A DNA stretch of 64,000 nt, from the NCBI GenBank assembly GCA_013214965.1, contig JABSRU010000006.1, positions 1 to 64,000 on the forward strand, read 5' to 3'. The position numbers and the translations under genes were made by a program. Below the pieces are notes generated by a model that saw only the letters and a program-made list of their open reading frames with translations, did no database searches and was not told the origin of the DNA. This document shows, one piece after another, positions 1-64,000 of this stretch. The DNA is from Gammaproteobacteria bacterium (lineage in GTDB: Bacteria > Pseudomonadota > Gammaproteobacteria > Enterobacterales > Psychrobiaceae). Position 1 is the stretch's first letter, and every line of letters begins with the position of its first letter.

Positions 1-1
1 A

Positions 2-661
2 CATCCTGGTGAAACGATGGCGCAGTGGTTTATTGATGGTTTGTTAAGTCGGTTGTTAAGCGATGTTCCTGTAGCAAGCAAGTTACTAGATAATTGTGTC
101 TTTTATCTTGTTCCCAACATGAATCCGGATGGCTGCATTAGAGGGAATCACCGAACAAATGGCAATGGGCTTAACTTAAATCGTCAGTGGGCTAATCCGT
201 CAAAAATACAATGTCCAGAAGTGTTTTATGTGCGTCAGGCCTTACATCGTTATGGTGTAGACATGTTTTTAGATGTGCATGGTGATGAAGAGATCCCCTA
301 TAATTTTATGATGGGGGGAGGCTCTAATTGCCAACTCAAGCAACAAGTGAATCTATTCAAGAACAATTTTGCTAACGCTAGTTCAGACTTTCAAGATGCG
401 ATTGATTACGATACTTTTCACAAGGGGCAATCAAGCTGCTGCGGGTCAAGTTGTGGAAAACCTAGCCTAGCGAAAGCCAGTAGTTATGTTGAGGGAAAAT
501 TCAGTTGTTTATCTATGGTATTGGAGATGCCATTTATTGATAATGCCAACAACCCCGATAAAGAAACCGGCTGGTCGGCACAACGTAGCATCAGACTAGG
601 TGAGTCAATCTTAGAACCAATTCTTCGATGGACAGAATCTAGGTATCCAAGAATTGAATAA
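2..661 (+). CDS. M14-family zinc carboxypeptidase, C-terminal part (cut by window edge)
   Basis: The frame is open from the window edge and begins inside the zinc motif His-Pro-Gly-Glu (HxxE) just before the first ATG at 17, so the true start lies outside. Later motifs fit the cytosolic carboxypeptidase-like M14 branch: an Asn-Pro-Asp-Gly segment, Asn-Leu-Asn-Arg, a third zinc ligand in Asp-Val-His-Gly-Asp-Glu, and a C-terminal Leu-Glu-Met-Pro-Phe that would hold the catalytic Glu. The visible 220 residues are the catalytic core. The family removes C-terminal residues from peptides; the substrate here is unknown. A weak hairpin with a T-run follows the stop. The ATG at 17 is not the start, because conserved zinc-ligand sequence precedes it. 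Confidence 0.85.
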   Translation, partial: HPGETMAQWFIDGLLSRLLSDVPVASKLLDNCVFYLVPNMNPDGCIRGNHRTNGNGLNLNRQWANPSKIQCPEVFYVRQALHRYGVDMFLDVHGDEEIPYNFMMGGGSNCQLKQQVNLFKNNFANASSDFQDAIDYDTFHKGQSSCCGSSCGKPSLAKASSYVEGKFSCLSMVLEMPFIDNANNPDKETGWSAQRSIRLGESILEPILRWTESRYPRIE

Positions 662-714
662 CTTATCGATATTATCAACCAATCCAGTTTATTTGCATGT
701 GGTCAATCATTTTT

Positions 715-736
715 AGTGTTTGGTAAAACACTTTTT
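715..736 (+). terminator. Probable weak rho-independent terminator after the M14 gene
   Basis: A 7-bp stem (AGTGTTT at 715-721, AAACACT at 726-732) with a four-base loop is followed by a T-run. The stem is A+T-rich, so termination may be partial. It lies between the M14 gene and ettA. Confidence 0.45.
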
Positions 737-843
737 ATCAAATTAAATCTAAAACTCTAAGGTGATTGAACCAGCTATATATCCTGATCCCTTTTTTTTG
801 TTTACACTAGCCCAATAGTATTTATCATCACTAAGGAATTATG

Positions 844-2508
844 ATGGCTCAGTTTATCTATTCAATGCATCAGGTTGGTAAAGTTGTACCGCCTAAAAAA
901 CATATATTAAAAGACATTTCATTAAGCTTTTTCCCAGGTGCTAAAATTGGCGTATTAGGACTGAATGGTTCTGGTAAGTCTACCCTACTTCGCATCATGG
1001 CTGGACTTGATACTGATATTGAAGGGGAAGCGCGCGCTCTTGCTGATATCCGTATTGGCTACCTGCCACAGGAACCGCTACTTGATAATGATAAAACGGT
1101 ACGCGAATCCGTTGAAGAAGCGTTTAGTGAAGTCAAAAATGCGTTAGTGCGTTTAGATCAGGTTTACGCTGAATATGCCGAGCCAGAAGCAGACTTTGAC
1201 AAGCTAGCTAAAGAACAAGGCGAGTTAGAAGCGTTAATTCAAGCACAAGATGGTCACAATTTAGAAAATGCTTTAGAGCGTGCAGCTGATGCCTTGCGTT
1301 TACCGGAATGGGACAAAAAAATTGGAATTTTATCCGGTGGCGAACGTCGCCGAATCGCCTTGTGCCGCTTGTTACTCGAAAAACCAGACATGTTATTACT
1401 CGACGAACCAACTAACCACCTTGATGCAGAATCAGTGGCGTGGTTAGAACGTTTTCTCCTTGATTATAGTGGCACCGTGGTCGCGATTACCCATGATAGA
1501 TATTTCCTTGATAACGTCGCAGGTTGGATTTTAGAGCTTGATCGCGGCATGGGTATTCCTTGGGAAGGCAACTACTCAAGTTGGCTAGAACAAAAAAATG
1601 ATCGCTTAAGCCAAGAAAAATCACAAGAAAAAGCTCGTCAAAAATCAATCGCGAAAGAATTAGAATGGGTGCGCTCTAATCCTAAAGCTCGTCAGGCTAA
1701 GAGCAAGTCAAGAATGGCACGTTTTGAAGAACTCAACCAAGCAGACTTCCAAAAGCGTAACGAAACCAATGAACTATTTATTCCGCCAGGACCTCGCCTT
1801 GGCGATCAAGTGATCGATATTAACAATTTATCCAAAGCCTATGACGGCCGTGTGTTAATTGACGATTTAAGCTTGAGTATTCCCAGAGGCGCGATTGTTG
1901 GGATTATCGGTCCTAACGGTGCGGGAAAGTCGACTTTATTCAATATGATCACAGGCAAAGAACAACCGGACTCTGGTGAAATCATCATTGGTGAATCCGT
2001 CAGCTTAGCCAGTGTAGACCAATTCCGTGACGACATGAAAGACAGCAACACCGTGTTTCAAGAAATCACCGAGGATCAAGATATTTTAACCGTGGGTACC
2101 CTACAAATCCCATCGAGAGCTTATGTCGGACGTTTCAATTTTAAAGGTGGCGATCAGCAAAAACGCATTGGCGACTTATCCGGCGGTGAGCGCAATCGAG
2201 TTCATTTAGCAAAGTTGCTTAAAGCCGGTGCTAACGTTATTTTACTTGATGAACCGACCAACGATCTCGACGTGGAAACTCTGCGGGCACTAGAAGATGC
2301 TTTATTAGATTTTCCGGGTTGTGCCTTAGTTATCTCTCATGATCGTTGGTTCCTCGACCGTATCGCGACCCACATTTTAGATTATCGTGATGAAGGTAAA
2401 ATTAACTTCTATGAAGGTAATTACACCGACTATGCAAAGTGGTTAAAAGAAACATTAGGTGATGCAGCAAGTCAACCACACCGAATTAAGTACAAACGAA
2501 TTTCTTAA
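844..2508 (+). CDS. ettA: Energy-dependent translational throttle ATPase EttA
   Basis: This is an ABC-F ATPase that binds the ribosomal E site and gates the first elongation steps according to ATP/ADP level; it has no membrane domain. Two ABC cassettes are visible. The first has a Walker A (Gly-Ser-Gly-Lys-Ser) near residue 40 and signature LSGGE near 160. The second has a Walker A (Gly-Ala-Gly-Lys-Ser) near 360 and LSGGE near 455. The linker between them carries the basic Lys/Arg-rich arm that contacts tRNA. Sequence matches E. coli EttA nearly end to end, including the Lys-Tyr-Lys-Arg-Ile tail. The start at 844 (Met-Ala-Gln-Phe) is preferred over 841 because the AAGGA at 833-837 then has a six-base spacer and the N-terminus matches the family. 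Confidence 0.96.
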   Translation: MAQFIYSMHQVGKVVPPKKHILKDISLSFFPGAKIGVLGLNGSGKSTLLRIMAGLDTDIEGEARALADIRIGYLPQEPLLDNDKTVRESVEEAFSEVKNALVRLDQVYAEYAEPEADFDKLAKEQGELEALIQAQDGHNLENALERAADALRLPEWDKKIGILSGGERRRIALCRLLLEKPDMLLLDEPTNHLDAESVAWLERFLLDYSGTVVAITHDRYFLDNVAGWILELDRGMGIPWEGNYSSWLEQKNDRLSQEKSQEKARQKSIAKELEWVRSNPKARQAKSKSRMARFEELNQADFQKRNETNELFIPPGPRLGDQVIDINNLSKAYDGRVLIDDLSLSIPRGAIVGIIGPNGAGKSTLFNMITGKEQPDSGEIIIGESVSLASVDQFRDDMKDSNTVFQEITEDQDILTVGTLQIPSRAYVGRFNFKGGDQQKRIGDLSGGERNRVHLAKLLKAGANVILLDEPTNDLDVETLRALEDALLDFPGCALVISHDRWFLDRIATHILDYRDEGKINFYEGNYTDYAKWLKETLGDAASQPHRIKYKRIS

Positions 2509-2618
2509 TTTTATATAAAGTATGCCGTAATTTTTTGCGTCGTACTTTCATGTTAAAAATTGCATGCTACACTAAGAATAATTCATTAATTATTTATCAC
2601 CGTAACTGAGTTATTAAT

Positions 2619-2972
2619 ATGGAAGAGAAAAGACTATTTCAACGGATACTCTTTAGTCATGAAGCGACATTGCAGGTGGATGACGAGCGTTGGACGACCC
2701 AAATTTTGGATCTGTCTTTACATGGTTTTTTATGTACAAAACCAAGCAGCGCAAATTTCAGCCAAAGTACAACCATGACTTTAATACTTAAGCTAGATGA
2801 TAGCCACTCAATTACCATGATCGCCGAGTTGGTTCATCGAAAAGATTCAGGATTAGGTTTTCAATGCAGTCATATCGACATTGATAGCATCACTGAATTA
2901 AAACGCTTAGTACAACTAAATTTAGGTAACGAAGAGTTATTACATCGCGAGCTAGCATTGCTCGCGAGATAA
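2619..2972 (+). CDS. Small PilZ-domain c-di-GMP binding protein
   Basis: This 117-residue protein is a stand-alone PilZ domain. It has the RxxxR motif at residues 5-9 (Arg-Leu-Phe-Gln-Arg) and the D/NxSxxG motif at 31-36 (Asp-Leu-Ser-Leu-His-Gly), the two parts that wrap a c-di-GMP dimer. No membrane segment or partner domain is present, so it probably acts as a cytosolic adaptor or receptor. It is tail-to-tail with radA, 15 bases apart. The process it controls cannot be told from this sequence. Binding is likely because all motif residues are intact. Confidence 0.88.
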   Translation: MEEKRLFQRILFSHEATLQVDDERWTTQILDLSLHGFLCTKPSSANFSQSTTMTLILKLDDSHSITMIAELVHRKDSGLGFQCSHIDIDSITELKRLVQLNLGNEELLHRELALLAR

Positions 2973-2987
2973 CCGTTAAACAAATCG

Positions 2988-4376
2988 TTAAAACAAAGCT
3001 TCAATTGCTTGGCTTAGCTTTTTAACCCCAATCACTTCCATATTGGCAGGAGGTACTTTGGGGACATTAGCCATTGGCACAATAGCGCGGGTAAAGCCGT
3101 GCTTTGCCGCTTCATTGAGTCTCTCTTGTCCACTGGGTACCGGGCGAATTTCACCGGCTAGCCCAACTTCACCGAATACCACCAAATTATGGGGCAGAGG
3201 TTTATTCTTGAAGCTCGACATCATCGCAATCAATAATGCTAAATCTGCTGCGGTTTCCGTGACTTTGACCCCACCGACCACATTGGCAAAAACATCTTGA
3301 TCTGACATTTGAATACCACCATGACGATGTAATACCGCTAATAAAATAGCCATTCTATTTTGCTCTAACCCCACCGCTATTCGGCGTGGATTCGGCATTT
3401 GTGAATAATCGACTAAGGCTTGAATTTCCACCAGCAAAGGGCGTGTACCCTCCCACAAAACCAAGACCACTGAGCCTGCGCTTTCTTCATCATCACGACT
3501 TAAAAAAATAGCTGACGGATTTCTGACTTCTTTTAATCCTTTGCCCGTCATTGCAAACACACCTAACTCATTCACGGCCCCAAAGCGATTTTTATGACTG
3601 CGCATGGTTCTAAAGCGGCTATCTGTTGAGCCATCGAGCATAATTGAACAATCAATACAGTGTTCTAAAACTTTCGGACCCGCTAAGGCACCATCTTTTG
3701 TGACATGGCCCACTAAGAAAATAGCGACGCCAACCTGCTTGGCAAAACGAGTTAAGAAAGCTGCTGACTCACGTACTTGCGAGACACTTCCTGGTGCCGA
3801 TTGAATATCACTAACATGAACCACCTGAATAGAGTCAATCACCATAATCTTCGGTTGCTCTTTATTCGCAATTTCACAAATAGCTTCAACCGATGTTTCC
3901 GATAACATTTTTAACTTATCGGTTGGTAAGCCTAAACGATTGGCTCGCATCGCAACTTGTTGTAATGACTCTTCACCAGTGACATACAATGTCGGCATCG
4001 TTTGTGCTAAATGACACATTACTTGTAACAACAAGGTACTTTTACCAGCGCCCGGGCTACCACCAATTAAAATCGCGGATCCAGGCACTATCCCGCCACC
4101 AAGCACCCGATCGAGTTCTTGATAACCACTAGCAATACGTGGTTGTTCTGTTAGTGATATTTGATCCAATGTTTTTAGCGAACTGTCGGTTGCGCCAGCA
4201 TAACCAGAAAAGCGTTCACTTCGGACACTGGCTTGAGTGTCTTTGCTATCTTTAGCTGTTTCCAGGCGCATCTCAACAATGGTATTCCACTCTTTACACG
4301 CATTACATTGCCCTTGCCAGCGTGAGTGTTCACTGCCACAATCATTACACACATAAGCAGTTTTAAGTTTGGCCAT
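2988..4376 (-). CDS. radA: DNA repair protein RadA
   Basis: RadA is a RecA-like ATPase that drives branch migration of recombination intermediates. The 462 residues show the family order. A four-cysteine zinc finger comes first (C10, C13, C24, C27), then Walker A at about 105-113 (GGSPGAGKS), the RadA-specific KNRFG motif at about 262-266, and a Lon-protease-like C-terminal domain. Length matches the family. It is a single gene on the minus strand, convergent with the small PilZ gene. The start ATG is preceded by an AGAGA ribosome site. No unusual residue was seen. Confidence 0.97.
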   Translation of the reverse strand: MAKLKTAYVCNDCGSEHSRWQGQCNACKEWNTIVEMRLETAKDSKDTQASVRSERFSGYAGATDSSLKTLDQISLTEQPRIASGYQELDRVLGGGIVPGSAILIGGSPGAGKSTLLLQVMCHLAQTMPTLYVTGEESLQQVAMRANRLGLPTDKLKMLSETSVEAICEIANKEQPKIMVIDSIQVVHVSDIQSAPGSVSQVRESAAFLTRFAKQVGVAIFLVGHVTKDGALAGPKVLEHCIDCSIMLDGSTDSRFRTMRSHKNRFGAVNELGVFAMTGKGLKEVRNPSAIFLSRDDEESAGSVVLVLWEGTRPLLVEIQALVDYSQMPNPRRIAVGLEQNRMAILLAVLHRHGGIQMSDQDVFANVVGGVKVTETAADLALLIAMMSSFKNKPLPHNLVVFGEVGLAGEIRPVPSGQERLNEAAKHGFTRAIVPMANVPKVPPANMEVIGVKKLSQAIEALF

Positions 4377-4471
4377 AATTCTCTTTTCGTCAATTGTTGT
4401 TATAAGGCATGGTTTTTGCTTATTTTACGTTTAACTTAAGTCATAATCAAAACAACTAATTAATTGTTAAA

Positions 4472-4667
4472 TAACCTGAGTTATGGATAGAGTTTTGTAA
4501 CGCATTGAAATTAAATAATACGTATAAAATAAACTTCCAATGACGAAATTTTAGTGAATATCAAGGCATTTTTACGGTTCAATAGCCGGCTATTGGGAGT
4601 AAAAATAACGCTGATAGACGCTAAAATAGCGTTGTTGGACAAATTCGATTATACGAAACTCAGGTTA
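4472..4667. repeat. MITE-like dispersed repeat with inverted ends and palindromic core
   Basis: The 343-bp gap between radA and the large PilZ gene holds a repeat-like unit. Its ends are an 11-bp perfect inverted repeat, TAACCTGAGTT (4472-4482) and AACTCAGGTTA (4657-4667). The centre is the perfect palindrome CAATAGCCGGCTATTG (4580-4595). This is flanked by ATTTTTAC (4568-4575) and GTAAAAAT (4599-4606), so a long cruciform is possible. AACGCT (4607-4612) and AGCGTT (4628-4633) can form a second stem. Related cores occur at 11592-11607. It encodes no protein. No clear target duplication is visible. Confidence 0.6.
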
Positions 4668-4719
4668 AATACTATCATCAATTAATTAGTTTCATGACGA
4701 AATAATAAAGTAAAGGATC

Positions 4720-7188
4720 ATGGCTAACATGGCAATGAAGACCGAAGACCGACTATTAAATAGCATCATTCCCTATTTTAAAGATCAAAATTTTGATCAA
4801 CGATTTAAAGTGGTCACTCAGTCGCTGTCAAAATCCCGACGTTTTCTATTAAAAATGGAACTTAATCGACTATTCTCAGCATGTAAAAGAACCATCGATT
4901 TACGAGGAAAAGTCGATGGTACTTGCCAAGAATATCAATTCCAAGGCAAAACCCATTATTTAGACACCCTAGCGATTGAAAATTTTGAAGAAGTCGTTGC
5001 TATTTTTGATGGTTTTACCGTCGGCGTGTTTGAACGTGTTACGCAAACAGAAAACAGCTATCGCGTCAAACAACTCGCCGAAGATACCCAAAGACGACAA
5101 GATTTAGAACGGCCCCAATCTAAATCGCGCAATACGAGCCAATCACAAATACGTGAAGAACCAGCAAAGGAACAACTACACCAAACTGAGCTCGTTAGTC
5201 TAACTACCTTCAATCAGCGCAGTGAAGATCGCGTCGCTATTATTGATAAATTACAAGTGAGATTACGCAATGGTCATCAGGTTGATGGGGTCTCTTCAAA
5301 TTTATCGATCAACGGTTGTAAAGTAAAAATACCGTCGAAATATCAAGTGGCAGTCGGCGAAACAATCTATCTCAATTATTTGAAGATTGAGCGTAATGAT
5401 GAACAGAAACAGATCAAAGATATTGCTTATACGGTCGTTAAAGTCCGGCAACATCAGGATCAAGTTTGGCTCAGTGCTGTTCGCCAGCATTTAGACAAAA
5501 ACATTTCAGGCTTCTTAAAAAATCACATTAACCGCCATCGAAAAAATACCGTGGTCGAAGTAGAAAATATTTTAGATGCCATCCGTAGTTTGTCTTATCA
5601 GCATCTCTATCTAAACAATATCTCCGGACTTCCACTATTTTTCAGCCATGAAAATAACCAATACAAATTGGACTTAGCGTTAACCACGCCGAACAATCAA
5701 AAAATTATTCAATATTGGCAAAGCCAAAACAATTTACAAAAGATTGCTGGCATATTTTCAAATAATCGCTTAAACCAAATATTAAAAGATCCCCGAGATG
5801 ATTGTCAGGTCACCTTGTATTGTTTTACTCATATTGCTCGTGGTAAAAAATACTTTTATAGTGCCACGGCACCAGAATTGGCAAAAACCGGTTTAGCTGA
5901 TTTATTTTTCTCTTTTGGCGCAGTTAAAGACAGCTGGCAGGTTTATCAATTATCACTGTGTCCCATTAAAGATTATCTATGGCAATTACCTGACGTGTTA
6001 CCAAAAACCTTAGTGAAACAAGAACTTATTTCACCTCAACAACAAAAGCATTTACTAACCCTTCATGGTATTAAACTGATGGCTTATTTAGCGCCTATCT
6101 CTGATAGTCGTTTTGGTGACTTATATAAAAACCGTTCAGTAAGCAATAGCGATCTATCACAATTAAAACAATTTGGTCATCGTGACACCACACAGCAAGG
6201 ATTAAGTTTAATCAACGCAACCTTTAGCTCATACCGATTAACCGATCGTTATAGCTATCAAACCAAAATTTTTGTTCATTACAATAAACAAACTTATAGC
6301 GGTAAAACCATAGATTTTTCAAATGAAGGCATGCAAATAAAACTGGAGCGATCCATCGAATGTCACCATGGTGAAACCCTCACTATTCAAATGCCGCTGC
6401 TTGACCGGACATCAAACAATGAACAAGCCTCACATATCAGCTATGAAATCATGCGAATCACTGATGATGGCAAGATTATCAATCTCAAAATTACCAGTTC
6501 TGATAAATATATTAATGGCCCGAAGAACATCTTCCGCCTCATTCAACGCAACAAAAAAAAGTTAACCTCACAAGTGTCACCACCATTACTGCTCACTAAA
6601 TCTCTCGATTTACTTTACACCAAGCGTATGCGTAGTTTACCACTGATCATTGCTAAAGAAGGAAAGCACTACAAAATATCTAAAATTGTCGAACCTTGCG
6701 GGGATAATCGGCTATTTAATTTATTTCATGCATTATCAAGCAATCCACAATATGGCAACGTCGCCGCTATTGCTAAAAGTAAGCTGTTTTTAACCTTGTT
6801 TGAACACCCTTTAAAACAAATGTCCAACCACAGCCAGCCCTATTGCAGCGAAATTTATATTCAACTGATCCCCGATCAAGAAAATAAAGGCTATCGTTAC
6901 ATCACCCAAATAGCCGAGGAATTAGAAACGTCTGCGCAGCATCTCGAATTTATATCACAACCAGGGTTGTTTTTTGCAATCCAAATTTTACTGAGCCGCT
7001 GTGATAAAATCGACTATAAAACCGTATCACGAGAATTAATTTATGCGGCTAAACAAGCCAGCTACAAAACGAGAAATCTACAAACTGAACTCGACGCCGT
7101 AGTCGCGGTTGCCGAGTTAATTGATGTAACAGAAGAAGTGAAATTACGTTTTAATATTCACGCGACAGTAAGCCAATCACCGCACTAA
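4720..7188 (+). CDS. Large two-PilZ-domain protein
   Basis: This 822-residue cytosolic protein has no signal peptide or membrane segment. Two PilZ-like modules are visible. One has Arg-Ser-Glu-Asp-Arg (RxxxR, residues 167-171) and Asn-Leu-Ser-Ile-Asn-Gly (194-199). The other has Arg-Leu-Thr-Asp-Arg near 506-510 and Asp-Phe-Ser-Asn-Glu-Gly near 533-538. Both motif pairs are intact, so it may bind c-di-GMP at two sites. The regions before, between and after are not recognised; residues 125-155 look like a polar linker. Large PilZ proteins of this type occur beside radA and serB in related marine genera. AAAGGA stands only two bases before this ATG, so Met4 (4729) is a possible start. The 3' end overlaps the convergent serB by 38 bases. 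Confidence 0.85.
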   Translation: MANMAMKTEDRLLNSIIPYFKDQNFDQRFKVVTQSLSKSRRFLLKMELNRLFSACKRTIDLRGKVDGTCQEYQFQGKTHYLDTLAIENFEEVVAIFDGFTVGVFERVTQTENSYRVKQLAEDTQRRQDLERPQSKSRNTSQSQIREEPAKEQLHQTELVSLTTFNQRSEDRVAIIDKLQVRLRNGHQVDGVSSNLSINGCKVKIPSKYQVAVGETIYLNYLKIERNDEQKQIKDIAYTVVKVRQHQDQVWLSAVRQHLDKNISGFLKNHINRHRKNTVVEVENILDAIRSLSYQHLYLNNISGLPLFFSHENNQYKLDLALTTPNNQKIIQYWQSQNNLQKIAGIFSNNRLNQILKDPRDDCQVTLYCFTHIARGKKYFYSATAPELAKTGLADLFFSFGAVKDSWQVYQLSLCPIKDYLWQLPDVLPKTLVKQELISPQQQKHLLTLHGIKLMAYLAPISDSRFGDLYKNRSVSNSDLSQLKQFGHRDTTQQGLSLINATFSSYRLTDRYSYQTKIFVHYNKQTYSGKTIDFSNEGMQIKLERSIECHHGETLTIQMPLLDRTSNNEQASHISYEIMRITDDGKIINLKITSSDKYINGPKNIFRLIQRNKKKLTSQVSPPLLLTKSLDLLYTKRMRSLPLIIAKEGKHYKISKIVEPCGDNRLFNLFHALSSNPQYGNVAAIAKSKLFLTLFEHPLKQMSNHSQPYCSEIYIQLIPDQENKGYRYITQIAEELETSAQHLEFISQPGLFFAIQILLSRCDKIDYKTVSRELIYAAKQASYKTRNLQTELDAVVAVAELIDVTEEVKLRFNIHATVSQSPH

Positions 7189-8206
7189 GGTCACCGCGGT
7201 TAATCGCGACACTAGCTTGTGCTTGTACTAAAGGCTTGGCATGAAAAGCAATGCCAAGTGCTGCTTGCTCCATCATTTTTAAATCGTTAGCGCCATCACC
7301 AATCGCAATGGTCTGGCTCAATGGAATCTGGTATTTTTGGGCCAAGCTAACCACGGTTTCGGCTTTCACTTGAGCATCAACAATACATCCAACAACCTGA
7401 CCTGTTAACTCGCCGCCACTCACCTCTAGTTGATTCGATATTGCATCATCAAGTCCTAACTGTTGCTTTAAGTTATCCGCAAAATAAGTAAAACCGCCCG
7501 ACGCAATGGCCACTTTCCAACCTTTAGCGTGAAATTGTTCCACCAACTCAACCATCCCAGGCATCAAGGGTAAATCTTTAGCAATAATATCTAATAACGG
7601 TAACTTGATCCCTTTTAATTTAGCGACCCGTGCCCGTAAGCTTTGTGCAAAATCCAGCTTACCTTGCATCGCTAATTCAGTAATTTTAGACACCTCATCA
7701 CCAACCCCTGCGAGTTTTGCGATTTCATCAATGCATTCTATTTCAATACTGGTTGAATCCATATCCAGTACCACTAATCCCGGTATATTTAAATCAGGTA
7801 GCTTGGTCACGATATTAGCGTCGGCTTGATATTTCTCGATCAGTTGATTTAATTGACGCAGTTCAATCTCTCGATTCAATAACAACTCAACTGACTGGCA
7901 GTTAACCGATTGCTTAATCGGCATAACAGCCAACAACGCAATGGATGAAAAATTACAGCAAGCAATTAAGAGCTCTTTGCTAATGGTAGTGCCAGTAATA
8001 ACAATTTTTTTCAAGCCTACTGGCCACGCCAGATTTTCACCAACACACACCGAACGCGCAGCCAAACTTTCGCTTAATGGTTGCTGAGTCACAATATTAG
8101 GTAAACTATCATCACCGATAACAATACAGCTACCGCGAGAGCCTGGCTGTGATAAGTAATCATAAATATCTATTGAATCAACTAAATAAGCATTAAATTT
8201 TGACAC
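7151..8206 (-). CDS. serB: Phosphoserine phosphatase SerB
   Basis: SerB hydrolyses O-phosphoserine in the last step of serine synthesis. The C-terminal HAD domain has motif I Asp-Met-Asp-Ser-Thr (148-152), the cap sequence with Glu-Cys-Ile-Asp-Glu, motif II Ala-Ser-Gly-Gly and motif III Gly-Asp-Gly-Ala-Asn-Asp. The N-terminal 130 residues are the variable regulatory half typical of gammaproteobacterial SerB. The start codon is GTG (8204-8206), supported by AAGGA just upstream. The divergent neighbour is ytjB-like, as in E. coli. The last 38 bases overlap the end of the convergent PilZ gene. Confidence 0.96.
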   Translation of the reverse strand: MSKFNAYLVDSIDIYDYLSQPGSRGSCIVIGDDSLPNIVTQQPLSESLAARSVCVGENLAWPVGLKKIVITGTTISKELLIACCNFSSIALLAVMPIKQSVNCQSVELLLNREIELRQLNQLIEKYQADANIVTKLPDLNIPGLVVLDMDSTSIEIECIDEIAKLAGVGDEVSKITELAMQGKLDFAQSLRARVAKLKGIKLPLLDIIAKDLPLMPGMVELVEQFHAKGWKVAIASGGFTYFADNLKQQLGLDDAISNQLEVSGGELTGQVVGCIVDAQVKAETVVSLAQKYQIPLSQTIAIGDGANDLKMMEQAALGIAFHAKPLVQAQASVAINRGDLSAVIGLLSREY

Positions 8207-8338
8207 GTAAATTCCTTGGAGTTTTATTGGCGATTATACGCTATCAAATTTATCCAGCAAATGATATTAGCCATCTTGATCATTAAGCTAATTTCCATTT
8301 TATAGATTGCTATGCGATAGTAGCTTAATCGCCTAATC

Positions 8339-8947
8339 ATGAGAATCAACCTTTTGAGCACCAGTGCAATAAGAAAACACATTACTATAAAACGTTTAAG
8401 CCAGTTTTCTTTGGCGATATTTTTGCTATTACTACTCGGCGGATTATTATGGCAATCGGATCAGCAGTCTCAACAAATTAGAGAACATCAAAAACAAGCA
8501 ATATCTCAAGTACTTAAACAACAGTTATCATTAGCAGCCACCATGGGCTTACAGCTCAATGAGCAGCAGCAATTACAATGGTTAGCCCAAACACTCACCC
8601 AATCACCTCTTCTCAACGGTGTGTGGATTCACCGAGCCGATGGCACCCTAATGGCCGAATCGACCCAAGTAGCCCCTGAGGATTCTATTCTGCTCGTGTC
8701 AGAGATTAGACAAGAAAAGCTATTAGGCTATTTAAAATTACGACTCAATAAAAATGAATTCGTCGAATCAATGACCACCATTCAAGATAAACAATTAGAA
8801 TGGCACCAATGGTCATTAATTTTAGCGGGATTGATTGGCTTTTTATTCGCCCGAGCCTTTTCCAATAAAAGAGCGCGCTATCAATTTAAAACCCTGCTCG
8901 ACAAAAGTAAAAAACAACAAGCGGCCAAGGAAGTTGTTAGCGATTAA
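8339..8947 (+). CDS. ytjB: YtjB/Smp-like inner-membrane protein
   Basis: The 202-residue protein has a transmembrane segment at about 24-41, then a periplasmic domain of about 110 residues, and a second hydrophobic segment near 155-171 before a basic cytosolic tail. This matches the SMP_2 family, found divergent from serB in E. coli and Vibrio. Its role is not established. The periplasmic part resembles a small sensor-like fold (a stretch containing Gly-Val-Trp-Ile), but no signalling output domain follows. It shares the 132-bp promoter gap with serB and ends 35 bases before the convergent dioxygenase gene. Confidence 0.8.
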   Translation: MRINLLSTSAIRKHITIKRLSQFSLAIFLLLLLGGLLWQSDQQSQQIREHQKQAISQVLKQQLSLAATMGLQLNEQQQLQWLAQTLTQSPLLNGVWIHRADGTLMAESTQVAPEDSILLVSEIRQEKLLGYLKLRLNKNEFVESMTTIQDKQLEWHQWSLILAGLIGFLFARAFSNKRARYQFKTLLDKSKKQQAAKEVVSD

Positions 8948-8981
8948 ATAACTCGTTTTCTGACTCGATGTAAGCATACAT

Positions 8982-9782
8982 TCAGTTAACTGACTCGAAG
9001 CAGCCCTGCGATTTTAAGTGGATCGTGTTGATAAATAATCTTGGATCGTTAATTTTATCCAACATGGCAAGGTCCGGTAAGCAATCGTCATCAACATAAT
9101 CAATAAAATTGGCTGCCGACTCAAACACTAAAATATCCAAGGCTAACCGATCTAATCCGTATAAACCTCGGTGGATCATATCAGCCGAGAAAACTAACAA
9201 GTCCCCCGCTGCTAAACTAATTTTCTTACCTGTCGAGAGATCTTCACTACTCAACCTCCTCTTTTCTTCTAGCCGCACATCAAACTCTTCATCACTATCC
9301 CAGCGCTTATGTGTTCCAGGTATTAGCTCCATGCCGGGTTCGTCAAATAAAGGAACCCGTAAATGTAAGACTTGAGTATCATGAATAACTTTTTTTTGTG
9401 CTTCGACATCATGATCATATTGACAGTCGCGATGCCAAAAATTATCTTGCTGTTTATTAAAGGGGTCAAAAAATAATTGAGTATTCATAAACGCTGGATT
9501 AGCCGGTATTACCGATTCGACGACATTCATCATTTTTTTTGAACTGATAAAATTAAAAAGCATCACCCGCTCATCGCACCCTAAGTACTTACTGCCGGTA
9601 ATGAGAGAAGAGTTAAAAGCCTCTTGCTGATAGAAATCAGCGTTGTCATGTTTCCATAACTGATGAAATTTTAATATGACTTTTCTAAGCGATAAGATTT
9701 CCGACGCACTAAAATAATTTCTAATAACAAAATAACCTTGCTCGTTATAATTGCGATGCAATTGACTTAAATTGTCGACCAT
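8982..9782 (-). CDS. Phytanoyl-CoA dioxygenase (PhyH) family protein
   Basis: This is a non-haem Fe(II)/2-oxoglutarate oxygenase of 266 residues. The metal facial triad is readable: His117-x-Asp119 in Phe-Trp-His-Arg-Asp, and distal His204 in Met-Ile-His-Arg-Gly. Arg212 is placed to bind 2-oxoglutarate. The Ile-Pro-Gly-Thr-His segment near 154-158 is typical of PhyH. The N-terminal Gly-Tyr-Phe-Val-Ile start of the fold is present. The natural substrate is unknown, since the family hydroxylates lipids, amino acids and secondary metabolites. It is a single gene, convergent with ytjB, and its promoter region is shared with the divergent desaturase. Confidence 0.85.
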   Translation of the reverse strand: MVDNLSQLHRNYNEQGYFVIRNYFSASEILSLRKVILKFHQLWKHDNADFYQQEAFNSSLITGSKYLGCDERVMLFNFISSKKMMNVVESVIPANPAFMNTQLFFDPFNKQQDNFWHRDCQYDHDVEAQKKVIHDTQVLHLRVPLFDEPGMELIPGTHKRWDSDEEFDVRLEEKRRLSSEDLSTGKKISLAAGDLLVFSADMIHRGLYGLDRLALDILVFESAANFIDYVDDDCLPDLAMLDKINDPRLFINTIHLKSQGCFESVN

Positions 9783-9966
9783 TAACTACTATTACCTCTG
9801 CTTGATGATATAATTTCAACCCATTTTTTCCGTAATTTAGCACCGATAAACAAGCGGTACAAGAAATGCCTATTAGTTTAGATTAAATAATCCATCAGGC
9901 TGCCATACTCAAATAGACACCAAACATCGCAATCGGTTATGATGCTTTGGACTCTTTAATAATTTT

Positions 9967-9984
9967 AGCGTACACTTGTAAGCT
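9967..9984. promoter_or_regulatory. Candidate FabR/DesT-type operator upstream of the desaturase
   Basis: AGCGTACACTTGTAAGCT is an 18-bp imperfect palindrome with half sites AGCGTACA and TGTAAGCT, ending 24 bases before the desaturase ATG. The half sites resemble the AGCGTACA-type operators of FabR/DesT TetR-family regulators of unsaturated fatty acid genes, as I recall them. The position would block RNA polymerase or early elongation. No regulator gene is present in the window. Confidence 0.55.
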
Positions 9985-10008
9985 CAACTAGTAACAAATG
10001 GAATAAAC

Positions 10009-11124
10009 ATGGCTAAACCCCCTTTAATTTGGACCAATGTGATCCTTTTTAGCACCACCCTTATCGCCGCATTGATCTTAGTCCCTTGGTATCAAATTAG
10101 CATTGGTTTTGAAGCGATAACAATTATTATTGCTGTGTTCTGCCTGTTTTTTTGTGGCTTATCGATAACCGCTGGTTATCATCGCTTGTGGTCTCATCGT
10201 ACCTATCAAGCTCACTGGAGTGTTAAATTACTGTTTGCCATTGGCGGTGCCTTTGCTTTGCAAAATTCAGCATTACATTGGAGTAGCGATCATCGTCTCC
10301 ATCATAAACATGTTGATAATAATGAGAAAGATCCCTATAGCGCTAAACGTGGTTTTTGGTATTCACATATTGGCTGGATGCTAAGGCATTATAATATTGC
10401 GACCTATGATGATTACAGCAACGTTCGCGATTTACAAAAAGATCCGATAGTGATGTGGCAACATAAATATTATGTGCCGCTGGTACTTATTACCAACATT
10501 GGTTTTACCCTGTTTATTGGTTGGTTAACCAATAATATGCTTGCTAGCGCGATTGCCATTGGTGTGGCCCGCTTAGTACTAAGCCATCATGTGACCTTTT
10601 TTATCAATTCATGGGCTCATATGTGGGGCAATCAACCTTACACTGACAAGAATACGGCGAAAGACAACTGGTTATTAGCATTATTCACTCATGGTGAAGG
10701 CTATCATAATTTCCATCATATTTTCGAATCCGACTATCGTAATGGCATCAAATGGTATCATTATGATCCAACCAAATGGCTAATCACCTCACTCGCTTGG
10801 TTTGGGTTGGCGAGTAAATTACGTGTCACACCACAACAAAAAATTGAACAAGCCAAGCTCACGATGATCTTGCAAAAGAGTAAGCAGCGACTAGCCCTGC
10901 GCCAAGATGCCGAAGAGCTAAAGCTCAAACTGCAAGCAGAGTACGAGCAATTAGTGATTAAGCTCAATGAGTTTTATGGCCTGCGTAAACAACTTTTTGA
11001 AGATAAAAAGCGTAAGCTACTCAAAGAGTATGATAAAACAGCGCTAAAAGGCCAAATCAAGGAGCTTAAACTAGCGATAGAACTGCAAAGAAAAGCTTGG
11101 TTGACTTTAGCCAGTTACGCTTAA
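10009..11124 (+). CDS. Acyl-CoA (delta-9 type) fatty acid desaturase
   Basis: This integral-membrane di-iron desaturase introduces a double bond into long-chain acyl groups. The three His boxes are complete: HRLWSH (58-63), HRLHH (95-99) and HNFHH (233-237). Four hydrophobic segments flank them (about 8-27, 34-55, 72-88 and 155-195). The family core ends near 280. A charged, Leu-rich tail of about 85 residues follows (285-371), predicted coiled coil, as in several marine gammaproteobacterial members. It is monocistronic: a palindromic candidate operator lies 25 bases upstream and a strong terminator directly downstream. It probably adjusts membrane fluidity. Confidence 0.92.
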   Translation: MAKPPLIWTNVILFSTTLIAALILVPWYQISIGFEAITIIIAVFCLFFCGLSITAGYHRLWSHRTYQAHWSVKLLFAIGGAFALQNSALHWSSDHRLHHKHVDNNEKDPYSAKRGFWYSHIGWMLRHYNIATYDDYSNVRDLQKDPIVMWQHKYYVPLVLITNIGFTLFIGWLTNNMLASAIAIGVARLVLSHHVTFFINSWAHMWGNQPYTDKNTAKDNWLLALFTHGEGYHNFHHIFESDYRNGIKWYHYDPTKWLITSLAWFGLASKLRVTPQQKIEQAKLTMILQKSKQRLALRQDAEELKLKLQAEYEQLVIKLNEFYGLRKQLFEDKKRKLLKEYDKTALKGQIKELKLAIELQRKAWLTLASYA

Positions 11125-11132
11125 GATATCCC

Positions 11133-11164
11133 CGCCATGATATTGTTTGTCATGGCGATTTTTT
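11133..11164 (+). terminator. Rho-independent terminator of the desaturase gene
   Basis: An 8-bp stem CGCCATGA (11133-11140) pairs with TCATGGCG (11150-11157) and is followed by ATTTTTT. It starts nine bases after the desaturase stop. Confidence 0.85.
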
Positions 11165-11220
11165 AGCATCCATTCCAACCGTTGACTCAGATCAAACAAA
11201 TTCTCATTTAACCACTGAAC

Positions 11221-11237
11221 TGCGACATTTTGTCGCA
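11221..11237. promoter_or_regulatory. Perfect 7-3-7 palindrome of unknown role
   Basis: TGCGACATTTTGTCGCA is a perfect inverted repeat with a three-base spacer. It has no T-run, so it looks more like a protein-binding site than a terminator. It lies 44 bases before the first readable codon of a broken PepSY-type gene and may be a remnant operator of that lost locus. Confidence 0.35.
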
Positions 11238-11248
11238 CTAAAAATAGC

Positions 11249-11275
11249 TAACCTGAACTCGGGATAAATATAGTC
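11249..11275. repeat. Fragment of dispersed repeat (end motif)
   Basis: TAACCTGAACTC at 11249-11260 matches the inverted-end motif TAACCTGAGTT of the repeat at 4472-4667. It directly precedes the pseudogene remnant, and the rest of the repeat is found after it at 11541-11665. Confidence 0.4.
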
Positions 11276-11280
11276 ATCCG

Positions 11281-11552
11281 CTATGGCAGATTCAGTTTGA
11301 GGATCACAGCACACTGTATATTGCCGCGAGTAATGGCAAAATATTGGCCTATCGTGGCGAATTAATCCAATGGTTTGATTGGTTTTGGATGTTACACATC
11401 ATGGGCTATACCGAGCGTAGCAACTTTAATAATGCCCTATGATTTTCTTCGCTGCCATGGCTAGTTTGTTCGCCTTAACCGGGTTATTGATGAGCTACCA
11501 GTTCTTTAAGCGAACAACTATACCCGTGACCATTGGAAATGCGGGAATTTGA
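11281..11552 (+). pseudogene. Remnant of a PepSY-type transmembrane protein gene
   Basis: Two reading frames give adjacent pieces of one protein. Frame 1 (11281 to the stop near 11441) reads a PepSY-like segment with Ser-Asn-Gly-Lys, then Trp-Phe-Asp-Trp-Phe-Trp-Met-Leu-His-Ile-Met-Gly-Tyr. Frame 2 (11439-11552) continues with a hydrophobic helix and Tyr-Gln-Phe-Phe-Lys-Arg. A single-base shift near 11438 separates them. The N-terminal part of the gene is absent. The Trp-rich juxtamembrane sequence is typical of PepSY-associated membrane proteins, often linked to iron uptake or reductases. The gene is dead and flanked on both sides by dispersed-repeat sequence. Confidence 0.65.
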
Positions 11553-11665
11553 AAATGATATAAAATTCGATATACAAGGCACGCGATTGAGCAATAGCTG
11601 GCTATTGGGATTGAGCGCTACGAAGTAGATTGAGTTTTAGAGCGTTACAAAACCTGCACATTCAT
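11541..11665. repeat. Dispersed palindromic repeat, second copy
   Basis: This unit contains CAATAGCTGGCTATTG (11592-11607), a near-copy of the core palindrome at 4580-4595, preceded in both copies by CAAGGCA. The flanks carry GATTGAGC (11585-11592) and GATTGAGCGC (11609-11618). It ends near the ACCTGCAC string, which also occurs at the edge of the repeat at 25291-25532 in inverted form. It lies between the PepSY remnant and sdhE and is non-coding. Confidence 0.55.
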
Positions 11666-11692
11666 TGATTATGGGTATAAACAGACACAAAA

Positions 11693-11938
11693 CTAGACCT
11701 TCACTCGGTTAACAATAAACGTCATCATTGCTTGGAGCTCAGAATCATCACTTTTTTGATGACCCATCGCCCAAGCGAATAAATCGGGATCATCACATTC
11801 GAGCAAACGTTCGAATGTTTTCTTGCCATCATCGGTCAGCTCATCCCAAGCTTCTTCAACAAAAGGCATAAATAACACATCAAGTTCTAACATGCCGCGG
11901 CGACAAGCCCAGCGTAATCTTGCTTTATCTAATGACAT
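11693..11938 (-). CDS. sdhE: FAD assembly factor SdhE
   Basis: SdhE promotes covalent FAD attachment to succinate dehydrogenase and fumarate reductase flavoproteins. The 81-residue sequence aligns with E. coli SdhE (YgfY) through the hallmark Arg-Gly-x-x-Glu in Trp-Ala-Cys-Arg-Arg-Gly-Met-Leu-Glu-Leu-Asp and the Leu-Glu-Cys-Asp-Asp-Pro-Asp-Leu-Phe block. A GTG at 11950 would add four residues and abut thyA's stop. The ATG at 11938 is chosen because Met-Ser-Leu-Asp-Lys-Ala-Arg matches the family N-terminus and a GAGAG site precedes it. It lies directly behind thyA and is probably cotranscribed with it. Confidence 0.92.
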   Translation of the reverse strand: MSLDKARLRWACRRGMLELDVLFMPFVEEAWDELTDDGKKTFERLLECDDPDLFAWAMGHQKSDDSELQAMMTFIVNRVKV

Positions 11939-11950
11939 AATAACTCTCAC

Positions 11951-12745
11951 TTACACCGCAATAGGGGCTTTAATAGATGGATGTGGTTCATAACCATTAA
12001 TTTCAAAATCTTCAAATTTATAATCGAAAATTGAATCGGGTTTACGATTAATAGTTAACGTTGGCAAAGCACGAGGCTGACGAGATAACTGCAGATCAAC
12101 TTGTTCCATGTGATTACTATACAAGTGTGTATCACCACCGGTCCAAATAAACTCACCAACTTCAAGTCCTGCTTGTTGGGCCAACATATGAGTGAGTAAG
12201 GCATAACTAGCGATATTAAACGGCAGCCCTAAAAAGACATCGCAACTACGTTGATAAAGCTGACAAGACAGTTTACCGTTAGCGACATAAAACTGAAATA
12301 AGCAATGACAAGGCGACAACGCCATTTCACTTAATTCACCGACATTCCACGCACAAACAATCATCCGGCGCGAGTCAGGGTCTTCGGTCAATAACTTAAT
12401 CAAATCACTAATTTGATCGATATGCTGACCGTCTGGTGTTGGCCAACTACGCCATTGTTTACCATAGACAGGCCCTAAATCACCGTTGTCATCAGCCCAT
12501 GCGTCCCATATCTTCACCCCATGTTCGGTCAAATAAGCAATATTAGTATCGCCATTTAAAAACCACAACAATTCATGAATAATCGAGCGTAAATGACACT
12601 TTTTAGTCGTGACTAACGGAAAGCCTTTGGCTAAATCGAAACGCATTTGGTGGCCAAATACAGAACGGGTTCCAGTGCCAGTGCGGTCCGCTTTATCGGT
12701 GCCATCGTCTAAAATATGTTGCATTAAATCTAAATAAGGTTTCAC
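11951..12745 (-). CDS. thyA: Thymidylate synthase
   Basis: ThyA methylates dUMP to dTMP using methylene-tetrahydrofolate. The 264-residue length equals the E. coli enzyme. The catalytic Cys146 sits in Ala-Leu-Ser-Pro-Cys-His-Cys. The N-terminal Arg-Thr-Gly-Thr-Gly-Thr loop, the Asp-Pro-Asp-Ser-Arg-Arg phosphate-binding segment (near 122-127) and the C-terminal Ile-Lys-Ala-Pro-Ile-Ala-Val are all intact. It sits 12 bases behind lgt and just before sdhE, consistent with the common lgt-thyA operon. Confidence 0.98.
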
Positions 12746-12757
12746 TCTTTTATCCTA

Positions 12758-13567
12758 CTATTTGGTCGCTACAGAGCGATTTTGCTGGACATAACCATTA
12801 ACAATCAAGAACAGTCCGATCACTAACATTGGAATGGTCAATAATTGTCCCATGCTTAAGTTAAAGGTTAACAAGCCAAGATGGGCATCTGGTTCACGGA
12901 AAAATTCCATAATAAATCGACTAACACCGTAACCAAACAAGAAAACACCACTAATCACCCCAACTGGACGACGCTTTTTACTAAATAAGAACAACACCAA
13001 GAACAAACAAAATCCTTCTAGTGCCGCTTGATATAACTGTGATGGGTGACGAGCTAAAGGGCCGCCACCAGGGAAAACCATCGCCCAAGGGACATCAGAC
13101 ACTCGGCCCCACAATTCGCCATTAATGAAATTACCGAGTCGACCAAAGCCTAAACCTAAAGGCACTAAAGGAGCAACAAAATCACCAATCACCAAAAACT
13201 TGTTGTTAGTCATCCGGGCAAAAACAAATAACGCGATGATCACGCCAATTAAACCACCATGAAAAGACATACCGCCTTCCCATATTTTAAATAGGTACAG
13301 GGGGTTTTCTAAGAAATAATCGAAATGATAAAATAAAACATAACCGACACGACCGCCAAGAATAACCCCAAGAAAACCATAGAATCCTAAGTCGCTAACC
13401 TGTTCGCGGGTCCATCCTGAGTTCGGTAAATCGGCGCGAGCATTACCAATTAACATCGCCCCACCAAAGGCTAATAGATACATTAAACCGTACCAGCGTA
13501 ATGCAATGGGACCAATCTGGAAAATAATTGGGTCTATTTGTGGGAATTGTAAGAACTCTTGAACCAT
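12758..13567 (-). CDS. lgt: Prolipoprotein diacylglyceryl transferase
   Basis: Lgt transfers diacylglycerol from phosphatidylglycerol to the lipobox cysteine of prolipoproteins, the first step of lipoprotein maturation, in the inner membrane. The 269 residues contain about seven hydrophobic helices, the conserved His-Gly-Gly-Leu-Ile-Gly motif (near residue 103) and the Lgt signature Gly-Arg-Leu-Gly-Asn-Phe-Ile-Asn-Gly-Glu (near 142-151). It lies between the TauE/SafE permease gene and thyA in one leftward series with gaps under 25 bases. The phosphotransferase gene ptsP, which lies between rppH and lgt in E. coli, is absent here. Confidence 0.97.
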   Translation of the reverse strand: MVQEFLQFPQIDPIIFQIGPIALRWYGLMYLLAFGGAMLIGNARADLPNSGWTREQVSDLGFYGFLGVILGGRVGYVLFYHFDYFLENPLYLFKIWEGGMSFHGGLIGVIIALFVFARMTNNKFLVIGDFVAPLVPLGLGFGRLGNFINGELWGRVSDVPWAMVFPGGGPLARHPSQLYQAALEGFCLFLVLFLFSKKRRPVGVISGVFLFGYGVSRFIMEFFREPDAHLGLLTFNLSMGQLLTIPMLVIGLFLIVNGYVQQNRSVATK

Positions 13568-13586
13568 AACTAACCTCTAATGTAGA

Positions 13587-14405
13587 TTATGCCATTAGTA
13601 TGTTGGCACCAACCAAAAACAATAATATTGAAAAGCCGCGTTTCAATAATTTAATCGGTAATAATTTTGCAATTTTGACACCCATTGGGGCCGTAAATAA
13701 AGAAACAGCAATGATACCTGACAATGCAGGTAAATAGATATATCCGAAGCTCCATTGTGGCAATTGGAAAGGCGTATGTAAACCAGCCCATAAGTACCCC
13801 AAAGACCCCATACTTGCAACGGCTAAACCACAGGCTGCTGATGCTCCGACCGCCCGTAACATTCGAATGTTAGACCAGGTTAAAAACGGCACCATCATAA
13901 TGCCACCGCCAACCCCGAGCAAACTAGACAAACCACCAACAAAAAAACTAACCGACAATAATCCAATACGATGAGGCTGAACATCGGCTTGATCAATACT
14001 TAAATCCGGTTTTTTGGCGCCAAACCACATTTGTAAAGCCATCATAATTACAAAAACCGCAAAGATTAATTTTAAGGTATCACTAGCAATTGCATCGGCA
14101 AAATAACTGCCACATAACGCACCAGCGCCAATACCAACAATCAATGGCGGTAATAATTTGAGAGGGATATTGCCAGCACGCCGGTGGGCGAGTAGCGCAG
14201 AAATCGACGTTAACAGAATCGCCGCCAATGACGTTCCGAGCACCATCGGCATCAATAAATGAGGGTCAAGGGAGGTAAGTGGTAATAAGGCGATTAAAAC
14301 AGGAACGATGACAAGGCCACCACCAATCCCAAGTAAACCTGCTAAAAATCCTGAAACAGCACCTAAGGCTAAGCAAGAAAAAAATATAACTAGTGCGACA
14401 TCCAC
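13587..14405 (-). CDS. TauE/SafE-family membrane permease
   Basis: The 272-residue integral membrane protein has about eight hydrophobic helices in two related halves. Each half begins with a Gly-rich motif: Gly-Leu-Leu-Gly-Ile-Gly-Gly-Gly near 24-31 and Leu-Gly-Val-Gly-Gly-Gly in the second half. This pattern defines the TauE/SafE (sulfite exporter) family. Members move sulfite, sulfoacetate or related organic anions; the substrate here cannot be told. It is 19 bases upstream of lgt and is a plausible member of the same transcript. Homologues sit at this place in related genera. Confidence 0.85.
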   Translation of the reverse strand: MDVALVIFFSCLALGAVSGFLAGLLGIGGGLVIVPVLIALLPLTSLDPHLLMPMVLGTSLAAILLTSISALLAHRRAGNIPLKLLPPLIVGIGAGALCGSYFADAIASDTLKLIFAVFVIMMALQMWFGAKKPDLSIDQADVQPHRIGLLSVSFFVGGLSSLLGVGGGIMMVPFLTWSNIRMLRAVGASAACGLAVASMGSLGYLWAGLHTPFQLPQWSFGYIYLPALSGIIAVSLFTAPMGVKIAKLLPIKLLKRGFSILLFLVGANILMA

Positions 14406-14481
14406 CGCAGATCCTCATCAGAATTCAAAGCCATATTCTACAATAACCAGCCATTTCAAACCATAAAAACATAAGTTATAA

Positions 14482-14982
14482 CTAACGGTGATAAGTGTCT
14501 TTTTTGGTAATTGGCATACATAAACTCACTAATTCTTTCATCGCTTTGCGATAAACATCGCGTTTAAAAGAAATCACCTGACGCACAGGATACCAATAAC
14601 TAACCCAGCGCCAATCATCAAATTCAGGATGGGAAGAGTGCAACACGTTAATTTTACTTTCATCGTCGACCAATTTAAGTAAAAACCACCGTTGTTTCTG
14701 GCCAATACAAATTGGCTTAGCATCATGGCGTACCATGCGGGCAGGTAATTTATAACGCAACCATGAGCGGGTTGAGCCTAAAATTTTGACATGTTCAGGG
14801 CGTAGTCCAACTTCTTCATATAATTCACGAAACATCGCTTGCTCAGGATTTTCACCTTCATCAATACCACCTTGAGGAAATTGCCAAGAATGTTGACGAT
14901 AACGACGGGCCCACATGACCTGACCATTACCATTACATATAATAATTCCTACATTTGCGCGATAACCATCACCGTCAATCAC
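14482..14982 (-). CDS. rppH: RNA pyrophosphohydrolase RppH
   Basis: RppH removes pyrophosphate from the 5' end of transcripts and triggers RNase E decay. The complete Nudix box GxxxxxExxxxxxxREUxEExGU is at residues 38-60. The N-terminal [11 protein letters not shown] matches E. coli RppH closely, which fixes a GTG start at 14980-14982. The 166-residue length is normal. In E. coli the next gene is ptsP; here a 76-base gap leads to the TauE/SafE gene. The region upstream of rppH is the long A+T-rich gap. Confidence 0.96.
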
Positions 14983-15787
14983 ATTAACACCCTAAAAAAC
15001 AATTATAATGTTCATTTTACCCATATCACTTATCTCAGGTAAATGAATTCGTTAAGTTATTATATGCCCTTATATCAGAACTGCTATCAAAATTATACCA
15101 AAGCGGCCAACTTTGAATAACTTTGTTGATATTCAACATTTATTAACATTTTTTTCACTTTGAGGTTTATAACCACGACTTTATTAACTTTTTCTGTGGA
15201 TATCACTGTTGAAAATAGTTGAGTAGTTCAAGTTAAAACAATCCTGTAACCATAACCTTGGCAAATACGACCATCAATACACTTAATAACATACAACAAC
15301 TTGTTATTAATTAATAATAAGTTAACGATCATACCCACAAGATAACCCAATAGTTATCACCATAGAAAAAAAACTGTTCTTTTAATAAAATATGCACAAT
15401 CAATAGCTGCTCACTTTTTATCCAGTTAAAAGTTTTATCCACAAACCACCGTTAATTTAACGTGATTTCGCTCTAACTTTTCTAATTATCGACTTTTTTA
15501 AGTTAAATAAAACCTAATACCATAACAAATGGATAGTTATCCCATGAAACTGTGGATATGTTTGTTAACATGTAAATAATCTATTACTTTTTAACTAATT
15601 TATGGTGATTTGTTACCCACCAACAGGTCCTAATAACGTCTATTTACAAGGTAATTCATGTAGATAGTGTAATTAGTACTAAACCACTAGTTAGGCTGTA
15701 CATAAAAGAAACAATCCTGATTGCAAAAGGATCCATTGATCAGTTAAAATCTGATCATCGTCAAATTTAATGAACCCGTAGCCAGTT
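14983..15787. other. A+T-rich intergenic region with DnaA-box-like and GATC motifs
   Basis: No credible gene is seen in these 805 bases between divergent rppH and mutH. One perfect DnaA box, TTATCCACA, lies at 15435-15443. Single-mismatch reverse-strand forms TGTGGATAT lie at 15195-15203 and 15551-15559, and a looser ATATGCACA is near 15391. Three GATC sites cluster at 15730, 15738 and 15753, with a fourth at 15790 in the mutH start. The rest is poor in G+C with many TTAA and GTTAAC strings. Such content suits a DnaA/SeqA-responsive region, but no gene pair typical of oriC flanks it. Confidence 0.5.
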
Positions 15788-16456
15788 ATGATCAATCGCC
15801 CATGTAATGAACAACAACTTCTTGATCGTGCTCAAGCTTTAGCAGGACTGACTTTGGCGCAAGTCGCCACCGACTTAAATTTAACCGTTCCTCAAACACT
15901 ACGTCATCACAAAGGGTGGATCGGAAATTTACTCGAATTAGCACTGGGTGCAACCGCAGGATCAAAACCCCAACAAGATTTCCCTGAGCTCGGGATCGAG
16001 CTCAAGAGTATCCCGATTGGCATTAATGGTAAGCCTCTTGAAACAACTTATGTTTGTATCACCCCTTTGATCGGGATCGGTGGACTAACTTGGTCACAAT
16101 CTAATGTCTGTAATAAGCTAAAAAAAGTATTATGGATCCCCATTCTGTCTGACCGTTCATTACCGATAGCCGAGCGTCAGATTGGTTCACCATTTTTATG
16201 GCAACCAAATCAACATGAGCAACAACTCATGCGTCAAGATTGGGAGGAGATAATGGAATTAATCGCATTGGGGAAAATAACCACCATTACCGCTAAAGTT
16301 GGCCAAGTGTTACAGTTGCGACCCAAAGGAGCCAATAGTAAAGCGCTAACTCCAGCGATTGGCAGTTCTGGTGAGCAGATAATGACTTTACCCAGAGGGT
16401 TTTACCTGAAGATTCCTTTTACTCACCAAATACTAATAAACCAATTTAATCTTTAA
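15788..16456 (+). CDS. mutH: DNA mismatch repair endonuclease MutH
   Basis: MutH nicks the unmethylated strand at hemimethylated GATC during mismatch repair. The catalytic triad is present as Asp64, Glu71 and Lys73 in the motif Asp-Phe-Pro-Glu-Leu-Gly-Ile-Glu-Leu-Lys, which aligns with D70/E77/K79 of E. coli MutH. The 222-residue length is typical. Its presence implies Dam methylation in this organism. Four GATC sites occur between 15730 and the start codon, so hemimethylation after replication could affect its own promoter. It converges on the copper cluster with a 12-base gap. Confidence 0.96.
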   Translation: MINRPCNEQQLLDRAQALAGLTLAQVATDLNLTVPQTLRHHKGWIGNLLELALGATAGSKPQQDFPELGIELKSIPIGINGKPLETTYVCITPLIGIGGLTWSQSNVCNKLKKVLWIPILSDRSLPIAERQIGSPFLWQPNQHEQQLMRQDWEEIMELIALGKITTITAKVGQVLQLRPKGANSKALTPAIGSSGEQIMTLPRGFYLKIPFTHQILINQFNL

Positions 16457-16468
16457 CCTGACCCTACT

Positions 16469-17359
16469 TTAGGTGGGTCCCAGCAAGGTGGTTAGTACAC
16501 CGGTGAGACTCAATATAATCAGCCCTAATGTTAATTCCATTTTGATCGCCAGTTGCAGTCGACTCAAACCGCCAGCATCGTTTAATTTAGGTACTAACCG
16601 CATTTTATTAAATGCCCCTAAACTTAACATCAGGATGACCAACGTCAGTTTTATCATCAATAACTGACCATAATCCGTAAATAAAGCTTGGTCAATAGAA
16701 CCGAATAACTCAATAACTAACCAACCACCAGCAAAAATTAATCCAGTGATCATCACCACCGCTAATTGGCCAAATTTAATCATGAGCCGCTTCGTCGCCT
16801 CAACATCCAAGCCCTTAGTGATCGTTAATAAGGGAATTAACGATCCTAACCACCACATGGCAGCAATAACATGACTGGTGATAGCGAAACTAGCAACTGA
16901 GTCTAACGCGGTGACATGACCAATTACGCTAAAAGAATAACCCAGTATAATGACGGCGCAGGTACTTATTAGGTAGTAATAGTGCTGATTTTTATGACTA
17001 ACAGATAAAAGAAATGCGCAAACTAGTAACAGTAGTAGTCCTAAACCTCGAATAGCACTTGCTTCACCAACATTAGAAAAAAGTAACATTTGTGCGATTT
17101 CAACATCGAACACACCCGCTAATCCAGTTTCATTAAAAGACCCCACCTGTTGCAAAAATTGCAGTACGGTCATGATTAAACCACCAGCAGCTCCCCACAC
17201 TCCATAACTGGCTAGTTGCTGCGAGGTGATAATATCTTGGTGATTAACGTGTGGTACTAGACGATGACAGCCCAATGCCCCAATACACAAACTTGCCATC
17301 AAATAAAAGCCAATCTTAAAAGTAACCGCGCTAATATCCCATGGCATTAGTTCAATCAT
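16469..17359 (-). CDS. copD: CopD-family copper resistance membrane protein
   Basis: This 296-residue protein has about eight membrane helices. The CopD domain is recognisable in the C-terminal half, with a His in Val-Ile-Ala-Ala-Met-Trp-Trp-Leu-Gly-Ser-Leu, a segment typical of CopD, and an earlier His-Val-Thr-Ala. CopD works with periplasmic CopC in copper handling or import across the inner membrane. The ATG overlaps the copC stop by four bases (ATGA), so translation is probably coupled. It is the last gene of the copper cluster and converges on mutH. Confidence 0.85.
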   Translation of the reverse strand: MIELMPWDISAVTFKIGFYLMASLCIGALGCHRLVPHVNHQDIITSQQLASYGVWGAAGGLIMTVLQFLQQVGSFNETGLAGVFDVEIAQMLLFSNVGEASAIRGLGLLLLLVCAFLLSVSHKNQHYYYLISTCAVIILGYSFSVIGHVTALDSVASFAITSHVIAAMWWLGSLIPLLTITKGLDVEATKRLMIKFGQLAVVMITGLIFAGGWLVIELFGSIDQALFTDYGQLLMIKLTLVILMLSLGAFNKMRLVPKLNDAGGLSRLQLAIKMELTLGLIILSLTGVLTTLLGPT

Positions 17360-17715
17360 TTTTCAGTAATACTGAAATGCGTTTTACCTGTCATTTTATG
17401 GCCATCACTGCCCATTAAGATCCAAGTCAATCGATATGCGCCAACAGGTAACGTAGGAAGACTAATTAAATGCTGTTTGCTTTCATTGCGCAATAATGTG
17501 TCAGGTAAATCGATTTTATTGTTCAATTGATCCAATAAATTTAATTTAACTAATCGGACGGTTTTAGAATATTGAATCGCAAAATATTCCGGTGACACGG
17601 TAAACACTTCACCAGCTTCAGGGCTGACACGTTGGAATAAAGGGTGAGCTGAAACCGATGTGGCAGCCATCATAAAGATTGCTGTTACCACTAAAAAATT
17701 TAATACTTTATTCAT
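17356..17715 (-). CDS. copC: CopC-family periplasmic copper-binding protein
   Basis: The 119-residue protein has a signal peptide of about 23 residues ending Val-Ser-Ala. Cleavage would expose His24 as the N-terminal residue, the usual Cu(II) ligand of CopC. The mature domain has the CopC pattern His-Pro-Leu-Phe at its start and Ser-Asp-Gly-His-Lys-Met-x-Gly near its end, matching the conserved Asp-Gly-His motif. It is followed by copD with an ATGA overlap and preceded by the NTF2-like gene nine bases away. It probably binds periplasmic copper and passes it to CopD. Confidence 0.9.
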   Translation of the reverse strand: MNKVLNFLVVTAIFMMAATSVSAHPLFQRVSPEAGEVFTVSPEYFAIQYSKTVRLVKLNLLDQLNNKIDLPDTLLRNESKQHLISLPTLPVGAYRLTWILMGSDGHKMTGKTHFSITEK

Positions 17716-17724
17716 GATTATTCC

Positions 17725-18177
17725 TTAATTTGACCAATGAATATAATTGATTAACCAAACGCCATTCACTAAATGTAGTGATAAGGATTCTGTACTAATA
17801 AAATCATAGTCTTTATTGTGAAAGTTTCCTTGTATCCGATTTTTACCGACCGAAAATGCCATACTCCCTTGCTCGACAATATGCTGCTCAATCCGGGTAA
17901 CGGTCATACTCTGCATAAATTTGATGTCGGATAGTAAATGTCCTTTGGCATATTCAGCTTTAGATCGTTCGACCCCTTTGCCCTCGAAAATCATCACATT
18001 AGGATCAAGAGCGGCCAATACCGCTTGCTTATCCCCCTTATTGATCCCCTGATGAAATGTCGTAATAACCTTAGCAACGGGTAAATCTAAGCCATTAACT
18101 AAGCTGGGGCTCGGCTCTTTAGCTCCGGCCACGGAACTCAACAATATCATCCCTAGAATCATTGTTTTAGCTATCAT
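17725..18177 (-). CDS. Secreted NTF2-like (DUF4440/SnoaL-type) protein
   Basis: The 150 residues start with a signal peptide (about 1-19, ending Val-Ala-Gly-Ala). An NTF2-like fold follows: an early helix with Phe-His-Gln-Gly-Ile-Asn-Lys-Gly-Asp, then Pro-Asn-Val-Met-Ile-Phe-Glu and a C-terminal Trp-Leu-Ile-Asn-Tyr-Ile-His-Trp-Ser. Proteins of this class are small periplasmic cone-shaped domains of mostly unknown role. Its place inside the copper cluster suggests a periplasmic accessory to metal efflux, which is inference. It overlaps cusA's end by 11 bases and precedes copC by nine, so all three are likely cotranslated. Confidence 0.75.
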
Positions 18178-21100
18178 TATTTTCTCCTCGCATTAATTCC
18201 CACTGCCGCCATAGTAAATAAACAGCAGGTAAGACCAACAATGTTAAAACCACCGCACTTAACATGCCACCGATCATTGGGGCAGCAATGCGACTCATCA
18301 CTTCAGACCCAGTGCCTGTACCATATAAAATCGGTAGCAAACCAACAATAATGGTAATAGCGGTCATCATCACTGGGCGCACACGAAGTCCCGCGCCCGT
18401 TAATACCACTTGTTTAATTTTCTTAATGTCAGGTTGTTGCCCTTGTTCTTGGCATTCATCGAGCATTGCTTGGTATGCCTGATTAAGATAAACCAACATA
18501 ATGACTCCTATTTCAACCGCGACTCCTGCTAAGGCAATAAAGCCCACCCCAACCGCCACCGAGAAATAAAAACCCTCTAAATACATTAGCCAAATACTAC
18601 CAACCATCGCTAGCGGTAACGTAACCACAATCATCGCTACTTCAGCTACTCGACGGAAGTTTAGATAAAGTAAAAAGACAATAATCGCTAACGTTAATGG
18701 CACCACATAAGCTAGTTTAGCTTTGGCTCGCTCCATGTATTCATATTGTCCAGACCAGATAATAGAATAACCAGCAGGTAGTCTAAGTTGTTCATTGACC
18801 ACGGCCTGTGCCTGAGAGACATAGCTGCCAATATCAACGCCTTCAATATCAATATAAACCCAACCATTGAGCCGCGCATTTTCACTTTTTATCCCGGCAG
18901 GGCCGTTTTCAATCACGATATTGGCGACATCGCCCAATGAAATTCGCTGACCTTGCCCAGTAATAATCGGCAGTAAAGCCAATTGTTCAGGAGAATTTCG
19001 ATAGTCTTGGGGATAACGAACATTCACCGGATACCGCTCTAGTCCTTCCACCGTTTCGGTCACATTCATGCCACCAATAGCTGTGGCAACCACCAATTGA
19101 ACATCCGCAATATTTAAACCATAACGAGCCGCTTTCTCCCGCTTAATATCCACTTTAATATAACGGCCACCAACCACTCGCTCAGAATAAACAGAGGCGG
19201 TGCCGGGTACATCACCAAGAATACGTTCTAACTGTTGCCCAATACCTTCAATAACCGTTAATTTAGGGCCTGCAATCTTGATCCCGACCGGCGTTTTAAT
19301 TCCTGTCGCTAACATATCTATGCGCGTTTTTATTGGCATTACCCAAGCATTTGTCACTCCAGGCAACTTCACTAAGGCATCAAGTTCGCGTCGAATACTT
19401 TCACTTGTTACGCCAGAGCGCCATTGATCTTTCGGCTTTAATTGAATAAATGATTCAATCATTGTTAATGGCGCGGGGTCGGTAGCACTGTCCGCTCGGC
19501 CAATTTTACCAAACACCGACAACACTTCTGGTACCGAATAAATCAGCTTATCGGTTTGCTGTAACAATTCCCGTGCCTTACCAATAGAGATCCCCGGATA
19601 AGTGGTCGGCATATACATGATATCGCCCTCATCGAGCGGGGGAATAAACTCACTGCCAATTTTATTAAGCGGCCATAAACCAATCGCCATCACTACCAAT
19701 GCCAACATTAATGTCGTTTTAGGAAAACTTAACACCTTGTTGAGTAATGGCAGGTAAGCTGCCGTTAACAAACGGTTAAGCGGATTTTTATGCTCTGGCA
19801 TCACCTTACCACGAATAAAATAGCCCATTAACACTGGTACTAAGGTAATGGCCAATGCTGCCGATGCCGCCATCGCATAGGTTTTAGTATAGGCTAGCGG
19901 TGAAAACATCCGACCTTCTTGTGCCTCGAGGGTAAATACGGGTACAAAACTCACGGTGATAATCAATAAACTAAAAAATAACGCCGGACCAACTTCCACC
20001 GCTGCTTGCGTGACGATTTGCCAACGGTTTTGATCCGTTAGTGGCGTTCTCTCCATGTGCTTATGCATATTTTCGATCATCACTATCGCGCCATCACTCA
20101 TGGCACCAATCGCAATCGCAATACCTCCCAATGACATAATATTAGCGTTAAGCCCCTGATAATGCATGATAGTAAAAGCGGTTAGTATCCCAATCGGCAG
20201 GCTAATAATAGCCACCAGCGATGAGCGGACATGGAACAAAAAGAGCACACAAACCACCGCGACGACTAAAAATTCTTCTAATAGTTTTTCCCATAAATTG
20301 TCGACCGCGCGTTCAATTAAGCCACTGCGATCGTATACGGTTATGACTTCAACCCCTGGCGGTAAGCCCTTTTTAAGTTGCGCCATTTTTTCTTTAACGC
20401 CATTAATCGTATGTTGTGCATTTTCACCAAAACGCATCACCACAATGCCGCCGACGGTTTCCCCTTCGCCATTAAGATCGGCAATGCCACGGCGCATTTG
20501 CGGACCCACGCCAATATCGGCAATGTCTTTGAGTAATAACGGCACCCCATTATCATTAACACCGAGGGGAATATTACCAATGTCGGTTTGATTTTTTAAA
20601 TAGCCGGTGGCTCTCACCATGTACTCGGCTTCAGCCATCTCAATGACCGAGGCACCTATTTCTTGATTACCACGTTTAATCGCTGTGGTTATTTGGGCCA
20701 ACGGAATCCCAAACGCCCGTAATTTATCGGGATCGACTCTGACCTGGTATTGTTTAACCATGCCGCCGATCGTACTGACCTCCGACACACCAGCGACGGT
20801 TTGTAGTTCGTACTTTAAAAAATAATCTTGTAAACTGCGGAGTTGACTAATGTCGTGCTGACCTGTTTTATCAATGAGAGCATAAATATAGACCCAACCA
20901 ACCCCTGTTGCGTCAGGACCCAGCTCCGGTTTAGCACTCGCCGGCAAACTGGACGCCACTTGACTTAAATACTCCAGTACTCGAGTTCTCGCCCAATAGA
21001 GATCCGTTGACTCGTCAAAAATGACATAGACATAAGAATCACCAAAAAATGAAAATCCTCGGACGGTTTTAGCCCCTGGCACCGACAACATCGCTGTAGT

Positions 21101-21307
21101 CAAAGGATAAGTTACTTGATCTTGCACCACTTGAGGCGCCTGACCTGGGTAACTAGTTTTAATGATGACTTGGACATCAGATAAATCAGGTAGCGCATCG
21201 ACGGGGGTATTCTTTAATGAAAATAAACCAGCACCAATCAATATTAAGCTCGCTAATATCACAAAAAAGCGATTATGGATTGACCAGCGAATGATAGTTG
21301 CAATCAT
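18167..21307 (-). CDS. cusA: CusA/CzcA-family heavy-metal efflux RND pump
   Basis: The 1046-residue inner-membrane RND transporter exports metal ions with proton antiport. It has the usual layout: TM1 at about 14-30, large porter loops, TM2-6 (about 340-540), TM7 near 535-550 and TM8-12 near 870-1035. The relay segment [13 protein letters not shown] in TM4 carries the conserved Asp. The stretch [12 protein letters not shown] matches monovalent-metal (Cu/Ag) pumps of the CusA group rather than CzcA Zn/Co pumps. It lies between cusB (11-base gap) and the NTF2-like gene. Confidence 0.92.
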
Positions 21308-21318
21308 GTTAGTCTTCC

Positions 21319-23031
21319 TTAATTATTTGACTGACTAGTGGATTCAATATGGACATTAGAAATGACATATTTATCACCTTGTTTAGTGATTTCCAAATGC
21401 AAACTCAGCCCCCGTGATAACAGCGTCATATCCACTTGTTTGCTGACGATAAAGTCCATTGTCATACTCGGCCATTGCCATTGATCGATCGCAGCATGAG
21501 TCACGGTGATCATTCGATGATCAAGCATTAGTGATTCAATCGTACCACTGGTCCATACCGTATCAGGGATTGACTGTTGAAGTTTTTCGATCACCACTTC
21601 AGTGATCAAATATTGATTATTATCCGCTTGAGTAATTTCAATTTGTTGGGTTGAACCAATCTTCAACAAAGAGATATCAACATCATTCGCCACGATGAAA
21701 TCCATGGTCATAGTCGGCCATTGCCATTGCTCAATCGGCGGATGAGTAATAGTCACCATCCGATGCCCAACTATTAATGATTCAACGACTCCAGTGGTTA
21801 ACACCGACTGTGCTACCACCTGTTGCGGTCCGGTCTGATGATTCATTCTGACAAAATCAGAACTAACACTCGACTCAGAGTCCAATAAGAATTGCGCCGA
21901 GATCACCACAAGATCCTCTAATGCTAAGCCGTCGATAATCTCCATTTGCGTCGCATTACTACGACCTGTTTTGACATTAATTGATTTGAATTTCCCCTGA
22001 CCCAGGGCTAATACTACTCGGCTCGAATTACCCGTTCTGATCACTGCCTCACGAGGCACAATTAATACGTCATCGTCACTAACACTATCAATCACAATCT
22101 GGACGAACATATTAGGCTTGAGTTGGTAATCACCATTGGCAAAGCGCAAGCGTAATTGTACGGTGCGGGTTTTGGGATCGAGGGTTGGATAAATGTAATC
22201 GACCTTACCTTGCCAGCTGCGCCCCGGTAAATAATCTAGGGTCATGCTCACTTTATCTCCCTGTTTCACTAAGGCAGATTGCCGCTCAAACACTTGCGTA
22301 TTAACCCACACTTCATCCAATGAACCAATCGACATCATAGTGGTGCCTGGTTTAACATAAAAACCTTCTCGCACCGCTAAATTATCAATCACCCCAGACT
22401 GTGGTGCATAAATAGTGACATTTTGCTGTACTTGGCGGCTCTTAATTAATTGCTTAATCGCTTGTGGCGGCACGAGTAAAGCCTTAAGTCGGTCTTTAGC
22501 CGCTCTTATTAACCGACGATTATTACGGGCCAACGCCAGCACTAAATCTTCTTGGGCATTGACTAAAGCTGGTGAATAAATATCATAAATTGGCTGGCCT
22601 TTTGTTACCTTTGCTCCTTTATTTTTAACATAAAGTTTGTCAAGCCAACCCGCAACGCGAGGATGAATATGGACTAAATTTTCTTCATCGTATTGGACAT
22701 AACCGACGGTTCGAATTTGATCGCTAAAATTAGTCAGCTCAACCTGAGCCGTACGCACTCCTAAATTGTTAATCACATCAGGTGATATCTTAATAGTCCC
22801 GGGGCTATCGCTGTCATCACCGCCATATACTGGCACTAAGTCCATGCCCATTGGCGACTTTCCAGCTTTGTCACGGCGATAATTAGCATCCATCGGTGCT
22901 ACCCAATACAGAGGCTCTGCTGTTGTTTGTGGTGAAATAGAGGTCGATGAATTAGCCGTAAACCAAGCATAAACACTGATACCACCTGCCGCACCCATCA
23001 TTAATAAGATGGCTGAAAATAATTTATTCAT
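21319..23031 (-). CDS. cusB: CusB-type periplasmic adaptor with two C-terminal CusF-like domains
   Basis: The 570-residue adaptor links the CusA-type pump to the outer-membrane factor. After an N-terminal membrane anchor (about 4-22), a heavy-metal-binding segment near 43-72 keeps the Pro-Met-Gly-Met-Asp-Leu-Val-Pro motif but lacks cysteines. The barrel-sandwich and helical hairpin regions follow (about 80-390). Two tandem CusF-like domains end the protein, from about 412 and 494. Each has the CusF ligand set with exact spacing: His430, Trp438, Met441, Met443, and His512, Trp520, Met523, Met525. CusF is normally a separate chaperone. The gene overlaps cusC by four bases. Confidence 0.92.
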
Positions 23032-24311
23032 GATTTATCTCCTGCAACTTGGTTAAACAAATAAGCAAGTCGACTGGTTAACACTTGTTGTTCAACCGCA
23101 ATTTTTAATCCTGCGATGGTGGTATTCAATTCGCTAATACGCGCACGCATCACTTCCGAGAAGTCACCACTATCGTTCGCATAAGCATTTAAAGCGGCCT
23201 GCGCTTGTTGATGTGTTTGAGGCATTAATTGCCGAGTATATAATTGATGACGTTTTTCAAGCTGAATCAATTGGCTATTTAGGGCCTTTGCTTGGGCAAT
23301 CATTTGTTTTAACAGCAACAACTTTTGAGTTTTAATGGCTTCGGTATTCGCGATAGCAGCCTTCACTTGGTTATCTTGTTTTGCCGCCATATGAAGTGGT
23401 AAGTCAAAAGTCACTGCCACGGAAAATAGATCCGCACGATTTTGGTTGATTGGCGAATCAGCACGATAACCATAACTGGCATTAACGGCCCATTGAGGCT
23501 TATACCCCTGCTTGCTGATAGCAATACCAGTGGCCACCGCTGAAATATTTTTTTCCATCGCCAAGACATTAGGATGACGACTAAAGATTTGCGCTAGCGC
23601 CAATGGCGTAAATTCAGCAACAAATGTAGGTAGAGTTGGTAAATGCTGTGGCCAAGGTAACATCAGCAAATGCTCTGGTAGCCATTGATTCATGAGTTGC
23701 AGCGTATTATTACGCTGTTGGGTTAATTGTACTAACCGATCATCAAGTCGAATCAGTTCCAACTGCGCCCTAATAACATCTTGCTGGCGGGTTTTAGCGA
23801 TAGTTGATGCATAGCTAGATTCAGCAACATCAACCAACTGTTCAAACAGCTGCCGATCTTGTTTAATCAGTGCAATAGTGCGATCGGCTAAGTAAACTCG
23901 CAACCATAATTCACTGATGTTAACTTTCACTTGTGCTTGGCGGTTCAAACGTAATAATGGTTGTTGTTCACTACGCTCAACCAGCTGTTGCTGCACCAGA
24001 AGTAAACTATCACCACGGCCAAATTTTTGCTTAACCCCGACTTTAAATTGCGTCATGCCCTCTTGATTGAACGCAAAACTATCCAGTGGCATATTAACCA
24101 GCCCAATGGAAATCATCGGATCGAATGATGTCGCAGCAGCAACACTTTGTGCCAGCAATGCCTGTTGAGTTTGTCGATTACCAACCAACCAAGGATCGTC
24201 AGCCATCGCGGTATTGGTTGCTTGTTTTAATGATAAGCTTTGTTCAGCAAAAGTATTACTACTAAGCAGGAAGAAAATATAAAAAATAGTTAATTTTTTC
24301 ATCACATTCAC
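23028..24311 (-). CDS. cusC: CusC/TolC-family outer-membrane efflux protein
   Basis: The 427-residue protein has a signal peptide (about 1-22, ending Asn-Thr-Phe-Ala). Two repeats of the outer-membrane efflux protein domain follow, with long amphipathic helices rich in Gln, Leu and Ala. No lipobox cysteine is seen, unlike E. coli CusC, so it may not be lipidated. It would form the trimeric outer-membrane channel of the tripartite pump. The order DUF411-cusC-cusB-cusA, with one- to eleven-base junctions, supports one operon. Confidence 0.87.
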   Translation of the reverse strand: MNVMKKLTIFYIFFLLSSNTFAEQSLSLKQATNTAMADDPWLVGNRQTQQALLAQSVAAATSFDPMISIGLVNMPLDSFAFNQEGMTQFKVGVKQKFGRGDSLLLVQQQLVERSEQQPLLRLNRQAQVKVNISELWLRVYLADRTIALIKQDRQLFEQLVDVAESSYASTIAKTRQQDVIRAQLELIRLDDRLVQLTQQRNNTLQLMNQWLPEHLLMLPWPQHLPTLPTFVAEFTPLALAQIFSRHPNVLAMEKNISAVATGIAISKQGYKPQWAVNASYGYRADSPINQNRADLFSVAVTFDLPLHMAAKQDNQVKAAIANTEAIKTQKLLLLKQMIAQAKALNSQLIQLEKRHQLYTRQLMPQTHQQAQAALNAYANDSGDFSEVMRARISELNTTIAGLKIAVEQQVLTSRLAYLFNQVAGDKS

Positions 24312-24312
24312 C

Positions 24313-24828
24313 TTAAAACTGCTGCTGATAACTCTTTATTTCAGCATATACCACGTGAGAGCCATCACGGTTCAATTGAATGATTTTATACGCTCTAAAT
24401 TTATTGCCATTTTCCATTCCTGGTGAACCAACCACCATGCCCGGCACTGATAAACCAAATGCACCGCTCGGAGTTTTAGCAATAAATTGCTTTATATACT
24501 TAACTGGCACATGCCCTTCAAAAATAAAACCACCGGACAATTTGGTGCGAGGAGTAATCGCGGTATGGCAAGATTGCAAGTTTGGCGCGATGCCTAATTG
24601 TTTTTTCATGCTGTATAAATTATCGGGATGAACCGTTTTAGTGACTAAACCAGATTGATTGGCGTGATCAATCCAACCTTGGCAACAGCCACATTGTGGA
24701 TCTTTGTAAACGGTAAAAAGAGTGTCATTGGCTAGGGTTGCTTTAGTCGGTAAGGACAAAAAAAATATAGCCGTAATAACCGCGACTTTAAGCGCAGTAA
24801 AAATAGAAGATGTCATGAGTGTACCCAT
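24313..24828 (-). CDS. DUF411 secreted metal-associated protein
   Basis: The 171 residues have an N-terminal hydrophobic signal (about 13-33). A DUF411 domain follows, beginning Tyr-Lys-Asp-Pro-Gln-Cys-Gly-Cys-Cys-Gln-Gly-Trp, with a further Cys in Gln-Ser-Cys-His-Thr-Ala and His-Val-Pro in the centre. The family is linked to copper and other metal resistance loci, and the CGCC and CH motifs could bind metal or act in thiol chemistry. The exact role is not known. It is one base from cusC and 48 bases behind the small Cys/Met-rich gene. The start used gives a slightly long leader; Met5 is also possible. Confidence 0.85.
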   Translation of the reverse strand: MGTLMTSSIFTALKVAVITAIFFLSLPTKATLANDTLFTVYKDPQCGCCQGWIDHANQSGLVTKTVHPDNLYSMKKQLGIAPNLQSCHTAITPRTKLSGGFIFEGHVPVKYIKQFIAKTPSGAFGLSVPGMVVGSPGMENGNKFRAYKIIQLNRDGSHVVYAEIKSYQQQF

Positions 24829-24876
24829 ATAATAAAAAGATGTTAGAAGCGGTGTTTCAATAAATAAATCGAGTTA

Positions 24877-25248
24877 TTAGCCAAGCATAGGAGGACGATA
24901 AAGAGAGTGATGAATTGAAATAACCGGCCATTTAACATCAGATAATAATGTTGACATCGGTTGCAGCGTGCTTGAGAAAACAGCATAGGGAATAAAAGCC
25001 AATGAGCAAATTTCATTGCAACAATCACGTTCATCATCACAAGACATCTGGTGAATGTTCATCTGCAACTCATTACAATCGGCCATCATGCTGTGCATAG
25101 CCATTGAGTTAGTGGCTTGCATTTGCATATTATAGGGCATAACAACAGAGGCCATCGCTTGCGTCACGCTAGCAATAAACATCAAAATCATTAATATCCG
25201 TTTCAAAATAAACAAAAAAAGACCACCCGCGACTATTATTACTGACAT
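24877..25248 (-). CDS. Small Met/Cys/His-rich secreted protein, first gene of copper cluster
   Basis: I do not recognise a family with certainty. The 123-residue frame has a hydrophobic N-terminus; a signal peptide would end at about Thr-Gln-Ala-Met-Ala. A mature part rich in Met, Cys and His follows (Met-Gln-Met-Gln, Met-Ala-Met-His-Ser-Met-Met, then clusters Met-Ser-Cys-Asp and Asp-Cys-Cys-Asn-Glu-Ile-Cys). That composition and its place at the head of the copper cluster suggest periplasmic copper binding. The start could be 25248 or the internal Met20, whose signal peptide would be more typical. An 11-bp inverted repeat lies directly upstream. Confidence 0.65.
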   Translation of the reverse strand: MSVIIVAGGLFLFILKRILMILMFIASVTQAMASVVMPYNMQMQATNSMAMHSMMADCNELQMNIHQMSCDDERDCCNEICSLAFIPYAVFSSTLQPMSTLLSDVKWPVISIHHSLYRPPMLG

Positions 25249-25254
25249 CCTAAC

Positions 25255-25291
25255 TTAGTTAATCACTATTTTCAATATGATGATTAACTAA
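25255..25291 (-). promoter_or_regulatory. Inverted repeat upstream of the copper cluster (candidate operator)
   Basis: TTAGTTAATCA (25255-25265) and TGATTAACTAA (25281-25291) form a perfect 11-bp inverted repeat with a 15-bp spacer. It lies seven bases upstream of the first frame of the copper cluster. It could be an operator for a metal-responsive regulator, or an mRNA hairpin. No regulator gene is present in the cluster. Confidence 0.4.
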
Positions 25292-25532
25292 TACCAATCT
25301 GACAAAGTTATTCCCCACTTGTGCAGGTTAAAATTAACGAATAAGACTACCGCGTCCCTTACCTACATCCTGTAGGTACAGTGTTGCTTTCAATCCCAAT
25401 AGTGAGCGAGTTCTCGGCAATAAGCTCCTGCATTGCTCTACTATCGACATCCTTGTCGAAATCAATCAAGCGCCTTGCATTCAGTTATCTTTCCTGCGCA
25501 CAACAAGATCACAAACTTAATCAAATTGGTAT
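25291..25532. repeat. MITE-like element between copper cluster and tesB
   Basis: The 242-bp unit has imperfect 19-bp terminal inverted repeats: ATACCAATCTGACAAAGTT (25291-25309) and the complement of ATACCAATTTGATTAAGTT (25514-25532). Inside are two perfect hairpins, TACCTACA/TGTAGGTA (25360-25378) and TCGACA/TGTCGA (25444-25459). It has no coding capacity. The ends and hairpins look like non-autonomous elements frequent in Alteromonadales. No transposase or clear target duplication is visible. Confidence 0.65.
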
Positions 25533-25586
25533 AAACAAATGTTTAAATCCTGTGTAGAATAGAAAAAAACAAAAAGGACAGTCATT

Positions 25587-26459
25587 ATGAGCCAAGCATT
25601 AAGCCAATTATTAGACTTGTTGACCTTAGAGAAAATTGAACAGGGGATTTACCGCGGCAACAGTCAAGATCTAGGCTTTGGGCGGGTGTTTGGCGGACAA
25701 GTTATTGGCCAAGCATTAAGCGCTGCCAAGCAAACTCTGAGTTCAGAATGGGGCATTAACTCATTTCATTGTTACTTTCTACGGATGGGCGATTGTGCGA
25801 AACCTATTGTTTATGACGTAGAAGCAATTCGTGACGGTCGCTCTATTTCCACTCGGCGGATTAAAGCGATTCAAAATGGTAAGGCTATTTTCTATTTAAC
25901 AGCCTCATTTAATATGCCGCAAGAAGGCTTTGAACATCAAGAAACTATGCCTCAAGTAGCAGAACCAGAAGGTTTATATTCTGAATTAGACATGGCGCGT
26001 AAATTTAAAGACCTTATTCCACCAGCCATTCGCGACCAGCTGACCAGCGACAAACCGATTGAAATCCGTCCGGTTGAACAATTTAATGTCCTTAATCCGG
26101 AAAAAATGGCCCCAGTTCGTCATGTCTGGATGAAAGCCAGTAGTACTTTACCCGATGATCCCCGGATTCATAAATACTTACTTGCCTATGCTTCTGATTT
26201 CACTTTTTTACCGGTCGCCGGTCAGCCCCATGGCTTATCAGTGATGACCCCTAACCTCCAAATTGCCACGATCGATCACAGCATGTGGTTTCATCGTGAT
26301 TTTAGGTTTGACGATTGGCTACTCTATGAAATCAACAGCCCAAGCGCTAGCGGTGGTCGCGGTTTTGTCACCGGACGCTTTTATGATCGCCAAGGACGCT
26401 TAGTCGCCAGCACCGCACAAGAAGGTGTGATGCGCTGGGCTAATACAGATAAAAAATAG
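25587..26459 (+). CDS. tesB: Acyl-CoA thioesterase II (TesB)
   Basis: TesB hydrolyses medium- and long-chain acyl-CoA to free acid and CoA. The 290-residue protein has the double hot-dog layout. The N-terminal half contains Gly-Arg-Val-Phe-Gly-Gly-Gln-Val-Ile-Gly-Gln-Ala. The C-terminal half contains Ala-Tyr-Ala-Ser-Asp, whose Asp matches the E. coli catalytic Asp204, then Ser-Met-Trp-Phe-His and a final Ala-Gln-Glu-Gly-Val-Met-Arg with the catalytic Gln. Length and motifs equal E. coli TesB. AAAGGA precedes the ATG. It is monocistronic; an MFS pseudogene follows three bases after the stop. Confidence 0.95.
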   Translation: MSQALSQLLDLLTLEKIEQGIYRGNSQDLGFGRVFGGQVIGQALSAAKQTLSSEWGINSFHCYFLRMGDCAKPIVYDVEAIRDGRSISTRRIKAIQNGKAIFYLTASFNMPQEGFEHQETMPQVAEPEGLYSELDMARKFKDLIPPAIRDQLTSDKPIEIRPVEQFNVLNPEKMAPVRHVWMKASSTLPDDPRIHKYLLAYASDFTFLPVAGQPHGLSVMTPNLQIATIDHSMWFHRDFRFDDWLLYEINSPSASGGRGFVTGRFYDRQGRLVASTAQEGVMRWANTDKK

Positions 26460-26461
26460 AC

Positions 26462-27319
26462 ATGAAGTATTCATCGCAGAGTGAACGACTATGCTTAACG
26501 CTAACGACTATCATTACGGCGTTATGTTTTTCTGTGTGGGGTGCATTACTCAATGGCAAAGTTTGCGGGAGATCCCTGGGTTTATCGCTTTCACCGCCGT
26601 GTTTTTGTTATTGGTAATGAACAAATATTAATCGCCTTGTATTTACTGAGTTTCGGCGTCGCTATCACTGGCTTTTCCCCTTTGAGTATGGGCTTTATGC
26701 CACCACAGTATTAATGTCTATCGGTTTTCATTATTTTTAAACCGTTAATAACTCATTGGCGTTACAATGGGGTAAGGAAAGAAGGAAGGAAGGAAGACGC
26801 CCCTGCCTTTTTCGACAAAATGATCTCCGTAAAATCATTAACGGCCTTAATAACCTACGGCGCTATTTGGGTGTATGTTTCGGTGTTGGCATGGCAATTC
26901 TCGACCATTTACTTAATTTTTGGCGGGTTAGGCTTTGTCCCTAAAATCACCAGAATTGGGAAGAAACGGACCTTAACGTTAGAGTATATTGGTCTTATTA
27001 TTGTATTTTGTGGCTATGCAATGGTCGAAAATCAATATATTGCTAATGATTGTATGTCATTGACCATTTGTTTTTCGCGATGGCAATTGCCTTAAAAACT
27101 TATTTTCAAAAAATAGCCGATCCAAAAGATATAGCCGCAACATCCGGGGTTAGTTTCACAATAAACCATATTGCGGCAGTTGTTTTGCCTGCCGTTTTTG
27201 GCATTATCTGGCTCACCAATCCAGCATGGGTATTTTACACCGGCGCAGCCATTGCATTTGTTTCTCTGGGATTATCGCAATTGATAAAGTTGCACAGCAG
27301 CACACCAGCCAGTGAATAA
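26462..27319 (+). pseudogene. Multiply frameshifted MFS transporter gene
   Basis: Several frames give consecutive pieces of one 12-helix major facilitator protein. It starts with ATG at 26462 (TM1 with Phe-Ser-Val-Trp-Gly-Ala-Leu). It continues in other frames with Arg-Glu-Ile-Pro-Gly-Phe-Ile-Ala-Phe, then Met-Ser-Ile-Gly-Phe-His-Tyr-Phe, then Leu-Ala-Leu-Gln-Trp. It ends with Asp-His-Leu-Phe-Phe-Ala-Met-Ala-Ile-Ala-Leu-Lys-Thr-Tyr-Phe-Gln-Lys (27050-27319). At least four frame changes and several stops are needed. A (GAAG)4 tract at 26781-26796 marks one disrupted point. The product cannot be made. Confidence 0.8.
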
Positions 27320-27451
27320 ATAACAATGATTGATTGATTGACTCATTCAGCAGTGGCACATCGCGCCTTATAAATAGTTGTGCCAAGTTGGTTTTGGGTT
27401 TTGTATGGAAAATGGGGATAATTACATCATAATCACTTGTTGGTATTGATT

Positions 27452-28354
27452 TTACAGTAGACTTAATTTTTTTATTTCCCTTGAGTGAGGAAATTTTTTA
27501 CTAACAGCGTTTATTGCCTGCCATATATAAAAATTATTTTTTGTACTTCTTTGTTCTGATTCTTTCCAGTTTTTATTATTGATACCCCTTGATCTTGCTG
27601 CGATGTCATCAACATTATCAAGTTCCTCTAGTAAATATTTAATAAAAAATTTACCAAGATTCTTTTTATCTGTAATTATAATTAACTCATTCCAAAAGGA
27701 ATTAGCATCATATGATTTTTTAAATAACTTCTCCTTCGCAATTTTTGTTTTCGGTAGTTTACTACCTTTTCCAATACGACCTTTTATTACTAGTTCAGAC
27801 CAACGTGCTGTTCCTTCTGTATACCATCGGTTTTTAAAATAAGTATATCCATTTTGGTACAAATGAAATAATTCATGCTCTACAGTATTACTGTTTAGGT
27901 TTACTCCACCTGAAATATCCATAGCAAGAACATTTACGGACGCTTTGCCAACCAAAGACCTATTGAATTTTGAAGTGCCATCATAGGCGACTCCATTTTT
28001 TGGACCTTTTTTGTTATTCGAAAAGTTTAATATATTCACGTCAATATAATGAGCACGACCTTTATATCGATTGCTTTTCAAAGGGTTCTTTAAGCCAACC
28101 TCGTATTTAAGGAACCGATTAGAATCCGTCAGTCTTTTACCTATACTCTCGATGAAGTCAGGAATCTTATTATGATTAATATCAGCCCGTCGGCTTTTAG
28201 GTAGTTCATCTTTTCCGGATAGGGAATAAAAAACTCTAAATTCATCATATACAACGACCTTTTCGAGATTACTTCTTCTTTTCTCCCACGATCCTGCATT
28301 TGCAATACAAGAGAACATTGGAATAAGTAACACTAATATTTTTGAAATATACAT
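27452..28354 (-). CDS. Secreted HExxH metalloprotease-like protein (MXAN_6640-like)
   Basis: The 300 residues begin with a signal peptide (about 1-20, ending Ala-Asn-Ala). The zinc-peptidase motif is His-Glu-Leu-Phe-His (HExxH), followed about 20 residues later by Tyr-Thr-Glu-Gly-Thr-Ala-Arg-Trp, whose Glu would be the third zinc ligand, as in gluzincins. The N-terminal half (Val-Phe-Tyr-Ser-Leu-Ser-Gly, then Pro-Asp-Phe-Ile-Glu) resembles the MXAN_6640-type putative metalloproteases. Substrate is unknown. Base composition is visibly richer in A+T than its neighbours and it lies beside a decayed gene, so recent acquisition is likely. It is monocistronic. Confidence 0.7.
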   Translation of the reverse strand: MYISKILVLLIPMFSCIANAGSWEKRRSNLEKVVVYDEFRVFYSLSGKDELPKSRRADINHNKIPDFIESIGKRLTDSNRFLKYEVGLKNPLKSNRYKGRAHYIDVNILNFSNNKKGPKNGVAYDGTSKFNRSLVGKASVNVLAMDISGGVNLNSNTVEHELFHLYQNGYTYFKNRWYTEGTARWSELVIKGRIGKGSKLPKTKIAKEKLFKKSYDANSFWNELIIITDKKNLGKFFIKYLLEELDNVDDIAARSRGINNKNWKESEQRSTKNNFYIWQAINAVSKKFPHSREIKKLSLL

Positions 28355-28448
28355 TGCTAAATCCGTTTAAATCCATCGTGATAGAGCGACCCATTACTGG
28401 ACCTGAGATGCTCAATACGTGATTAATTAAGCCTCAAGGGGCAATACA

Positions 28449-31400
28449 TTACCGTGCAAATATTTCCACTTTGCTGTGGCCATTGCCTTGGGCGGTAATT
28501 TGCACTCTGGTACCTACTCGCTCGACTAGGCCTTGGACATGGGAAATTAAGCCAATTTGACGACCACTGGCTTGCAGTGAATCCAAACAACTTAATGCCA
28601 CTTCAAGGGTATCGGGATCAAGCGTGCCGAAGCCTTCATCAATAAATAGCGTTTTAATGTTAGTTTGCAAACTCGTGATCGAACCTAACCCTAGCGCTAA
28701 GGCTAATGAGACTAAAAAGGTTTCACCGCCAGATAAGCTTTCAATCGAACGAATATCATCGCCCATGTCTTGATCGACAATTTGTAAATCAAGCTCAGCG
28801 CCGGGCACTCGCTGTAATTGATAACGTGGCGCTAGTTCTTTTAGGTGATGATTAGCCGACAGTAACATTTGTTCCAAGGTTAGGCTTTGCGCAAATGTTC
28901 TAAATTTTGCACCATCGGCGGCGCCAATAAGATCCTTCATCGCTAACCATAACTCGGTATTACTCGTTTGATCATCAATTTGTTGCTGGAGTTCACCATG
29001 ACGGATCATCGCTTGATTATGCTGTTCTAACTGACTGCGTAAATCAAATTGATTTTGTTCATATTGCTTAAGCGCAGCACTCAAAGATTGCTGAAGCATT
29101 TGCCGCTGCTGTTCACTTGTTTGCGCGGGTTGCGGACTAAGTTCTGGTAACGTCTCAATTAACTGCTGCTGATGATTAACCAACTCATCATGTTGTAACG
29201 CTAAACTCCTTTGCTGATCAGCGTATACCGCTTGAGCCTGATGATGATGCTGATTTAAACTAGCCTGCTGCTGTCGCTGCTCAATGACCCATTGATGATC
29301 ATAATTGAGTAATTGTTGTAATTCCTGATGAGACAAAGCCAATTGCGCTAACCACTGTTGCCATTGCTGCTCTAACTGTTGTATTTGAGCATTTAACGTC
29401 TGTTGCTGCTGCTGAACTTGTTGCTGTTGGCTTTGAATGACTAACTGTTTATTTTTACTGCTGGTGAGCCCTTGTTCGGCATTGCGTAGCGCCGTGGCTA
29501 ATTGTGCTAAATGATCCTGTAGTACCTGTTTAAGATCCTGTGGGGTCTTACCCTGACATAATTGGTCAATCTCTTGTTGCAATTGTGCTACTTGACCAAT
29601 AAGTTGCTCTACTTGTTCAGTGAGTGGCTGTGCTTGGCGTTGAAGATGGCTTTGCTCTGCCGTTAATGCAATATGCTGTTGTTCTAAATCCTGTAGTTGA
29701 ACTGAAATTTCATTTTTATAATTATTTTTCTCAATATATTGCTCAATTTTCCCAGCCAGTTCCCGCTTGAATTGTTCGAGTAAAGACGCCTTGGCTAGTA
29801 AAGCCTCCCAATCTGCTGGCGGATAAAACTCACTTAGTAATACCACTCTTGCGCTCATCTGTTGTGACATTTGTTGTTGGTAATCGAGTGCAATATTACA
29901 ATCAGTTTGGGCAGTGGTTAGCTGAAATTGGCACTGCTGAAGGTTTTGTAAGGTTAATTCCTCATGATGCAGATGGCTACTGAGTTCTTTTTCTAGTGTT
30001 CTCACTTGTTCAATCATTTCGGACAGCGCAATCTGTTGCTGTTTTTTATCGGCTAATGATTGTTGCTGCCCGACGATCTCTGTTTCTATTTGCGCTAACA
30101 CTTGCGGGGTTATCTCAATCGTCGATATTGCACTCAGTAGCGATGACAACTGTTCAATTTCACTGATGACACTTGCTTGTTGCTCTACCAGCTGATTACC
30201 GATGGCTTCACACTGGACCAACTGAGTTTTAAGCTGGTTTAAATCTTGATTAAGACATTGACTACGCTGCGATAATTGATCAACTAGGCGTTCGCCAATA
30301 TTAACGTCTTCCGCATAGGGATGATCACAACTGCCACATAATGCGCAAGGTTGTTGTGATACTAATTGTGCGCGGTGCTCAGTTAACGACATAATTTGTT
30401 GCGCCCCGAGTAAGGCGTGCTCGGCCTCGGCAACGGCTGGCGTTAATTGGCTAAGCTTATCGCGAGTGGCACGATAATCGAGTTTGGTTTGTTGTAGTTG
30501 CTCAGCCAGTTCTTGCTGTTGGCGCTGCTTGTCACTGATCATCACCTGGTATTGCAGCCCTTGATTGGCCAACTGCTGCTGTGAGATTAAATTAGCCAGC
30601 TGTTGTTGCTCTTGCTCAATCAACAACTCTAGTTGATTAAGATCTTGCCCTTGATGATGGGGCTGTAACCGCGCTAAATTTTCAGTTAGCTGCTGTTGTT
30701 GTTGTTTTTGCTCAGTCTGGGTGTGTTTTAGCTGGGTTAGTTGTTGCTCTTTTTCACCAATGATTTTTTTTAAATCACTGGCCTGTTGTTGATATTGCTG
30801 ACAACTAATACTAGCCTGTTGATGATCGTTAATCGTTTGTTCAAGCACATTAAGTTGGGTTGTTAACTTTTCAAGCTGATGATTTTCATTAATAAATACC
30901 GATAAATCATTGATCAAAATTTGTTGGCGTTGTTGCTGTTGATTATTACCTTTAAGCCGTCTGTCTACCGTAGTCTGCTGTTCACTTAATTGTTCAAGTT
31001 GCTGCTGCTTTTGGACCAACTGATGATTGAGGTGAGTGACTTCAACCTGCTGATTAATCGCATGCTCAAGTAATGGTAGTTGCTGCTCAAATTGTTGACT
31101 GGTTTGTTCATTGACTAACCGTAACTGCTTTACTTGGCCATCGATCTCATCAATCTCAACCTGTTGTGTGGTGTTTGTATCAACGAACTGCGCGAGTTGC
31201 TGTTGGTATTGCTGCTGTTGTTGGTTATTGACGTTTAGTTGCTCATTAATAGGACGAGCACGCTGTGCTAATTCAACTTGCTCAACCAGTTCCGCCGTTT
31301 GCTCATGTGCTAACATTGCCTGACTCGCGTCTTCACACAATACGCGACTAGTAGCGACCTGCGCTTCAAGCAGCTTGCTACTGATTAAATGTTGTTCTAA

Positions 31401-32189
31401 CCAAGTGAGCTGACGTGTTTGCTCATTAACTTCGCAAATAGACTCATTGACTTGCCCTAATTGACTCGCCAATGACTGTTGCTGCTCGGCACTGAGTAAC
31501 ATCACTTCGCCCAAGCGCTCTCGTAGGATCATTAACTGTTGTTCTTCATCTTTAGCCCGTAGAAAAGCGAGTTTAGATATTTCTGAATACAGCTGGGTGC
31601 CAGTGATCCGTTCTAGCAATTCCGAACGCTCCTTCGCTGGAGCTTTTAGAAAGGCAGCAAAATCTCCCTGAGCCAACAAAACTGAGCGCCGAAATTGATC
31701 GTAATTAAGCCCAATTAATTGTTCGATATGACTTAATACTTCGGTTTTTTTGGTCGCTAAGATCTGTTCATTGGCCAAGCAAGTCAAACTCATTTCCTGA
31801 GCCTGAATTCGTCCACTAGCGCTGCCCCGCGCTCGCTTTACTGACCAACGGGCACAATATTGCTTAGCGTCTTCCAATTCAAAAACCACTTCACTATAGG
31901 CACTAGCAGCACCGCGCGTTAAAATATGACGAACATCATTACTCTTTAATCGCTCATTCTCTTCGCTGTTGTGATGACCAATCGCCGGGCCTCGACGCGC
32001 ACTATTAAACCGTGGCATCGCATCAAACAAACTCAAGCAAATAGCATCAAGTAAAGTACTTTTTCCTGAACCGGTATTGCCACAAATCGCAAACAAACCA
32101 GCATCGGCTAACACACCTTCAGCAAAATCGATAGAGAATGGTGCCGATAAGCTCGCCAAATTTTCGCCTTTCAGAGATATTATTTTCAT
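28449..32189 (-). CDS. sbcC: SbcC, nuclease complex ATPase subunit
   Basis: SbcC is the Rad50-like SMC ATPase that, with SbcD, cuts DNA hairpins and processes ends. The 1246-residue protein has an N-terminal Walker A (Gly-Asn-Thr-Gly-Ser-Gly-Lys-Ser, near 37-44). Two very long coiled coils flank a zinc hook Cys-Ala-Leu-Cys near residue 615. The C-terminal signature Leu-Ser-Gly-Gly-Glu and Walker B Phe-Ile-Asp-Glu-Gly-Phe-Gly-Thr-Leu-Asp follow. The coiled coils are unusually rich in Gln, often in runs of three or more. The start overlaps the sbcD stop by four bases, so the two are translationally coupled. Length is slightly above E. coli SbcC. Confidence 0.96.
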   Translation of the reverse strand: MKIISLKGENLASLSAPFSIDFAEGVLADAGLFAICGNTGSGKSTLLDAICLSLFDAMPRFNSARRGPAIGHHNSEENERLKSNDVRHILTRGAASAYSEVVFELEDAKQYCARWSVKRARGSASGRIQAQEMSLTCLANEQILATKKTEVLSHIEQLIGLNYDQFRRSVLLAQGDFAAFLKAPAKERSELLERITGTQLYSEISKLAFLRAKDEEQQLMILRERLGEVMLLSAEQQQSLASQLGQVNESICEVNEQTRQLTWLEQHLISSKLLEAQVATSRVLCEDASQAMLAHEQTAELVEQVELAQRARPINEQLNVNNQQQQQYQQQLAQFVDTNTTQQVEIDEIDGQVKQLRLVNEQTSQQFEQQLPLLEHAINQQVEVTHLNHQLVQKQQQLEQLSEQQTTVDRRLKGNNQQQQRQQILINDLSVFINENHQLEKLTTQLNVLEQTINDHQQASISCQQYQQQASDLKKIIGEKEQQLTQLKHTQTEQKQQQQQLTENLARLQPHHQGQDLNQLELLIEQEQQQLANLISQQQLANQGLQYQVMISDKQRQQQELAEQLQQTKLDYRATRDKLSQLTPAVAEAEHALLGAQQIMSLTEHRAQLVSQQPCALCGSCDHPYAEDVNIGERLVDQLSQRSQCLNQDLNQLKTQLVQCEAIGNQLVEQQASVISEIEQLSSLLSAISTIEITPQVLAQIETEIVGQQQSLADKKQQQIALSEMIEQVRTLEKELSSHLHHEELTLQNLQQCQFQLTTAQTDCNIALDYQQQMSQQMSARVVLLSEFYPPADWEALLAKASLLEQFKRELAGKIEQYIEKNNYKNEISVQLQDLEQQHIALTAEQSHLQRQAQPLTEQVEQLIGQVAQLQQEIDQLCQGKTPQDLKQVLQDHLAQLATALRNAEQGLTSSKNKQLVIQSQQQQVQQQQQTLNAQIQQLEQQWQQWLAQLALSHQELQQLLNYDHQWVIEQRQQQASLNQHHHQAQAVYADQQRSLALQHDELVNHQQQLIETLPELSPQPAQTSEQQRQMLQQSLSAALKQYEQNQFDLRSQLEQHNQAMIRHGELQQQIDDQTSNTELWLAMKDLIGAADGAKFRTFAQSLTLEQMLLSANHHLKELAPRYQLQRVPGAELDLQIVDQDMGDDIRSIESLSGGETFLVSLALALGLGSITSLQTNIKTLFIDEGFGTLDPDTLEVALSCLDSLQASGRQIGLISHVQGLVERVGTRVQITAQGNGHSKVEIFAR

Positions 32190-33442
32190 GGTTTATTATC
32201 TTGTGCTTGGTCTTGTTGCTGGTAAGTCGATAACAATTCACTAAACGCTTGGCAATATTTTTGCGGCGGTTGTTCATTGTATTGTGAGAAATACTTCAAT
32301 GAAAAAACTTGTTCAGGCTGCAATTGATTTAACAGTTCAGTGGTCAACATGCTCGGTTGATTTTTTTGATCGCGATAGCTAGTCGAAATTTTAACCAATC
32401 GAACGGCTTTATCAGCAAGCGCGGCACTTATTTTATCCCGTAACATCGCTTGAGGTTGCTCAAGTAACACTAACACCTCTAACAACGGTTGTTCGGCTAA
32501 GGGTTTTTCAACCACCGTTAGCTCGGTTAATTCCGCTAAAACTTGGGTTAATGGTTGCGGCTTCGCTGGTACCCGTAGTATTTCAATGGTTCGAGGAATT
32601 ATCAATGGCTCAACTGAGACAAGTTGTGGCCCTGCAAATTCCAGTAATTTAACCTGATGCTGATAATCCTTTTCAGCTAACGACATTGGGATCACAGAGC
32701 CACTATAATAAACAGGTTCACCACCGAGTTGCTGCGGGCGGTGTAAATGTCCTAATCCGGTATAGTCGAATGCTTGGCTGAAAATAGAAATAGGCAAAGC
32801 ATGTTGATTACCTCCCAAAATTCGACGTTCTGACATTTCACTAATTTGACTCGACACCATATAGGCATGGCCTAAGGCGATACTCGCTTGCTCGGGAGTA
32901 TTTCGGTGCTTAATTTCATGTGCCAACTGCTGATAAATTCTAGCAACCCCTGCAATCAATTTATCATCACAGTCGGGTTCGATGGAGGCTAAATCAAGAT
33001 CCCCTGCCCGTAAAAACGGCACTGCGGCGACCCGAGCCGTCACTTCTCCTTGAGCATTAGTGAGTTCAATAATTAACTTATCCAAATCAAGCTGCTGATC
33101 GTCTAAGCGTGGTAAAGAACCAATAATGCTGATATCAAAGGCTTTAAGTAGTTGATCCGGTGCATCGAGTTTGCTGGGAGAGTCGTGATTACCCGCCACT
33201 AACACAATATTAAGTTGCGGCAGTTGTTGCTTTAGCTTCGCCAGAAAACGATAGAGCTGCTGCCAGGCCCAAGCTGGCGGATTAGCACTATCAAAAATAT
33301 CTCCAGCCACCAATAACGCATCTACTTTATGCAGCTGTAATTGCGTAAACAACCAGTCTAAAAACTGTTGCTGTTCAAATTGTCGTGAAATACCGAGTAA
33401 TTGATGGCCTAAATGCCAATCTGATGTATGAATAATGCGCAT
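32186..33442 (-). CDS. sbcD: SbcD, nuclease subunit
   Basis: SbcD is the Mre11-like Mn-dependent nuclease. The phosphodiesterase motifs occur in order: Asp-Trp-His-Leu-Gly (9-13), Gly-Asp-Ile-Phe-Asp (about 47-51), Gly-Asn-His-Asp (about 84-87), Gly-His-Ala-Tyr and Gly-His-Leu-His. The C-terminal region carries the capping domain. At 418 residues it is near the usual length. It is the first gene of the sbcDC pair. The start ATG is at 33440-33442, divergent from the sensor kinase with a 100-base gap. Confidence 0.96.
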   Translation of the reverse strand: MRIIHTSDWHLGHQLLGISRQFEQQQFLDWLFTQLQLHKVDALLVAGDIFDSANPPAWAWQQLYRFLAKLKQQLPQLNIVLVAGNHDSPSKLDAPDQLLKAFDISIIGSLPRLDDQQLDLDKLIIELTNAQGEVTARVAAVPFLRAGDLDLASIEPDCDDKLIAGVARIYQQLAHEIKHRNTPEQASIALGHAYMVSSQISEMSERRILGGNQHALPISIFSQAFDYTGLGHLHRPQQLGGEPVYYSGSVIPMSLAEKDYQHQVKLLEFAGPQLVSVEPLIIPRTIEILRVPAKPQPLTQVLAELTELTVVEKPLAEQPLLEVLVLLEQPQAMLRDKISAALADKAVRLVKISTSYRDQKNQPSMLTTELLNQLQPEQVFSLKYFSQYNEQPPQKYCQAFSELLSTYQQQDQAQDNKP

Positions 33443-33542
33443 GTTTTTCCACGAAGTAGCAATTCTTTTGCTATCTTAAAGGTAATCACCTATTTTTAGA
33501 ATGCTCATTAGATAATTTATTCCTATTATGGAGAGATAACCA

Positions 33543-35237
33543 GTGCCGACGGTAAGCCTATCGCAAAAACTGCTAATGAAAGTTCTGTCTTCATTTGTTA
33601 TTTTGACTTTCTTTATAGCATTCGCCCAAGTTGTTTTTGGCTATTTTTCAGTAAAACATAATTTTGAGCAAGAACTGCAGCGTCTTGAAGTAACCCTCAA
33701 TGCCAGTCTTAGTCAAGCGATTTGGGAGCTCAACGAAGACCAAATTTCCGCCATTGGCAAAGGACTATCTACGATGCCAATGGTCAAAGCGGTGATTGTT
33801 CGCGATGAAAATAACGACATTATTTTTCAAGGAGGATCATTAGCCCATCTATTAGATCATAAGGCCTCATTTAGCAGCAGTACCTCAGCCTATAGTGACA
33901 GCACCCTATTTGGCCGTACTTCACCGCTAACATTTAAATTTTCTGGCAATAATACGATTGATAAGAAAAATATTGTGGGATCCTTAAGTTTATTTTCCAG
34001 CCATCAAGAGGTTTTTAGCAAAGTATTAATTCAAACCATTATTCCAGTCTTGGGTATGTTGTTAGGTATTGCCATTTTAATCTATATTATCAAAGCAATG
34101 TTTCGAACATTATTAACCACCCCATTAGAAAAGCTTAGCCAAGATATAGCCCGAATAGACCTTGATCGTATTAGCCAATCAAAGCTAAAAATATCATCTC
34201 AACAACAAGATGAACTCACCCTACTGGCTCACTCATTTAATTTAATGCTAACCAAACTCGAAGAGTATAAATATAGTCTAGAACAAACTCAGCAAAAATT
34301 AATGAATGCAAATCAGCAACTAGACAGACAAAATGCGTCATTAGAGCAAGAAGTGACCCGCAAGACGGCCACGTTAAATAAAGTGATCGATAAGCTAGCT
34401 CATCAAAAAAGTGAATTAGAGATGAGTGATTTAGAACTCAGAACCTCGATAGAGCAACTTAAACAAACTCAAAACCAGTTGGTTGAATCAGAAAAAATGG
34501 CCTCATTAGGTAGCTTAGTGGCTGGAATTTCTCATGAAATAAATACCCCAGTGGGCATAGGCGTGACCGCGGTTAGTTACTTGTCTGAGTGTATTGAAGC
34601 ACTTAATAAATCCGTTGATAACAAATCACTGTCGCACCGACAAATGAGCCTATTTTTAAAAAACTCACGAGAAAGTGCCTCTCTCTTAATGACCAACCTC
34701 AACAAGGCATCACAATTAATCCAAAGCTTTAAAGACATCGCGGTTGATCAAACGAGTGAGGCAATTCGAGATGTCAATCTGCACAAGTACCTTAAAGAAG
34801 TCATTATCTCATTACAGCCTAAATTGAAGCGAACACAACATCAGATTGTGGTTAATTGTGAGGATATTATTATTGTGCGTTGTCGTGCTGGCGCACTCTC
34901 ACAAATTTTCACCAACATGATTTTAAATTCATTAATTCATGCTTTTGAAACGACACCACAGGGGAAAATAACCTTTACTTTAACTCAAAACGAGCAGTCA
35001 ATTTGCATTCATTACGAGGACAATGGTGTCGGTATTTCATCGGAAAATTTACAGCAATTATTTGAACCTTTTTTCACCACTAAACGTGGTCAAGGTGGCA
35101 GTGGCTTGGGCACTCATATCCTATACAACATCGTTACTCAATCCTTAAAAGGGACAATAACCGCACAAAGTGAACAAAACCAAGGGTTGAGCTACCACAT
35201 AAAGTTCCCTAGAGTCATGCCCCATGCTCGGAGATAA
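33543..35237 (+). CDS. Membrane sensor histidine kinase
   Basis: The 564-residue kinase has TM1 at about 14-36, a periplasmic sensor of about 130 residues, TM2 at about 168-190, a HAMP-like region and a long coiled coil (about 240-315). A phospho-acceptor region follows with His in Gly-Ile-Ser-His-Glu-Ile-Asn-Thr-Pro near 331. The ATPase domain has an N box (Asn-Met-Ile-Leu-Asn-Ser), G1 Asp-Asn-Gly-Val-Gly-Ile, F box Phe-Glu-Pro-Phe-Phe-Thr-Thr-Lys and G2 Gly-Ser-Gly-Leu-Gly. The signal and partner are unknown; no response regulator gene is adjacent. The GTG start is supported by GGAGAG eight bases upstream. Confidence 0.85.
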   Translation: MPTVSLSQKLLMKVLSSFVILTFFIAFAQVVFGYFSVKHNFEQELQRLEVTLNASLSQAIWELNEDQISAIGKGLSTMPMVKAVIVRDENNDIIFQGGSLAHLLDHKASFSSSTSAYSDSTLFGRTSPLTFKFSGNNTIDKKNIVGSLSLFSSHQEVFSKVLIQTIIPVLGMLLGIAILIYIIKAMFRTLLTTPLEKLSQDIARIDLDRISQSKLKISSQQQDELTLLAHSFNLMLTKLEEYKYSLEQTQQKLMNANQQLDRQNASLEQEVTRKTATLNKVIDKLAHQKSELEMSDLELRTSIEQLKQTQNQLVESEKMASLGSLVAGISHEINTPVGIGVTAVSYLSECIEALNKSVDNKSLSHRQMSLFLKNSRESASLLMTNLNKASQLIQSFKDIAVDQTSEAIRDVNLHKYLKEVIISLQPKLKRTQHQIVVNCEDIIIVRCRAGALSQIFTNMILNSLIHAFETTPQGKITFTLTQNEQSICIHYEDNGVGISSENLQQLFEPFFTTKRGQGGSGLGTHILYNIVTQSLKGTITAQSEQNQGLSYHIKFPRVMPHARR

Positions 35238-35296
35238 CTTGCACTACCCTCGAATTTTAAATACACTTTATTTTTCTCATTTGTGTAGTGACTATT

Positions 35297-36214
35297 ATGT
35301 GGTTTAAAAACCTGATTATTTACCGTTTATCCAAAGCGATTGACTTAACTCCAGATCAACTTGAAACTCGGCTCGAAGAGTTTGCTTTCAAACCGTGTGG
35401 ATCGCAAGATCAAAGTAAATATGGCTGGGCCAAGCCAATGGGAAAAATTGGCACGTCATTAATCCATGTGACCGATGGCAATATCATGTTATGCGCTCGC
35501 AAAGAAGACAAAATGCTACCGGCATCAGTCATCAAAGAAGCATTAGATGAAAAAGTAGAATTGATTGAGCAAGAAACAGCCCGCCCAGTCAAAAAGAAAG
35601 AAAAAGACGCACTAAAAGAAGAAATCATTCACACTCTACTACCTAGAGCTTTCAGCCGGATTGGCTCTACTTTTGCCTATATCGCGCCAAAGCAAGGGCT
35701 AATAATCGTTAATGCCTCAAGCCATAACAAGGCTGAAGATTTACTAGCATTGTTGCGTAAGTCTATTGGTTCGTTAGCAGTACTGCCAGTACAAAGTAAA
35801 ACACCCATTGATCAAACCATGACCCAATGGCTAACCGATGATAGCAAACTAGCCCCTTTCGAATTACTCGAAGAAGGCGAGTTGAAGAGCCCATTAGAAA
35901 ATGGTGCAGTGATCCGCTGTAAAAACCAAGAACTTATTTGCTCAGAAATTAAAGCACATATTGAAAATGGGATGTTTGCGGTAAAAGTGGCGATGCTATA
36001 TGCCGAATCGATGTCATTTATTCTCAATGAAGATATGACCATTAAGCGCGTTAAATTTACTGATGTCGTGGTCGAGCAACAAGAAGATCAAGACAAAGCT
36101 GATAAAGCTGCTTGTTTTGATGCCGATTTTGCAATTATGGCAGGAGAGTTTGAACACTTTATTCCTGCGTTATTCGAGCTACTAGGTGGCGAAGAAGACA
36201 CAAAAACACCATAA
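35297..36214 (+). CDS. rdgC: Recombination-associated protein RdgC
   Basis: RdgC is a ring-shaped DNA-binding protein that limits RecA and affects recombination-dependent growth. The sequence matches the family along its 305 residues. It starts Met-Trp-Phe-Lys-Asn-Leu and contains Lys-Lys-Lys-Glu-Lys-Asp-Ala-Leu-Lys-Glu-Glu and Leu-Leu-Pro-Arg-Ala-Phe-Ser (about 107-120). The upstream GTG at 35288 would add three residues, but the ATG at 35297 matches the conserved N-terminus. A strong hairpin separates it from the convergent peptidase gene. Confidence 0.95.
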   Translation: MWFKNLIIYRLSKAIDLTPDQLETRLEEFAFKPCGSQDQSKYGWAKPMGKIGTSLIHVTDGNIMLCARKEDKMLPASVIKEALDEKVELIEQETARPVKKKEKDALKEEIIHTLLPRAFSRIGSTFAYIAPKQGLIIVNASSHNKAEDLLALLRKSIGSLAVLPVQSKTPIDQTMTQWLTDDSKLAPFELLEEGELKSPLENGAVIRCKNQELICSEIKAHIENGMFAVKVAMLYAESMSFILNEDMTIKRVKFTDVVVEQQEDQDKADKAACFDADFAIMAGEFEHFIPALFELLGGEEDTKTP

Positions 36215-36228
36215 AGACAAACTAACAT

Positions 36229-36253
36229 CGTGGCACTAACCCTCAGTGCCACG
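36229..36253. terminator. Hairpin between convergent rdgC and M61 peptidase genes
   Basis: A perfect 9-bp stem CGTGGCACT (36229-36237) and AGTGCCACG (36245-36253) encloses a seven-base loop. The following bases are only moderately T-rich, but a stable stem between two convergent stops suggests bidirectional termination. Confidence 0.55.
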
Positions 36254-36267
36254 ACTCATTTATCTCA

Positions 36268-38043
36268 TTAATCCTTTTTCGGAAAATCCACTCCTAACCA
36301 CGCTTTGAAGAACTTCTTTTGTCCGCGCGATGGCTTTTTAATCGCTTGAATAATTGGTTTTTTATCCATCTTTTTAGCTAAAATTAAGTCTTTCTCAATC
36401 AGGCGATCACGCCTAAAGATAGTTAAAGTCACCTTTTCTCCAACTTGATACTGATTAAGACGAGTCTTTAATTGCGCTTGAGTCACTCTTAATCCGTTAA
36501 TCGCCACAATTTGATCCGCGGTATTCAAACCTGTTTTCCACGCCTGAGACCCTCTCAGAACTCGGGTTAAGGTCACTAAACCTGATTTTTCAACGCTACT
36601 AAATCCAGAATCGGGGGTCTCTTTCGCTTTTTTAGGGTAGGTAAACTCTAAGCCAGCATTAGCCAATAATTTATCAAAATCAATCTTAATGGGTGACTCA
36701 ATATTTTGTTGCCACCATTGCTGGTAGTTTTTACCGGTTAATGAACGAGCTAATGATTTAACATCTTCATTGGCAAACGGTTTTGGTAAGCGATATTGAT
36801 TAAACAACTCACGATGTAATTCACGATAACCAGCTTTGAGTTTGGAGTCTTTAAGCATCTGAAAATCGAGAGCCAACGACGCCATAAAGCCTTCAGAGTA
36901 AATGTTAACACTATGATTATTAGCAAAGTCTCCTGGCATCGCAATCCAACTTTCATGACTTGACTGAGCCACTGATTGCATCGTTTTACCTGGCTTACGC
37001 TGATGACTGTCTATACGTTTTGCTAGGTCTTCAAAAAATTCTTTTTGGGTAATTAAACCAGATTGCAACAAGAGTTGACTTTGAAAATAGCTGGTTGAAC
37101 CTTCTGAAATCCACAAAAGGTCAGTGTAGTTCTCTTGTTGATAATCATAATGAGCTAAGCCTTTAGGACGGTAAGCTTTGACATTCCAAGTGTGAACAAA
37201 CTCATGCGCCGCCGTTTTCAAGAACTCCAAGTATTGCTTGCGCGGTGCAAACGTAAAACGTTTTCTCTGAATAATGGTGGAGTTAATATGCTCGGTCGCA
37301 CCACGAGTGTTGGTCGTTGCATGAACCATAAATACATATTTATCGAACGGATAACCTTGCCAGATATTTTGACTAGCACCAACCATCTGCTTAAGATCTT
37401 TAGCCATTTGCTCGGCATTATAGTTTCCTTCGCCCCAAATCACTAACTGATAATTTTTTTTGTCATGGCTAAATTCAATCACTTGACTAATGCCCGTTTC
37501 AATAGGGGAATCAACTAGCACATCATAGCTTTTGGCAACAAATTGATGCTCTTCGATACGCGTCATTCCACTGTAGCTATTCCATGCTTTAGGCACCGTT
37601 AACGTCACTTTAATGTCTTCATCTCGCCTTTCCGGCTGATACATAAAAACACCTGTTGCGTCTATATAAGCATGAGAATCATCGATATGGCGGGTACGAG
37701 TGCCTAATTGATTCGCGTATACCTGATATTTAACGGTTATAGCACCAGCCTTGGGGTTATTTATCTGCCAGCTACTCTTATCAAGATGTTGCCATGTTAA
37801 TTGCTTACCTTGGGCATCGAGAGCACTGAATTGACGTACGCCATTAGCCAAATCTAAAATTTTATATTTTCCAGTACGCCAAGCAGGCATCATGACGGTT
37901 ACCTGCGAACTACCCGCTGGTAACGTCATGGAAACCACACCAATGTGATGTTGTGGCGCGGAAAGGTCTAACTGATATTCGACGGTTGCATCAGCATAAG
38001 CCGCAGCAAATAACAACAACAATGGACTAATTTTTTTAAACAT
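36268..38043 (-). CDS. M61-family metallopeptidase with PDZ domain
   Basis: The 591-residue protein has a signal peptide (about 1-20) and acts in the periplasm or outside the cell. The N-terminal beta domain spans about 22-180. The catalytic domain carries His-Glu-Phe-Val-His (HExxH) near 280, with a later Glu in Trp-Ile-Ser-Glu-Gly as third zinc ligand. A PDZ domain near 475-560 has Ala-Trp-Lys-Thr-Gly-Leu followed by Ile-Val-Ala-Ile-Asn-Gly. This is the glycyl aminopeptidase (M61) architecture. Length matches the family. It appears monocistronic, divergent from the TPR gene. Confidence 0.9.
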   Translation of the reverse strand: MFKKISPLLLLFAAAYADATVEYQLDLSAPQHHIGVVSMTLPAGSSQVTVMMPAWRTGKYKILDLANGVRQFSALDAQGKQLTWQHLDKSSWQINNPKAGAITVKYQVYANQLGTRTRHIDDSHAYIDATGVFMYQPERRDEDIKVTLTVPKAWNSYSGMTRIEEHQFVAKSYDVLVDSPIETGISQVIEFSHDKKNYQLVIWGEGNYNAEQMAKDLKQMVGASQNIWQGYPFDKYVFMVHATTNTRGATEHINSTIIQRKRFTFAPRKQYLEFLKTAAHEFVHTWNVKAYRPKGLAHYDYQQENYTDLLWISEGSTSYFQSQLLLQSGLITQKEFFEDLAKRIDSHQRKPGKTMQSVAQSSHESWIAMPGDFANNHSVNIYSEGFMASLALDFQMLKDSKLKAGYRELHRELFNQYRLPKPFANEDVKSLARSLTGKNYQQWWQQNIESPIKIDFDKLLANAGLEFTYPKKAKETPDSGFSSVEKSGLVTLTRVLRGSQAWKTGLNTADQIVAINGLRVTQAQLKTRLNQYQVGEKVTLTIFRRDRLIEKDLILAKKMDKKPIIQAIKKPSRGQKKFFKAWLGVDFPKKD

Positions 38044-38125
38044 ATAACTCTAATTTGTATAGGCAGAAGAAAGGATAACGTATAATATATCAAAAAATAG
38101 TTTAATTAAAATAGACTCTAAATTC

Positions 38126-40357
38126 ATGATCAAACCACTGACCGATAAATTACAATTATCCCTGCTGATTACCATCATTTTATTGATAACATTATTAAAG
38201 AGTTCTGCTGCATTCTCCGCTGGATACGATCAACTGATTATTTATACCCTTGGCAACTCTGAGCTAGAATCGATCGATAAAGTAGACAAAAATAAAAAGC
38301 TTGAGCAAGCTTTTATTGTCTTAACCATTTTCTCTGAACAAAACAATATAGAACAAGGAATCGCACGATTACAACTGGCAAAACAACTCGCGCGCGCCGA
38401 CCGACTCGATGAATCTTTTGAGCAATTGCAGCTGGCATATTCAATCTTTTTACAATTGAATAAACCCGTTCATTTAGCCAATACTATCTATATAAAGGCG
38501 TTAGTTACTGCTATTTATAATAAACAATACAATGAGTCTACGGCTATATTTCAACAAGCCATCGATATTTTAAAGAGCATCCCTCAATCAAAAAAAATCA
38601 ATAAAGATAATCTCAATGACCTACTCTTTAGGGCTAGCAATAGATTAGCATCGTTATATTTATTCCTCCGCGATGATAATCGCGCCTATGAGCTACTACT
38701 CGACGCAGAACAACTGCTCAAGAACACCAAATCAAAAGATCTTCGCACCAGTTTAATCAGAAGTTTTTCGATGTATTACATCAAAAAAGGTGACATAAAA
38801 AAAGCAGAGCAATATTTAATAAAAACCTATCAGCAAGCCGTAAAAATTAAAGATCACTTTGCGATTATCGAATCATTAAGTTATATATCAAAGTTTTATC
38901 GTCACAATAAACGCCATCAACTAGCGATCGATTATTCTCTCAAAGCCGTTGAGGCCTCCCTTTCTTTTGGCGCAACAAGCCATCAAGCCTTAAGTTACAA
39001 CAATCTCGCGATTAGCTTTGCTGAAGCTGGCAATGATAACCTAGCCATTGTGAATTATTTAAATTCAGTCAATTTATTAAAAGGGATGCCGGCAGGTTTA
39101 AATACGGCACTAGCTCAACATAATATTGGGGAAACTTATTCTCGAATAGGTAAACACGATAAAGCCTATGATTATTTAATTAAAGCAAATGCATTATTTA
39201 AAAAAATAGGCCATCATTTTTATCAGTTATCTAATAATATTGCGATTGCCGAGCTTCTGTTTAAACAACAAAAATACCAGCTATCGATACAGTATGCCCA
39301 ATCGGGATTAATGGTTGCGAAAAAAATGAGTAAACAAGATGAGATGTTAGTTTCTCATCGGATCTTAGAAAAAAATTACCGAGCACTTAAACAACCAGAT
39401 CAAGAAATAAAACATATTAAACAAATTTCAGTGATCCTAAGTCAACAAAATGATGATTTAACGAAAACAATCACTGAAACAGTAAAAAATGAGCACCAAA
39501 TAGAATTAGTTGCTTTAGAGCAAACATTAAGCGACTCAACACAAAAACTAAGTGAAGAGAAAAAAACAAACAAAGCTCTGCTAACACAAAGAACCATATT
39601 AACGGTCGCAATAGCGATTATTCTCTGCAGTTTAATCGGGGTGTGGTTGCGTGCCCAAACAAGAATGAAATTATTAACCGCTAGATTACAACGTTCCCTA
39701 TGCCATCAATTTACTCAATTGCCGATCTTCCGTGAAGATGACATTGAGTCTAACCCTACCCATCCGTTAAATAACAGCGATTTTATTATTTCTTTTAACA
39801 TAGAGTTCCTTGAGCAGACTCGGAAACCTCTGTCTGTGAGTGATATGAAATCAGTGCAGTCGAAATTATTTAATGATATTAAACAATTAATTAACAGAGA
39901 CATTTATCAATTTTCAGACTCTATATTCATTACAACATTGACCATTGATGAACACAATAACGTGGAGAATCAAGCCAATCAAATGTTACAGACAATCATT
40001 GAGTCTACGCCTGAATATTTAACGATCGCCGCAGCCCCGTCCCATCATATTGCGATGGGTATAGTCAATATCAGCTCATTCAAACAAGCGGACATTTCAA
40101 AGTCGATAAATTCGACACTAGAATTTTCACTAGCGGCTTTATCTGCGGCTCAATATTTAAATGGTCAGCTCAATAGTTCACATTGGATTTATTTAGCTCC
40201 GAAGCCAGAAAATTCTAGCGCAATGTTCTCTATCAGTACCCGACAACAATGGTTGAACTCCCTGAGTTTGAATTTAATTCCTGTAAAACATAATGCCAAA
40301 GAAGAGATAGTTATCCCTTGGCTAAAGTTTAATGATACAAATCAAAAGTTATCGTAA
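38126..40357 (+). CDS. TPR-repeat membrane protein with possible degenerate GGDEF-like C-terminus
   Basis: The 743-residue protein starts with a signal or anchor (about 13-32). About eight tetratricopeptide-like helical pairs follow (60-430), with a coiled coil near 440-485, then a transmembrane helix near 489-508. About 220 cytosolic residues follow, including Asp-Phe-Ile-Ile-Ser-Phe-Asn and a later Ile-Ala-Met-Gly-Ile-Val. This tail may be a GGDEF-like fold without the GGDEF motif, but that rests only on general pattern and position. The next gene, 41 bases on, is a real GGDEF enzyme, so a sensory role in the same pathway is plausible. Confidence 0.7.
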   Translation: MIKPLTDKLQLSLLITIILLITLLKSSAAFSAGYDQLIIYTLGNSELESIDKVDKNKKLEQAFIVLTIFSEQNNIEQGIARLQLAKQLARADRLDESFEQLQLAYSIFLQLNKPVHLANTIYIKALVTAIYNKQYNESTAIFQQAIDILKSIPQSKKINKDNLNDLLFRASNRLASLYLFLRDDNRAYELLLDAEQLLKNTKSKDLRTSLIRSFSMYYIKKGDIKKAEQYLIKTYQQAVKIKDHFAIIESLSYISKFYRHNKRHQLAIDYSLKAVEASLSFGATSHQALSYNNLAISFAEAGNDNLAIVNYLNSVNLLKGMPAGLNTALAQHNIGETYSRIGKHDKAYDYLIKANALFKKIGHHFYQLSNNIAIAELLFKQQKYQLSIQYAQSGLMVAKKMSKQDEMLVSHRILEKNYRALKQPDQEIKHIKQISVILSQQNDDLTKTITETVKNEHQIELVALEQTLSDSTQKLSEEKKTNKALLTQRTILTVAIAIILCSLIGVWLRAQTRMKLLTARLQRSLCHQFTQLPIFREDDIESNPTHPLNNSDFIISFNIEFLEQTRKPLSVSDMKSVQSKLFNDIKQLINRDIYQFSDSIFITTLTIDEHNNVENQANQMLQTIIESTPEYLTIAAAPSHHIAMGIVNISSFKQADISKSINSTLEFSLAALSAAQYLNGQLNSSHWIYLAPKPENSSAMFSISTRQQWLNSLSLNLIPVKHNAKEEIVIPWLKFNDTNQKLS

Positions 40358-40397
40358 GAAATTATGGTTAATATTTATTAAGACTTAGGATAATCTA

Positions 40398-41726
40398 ATG
40401 TTAGTGAGTTTTTTAAGACAATTTTATTTACAGTATCAGGGGCATCATCTCGCACTTGACCTTGAGCTGAGCAAGCTAATTGAGGCACTAGAGCACTCGT
40501 CATTCAATGATCAATCATTAATGTCGCAAGCGCTCAAAGATACATTGAGACAACCAGTAAACAGAGCTAGCCAAAACATTTCCGACATTTCACTGCTCGA
40601 TAGTATCTGCCATCTATTAAGTTTGTATCGCAACATCATTTTACAATTTGACACCCATAACAAAGAGCAGAAACGCACTGAGTATAAATTAATTAACTCT
40701 TGCATTGATGAATTGATCAATACCTCAGATGACGTTAAGGTTCATACTTCATTGCAAGATGAGTTAGATCTTATCTTAAAAAGTTTAAAAAAAACCTCAA
40801 ATAATAGTCAACTTTACACTAGCTTTCATAAAATGATATTGTTACTTTTTAACAATATTAATAAGGAAAAAGACGCGTCTAAATTTTTCTTTGACTCGCT
40901 TAATAAAGCCCTACTCGATGTCAAAAATGTGGTGGTCGATTCAACAGTTTTAGCCCAAGGTTCAGTCCTAAACAACCTACGTTGGGATCAGGATTTAGTT
41001 AAAAACATTGATAAAATTAGCGATGTACTAAACTCAAGCAAGAACACGCTAACTATCCAAGCTGATATTTCTAAAACGGTTAATAGCATTATGTCTGCTG
41101 TAAAAGAGAAAGGTACTTTTGATAAAGACTACCAAGAGAGTTTACTTAGCCATTTAAGAAATATGGAACAAAAATTAGCGACTGTAGAAAAAGAAGCGCT
41201 AGGCTACAAAGCAAAGCTTGATAAGCATAAAATTTTGAGTATGCAAGACAAACTCACTAAATTACCGAATCGAGCAGCGCTAGATGAAAAATTTTTGCAG
41301 GAGTTTAATATTGCGAAGAAACAAGGTACTCCCTTGTGGGTTGCCGTGGCGGATCTTGATTATTTTAAGAAAGTTAATGATACCTTCGGTCATACCGCTG
41401 GCGACAAAACACTACAAACGGTGGCATCGTTATTAAATCGTTCCCTCAGAGAAAATGAATTTATAGCTCGCTTTGGTGGTGAAGAATTTGTTATTTTAGT
41501 CCCTAACATCAGCCAAGTTGGGATTGAGAAAAAGCTCAATCGAGTCAGGGAGAAAATAAAATCAATTCCCTTTAAGTTTAAAGGCACGAGTATGACTATT
41601 TCAATCTCTATTGGGGCAACAAAAGTGCGAATTGATGATGCTGGAGAATACTTCACGTTTGAACGCGCAGACAAAGCACTGTACCAAGCTAAAGAACAAG
41701 GAAGAGATCGCGTCGTGATTATCTAA
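40398..41726 (+). CDS. Diguanylate cyclase (GGDEF protein)
   Basis: The C-terminal 165 residues form an active-type GGDEF domain. It starts with Asp-Lys-Leu-Thr-Lys-Leu-Pro-Asn-Arg and has Asp-Tyr-Phe-Lys-Lys-Val-Asn-Asp for metal and base binding and Gly-Gly-Glu-Glu-Phe near 359. The inhibitory I-site, usually RxxD five residues earlier, reads Arg-Glu-Asn-Glu, so product inhibition may be weak. The N-terminal 270 residues are helical and cytosolic, with no membrane segment, and probably sense or dimerise. It lies between the TPR gene and ppnN in a five-gene rightward series. Confidence 0.9.
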
Positions 41727-41755
41727 CAATATTAATAAAAAAGCAGGAGGCTTTG

Positions 41756-43111
41756 ATGAACATAAAAATTAGCCCAAAGGGCAGCTTAGAACTACTGTCT
41801 CAACTCGAGGCAGAACAATTACAACAAGATGCCAATAGTCATCTGTATCAATTATTTCGTAAATGTGCACTTGCTGTACTTTGTTCAGGGATTGAGACCG
41901 ATGATGGACAAGCAATCTTAACCAATCATCAATCGTTCGACATTAATATTTTAATTAGAGAACGCGGTGTCCAACTTGAGCTAATAAACCCTCCTGAGCA
42001 AGCTTTTGTTGACGGCGAGATCATTATTGGTCTCCAAGAGCATTTATTTTCCACCTTGCGTGACATTATCTATCTTAACGGCTATTTTTCACAAGTGGCT
42101 TTAATTGAGAACCCGAGCTCAGATATCATCACCAATAGCGTTTTCCACGCGATGCGCAATGCCAAGTTAATTGGCCAACCCGCCGAACCCAATGTGGTAG
42201 TTTGTTGGGGTGGACACTCAATTAATGCCGTTGAATATCAGTATACCCGTGATGTCGGCTATGAATTAGGACTTCGTCAACTTAATATTTGTACCGGTTG
42301 TGGCCCAGGAGCGATGGAAGGACCGATGAAAGGTGCAACCATTGGTCATGCAAAACAACGGGTTGAAGAGCGTCGCTACATCGGATTAACCGAACCTTCT
42401 ATTATTGCAGCAGAGCCACCAAATCAGTTAGTTAATGAGTTAGTCATTTTACCGGATATAGAGAAACGCCTAGAGGCATTTGTTCGAGTCGGTCACGGTA
42501 TCATTATTTTCCCTGGTGGCGCTGGTACCTCTGAGGAGTTATTGTATTTACTCGGCCTATTACTCGACCCCAAAAATGTACAGCAGCCCTTCCCTTTAAT
42601 TTTAACGGGGCCCGAAGCCAGTCGTGACTATTTTGAGGTTATTAACAGTTTCATTGGTAATACCCTAGGAGAGAAAGCACAACAGCTTTACACCATCATC
42701 ATTGATGATGCACCTGAGGTTGCCAAACTAATGAAAATGGGACTGAAAGACGTTCGCCACCATCGTAAGCAAAACCAAGACTCTTACCAGTTTAATTGGT
42801 CGTTGACTATCCCATTAGATTTTCAAACACCGTTTGAACCAACCCATGCCAATATGGCTAGTTTGGATTTAAGCTGTGATCAGCAACCACAGCAACTTGC
42901 GGCAAATCTTAGACGGGCATTCTCAGGCATTGTCGCCGGCAATGTTAAATTTGAAAGTATTCAAGCCATTAAAAAGCTCGGTCCTTATCAAATAAGTGGC
43001 GATCAACAACTGATGAGTCAAATGGACAAATTACTGCGTAATTTCGTCAGCCAGCAACGGATGAAGCTTCCTGGCACTGCCTATGTTCCTTGTTATGAGA
43101 TAATTAATTAA
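41756..43111 (+). CDS. ppnN: Nucleotide 5'-monophosphate nucleosidase PpnN
   Basis: PpnN (YgdH) cleaves purine and pyrimidine monophosphates to base and ribose 5-phosphate and is controlled by (p)ppGpp in E. coli. The 451-residue protein has the LOG-like Rossmann core with [12 protein letters not shown] and the phosphate motif Pro-Gly-Gly-Ala-Gly-Thr-Ser-Glu-Glu. N- and C-terminal extensions are typical of PpnN. AGGAGG sits five bases before the ATG at 41756, deciding against the TTG at 41753. xni follows after three bases, as in E. coli where ygdH and ygdG neighbour each other. Confidence 0.95.
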
Positions 43112-43114
43112 GCA

Positions 43115-43933
43115 ATGAATAATAATCACCAACCTCACCTTGTCATTATCGATGCGCTTAATTTAATTCGTAGAATTGACGGCGCCCTTAGGGGCTTCGC
43201 TAGCCAATCAACCTTAGACACTGAACAACTGCTAAATTTAACTCAACAAGCAGTAACGAGGATTGTACGCGGTCATTACGCCACTCATGTGATTGCCGTT
43301 TTCGATGGCGATGGTAATAACTGGCGTAAACAGATTTATCCCGCTTACAAGGAAAACCGTAAACCGATGGCATCGGATCTTGCTGCTCTGCTGCCACAAA
43401 TTCAGCAACAATGGTGTGCGATAGGGGTACAGTCCCTACTAACTGATCATGAAGAAGCCGATGATCTGATTGCAACTCTGGCGGTAAAAATGACTAACCA
43501 TGCAGGTAAAGTCACCATAGTGTCAACCGATCAGGGGTTCTCTCAACTTTTATCCCTTGGCGTCAATGTTTGGGATCATTTTAATAGTGAATGGCTCACC
43601 GCCGAAAAAATATCGGATAAACTGGGGGTTAAATTAACCCAACTACTAGATTATTGGGCTATCGTTGGTCAAAGTGGCAATAAAATTCCGGGCGTTAGTG
43701 GTATGGGTCCGAAAGCGGCCGTGACTTTATTGCAACAATTCCCTGATCTAGCCTCGGCTTTTGCGGCAAGCCCAGACCCCAAAAATAAACTATTAATCAA
43801 ACTTCAACAACATCAAGAACAGGCCAAATTAAGTTATCGGTTGGTTAAATTTAAAACCGATATCCCATTAGGATTTAATTTGAAAGATATTCGCTATCTA
43901 TCACCTAAAAGCAATCAAGGAAGTGTGAAATAG
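43115..43933 (+). CDS. xni: Flap endonuclease Xni (exonuclease IX)
   Basis: Xni is a 5'-nuclease-family protein related to the 5' domain of DNA polymerase I. The 272 residues contain the PIN-like acidic motifs Ile-Ile-Asp-Ala-Leu-Asn, Phe-Asp-Gly-Asp-Gly, Glu-Glu-Ala-Asp-Asp and Ser-Thr-Asp-Gln-Gly-Phe. A helix-hairpin-helix follows with Ile-Pro-Gly-Val-Ser-Gly-Met-Gly-Pro-Lys. Length is slightly above the E. coli protein. It follows ppnN directly and its stop codon abuts the next gene's ATG, so it is probably cotranscribed with both. Confidence 0.94.
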   Translation: MNNNHQPHLVIIDALNLIRRIDGALRGFASQSTLDTEQLLNLTQQAVTRIVRGHYATHVIAVFDGDGNNWRKQIYPAYKENRKPMASDLAALLPQIQQQWCAIGVQSLLTDHEEADDLIATLAVKMTNHAGKVTIVSTDQGFSQLLSLGVNVWDHFNSEWLTAEKISDKLGVKLTQLLDYWAIVGQSGNKIPGVSGMGPKAAVTLLQQFPDLASAFAASPDPKNKLLIKLQQHQEQAKLSYRLVKFKTDIPLGFNLKDIRYLSPKSNQGSVK

Positions 43934-45706
43934 ATGGTTAGCGAGCCACTTTTAACCGCTCTATTTAAACAGCGGCAGCAATTTTCAACCGTGATAGATG
44001 TCATGGCGAGTTCCCCGATAAAATTGCCAGCCTCTCAGCTTAAAACTCAATTGATCATATTATCTCAATGGTTATGGCTGCTATCTGATGACAGTGCAGA
44101 CATTATTCAAGCACAATGCTTATACCAACCGAAGCAATACTCTCAACTGGCCAATAAAAGTTTTTGTGCCGGGGTATTAACCCGAGGATTGTGTTATCAA
44201 TTGAACTGGCACGGTCATAGTGCAAAAACCTTAATTAGCGCCGCACTAGTGATGGATTTAGGCTTGGCCATTGATTGCCCCACTCTCACCGCTGGCTGGT
44301 TTGATTTAAAAACATTAAGTCCCCACCAGCGTACGAGCTATCGCAACCACCCTTTAACAGGCGCCAGTTATTTACACAAACACCTGATAATAAAAAAACA
44401 ATCGCTAAAATCCATAATGGAACATCATGAATTACTCGATGGATCGGGTTTTCCAAAAAAACTCCGTGGTTATCAAACTAGCACCGCAGGAAAAATACTG
44501 TCATTAGTTAGTAAGTTTTGTGAATTAGTCAGTAAACACCCAAAACGGGCTAGCTACACAGTCAAACAAGCACTGCGATATTTAGCGCAACGCCCAAATC
44601 AATATTGTGCCGACTTACTGCGCCATCTCAGTGTAACGCTTAACAAGCCAGCTATCACCGGTACGGTACAATTAAAAAATCAGCAATTCGCTTTAATTTA
44701 TGATTTCAACCAGGCAACACAACAAGCATCAATTATTGAGTTTAATGGCCAACAACCATCACTCAACCACCAAATAACCCAAATAGCCTCGAGTAACATC
44801 GCCAATATAACCGCCAATAATAAGATTTATGATGAAAAAAAATTCGCTAAGATATGGGCCGAATTAGAGCTTCACACCCGCAAAGATTATAGCAACTCAT
44901 CGCAACGACTTAGGCCACATAAGGTATTAAATTTACTGTTAGAACAACTAGAACTCGATACACCTGATCCACAACTGATGACTCAACTCATAGCGCAAGA
45001 TCAGCAACTAGGTGATGCATTTATTGAAGTATTACAACAGCAGTATCCCAATAAAAATTTTAATAATAGTTATCATGCCTTAAAGATGGCTGGGTTTTAT
45101 CAATCTAAACCCTTAGTCAGTTTGATTGGATTACAACAGCAACTGAATCAGTTTGATTTCCCCATTCGACGCACCTTAAGCCAAAAAATTAATCTGGCTG
45201 TTGCCGTATCTCGGGTCGCAACCCAATACACCAGCTGTGTATTACCAAACCAAGCTGCCATATTTACTTTATTAAATTTAGCCCCGCTTTATTTCGACCA
45301 TTTTATTATTTCACTGCCCAACCGATCTCCGGTTAAGTTAAATGAACTCAACTTAACGTTAGGTTACAGCTTAGTGGGTTTGGCTGAATGCCCGCAACAA
45401 GCTAAACTGACTTATTCATTAGCAAAACAATGGGACAATAGAAACCAAACCTTGTTAGCATTAAAAATGATTAATAATGAGTTAAACCAAGCGACTCTTT
45501 ATCAGGAAGAAATAATTAACATTTTTAAACTGTCAATTTTATTGACTCATCATATTTATCACGGCATAAAACTCGAAGATCCTTTACTCTCAATGGCGAC
45601 TAAATCACATTTCAGAATAATGAGTCTGGAACGCCATGATGTAAAAGCAATCATTGAATCAGCACTATCCTGTGGTCCTTTCTGTGAGCTAAGACAGCAA
45701 TTATAA
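43934..45706 (+). CDS. HD-GYP-like protein with altered metal-site residues
   Basis: The 590-residue cytosolic protein has an HD-GYP-like core near residues 90-240. The first metal motif reads Ala-Ala-Leu-Val-Met-Asp-Leu-Gly, so the canonical His of the HD pair is Met. The second part keeps His-His-Glu and Asp-Gly-Ser-Gly but has Gly-Phe-Pro instead of Gly-Tyr-Pro. Arg-Asn-His-Pro-Leu-Thr-Gly matches the family's Lys-x-His-Pro segment. The C-terminal 350 residues are helical and unrecognised. It is probably not a normal c-di-GMP phosphodiesterase and may be a receptor or scaffold. It starts on the base after xni's stop. Confidence 0.75.
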   Translation: MVSEPLLTALFKQRQQFSTVIDVMASSPIKLPASQLKTQLIILSQWLWLLSDDSADIIQAQCLYQPKQYSQLANKSFCAGVLTRGLCYQLNWHGHSAKTLISAALVMDLGLAIDCPTLTAGWFDLKTLSPHQRTSYRNHPLTGASYLHKHLIIKKQSLKSIMEHHELLDGSGFPKKLRGYQTSTAGKILSLVSKFCELVSKHPKRASYTVKQALRYLAQRPNQYCADLLRHLSVTLNKPAITGTVQLKNQQFALIYDFNQATQQASIIEFNGQQPSLNHQITQIASSNIANITANNKIYDEKKFAKIWAELELHTRKDYSNSSQRLRPHKVLNLLLEQLELDTPDPQLMTQLIAQDQQLGDAFIEVLQQQYPNKNFNNSYHALKMAGFYQSKPLVSLIGLQQQLNQFDFPIRRTLSQKINLAVAVSRVATQYTSCVLPNQAAIFTLLNLAPLYFDHFIISLPNRSPVKLNELNLTLGYSLVGLAECPQQAKLTYSLAKQWDNRNQTLLALKMINNELNQATLYQEEIINIFKLSILLTHHIYHGIKLEDPLLSMATKSHFRIMSLERHDVKAIIESALSCGPFCELRQQL

Positions 45707-45746
45707 AATAATAAGCCTGTTCTAACACCGTCATTAACGATATCAA

Positions 45747-45755
45747 TGCTATAAT
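45747..45755 (+). promoter_or_regulatory. Extended -10 promoter of the isocitrate dehydrogenase gene
   Basis: TGCTATAAT is a perfect extended -10 element 33 bases before the ATG at 45788. No good -35 hexamer is present at standard spacing, which fits an extended -10 promoter. Confidence 0.6.
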
Positions 45756-45787
45756 CGCCACGTAAAACTCATTAAAAAGGTATCAAC

Positions 45788-46792
45788 ATGACAACAACTA
45801 TTACGGTCATTCCCGGTGATGGCATTGGACCAAGTATTATTGATTCAGCACTTCAAATCCTAGATAAAGTCGGATGTGATTTTAACTATGAATTCGCCAA
45901 AGCTGGTCTTGCTGCATTAGAAGAAACAGATGAGTTATTACCACAAGAGACCTTAGATCTAATCGCCAAAAATAAAGTCACTTTAAAAGGGCCTTTAACC
46001 ACACCAATCGGAGCGGGATTCACTTCGATTAACGTTAGTTTACGCAAGAAATTCGGTCTATACGCTAACTTACGCCCAGTGGTATCTTTTGAAGGCACTA
46101 AAGCGCGTTATGAAAATATAGACATTATCACCGTTCGAGAAAACACTCAGGGTATGTACTCAGGTGCCGGACAAGTCGTTAGTGAAGATGGTGAAGTCGC
46201 CGAAGCAATGAGTATTATTACTCGTACCGGCGCTGAAAAAATTGTTACTTTCGCTTATGAATTAGCACGTAAAGAAGGTCGCAAGAAAGTAACAGCGGTT
46301 CATAAAGCCAATATCTTAAAATCAACATCAGGTTTATTCCTTAAAGTCGCTCGCGAAGTTGGTGAACGCTACCCTGATATTGAATCACAAGAAATGATTG
46401 TTGATAACACCTGTATGCAATTGGTGATGAACCCAGCTCAGTTCGATGTGATTGTAACAACCAACCTATTTGGCGACATTTTATCAGACCTATGTGCTGG
46501 TTTAGTGGGCGGCTTAGGCATGGCTCCTGGTGCCAATATTGGTGAAGATGCAGCTATTTTTGAAGCGGTACACGGTAGTGCACCAGATATTGCAGGTAAA
46601 AACCTAGCCAATCCAACGTCAGTGATTTTAGCGTCAATTCAAATGCTAGAATACTTAGATATGAGCGATAAAGCGGAAAAAATCCGTAATGCCTTAAAAG
46701 ATGTTATCGCCTCTGGCGACCGTACTACTGCGGATCTTGGCGGCACTCACGGTACCACCGATTTCACAGCGGCAATCTTAGAACGCCTGTAA
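45788..46792 (+). CDS. NAD-type isocitrate dehydrogenase, short form
   Basis: The 334-residue enzyme belongs to the isocitrate/isopropylmalate dehydrogenase family and oxidatively decarboxylates isocitrate to 2-oxoglutarate. It has Pro-Gly-Asp-Gly-Ile-Gly-Pro at the start. The substrate loop Ser-x-Asn-Val-x-Leu-Arg-Lys-Lys-Phe fits isocitrate rather than isopropylmalate. The C-terminal nucleotide loop [10 protein letters not shown] lacks the basic residues of NADP forms. It is about 80 residues shorter than E. coli Icd and resembles the mitochondrial NAD type. It is monocistronic, with its own promoter and a strong terminator. Confidence 0.9.
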
Positions 46793-46806
46793 TAAATAAC
46801 AGCAAT

Positions 46807-46843
46807 GAAAAAGGCCCGCAAACTACATTTGCGGGCCTTTTTT
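46807..46843. terminator. Strong bidirectional terminator between icd-type gene and rlmM
   Basis: A perfect 12-bp stem AAGGCCCGCAAA (46811-46822) and TTTGCGGGCCTT (46828-46839) with a five-base loop is flanked by A-run and T-run. It lies 15 bases after the isocitrate dehydrogenase stop and just before the rlmM stop, so it serves both strands. Confidence 0.93.
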
Positions 46844-46849
46844 CAGCTA

Positions 46850-47917
46850 TTAGCCAATGATTCTGACCGACACTGTTACTTCTTCACGATCATGGTAAAG
46901 ATGCTTACACTGAATTTCATAGCGCAGGCCTTTTTTACGTAACTTAGCTTCAATATGATCTAGACATTTATAGACTTCAACAAAGCGTTTTTTCATCGGC
47001 AATTTTAAGTTAAAAATAGTCGCACGACACCAGCCTTTGGCTAACCAATCGCCCATTAAATCTGCCACCATAATTGGTTTTTCAACCATGTCACAAATCA
47101 TCCAATCGACATTTTTTTGTGGTTGGAATTTAAAACCATCTTCCATATAATGCGTCACTTGACCTGTTTCCATCAAAGATTCGGCCATCGGCCCATTATC
47201 AATCGCGCTAACAAATAAACCACGACGCACTAATTGGTAAGTCCACCCACCGGGGCAAGCACCTAAATCAACCGCTGTCATACCTGGTGCTAAACGCGTT
47301 TCGATTTTATCTTTAGGCACGAACAACAAAATCGCTTCTTCAAGTTTTAAGGTTGAACGACTTGGTGCTGCTGCTGGAAAACGCAACCGCGGGATCCCCA
47401 TAAAGAAAGGGGAATTATTTTCAGGGTATGAATACCCTAGAAATCCTTGGCTAGAATCAAGCATCATTAAATGGATAACAGGCTTTTTAAGATGCTCTTT
47501 ATTGAGCAAACAGCCATGTTTTCTTAACGCGCCGCGTAATGGCACGGTAAATTTTCGACAAAAACCCAGTAACTCTTTGGCTTCGTTAGTGTCGGGGGTT
47601 TCAACCCGTAAATCACCAGAAACAGGTAATTCACTAGCGGCATCGACAATCACACTAATACGATCATCACTGGGTAAATCTTTAAGCCTCGCGACTATCA
47701 CGATCATTTGGCGTGAAAAAACCAGTTTAGTGAATGCAATATTATTCGCTAATTTATCAGCCTCAGCCAACGTTTGAGTGACATACACTACATAACCTGA
47801 ATTATCAGAGACCAAACAATAGCCATAAACCCCCTGATCCGTGGCGACTTGTTGAATCTCACCGGCACATTCTTTCTCAAAACCGCGACGACAATATAGT
47901 AATAAACCTGTATCCAT
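46850..47917 (-). CDS. rlmM: 23S rRNA 2'-O-methyltransferase RlmM
   Basis: RlmM methylates the ribose of C2498 in 23S rRNA. The 355 residues have an N-terminal THUMP-like region and a C-terminal Rossmann-type domain with the SAM loop [11 protein letters not shown] near 221-231. The catalytic Lys-Asp-Lys-Glu-like pattern is represented by Lys residues around Leu-Lys-Leu-Pro-Met-Lys. Sequence and length match E. coli RlmM (YgdE). It follows DUF423 and gcvA leftwards, the same order as in E. coli (gcvA-ygdD-rlmM), and ends at a shared terminator. Confidence 0.96.
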
Positions 47918-47935
47918 CTTACTTACTCTACTTAC

Positions 47936-48328
47936 TTATTTGTTTGTTTTATTGCTAAAAATAGCAGCAACAATTAATGTTAACCAACCAACAATAAAAC
48001 TAATGCCCCCAAACGGGGTTAAAAAGCCTGCGATTTTAGCGCCACTGAACGCAAATAGATACAACGAACCCGTAAATAAAATAATACCTAGTGCAAACAT
48101 TCCAGCACTCGCTAACCACCATCGTACTTGAGTGACATGAAATAAGCCGGTGGCCACTAATAAGGCCAACAAATGGTAATAATGCATACTATTGGCCTTG
48201 GCGAAAACATCCATAAGATAAGGATTAGCGGCCATAGCAGGACTATGGCTCGCCATCGCAGCCAACAATGTGGCTAATGCCCCATTAATGCCAACAAAGA
48301 CTAAAAAGAATCGAGTAATACTATTCAT
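47936..48328 (-). CDS. DUF423 (YgdD-like) membrane protein
   Basis: The 130-residue protein has four hydrophobic helices and the DUF423 pattern, with Phe-Thr-Gly-Ser-Leu-Tyr near 90 and Thr-Pro-Phe-Gly-Gly-Ile-Ser-Phe near 105. Function is unknown. Its start is taken at 48328 (Met-Asn-Ser-Ile-Thr-Arg-Phe) because a GAGA site lies at good distance and the N-terminus fits YgdD; 48340 would add four residues. The start overlaps the gcvA stop by eight bases, so it is likely coupled to gcvA. rlmM follows after 18 bases. Confidence 0.88.
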   Translation of the reverse strand: MNSITRFFLVFVGINGALATLLAAMASHSPAMAANPYLMDVFAKANSMHYYHLLALLVATGLFHVTQVRWWLASAGMFALGIILFTGSLYLFAFSGAKIAGFLTPFGGISFIVGWLTLIVAAIFSNKTNK

Positions 48329-49259
48329 ATGTTTTCTCATTAACTTGAGGCTCGTTAGGTAGACGGGTGGATAATGCTTGTTCTTTAAATAGCGCTAACA
48401 TCCATTCTCTAAAAGCCTGAATCTTTCCTAATTCACTCATGTTCTCATCACTAACAATGTAATAGGCATTATTACTCACTAAAAACTCTTCAAAAGGGCA
48501 AACAAGCCGCCCTGCTTCAATCTCTGGTCGCGCCAGTAAACTATAACCTAAAGCAATCCCTTGACCATGAATCGCAGCCTGCAACACTAGCGATGACAAA
48601 CTAAAAATCGGTCCTTGATTGACATTGACGTTCAACGCTCCAACCTGATTAATCCAATTATTCCAGTCTTTTCTAGAAAAATCATGCAACAAAGTATGAT
48701 TTTTTAAATCATCATGACAACTGAGCTTTTTATCACCAACTAGCAATGCCGGAGAGCAAACAGGAATGAGAAATTCATTACGTAATTTATCGCTACGAAT
48801 CCCAGGCCAATGACCACGACCATAATAAATTGCAATATCGACATCATCCGTCAGTAAACCCTCATCGAGATCTATCGCTTTAATTCTGACGTCAATTTCA
48901 GGGTGGAGTGCACTAAATTTCGAGAGGTTAGGCACCAACCAGTGAATAGCAAAGCTTGGCGATGAGCTAACAGTTAATGTGCCGGTGGCAGTTTTAGACA
49001 ATAATTTTTCCGTAGCGACCCCTAAGGAAACAAAGATATCTTTAATATCAAGAAAATAACTTTGTCCCTCTTCGGTGAGTAACAAGGCACGATTTTTACG
49101 ACGGAATAACTTAACCCCTAAATTTTCCTCTAACGCTTTAATTTGATGACTCACCGCCGCTTGAGTCACAAACAACTCTTCAGCTGCACGAGTAAAGCTT
49201 AAATGCCGAGAGGCGGCCTCAAAAGCTTTGAGCGCATTTAATGGCGGTAATCGTCTCAT
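48321..49259 (-). CDS. gcvA: LysR-type regulator GcvA
   Basis: GcvA controls the glycine cleavage system in relation to glycine and purine supply. The 312 residues begin Met-Arg-Arg-Leu-Pro-Pro-Leu-Asn-Ala-Leu-Lys-Ala-Phe-Glu-Ala, the usual GcvA start. A winged helix-turn-helix follows (Ala-Ala-Glu-Glu-Leu-Phe-Val-Thr-Gln-Ala-Ala-Val-Ser-His-Gln), then a substrate-binding domain. The start at 49259 is chosen over 49283 because GGGAG lies eight bases upstream and conserved sequence begins there. kdsA ends 40 bases upstream; DUF423 and rlmM follow. The gcv operon itself is not in the window. Confidence 0.93.
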   Translation of the reverse strand: MRRLPPLNALKAFEAASRHLSFTRAAEELFVTQAAVSHQIKALEENLGVKLFRRKNRALLLTEEGQSYFLDIKDIFVSLGVATEKLLSKTATGTLTVSSSPSFAIHWLVPNLSKFSALHPEIDVRIKAIDLDEGLLTDDVDIAIYYGRGHWPGIRSDKLRNEFLIPVCSPALLVGDKKLSCHDDLKNHTLLHDFSRKDWNNWINQVGALNVNVNQGPIFSLSSLVLQAAIHGQGIALGYSLLARPEIEAGRLVCPFEEFLVSNNAYYIVSDENMSELGKIQAFREWMLALFKEQALSTRLPNEPQVNEKTYE

Positions 49260-49298
49260 TAATACACTCCCTTGTTCGGCCAACTCTGCACGATATAA

Positions 49299-51406
<2,108 letters not shown>

Positions 51407-51426
51407 AAAGCTCTCTCTTATTATTG

Positions 51427-52218
51427 TTAATGATAAATATCGGTTTGTTGTTGTAATGAATGTAGATGCATTTTCAGCACCGTTGAATTTGGATCGTCGG
51501 GGCAGTTATCAATAAAATAACTAAAATCATCACTGGCCGTTTTATAACATTCCAACTGCTGTAATAAAAATCCACGTTCCATTCTCTGTTGTGGGTCATT
51601 AGGTAAGATATCGAGTAATAACTGATTAAACAATAACGCCGTCTCAAATTTCTTTTCCAATAAACAGGCTTGCTTTAAACAGATTAAGAATCGTTTTTTG
51701 ACATTGTTAGTAGTGGCTTCAGCTAAATGCTCTTTTTCAAGCCGGATATGATCCCCAAGATGACCGCGAGCTAAAGATTCAAGTGTGGCGCGGCTTAATT
51801 CTTTCCCTGTCAAAGGGTCGATGTATTGCTGTTCAAATTTAAGGATTAATGCACCGGGGAAATCAATAATCGACAAATCAAGTTTGAGTGATTTTAATAA
51901 CTCAACCACCACAATTGCCATTAATGTATTATTACTCTGCCGGTCAATCATCAGAGAAAACAAATTGCTGCTGGTCATCGAAAAGTAATGATCAGCCGCG
52001 ATAGCAAATTGCCACTGCTGGTAAAAAATGGTTTTAAACTCAGTCCATATTTGAGCCGGTAGTAATTGTTGATTCGTCACTTGTGCAACATCATCACATA
52101 ACTCAAGCCAACATGATTGCCCGGGGTTAATGATTTTGTCAGTAGAGATTTGAACTGAAGCATAACGCACCAGTTCAAACGCCGAACTATCGCTGATATT
52201 AAAACTATCGTTAACCAC
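51427..52218 (-). CDS. sirB1: SirB1-family protein (transglutaminase-like plus TPR)
   Basis: The 263-residue cytosolic protein has the SirB1 layout. A transglutaminase-like N-terminal region contains Tyr-Phe-Ser-Met-Thr-Ser-Ser-Asn-Leu and Ile-Asp-Phe-Pro-Gly-Ala-Leu-Ile-Leu-Lys-Phe (near 125-135). A C-terminal TPR-like part contains Asn-Asp-Pro-Gln-Gln-Arg-Met-Glu-Arg-Gly. The N-terminal part is divergent from usual SirB1, with the Arg-x-Gly-x-Pro motif replaced by Arg-Gln-Ser-Asn-Asn. Function is unsettled. It starts with GTG, five bases after sirB2's stop, a conserved pairing. Confidence 0.85.
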   Translation of the reverse strand: MVNDSFNISDSSAFELVRYASVQISTDKIINPGQSCWLELCDDVAQVTNQQLLPAQIWTEFKTIFYQQWQFAIAADHYFSMTSSNLFSLMIDRQSNNTLMAIVVVELLKSLKLDLSIIDFPGALILKFEQQYIDPLTGKELSRATLESLARGHLGDHIRLEKEHLAEATTNNVKKRFLICLKQACLLEKKFETALLFNQLLLDILPNDPQQRMERGFLLQQLECYKTASDDFSYFIDNCPDDPNSTVLKMHLHSLQQQTDIYH

Positions 52219-52223
52219 TGGAG

Positions 52224-52610
52224 CTACCCTAAAATAAAGGGTTGTTTAAAAAGAGCCAAATTAGCAATAATCGCAATCCAACCTAATGCACCGACCGTAG
52301 TCAAAATTTTAGATTTCAGCGTTTCTGCACGATATAACGCAATATAAGCCAAAATAATATAAGCAATCACACTAATAAATTTTTCGGTGATCCACGCATC
52401 AACAAAAGGAAATTGATTGATGATAATACACAACATCAGCGCACTAACCAATAACAGAGTATCAGTGACTCGAGCCGTAATTTTCGCCCACTTTTTTTGA
52501 TGTATCGGCTTAGCGGCAAACATCATCGCGGCACGAATAATAAAAAACAGCACATTAAATACAATTAAACTCATGTGAATATGTTTAATCGGTGTATATA
52601 AAGCTTCCAT
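52224..52610 (-). CDS. sirB2: SirB2-family membrane protein
   Basis: The 128-residue protein has four hydrophobic helices, starting Met-Glu-Ala-Leu-Tyr-Thr-Pro-Ile-Lys-His-Ile-His-Met-Ser, which is a typical SirB2 N-terminus. The family is uncharacterised, though always linked to prmC/prfA and sirB1. The ATG at 52610 is chosen over the GTG at 52622 because GAGAG lies at proper distance before it. About 110 bases separate it from the upstream response regulator gene. Confidence 0.88.
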   Translation of the reverse strand: MEALYTPIKHIHMSLIVFNVLFFIIRAAMMFAAKPIHQKKWAKITARVTDTLLLVSALMLCIIINQFPFVDAWITEKFISVIAYIILAYIALYRAETLKSKILTTVGALGWIAIIANLALFKQPFILG

Positions 52611-52721
52611 AAAATCTCTCACATCTATTTTTGTAAGCCATTTTACTGTTTTTAGGTAATAATGCTAACAACCAAGAGTCAAAAGACTAAAAAAACAAAT
52701 AATAGCCTATTAATCCAGCTA

Positions 52722-54272
52722 TCAATCAGGGAAGCGCCGCATAATCTTTAAAAATCGCCCTTTATTTTCTAGAAAGATATTAACCAACTCAGGATCAAAG
52801 GCTTTATTACTATTCTCTTTAATATGATTAAGGCAAAAATCTAAATCATAAGCAGGCTTATAACAACGCCTGCTATGCAAGGCGTCAAAAACATCAACTA
52901 ACGAAACAATACGCCCAAAAAAATCTATATCCTTGCCCTTTAAACCATTAGGGTAACCTTTACCATCCCAGCGTTCATGATGAGTCAAAGCGATTTTCGC
53001 GCCAATTTGTAACACTTCTCGCTTCGAATCGGCTAATAAATCATGACCTTTTTGAGCGTGGGTTTTCATTTCAACCCATTGCTCAGCATCGAGTTTTCCC
53101 GGATAATTCAGTACACTATCTGGAATACTTATTTTACCAACGTCATGTAATGGTGCCGCAAACTTCAGTAGACGGGCCTCATTTTTACTGACACCGTAAA
53201 GGGTGGCTAATAATTCAGACATATCGGCGACTCTTTTTAAATGGTTACCCGTTTCTTTTGAACGCGTTTCGAGCGCATGACCTAATCGGTAAACAATCTC
53301 CCGCTGAGTATCTTCAATCTCCTGATTTAAAATGATATTGTCATATGCAATTTGTACATTTCGAGAAAATAATTCAATTAAATTATTATCATCTTCACTA
53401 ATATCCTCAGGTAAACCAGAAATAAATACTAAGGCCGATAGGCGTTCAAGATTCTTGTGATAATAAAAAATGTAACCATCGCCATAGACAAGATTCTCAT
53501 CACGATTCGCTTGCGAGTAATGTAACTTCAGTTCAGGGGGGAGAACATCCCACACGGTGTAGCCAACGCTACCAGAAAAACGCCCTTGTCCCGCGACAAT
53601 ACGCAATGAATCATCAACCGTTTTGACGCCATGTGTTTCCGCAATTAAAGAGTTTAAGACAAAGGCTCGATTGCCCCGTGAAAATACCGACGACAGCTGC
53701 TGCAGTAACCCTTGGGTAAAAGTGTCCATCGAACGAAAAGAAAATAAAGTAGAAGAGGCTTCAATCACCCGAATTAACCCCGTTCTATTGCGTTCAATCG
53801 CGAGTAAATCTCGGTAAGAACGAAAGGAAGCAATAATGGTGGTAAATAGACGCTGGGCTGTTAGCTCAGTTTTCGATTTGTAATCGTTGATATCGTATTC
53901 AACAATAACCTGACGCTCAGGGGCTTGGCCTGGTTGCCCTGTTCTGAGTACAATTCTAACTAGTTGATTATTTAATTCTTCCCGAATATATCGAGCAACT
54001 CGTAGGCCGGCATCATCGGTTTCCATCACAACATCGAGTAATACCAAGGCAATATCATTGGGCTGGTCAAGAATTTCTTTAGCTTGTTGCCCAGAGTAAG
54101 CACTAATAAAAGTAATACCACGATATTGATAAACAACATCACGTAATGCTAACTTCGTGACAATGTGTACTTCTTCTTCATCGTCGACGATTAATAACTG
54201 CCAGTTTGATGCTGTTGGCGTTTGCTCCTCGCCAACAGTAGAATCTTCGTTAGCAAACATAAAATCACTCAT
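52722..54272 (-). CDS. Response regulator with DUF3369 and HD-GYP domains
   Basis: The 516-residue protein has a receiver domain (about 25-150, phosphorylatable Asp in Val-Leu-Leu-Asp-Val-Val-Met). A DUF3369 sensor-like region follows (about 165-320), then an HD-GYP domain (about 325-510) with intact Leu-His-Asp-Val-Gly-Lys, His-His-Glu-Arg-Trp-Asp-Gly-Lys-Gly-Tyr-Pro. It is likely an active c-di-GMP phosphodiesterase controlled by phosphorylation. No cognate kinase lies nearby; the orphan kinase at 33.5 kb is a conceivable but unproven partner. It is inserted between prmC and sirB2. Confidence 0.92.
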   Translation of the reverse strand: MSDFMFANEDSTVGEEQTPTASNWQLLIVDDEEEVHIVTKLALRDVVYQYRGITFISAYSGQQAKEILDQPNDIALVLLDVVMETDDAGLRVARYIREELNNQLVRIVLRTGQPGQAPERQVIVEYDINDYKSKTELTAQRLFTTIIASFRSYRDLLAIERNRTGLIRVIEASSTLFSFRSMDTFTQGLLQQLSSVFSRGNRAFVLNSLIAETHGVKTVDDSLRIVAGQGRFSGSVGYTVWDVLPPELKLHYSQANRDENLVYGDGYIFYYHKNLERLSALVFISGLPEDISEDDNNLIELFSRNVQIAYDNIILNQEIEDTQREIVYRLGHALETRSKETGNHLKRVADMSELLATLYGVSKNEARLLKFAAPLHDVGKISIPDSVLNYPGKLDAEQWVEMKTHAQKGHDLLADSKREVLQIGAKIALTHHERWDGKGYPNGLKGKDIDFFGRIVSLVDVFDALHSRRCYKPAYDLDFCLNHIKENSNKAFDPELVNIFLENKGRFLKIMRRFPD

Positions 54273-54356
54273 AACAAATCCTTTTGCTCAAATTAAGATA
54301 AGAGCGTAATTGAGACTTATTTTAAGCGTAGTTTATAAATGTCGTTGGTACAATTA

Positions 54357-55205
54357 TTAAGCAGAGAAACCTAAAGTGACCCGATCGTGCCCCGCAAGAT
54401 CCGGTAAGGTTACAATTGAATTAAAGCCATGATTAGATAGAATTTTTCTCACCCCGGCGCCTTGTTCAAAACCATGTTCAAACAAAATAATACCCTTAGG
54501 TTTGAGAAAATTCAGGCTTTGCTTGGTGATATCAATAATATCCTGAAAACCATTTTGTGCAGCCACTAAAGCTGACTTAGGCTCAAAGCGAACATCGCCA
54601 GCGCTTAAATGTGGATCTTCACCATCGATATAGGGAGGATTAGAAACAATAAAATCACAGGCATGATGATAAGACAGGGCAACCTTGGTTAACCAGCTTG
54701 ACTGAATAAATTCAACATTATTAATCGCTAATTGTTGTTGGTTAGTTTGAGCTAACGAGACGGCTTGTTGGTTAAAGTCAACGCCAAGTAGTTGCCAATG
54801 GGGTTGCTCGCTCGCCAATGCTAACGCTATAGCACCAGTGCCAGTCCCCAAGTCAATCCCAACAGCTTGTGACGCTTTCACGTGTTCTAACACCAGCTCA
54901 ACTAATAACTCTGTTTCTGGTCGAGGTATCAGCGTTGCAGGGGAAACTTTTAACATTAACGACCAAAATTCTTGCTGACCAATAAGGTAAGCAACCGGTT
55001 CACCTTGCTGACGCCGCACAATCAACTGCTCAAACCGTTCAACCAATGCTGGCGCAATAATTTTATCAGGCCAAGTATAAAAATAACTGCAATTAACGTT
55101 TAATACATTGGCTAACAGCAGTCGAGCGTCAAACGATGCACTATCACTGTCAGGTAATTTCTCAGTTGCTGACTTTAATAATTGAGCCAGTGATAACTCA
55201 CTCAT
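54357..55205 (-). CDS. prmC: Release-factor glutamine methyltransferase PrmC
   Basis: PrmC methylates the Gln of the GGQ motif in release factors 1 and 2. The 282 residues have a helical N-terminal domain and a SAM-binding domain with Asp-Leu-Gly-Thr-Gly-Thr-Gly-Ala-Ile-Ala and the catalytic Asn-Pro-Pro-Tyr in Ile-Val-Ser-Asn-Pro-Pro-Tyr-Ile-Asp-Gly. The start overlaps prfA's stop by one base, as in most enterics, so it is coupled to its substrate's gene. Confidence 0.97.
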   Translation of the reverse strand: MSELSLAQLLKSATEKLPDSDSASFDARLLLANVLNVNCSYFYTWPDKIIAPALVERFEQLIVRRQQGEPVAYLIGQQEFWSLMLKVSPATLIPRPETELLVELVLEHVKASQAVGIDLGTGTGAIALALASEQPHWQLLGVDFNQQAVSLAQTNQQQLAINNVEFIQSSWLTKVALSYHHACDFIVSNPPYIDGEDPHLSAGDVRFEPKSALVAAQNGFQDIIDITKQSLNFLKPKGIILFEHGFEQGAGVRKILSNHGFNSIVTLPDLAGHDRVTLGFSA

Positions 55206-56296
55206 TAGCGGTTATCTTCAGCCAAGGATGCTAATAAATCGGCCTGTTGTTCATTGAGTAATGGTTGAATAATTAAATCAACATCGCCCTGCATCACATC
55301 TCCTAAACGATATAAAGTTAGGTTAATGCGATGGTCACTCACTCGTCCTTGCGGATAGTTATAAGTACGGATCCGTTCACTACGATCACCACTAGCCACC
55401 AGATTACGACGAGTTGAGTCTTCTTCTGCTTGGCGTTTTTCATCTTCAGCTTGTTGTAAGCGAGCAGATAAAACCGACATTGCTTGCGCGCGGTTCTTAT
55501 GTTGCGAACGCTGTTCCTGACATTCAACCACAGTGCCTGTAGGTATATGGGTAATACGAATAGCAGAATCTGTTTTATTAACGTGCTGACCACCAGCCCC
55601 CGACGCACGGAAAGTATCTACTTTTAAGTCCGCAGGATTAATTTTAATTTGTTCAGCTTCTGGAATCTCAGGCATCACTACGACAGTACAAGCCGACGTA
55701 TGAACTCGACCTTGTGATTCGGTTTCAGGTACCCGCTGTACTCGGTGACCACCGGACTCAAATTTCATCACCCCATAAATGCCTTCGCCTGAAATTTTGG
55801 CGATCACTTCCTTAAAACCACCTTGATCACTTTCATTAAGGGTCAGGATTTCAACGCTCCAACCACGGTTTTCAATATAACGGCTGTACATTCTAAATAA
55901 ATCACCAGCAAAAATAGCCGCTTCATCGCCACCGGCACCGGCACGAATTTCTAAAAAGGCATTGCGGTCATCGTTAGGATCTTTTGGTAATAATAGCACT
56001 TGCAGCTGCTCTTCAATCTCGGCTACCGCAGCTTTCGATGTTTTAAACTCTTCTTGGGCCATTTCGCGCATCTCAGGATCTTCATCCTTAAGCATTTCTT
56101 GAGCCGATGCAAAATCAGTTTCGGCTTCCTGAAATGCTGAAAATGCTTCAACTACCGGTCCTAAACTTGAGTATTCTTGGTTTAAGGTACGAAACAAATC
56201 TTGATTGGCAATAGTTTCAGGATCGCTTAATAGCGCTTCAACTTCTTGATGACGTTCGTCTAGACCTTCTAACTTAGCGTAAACCGTTGGTTTCAT
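55205..56296 (-). CDS. prfA: Peptide chain release factor 1
   Basis: RF1 recognises UAA and UAG and releases the finished peptide. The 363-residue protein has the Gly-Gly-Gln motif in [11 protein letters not shown] near 233. The stop-codon recognition motif is Pro-Glu-Thr in Arg-Val-Pro-Glu-Thr-Glu, near 190. The length is standard. It lies between hemA (124 bases upstream) and prmC in the conserved hemA-prfA-prmC order. Confidence 0.98.
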
Positions 56297-56420
56297 TACT
56301 TTATAATCTCACTATTAGGAGCTAGCTATTGGCATGAACTGCTCAATGAACCAGACATAAGCTATTTGGCGGCTATTGTATTATAGGAAGCGCAATATAA
56401 ATACTTTTGGTTAACTTAAT

Positions 56421-57671
56421 TTACTCTTGATTGATGCCTAGTGCATCGCAAAGCACCGTTAGCTTATCAAACTCCCCAGCGTGACTTGCACTACTCATGG
56501 CACGCGTTGGACTATGAATTAACTTATTGGTTAACTTGTTAGCCAATTCAATCAATATTTTTTCAGCATCAGCGCCACTAGCTAATTTGGCTAATGACTT
56601 TTCAACTAACTCATTTTTTGCTGCCATACTTTGATCACGGTATTGTCGGATATAATCGATCGACTCTAACGAACGAGTCCAAGCCATAAATTCACTAGCT
56701 TGTTCAGCCGTAATCACTTCGGCTTCATCTGCTGCTGCCCGCCGCGAAGCCATATTTTGCTCTACAATGCCCTGTAGATCATCCACTGTATATAAGTAGA
56801 CATCATCTAAATCGCCAACTTGCGACTCGATATCTCGGGGCACAGCGATATCAATCAATAACATCGGTTGATGACGACGCGATTTCGTTGCCGTTTCAAC
56901 CATTCCTTTGCCCAAAATAGGTAAGGTGCTGGCCGTAGAAGAAATAACAACATCGGACTGCGCTAAGTGATCAGGAATTTGACTTAAGGTAATGGCGGTT
57001 CCGCCAATTTCATTGGTCATGGTTTGGGCACGCGCAATCGTACGATTGGCCACCGTAATATTGGTTGCGCCAGCTTCAATCAAATGTTTTGCCACTAGCT
57101 CAATAGTTTCACCAGCACCAATTAATAAAACATTAGTTTGCGATAATTCAGAAAAAATCTGTTTAGCCAAACTCACCGCGGCAAATGCAACGGAAACAGC
57201 ATTGGCACCGATGTTAGTCTCGGTCCGCACTTTTTTGGCCACTGAAAACGTCCGCTGAAATAATTTGTCCATCATTAATGCGATAGAACCAGCCGATTTC
57301 GCTGTACTGTATGCCTGTTTAATTTGCCCTAGTATTTGCGGTTCTCCGAGTACCAGCGAATCGAGGCCGCAAGCGACACGCATTAAGTGTTGAACCGCTG
57401 TCTCATTTTGATGGCTGTAAAGACTTTGTTGCAGCTCGGACTTTGAGATTGAGTGAAAACCTACTAACCAATCAATCAATTCTTCAGAGGACGTGTTGTG
57501 GCAATATAACTCAGTGCGATTACAGGTCGACAGTATCACGGCTTCACAGCCTTTATTGAGTAATTTCAATTGCTGTAAAGCGTCCACCATTTGATCCGGT
57601 GAAAAAGCAATTTTTTCACGCAGTGCAATCGATGCTGTTTTATGATTAATCCCTAAGGCAACTAAAGACAT
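56421..57671 (-). CDS. hemA: Glutamyl-tRNA reductase
   Basis: HemA reduces glutamyl-tRNA to glutamate-1-semialdehyde, the first step of tetrapyrrole synthesis. The 416 residues contain the catalytic Cys in Leu-Ser-Thr-Cys-Asn-Arg-Thr-Glu near 50, the NADPH-binding Gly-Ala-Gly-Glu-Thr near 188 and the C-terminal dimerisation helix. The N-terminal [13 protein letters not shown] is typical. It is divergent from lolB with a 143-base promoter gap, the arrangement seen in E. coli. Confidence 0.97.
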
Positions 57672-57814
57672 GTATTTGGTTTCGACTATTTATGAGCAAG
57701 TTTGATTAAGATGAATTTTACATTAAATTGAAACCAAATTGAAAGCGTCTCTAGTGCCTAGATCAAAAAGAAGCTACCCTAGACCTAATCTAAGTCAATT
57801 TTTTAGCTGGTGGT

Positions 57815-58390
57815 ATGATTAAACGATTATTATTCCTATTTGTTCTGCTGTTTTTAACCGCTTGTGTTTCTAAAATACCCCCAACCTTTGTTTCAGGTGA
57901 GCCTCTCAATCATTGGCAATTTAATGGCAAGTTTGCGATTAAGACCCCGGACCAACGTCAAGGATTAAAAATTAACTGGCAACAAACAGGTCAACAATTT
58001 GATATTAGCCTATATACGGTTTTTGGTATCACTGTGCTAAAAATTAATGGTAATCAACAACTCGTCACCATTGAAGCAAATGACGGCCCCATCACAGGAA
58101 ATTCTGCCGAACAACTTATTTGGCAACTCACCCAATGGCATGTGCCAGTCAATAATTTGCAACATTGGTTAATTGGCCATGTTGATGATGCCAGTAATAT
58201 TGAAGTGGATAGCGCCGGCCATTTTATCAGTGGTGAAATTAGCGACCGCTTTGGGCGGCTCTGGCAATTGTCGCTGGGAAAATATCAAGAGATTCAGGGC
58301 CGAATGATGCCACACAGCTTACGTTTACAACACGGGAAGCTTTTCTTAAAATTAGCAATTAACCAATGGCAACTACAAAAATCACCATGA
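57815..58390 (+). CDS. lolB: Outer-membrane lipoprotein receptor LolB
   Basis: LolB receives lipoproteins from LolA and inserts them into the outer membrane. The 191-residue precursor has a lipobox Leu-Thr-Ala-Cys (Cys17). The half-barrel follows, with Trp-Gln-Phe-Asn-Gly-Lys-Phe-Ala-Ile-Lys-Thr early in the mature protein and Leu-Thr-Gln-Trp-His-Val-Pro centrally. The gene is divergent from hemA and its stop overlaps the ispE ATG (ATGA), the conserved lolB-ispE junction. Confidence 0.93.
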   Translation: MIKRLLFLFVLLFLTACVSKIPPTFVSGEPLNHWQFNGKFAIKTPDQRQGLKINWQQTGQQFDISLYTVFGITVLKINGNQQLVTIEANDGPITGNSAEQLIWQLTQWHVPVNNLQHWLIGHVDDASNIEVDSAGHFISGEISDRFGRLWQLSLGKYQEIQGRMMPHSLRLQHGKLFLKLAINQWQLQKSP

Positions 58391-59244
58391 AGACTGATAA
58401 ACACATTTGGCCTGCGCCAGCAAAAATTAATTTATTTTTACATATCACGGGCCGTCTCGACAATGGTTACCATACCTTAGAAACGATATTTCAATTTCTC
58501 GATTATGGCGATCACTTAACCATTACTCCTAATCAGTCAGGAAAGATAACGATTAGCCCGGATATCCCCGGTGTTGCACCGAGCGATAATTTAATTTATC
58601 GCGCAGCGATGCTTTTAAAACCCTATATCAGTGAAACCACTGGCGCTGATATTGTCATTGATAAAATACTGCCAATGGGAGCTGGACTTGGTGGTGGTTC
58701 CTCTAATGCAGCCACAACAATAGTCGCATTAAATCAGTTATGGCAATGCCACTTAAACAACCAACAACTGGCCCAGCTTGGCTTAAGTTTAGGCGCCGAT
58801 GTTCCAATATTTATTCATGGTTTTGCGGCTTTTGCACAAGGGGTCGGCGAAATATTAACCCCAGTGGCCATTAATGAACCTTGGTACTTAGTGATTTGGC
58901 CCGGGGTATCTGTTAGCACCCAAGAAATATTTAATGCACCGGAACTGCCCCGTGACACAGATCCCATTTCTATAAAACAGTTAGATAGTGCCATTTTGAA
59001 AAATGATTGCGAAAAAGTAACAAAAAATCGCCATCCTGAAGTTGCCAACGCCCTTGAGTGGTTGATACAATATGCGCCAGCAAAAATGACTGGAACTGGA
59101 AGTTGTGTTTTTGGGGAATTTGAAAGTGAGCAGGCAGCAGCCGACGCACTACTTAAACTGCCAGAAACTATGCATGGTTTTGTCGCTAAGGGTAGCAATA
59201 GTTCGCCATTATCAACAAAATTAGCAATAACCAGCTCTGCTTAG
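58387..59244 (+). CDS. ispE: 4-diphosphocytidyl-2-C-methyl-D-erythritol kinase
   Basis: IspE phosphorylates CDP-methylerythritol in the MEP pathway of isoprenoid synthesis. The 285-residue GHMP kinase has Pro-Ala-Pro-Ala-Lys-Ile-Asn-Leu-Phe-Leu near the start, the ATP loop Pro-Met-Gly-Ala-Gly-Leu-Gly-Gly-Gly-Ser-Ser-Asn near 98-109 and Met-Thr-Gly-Thr-Gly-Ser-Cys-Val-Phe near the end. The start at 58387 is chosen because it makes an ATGA overlap with lolB; an in-frame ATG at 58366 lies within lolB and adds seven non-conserved residues. prs follows. Confidence 0.95.
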   Translation: MKTDKHIWPAPAKINLFLHITGRLDNGYHTLETIFQFLDYGDHLTITPNQSGKITISPDIPGVAPSDNLIYRAAMLLKPYISETTGADIVIDKILPMGAGLGGGSSNAATTIVALNQLWQCHLNNQQLAQLGLSLGADVPIFIHGFAAFAQGVGEILTPVAINEPWYLVIWPGVSVSTQEIFNAPELPRDTDPISIKQLDSAILKNDCEKVTKNRHPEVANALEWLIQYAPAKMTGTGSCVFGEFESEQAAADALLKLPETMHGFVAKGSNSSPLSTKLAITSSA

Positions 59245-59337
59245 TTTGCTAGACCATTAACTGTTAGTTGCAAAAATAGTAACTAATGAACTGACGGGTT
59301 TTACACCGTCCACAAAACCAACGCCTGAGGTTTTAAC

Positions 59338-60285
59338 GTGCCTGATATTAAGATATTTGCTGGAAATGCCATTCCTGAACTTGCAACTAAAGTTGCTGAT
59401 CGTTTATTCCTAAAATTAGGAGATGCGACAGTAGGACGTTTTAGTGATGGAGAAATAAGCGTACAAATTAATGAAAATGTCCGTGGTGCTGATGTTTTCA
59501 TTTTGCAATCTACCTGCTCACCAACTAATGACAACCTAATGGAATTATTAGTGATGGTCGATGCTCTACGCCGAGCTTCAGCCGGTCGTATCACTGCCGT
59601 TATCCCTTATTTTGGTTACGCTCGCCAAGACAGACGAGTCCGTAGTGCTCGCGTACCTATTACTGCGAAAGTGGTTGCCGACTTCCTATCAAGCGTTGGC
59701 GTTGACCGCGTGCTAACGGTTGACTTACATGCCGAACAGATTCAAGGTTTTTTCGATGTCCCTGTTGATAATGTCTTCGGTACACCGGTATTGCTTGAAG
59801 ATATCGAAAGTCGTCAATTCCATGATCCTATCGTGGTGTCTCCAGACATCGGTGGTGTCGTCCGTGCTCGTGCATTAGCCAAATTATTAGATGATGCTGA
59901 CTTAGCGATTATTGATAAACGTCGTCCACAAGCGAATGTCTCGCAAGTGATGCATATTATTGGTGATGTTAAGGATCGCGATTGTATTATCGTGGATGAC
60001 ATGATCGATACAGGCGGCACCTTATGTAAAGCAGCGGAAGCGCTAAAAGAACACGGGGCTCGTAGTATTTATGCTTATGCTACCCATGCTGTATTTTCTG
60101 GTAACGCCGTTGAGAATATTGCCAATAGCGTGATTGATGAGTTTATTGTCACCGACTCAATTCCATTATCTGATGCAATGATAGCGACAGGCAAAGTTAA
60201 AGTGCTGTCATTAGATATCATGATGGCTGAAGCGCTACGTCGAGTATCAAACGAAGAATCAATTTCTGCGATGTTTAAATACTAA
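59338..60285 (+). CDS. prs: Ribose-phosphate pyrophosphokinase
   Basis: Prs makes PRPP from ribose 5-phosphate and ATP for nucleotide, His, Trp and NAD synthesis. The 315 residues have the ATP-contact segment Tyr-Ala-Arg-Gln-Asp-Arg, the flexible loop Arg-Ser-Ala-Arg-Val-Pro-Ile, [11 protein letters not shown], and the PRPP loop [10 protein letters not shown]. It starts with GTG at 59338, with GAGG seven bases upstream. It follows ispE as in E. coli and ends at its own terminator. Confidence 0.98.
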
Positions 60286-60305
60286 ATATTACAGCTAGTT
60301 TATAG

Positions 60306-60336
60306 AAACGGTTATTTAATAAATAGCCGTTTTTTT
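60306..60336 (+). terminator. Rho-independent terminator after prs
   Basis: A 12-bp stem AAACGGTTATTT (60306-60317) and AAATAGCCGTTT (60321-60332), with one G-T pair and a three-base loop, is followed by a T-run. It lies 20 bases after the prs stop. Confidence 0.85.
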
Positions 60337-60450
60337 ATTGCTTATTTTAACGATGTTCCATACTCTGACTTACCCATCGATATTAGGTAAGTTGTTATCG
60401 CCCCTTCCATTAATAATCAAACCTCAGCAACTCAGCTATTTTTACGCGGT

Positions 60451-61122
60451 ATGCTTGATGCCGTTCCCTTAATCGTTGGCGGTATTCCTTTCGGGATCAT
60501 TTTTGGTACGCTAGCACTTAATGCTGGCTTAGATGTTTGGCAAACGATGGGAATGTCGAGTATTGTCTTTGCCGGCTCAGCTCAATTTGTTGCCATTGGC
60601 ATGTTAGCAACAGGCACCTCAATCGGTTTTATTGTCGCCACCACACTTATCGTGAATTTGCGCCACCTTATTTATGCGGCTAGCATGCTACCCCACGTCA
60701 AGCATCTTGATCAGCGGTGGCGAATACCCTTAGGTTTTTTACTCATTGATGAAGTCTTTGCAGCCACTTACCCTCGCTATTTAAATCACGCTCAAGATAA
60801 AAATAATCATTGGCATTATTTAGGTGTTGGTGTTGCTTTTTATGTCAGTTGGAATATAGCGACAGTGATCGGCATATTTTTTGGCGCCACCATTCCAGGG
60901 ATCGAAAATTGGGGCTTAGATTTTGCGATGTCAGCGACATTTATAGGTATGGTTATTCCGCACTTGGTCAACAAACCAATGATTGCAGCAGTATTAACCA
61001 GTGCAGTTTTATCCATTATTACCTATCAATTACCGCATAAAATTGGCCTCGTTATTTCTGCAATCGTCGCCATGGCTGTCGGTTATTATTTAGAACAACA
61101 CCAACCAAGGAAAAAAACATGA
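60451..61122 (+). CDS. azlC: AzlC-family branched-chain amino acid exporter subunit
   Basis: The 223-residue inner-membrane protein has the AzlC pattern: Pro-Phe-Gly-Ile-Ile-Phe-Gly near the start, Phe-Ala-Gly-Ser-Ala-Gln-Phe in helix 2, and Asn-Leu-Arg-His-Leu-Ile-Tyr-Ala-Ala-Ser near 68. With AzlD it exports branched-chain amino acids. The 60451 ATG has no good ribosome site, and the frame stays open back to 60391 with plausible AzlC N-terminal residues (Thr-Gln-Leu-Phe-Leu-Arg-Gly) but no ATG, GTG or TTG. A rare start codon is therefore possible. The stop overlaps azlD's ATG by four bases. Confidence 0.87.
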   Translation: MLDAVPLIVGGIPFGIIFGTLALNAGLDVWQTMGMSSIVFAGSAQFVAIGMLATGTSIGFIVATTLIVNLRHLIYAASMLPHVKHLDQRWRIPLGFLLIDEVFAATYPRYLNHAQDKNNHWHYLGVGVAFYVSWNIATVIGIFFGATIPGIENWGLDFAMSATFIGMVIPHLVNKPMIAAVLTSAVLSIITYQLPHKIGLVISAIVAMAVGYYLEQHQPRKKT

Positions 61123-61436
61123 ATATTTGGCTATTAATCATCTTGATGGCTATGGTTACCTTTAGTATTCGCTATGCGCTATATGCCCGGGCCAATTCAA
61201 TAAAATTACCCGCAAAATTAGAGCAGGCGCTTAAGTTCAGTGCACCCTGTGTGTTAACCGCTATTTTAGTTCCCGCGGTGTTAATGCCTCAGGGGGAGTT
61301 AACAGTAACGTTCGATAATCCGTATCTCTTTGGCGCAATTATCGCGATACTTGTTGCACTATGGAAAAAAAACATTCTACTGACCATCGTCATTAGCATG
61401 GGTTGTTTTTTTGCTTATAAATGGTTATTGCTCTAA
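61119..61436 (+). CDS. azlD: AzlD-family branched-chain amino acid exporter subunit
   Basis: The 105-residue membrane protein has three to four helices. AzlD features include Thr-Phe-Ser-Ile-Arg-Tyr early, then Ala-Leu-Lys-Phe-Ser-Ala-Pro-Cys-Val-Leu-Thr-Ala near 39-50. It is the small partner of AzlC and is translationally coupled to it (ATGA). The last 12 bases overlap the convergent decayed gene. The substrate is inferred from the family; it could be another hydrophobic amino acid. Confidence 0.9.
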   Translation: MNIWLLIILMAMVTFSIRYALYARANSIKLPAKLEQALKFSAPCVLTAILVPAVLMPQGELTVTFDNPYLFGAIIAILVALWKKNILLTIVISMGCFFAYKWLLL

Positions 61437-62136
61437 ATAAATAATATGGTTCAAGTCAAATTGATGACCATGATGACTTAATACTGATTGATAGTTTTTT
61501 ATTTTAATATCTTGGCTAATAACCTGATTAACTGCATAACAAAGCTCTGAATTTTTAAAAGCCATACGGGTTACGCTAGCATTTTTTATCCGATAAAAAT
61601 TAAAATCAGTAACACTGATTTTTTGCTCAGATGAACAATTAAATAACGCAATCGAGTGGATAAAAATATGTAAATCTCCGACACTGACATCCGCAATCCC
61701 CATCATTAATAATTTCGCCTGTTGTTGCTGTTTAAGCATTGCGTGATATTTTAAATTATCACTGACACTGTCAGCAAATTGTCTTCCCATAATCATTTTT
61801 GCGCGAGGAAATACATAAATAGTCTTGTCTGCCAAATCAGCGAGGGACTTGAGTTGGTCATCAACCTCTTTTAGCACCACCAAGATATTATAGTAATAGA
61901 ATATCGGCTGACTTAAGCAAAGATTATTAACGTCGTTACCAGGATCTAGCGGGTGGATATTGTGGTAAATGAGAAAAAATCTGCTCAATAAGCTATCGGT
62001 GTATTCCTTCTTTCTCACTAAATATATTCGAGTGTACTAAACCCATTTAAATCGTCTCAGGTGTTGTAGCGACTTGAGCGTCAACACAAAGAGTCAAAAG
62101 TAAAAAGTGTACGACCATCACATTTTTATTTATCAT
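61425..62136 (-). pseudogene. Decayed periplasmic solute-binding-like protein gene
   Basis: A 197-residue frame (61425-62018, GTG) resembles the later part of a short substrate-binding (PBPb-like) protein, with Leu-Ala-Asp-Leu-Ala-Asp-Lys-Thr-Ile and a Gly-Ile-Ala-Asp-Val segment. It lacks a signal peptide. Upstream, an ATG at 62136 opens a clear signal peptide (Leu-Leu-Leu-Thr-Leu-Cys-Val-Asp-Ala), then Thr-Pro-Glu-Thr-Ile and a stop. Skipping one base near 62050 continues Lys-Trp-Val, then a TAG at 62037-62039, and then the long frame. One frameshift and one stop thus break a single gene. A shortened cytosolic product from 62018 is possible but unlikely to work. Confidence 0.6.
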
Positions 62137-62190
62137 TATTACCACCAATCCGTTAAATGCGAAATGTTGTTATTATTTTAGTCATTGATG

Positions 62191-62217
62191 AAAAAACATT
62201 CGAATAATGTTTTTTTA
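62191..62217. terminator. A/T-rich hairpin with flanking runs upstream of purH
   Basis: AAAAAACATT (62191-62200) pairs with AATGTTTTTT (62206-62215) around a five-base loop and is followed by T. It could stop read-through into purH, but the stem is almost all A+T, so its strength is doubtful. Confidence 0.35.
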
Positions 62218-62347
62218 TAAAAAACTCATATTTTTTTGCCAAATAGATCACATTTTAACGTAAAATATGCCACTTAATTAAGTTGTGGTCAATTTCTGCA
62301 ATAAAACACAGTTAAATACTAACAAGATAAACGAGGGTTCCCCCGAC

Positions 62348-63934
62348 ATGTCAGCATCAAGACCTATTAAACGCGCTTTAATTAGTGTGTCAGATAAAAA
62401 CGGTATCGTTGAATTTGCCCGTGCATTAAGTGCACAAGGCGTAGAAATTTTATCAACTGGCGGTACTGCCAAATTGCTCGACGCAAATGGCATTGCGTGT
62501 ACTGAAGTATCAGATTACACCGGTCATCCTGAAATCATGGATGGACGGGTAAAAACCTTACATCCGAAAGTACATGGTGGAATTTTAGGACGCCGTGGTA
62601 TCGATGAAGATGTGATGGCACAAAATGACATCAAACCAATCGATATGGTCGTAGTTAATTTATATCCCTTTGCTAACACAGTCGCCAACCCAGATTGTAG
62701 CCTCGAAGATGCGATAGAAAATATCGACATCGGTGGTCCAACAATGGTCCGCTCAACCGCAAAAAACCATAAAGATACCACGATTATCGTTAATGCTAGT
62801 GATTATGACCGTGTGTTGGCAGAAATGAATGACAACAATGGTTCGTTAACCTATCAAACTCGCTTTGATTTAGCGATTGCAGCCTTTGAACATACTGCTG
62901 CTTATGATGGCATGATCGCAAACTACTTCGGCACCATGGTGCCATCTTATCGCGAACCAAGCAGTGAAGATTCAAAATTCGCCCGTACTTTTAACACCCA
63001 GTTTATCAAGCAACAAGACTTACGCTACGGTGAAAACAGCCACCAGAGTGCTGCCTTTTATGTTGAGCACAATCCATCTGAAGCCTCGGTGTCTACTGCA
63101 AAACAGCTACAAGGTAAGGCCTTATCATTTAATAACATTGCAGATACTGATTCAGCATTAGAATGTGTTAAAGAATTTGATCAACCTGCTTGTGTCATTG
63201 TTAAGCATGCGAACCCTTGTGGCGTCGCGATTGGCGATGACATTTCATCGGCTTACGACCGTGCTTTTAAAACAGATCCAACGTCGGCTTTTGGTGGCAT
63301 TATCGCCTTTAACCGTGAATTAGATGCTGCAACCGCACAAATGATTGTTGATCGCCAATTTGTTGAAGTGATTATAGCGCCATCGGTTAGCAATCAAGCA
63401 CAGATTATTATTGCAGCCAAAAAGAATGTTCGTTTATTACAATGTGGCGAGTTCAATGCCAAAGGCGCTGCTTTTGATTTTAAGCGTGTTAATGGTGGCA
63501 TGTTAGTGCAAGACAAAGATCTGGGTATGGTTACTCAAGATCAGTTAACCGTTGTCTCTAAGCGTCAACCTACTGCTGCAGAACTTGAAGATTTGATGTT
63601 TTGCTGGAAAGTCGCTAAATTTGTTAAATCAAATGCCATTGTTTATGCCCGTGACGGCATGACTATTGGTGTTGGTGCGGGACAAATGAGCCGAGTATAT
63701 TCTGCCAAGGTCGCTGGTATTAAAGCCCAAGACGAAGGATTAGAAGTTCCTGGCAGTGTGATGGCTTCTGATGCCTTTTTCCCATTCCGTGACGGTATTG
63801 ATGCCGCTGCTGAAGCAGGCATTACTTGTGTCATTCAACCTGGTGGCTCAATTCGCGATCAAGAAATCATTGATGCTGCAGATGAAGCAAACATGACGAT
63901 GATTTTCACTGGTATGCGTCACTTCAAACACTAA
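62348..63934 (+). CDS. purH: Bifunctional AICAR formyltransferase/IMP cyclohydrolase
   Basis: PurH carries out the last two steps of IMP synthesis. The 528-residue enzyme has the N-terminal IMP cyclohydrolase (MGS-like) domain with Ser-Val-Ser-Asp-Lys-Asn-Gly and Ser-Thr-Gly-Gly-Thr, His-Pro-Lys-Val-His-Gly-Gly near 70. The C-terminal transformylase has Val-Lys-His-Ala-Asn-Pro-Cys-Gly, holding the catalytic Lys-His pair. The ATG at 62348 (Met-Ser-Ala-Ser-Arg-Pro) is chosen; the GTG at 62285 would add 21 residues unlike any family member. purD follows after six bases. Confidence 0.97.
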
Positions 63935-63940
63935 GGGTTA

Positions 63941-64000
63941 ATGATGAATATATTAGTTATAGGAGGCGGTGGTCGCGAACATGCCTTGGCATGGAAAGCT
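63941..64000 (+). CDS. purD: Phosphoribosylamine-glycine ligase, N-terminus (cut by window edge)
   Basis: The last 60 bases encode the start of PurD, with the ATP-grasp N-terminal motif Val-Ile-Gly-Gly-Gly-Gly-Arg-Glu-His-Ala-Leu. PurD joins phosphoribosylamine and glycine in purine synthesis. Two consecutive ATG codons (63941, 63944) are possible starts; AAGGG precedes them. It lies six bases after purH, the standard purHD operon. The remainder is outside the window. Confidence 0.93.
   Translation, partial: MMNILVIGGGGREHALAWKA

Follow-up and report, generated by a model that had tools for sequence, protein, structure and literature searches.

The window, i.e., the whole stretch of 64,000 nucleotides of DNA that was analysed, stems from a marine gammaproteobacterium of the family Psychrobiaceae and carries on one strand the gene order DUF411 protein, CusC-like outer membrane factor, CusB-type adaptor, CusA-type pump, DUF4440 protein, CopC-domain protein and CopD-domain protein (Table 1), with neighbours from DUF411 to CopD either overlapping by a few bases or being separated by gaps of at most 11 bases. 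The pump aligns end to end with CusA of E. coli, whereby M573, M623 and M672 of the latter correspond to M566, M616 and M665, and the periplasmic methionine triad of a Cu/Ag pump is thus present. Other pumps encoded in the genome are at best 35-36% identical to this CusA. Judged by sequence, the gene run can be regarded as a cus operon for Cu(I)/Ag(I). A scan of the DNA for promoters and terminators gave a signal no better than that of shuffled sequence. The DUF411 protein that heads the run contains the Cys cluster KDPQCGCCQGW, and upstream of the operon (24877-25248, minus strand) lies a 123-aa open reading frame with Met/His/Cys clusters (MQMQATNSMAMHSMM, CDDERDCC), for which no Pfam family scored above its cut-off.

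Table 1. Genes of the cus run and segments of the encoded adaptor, with positions in the window.
Feature	Position	Strand	Basis
CopD-domain membrane protein	16469..17359	-	domain assignment
CopC-domain protein	17356..17715	-	Pfam
DUF4440 protein, downstream	17725..18177	-	Pfam
CusA-type RND pump, 1046 aa	18167..21307	-	TIGR00914, 1263 bits; alignment to 3t51
CusB-type periplasmic adaptor (570 aa), two CusF domains at the C-terminus	21319..23031	-	Pfam, model, Foldseek
Distal CusF domain D2, residues 494-562, ligands H512 W520 M523 M525	21346..21552	-	profile, motif, model
Inter-domain linker, residues 481-493, low model confidence	21553..21591	-	pLDDT <50 at 482-489
Proximal CusF domain D1, residues 413-480, ligands H430 W438 M441 M443	21592..21795	-	profile, motif, model
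CusB barrel-sandwich/hairpin body, residues 102-310	22102..22728	-	Pfam HlyD_D23, 8e-83
HMBD-like N-terminal segment, residues 42-68, without Cys, with M47/M61/M63	22828..22908	-	Pfam HMBD
CusC-like outer membrane factor (OEP x2)	23028..24311	-	Pfam
DUF411 protein, upstream in the same gene run	24313..24828	-	Pfam

The HlyD_D23 body and the best Foldseek match of the whole-protein model, E. coli CusB (3ne5), place the adaptor in the CusB class by sequence and predicted structure, and a score of 221.4 bits against the type subfamily NF007303 (PRK09783), below the cut-off of 390 bits, keeps it out of the narrow group around E. coli CusB. A first-pass annotation had proposed that its C-terminus holds two CusF-like domains with the exact CusF ligand spacing, and both proposals are borne out. 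The CusF_Ec profile (PF11604) matches two stretches of the adaptor (1.7e-39 for the whole protein), and when searched singly D1 and D2 reach 65.9 and 76.5 bits, respectively, against a curated cut-off of 27. Each domain has the ligand set of E. coli CusF (His, Trp at +8, Met at +3, Met at +2, equivalent to His36, Trp44, Met47 and Met49) and hence belongs to the metal-binding subtype HWMM. When the protein was shuffled 20,000 times, the pattern H-x7-W-x2-M-x-M turned up at least once in a single shuffle and twice in none. The interval 21319-22260 originally assigned to the two domains does contain both of them, but also covers part of the adaptor body.

The C-terminal region is predicted to fold into two five-strand barrels of the OB type found in CusF (mean pLDDT 90), with the CusF structures 1zeq, 2vb2 and 2qcp as best PDB matches (TM 0.83-0.86 by target length) and 2l55 among the further Foldseek matches. 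In the whole-protein model (mean pLDDT 76.6), confidence is low at residues 387-405 and 482-489, so that the protein is probably flexible just before D1 and in the stretch that connects D1 to D2; the mutual packing of the two domains is unreliable in the models (pTM 0.43 and 0.49). Going by the ligand pattern, either domain would be expected to bind Cu(I)/Ag(I).

It had also been suggested that the N-terminal heavy-metal segment has lost its cysteines and that binding duty has moved to the CusF domains. The segment is indeed free of Cys, but we see no evidence for such a move, since the corresponding segment of E. coli CusB likewise lacks Cys in the alignment, and since M47, M61 and M63 are invariant across 35 homologues. 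Three methionines are the binding residues of the E. coli CusB N-terminus (PMC6235853, PMC6715271), with the mature protein binding Cu(I) via M21, M36 and M38 (PMC6235853), to which M47, M61 and M63 correspond, and a three-methionine site is thus retained here, although its spacing is one residue shorter than in E. coli owing to a missing Phe (KSP-MGM vs KSPFMDM).

A profile search of the 4.25 Mb assembly found no CusF domain beyond D1 and D2, with the reservation that the assembly is 95.7% complete and split into 144 contigs, so that a free CusF could be missing from it. In E. coli, the pump is believed to be activated when free CusF loads CusB, and a fusion that takes the place of the free chaperone fits the evidence. 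The adaptor had initially been taken to be trimeric; it probably is not, because in E. coli six CusB subunits sit on one CusA trimer (PMC6235853). If the E. coli assembly applies here, one pump would carry up to 12 CusF domains.

That the tandem is unique to this protein was rejected. In 370 genomes drawn evenly from the class, CusF occurs in about 85, and among 64 adaptor-sized open reading frames with CusF, 53 contain one domain and 11 contain two. The majority of the best 80 relatives in genome contigs have two CusF domains and two of them have three, although this set is skewed towards tandems by the use of a tandem as query. Within the genus of the window, most genomes encode a single-CusF adaptor, and an intact pair is found in the window and in locus L003 of genome G003; a further genome of the genus (G008) has four CusF genes, two of which are tandems of the Alteromonadales type. 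On plasmids from marine Alteromonas and Vibrio there are also full-length relatives that, judged by coverage, are probably tandems. As a separate observation, three CusF domains each are present in two alphaproteobacterial adaptors (L066:4864-6795 and L071:6001-7974, all HMMM) and in L194 from the order of the window (HWMM).

With regard to its origin, the tandem fusion has arisen repeatedly; the single or multiple CusF state requires at least 13 changes over 64 sequences. A single clade of all second domains, i.e., one shared origin, was rejected (AU test, p 5e-67). In a tree of the adaptor body computed without the CusF part, the window protein and L003 nest, with support of 98/87 and 99/89, among adaptors of the genus that have a single CusF domain, which suggests that the second CusF domain of the window goes back to a duplication among same-genus single-CusF relatives. 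This suggestion draws mainly on the adaptor-core tree, since in the domain tree, where the placement of the window's D1 and D2 is without starred support, neither the grouping of all four domains of the window protein and L003 (p 0.62) nor that of the window's D2 with the R-R clade described below (p 0.11) is rejected.

One could suspect that the doubling is an artefact of a draft genome as fragmented as this one, but the two copies share only 52% protein identity, and the occurrence of this architecture in the separate metagenome-assembled genome G003 rules an artefact out for all practical purposes. Identity between the window protein and L003 is 64% for D1 and 74% for D2, compared with the 52% between D1 and D2 within the window protein, and by these values the pair is older than the split between the two lineages. 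All eight ligands are common to both proteins. Since synonymous sites are saturated while the nonsynonymous distances amount to 0.31 for D1 and 0.21 for D2, both copies look constrained, the saturation at the same time meaning that dN/dS between the two cannot be properly computed.

A comparison of 88 distinct two-domain proteins shows an HWMM or HMMM proximal domain in 87 and an HWMH one in the remaining protein, whereas an intact distal domain is present in 17 and a degenerate one in 71 (61 of an R-type, 10 of an H-W-G or G-type); these counts are sequences and not independent events, and as the proteins were collected with the window protein as the starting point, their proportions do not apply to bacteria at large. 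The two degenerate types probably reflect two or a few events. What sets the window protein apart, as far as its sequence indicates, is mainly that both sites look metal-competent, which is a minority state among tandems.

From these data it can be imagined that D1 alone matters as a chaperone and that D2 is a spacer or docking module in the course of losing its metal site, comparable to the distal domains of the Alteromonadales and H-W-G lineages. The near-universal competence of the proximal domain and the frequent decay of the distal one speak for this, as does the distribution of ages: D1-D2 identity ranges from 34 to 97% in intact pairs and from 24 to 45% in degenerate ones, so that the youngest duplications are found among the intact pairs. 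The pair of the window, however, sits among intact pairs of not very recent age, and both it and that of L003 have kept their sites at a D1-D2 identity of just 49-52%; moreover, it is D2 and not D1 that is better conserved between the two. We therefore consider it unlikely, albeit worth keeping in mind, that D1 is the only working chaperone in this adaptor.

In L010:6001-7674 and about 60 other distinct tandems, Arg, Arg and Ala replace His, Trp and Met, within a strongly conserved loop (S-R-x-x-I-E-K-W-x-R-P-A-A-T-x-D-F) of what is a CusF domain devoid of a metal site. Across the widespread Alteromonadales type, the four ligand positions are occupied by R, R/K, A/D and M/L/V/I, and in 58 distinct distal domains the first Arg, the Lys and the Thr of the loop are invariant and the Trp is present in 57. 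A second type of loss, H-W-G-M or H-W-G-Q, occurs in tandems of the order's other families (L175-L183, L192). In L067:6001-7446 and L159, the sole CusF domain detected is of the ligand-less R-R-A type. One could speculate, at what we would call even odds, that after doubling the distal copy tends to lose its ligands, yet stays folded and strongly conserved and comes to serve the pump as a module without metal, with the lineage of the window as the contrast in which both sites are kept.

Taken together, we favour the interpretation (probability about 0.72) that the protein is the adaptor of a CusCBA-type Cu(I)/Ag(I) pump to which CusF has been fused C-terminally and then duplicated within the genus, giving two tethered chaperones that act in parallel. 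D1 and D2 would each capture periplasmic Cu(I)/Ag(I) on their His-Trp-Met-Met site, the loaded domain would pass the ion to the methionines at the N-terminus of a CusB subunit, a transfer that is established for CusF and the CusB N-terminus in E. coli (PMC6235853, PMC6715271), and from there it would move on to the methionine site of CusA. Flexible linkers could allow both domains to reach, and two domains may mean more loaded chaperones locally per pump; that metal is bound and passed on, and that capacity may rise, is what we infer in this interpretation. Counting against two working sites is the loss of the distal metal site in most other tandems, from which it follows that a second site is not generally required.

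The first-pass annotation had also raised a relay, which would run in order from D2 to D1, the CusB N-terminus and CusA, with affinity differing at each step. The covalent order, the conserved sites and the metal handover through shared ligands known for CusF and the CusB N-terminus of E. coli (PMC6235853) would all suit such a scheme. However, the linkers are predicted to be flexible and the placement of D1 relative to D2 lacks confidence, most tandems have no second site to relay from, and near-identical pairs (L060, L187) show no affinity step in their sequence. A relay is hence possible, but nothing in the sequence calls for one, and we consider it rather improbable; parallel carriers are more likely than a fixed relay.

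In a broader context, CusB-CusF fusions were already argued in PMC3548706 to call for a revision of the soluble-carrier model, and tandems with one or two live sites could make that revision testable inside one adaptor family. Fused, doubled and half-dead CusF domains may be seen as natural experiments on how many metal-carrying domains are needed per pump and on whether CusF has any role besides metal carriage. Tandem adaptors sit in public genomes under the generic name RND adaptor subunit, and we found neither tandem CusF fusion nor distal ligand loss in the open literature searched, which includes few subscription papers.

Compared with CusCFBA of E. coli, the system of the window shares the adaptor body, the N-terminal methionine site, the pump methionine triad and the CusF ligand set, but E. 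coli has CusF as a separate protein, whereas in the window it is part of the adaptor in two copies and no free form was found. Single fusions, for which the first-pass annotation had rightly assumed precedents, are already published: SilB of Cupriavidus metallidurans CH34 has a C-terminal metallochaperone domain (PDB 2l55; Bersch et al. 2011, as cited in PMC4446572), and 22 gammaproteobacteria have CusB and CusF fused in one gene according to PMC3548706. SilB resembles the window protein in being a CusB-class adaptor with a C-terminal CusF-like domain, the structure of which is among the matches noted above, but one such domain is described for it vs two in the window protein; the 22 fusions resemble it in joining adaptor and CusF in one gene. 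Closer at hand, the single-CusF adaptors of the same genus differ by having one CusF domain instead of two. In public genomes of Colwellia, Pseudoalteromonas, Thalassotalea and their relatives, CusB does carry two C-terminal CusF domains, but the distal ligand positions read R-R-A-[M/L/V], and the position of their adaptor bodies in other parts of the tree makes it likely that these organisms doubled the domain separately.
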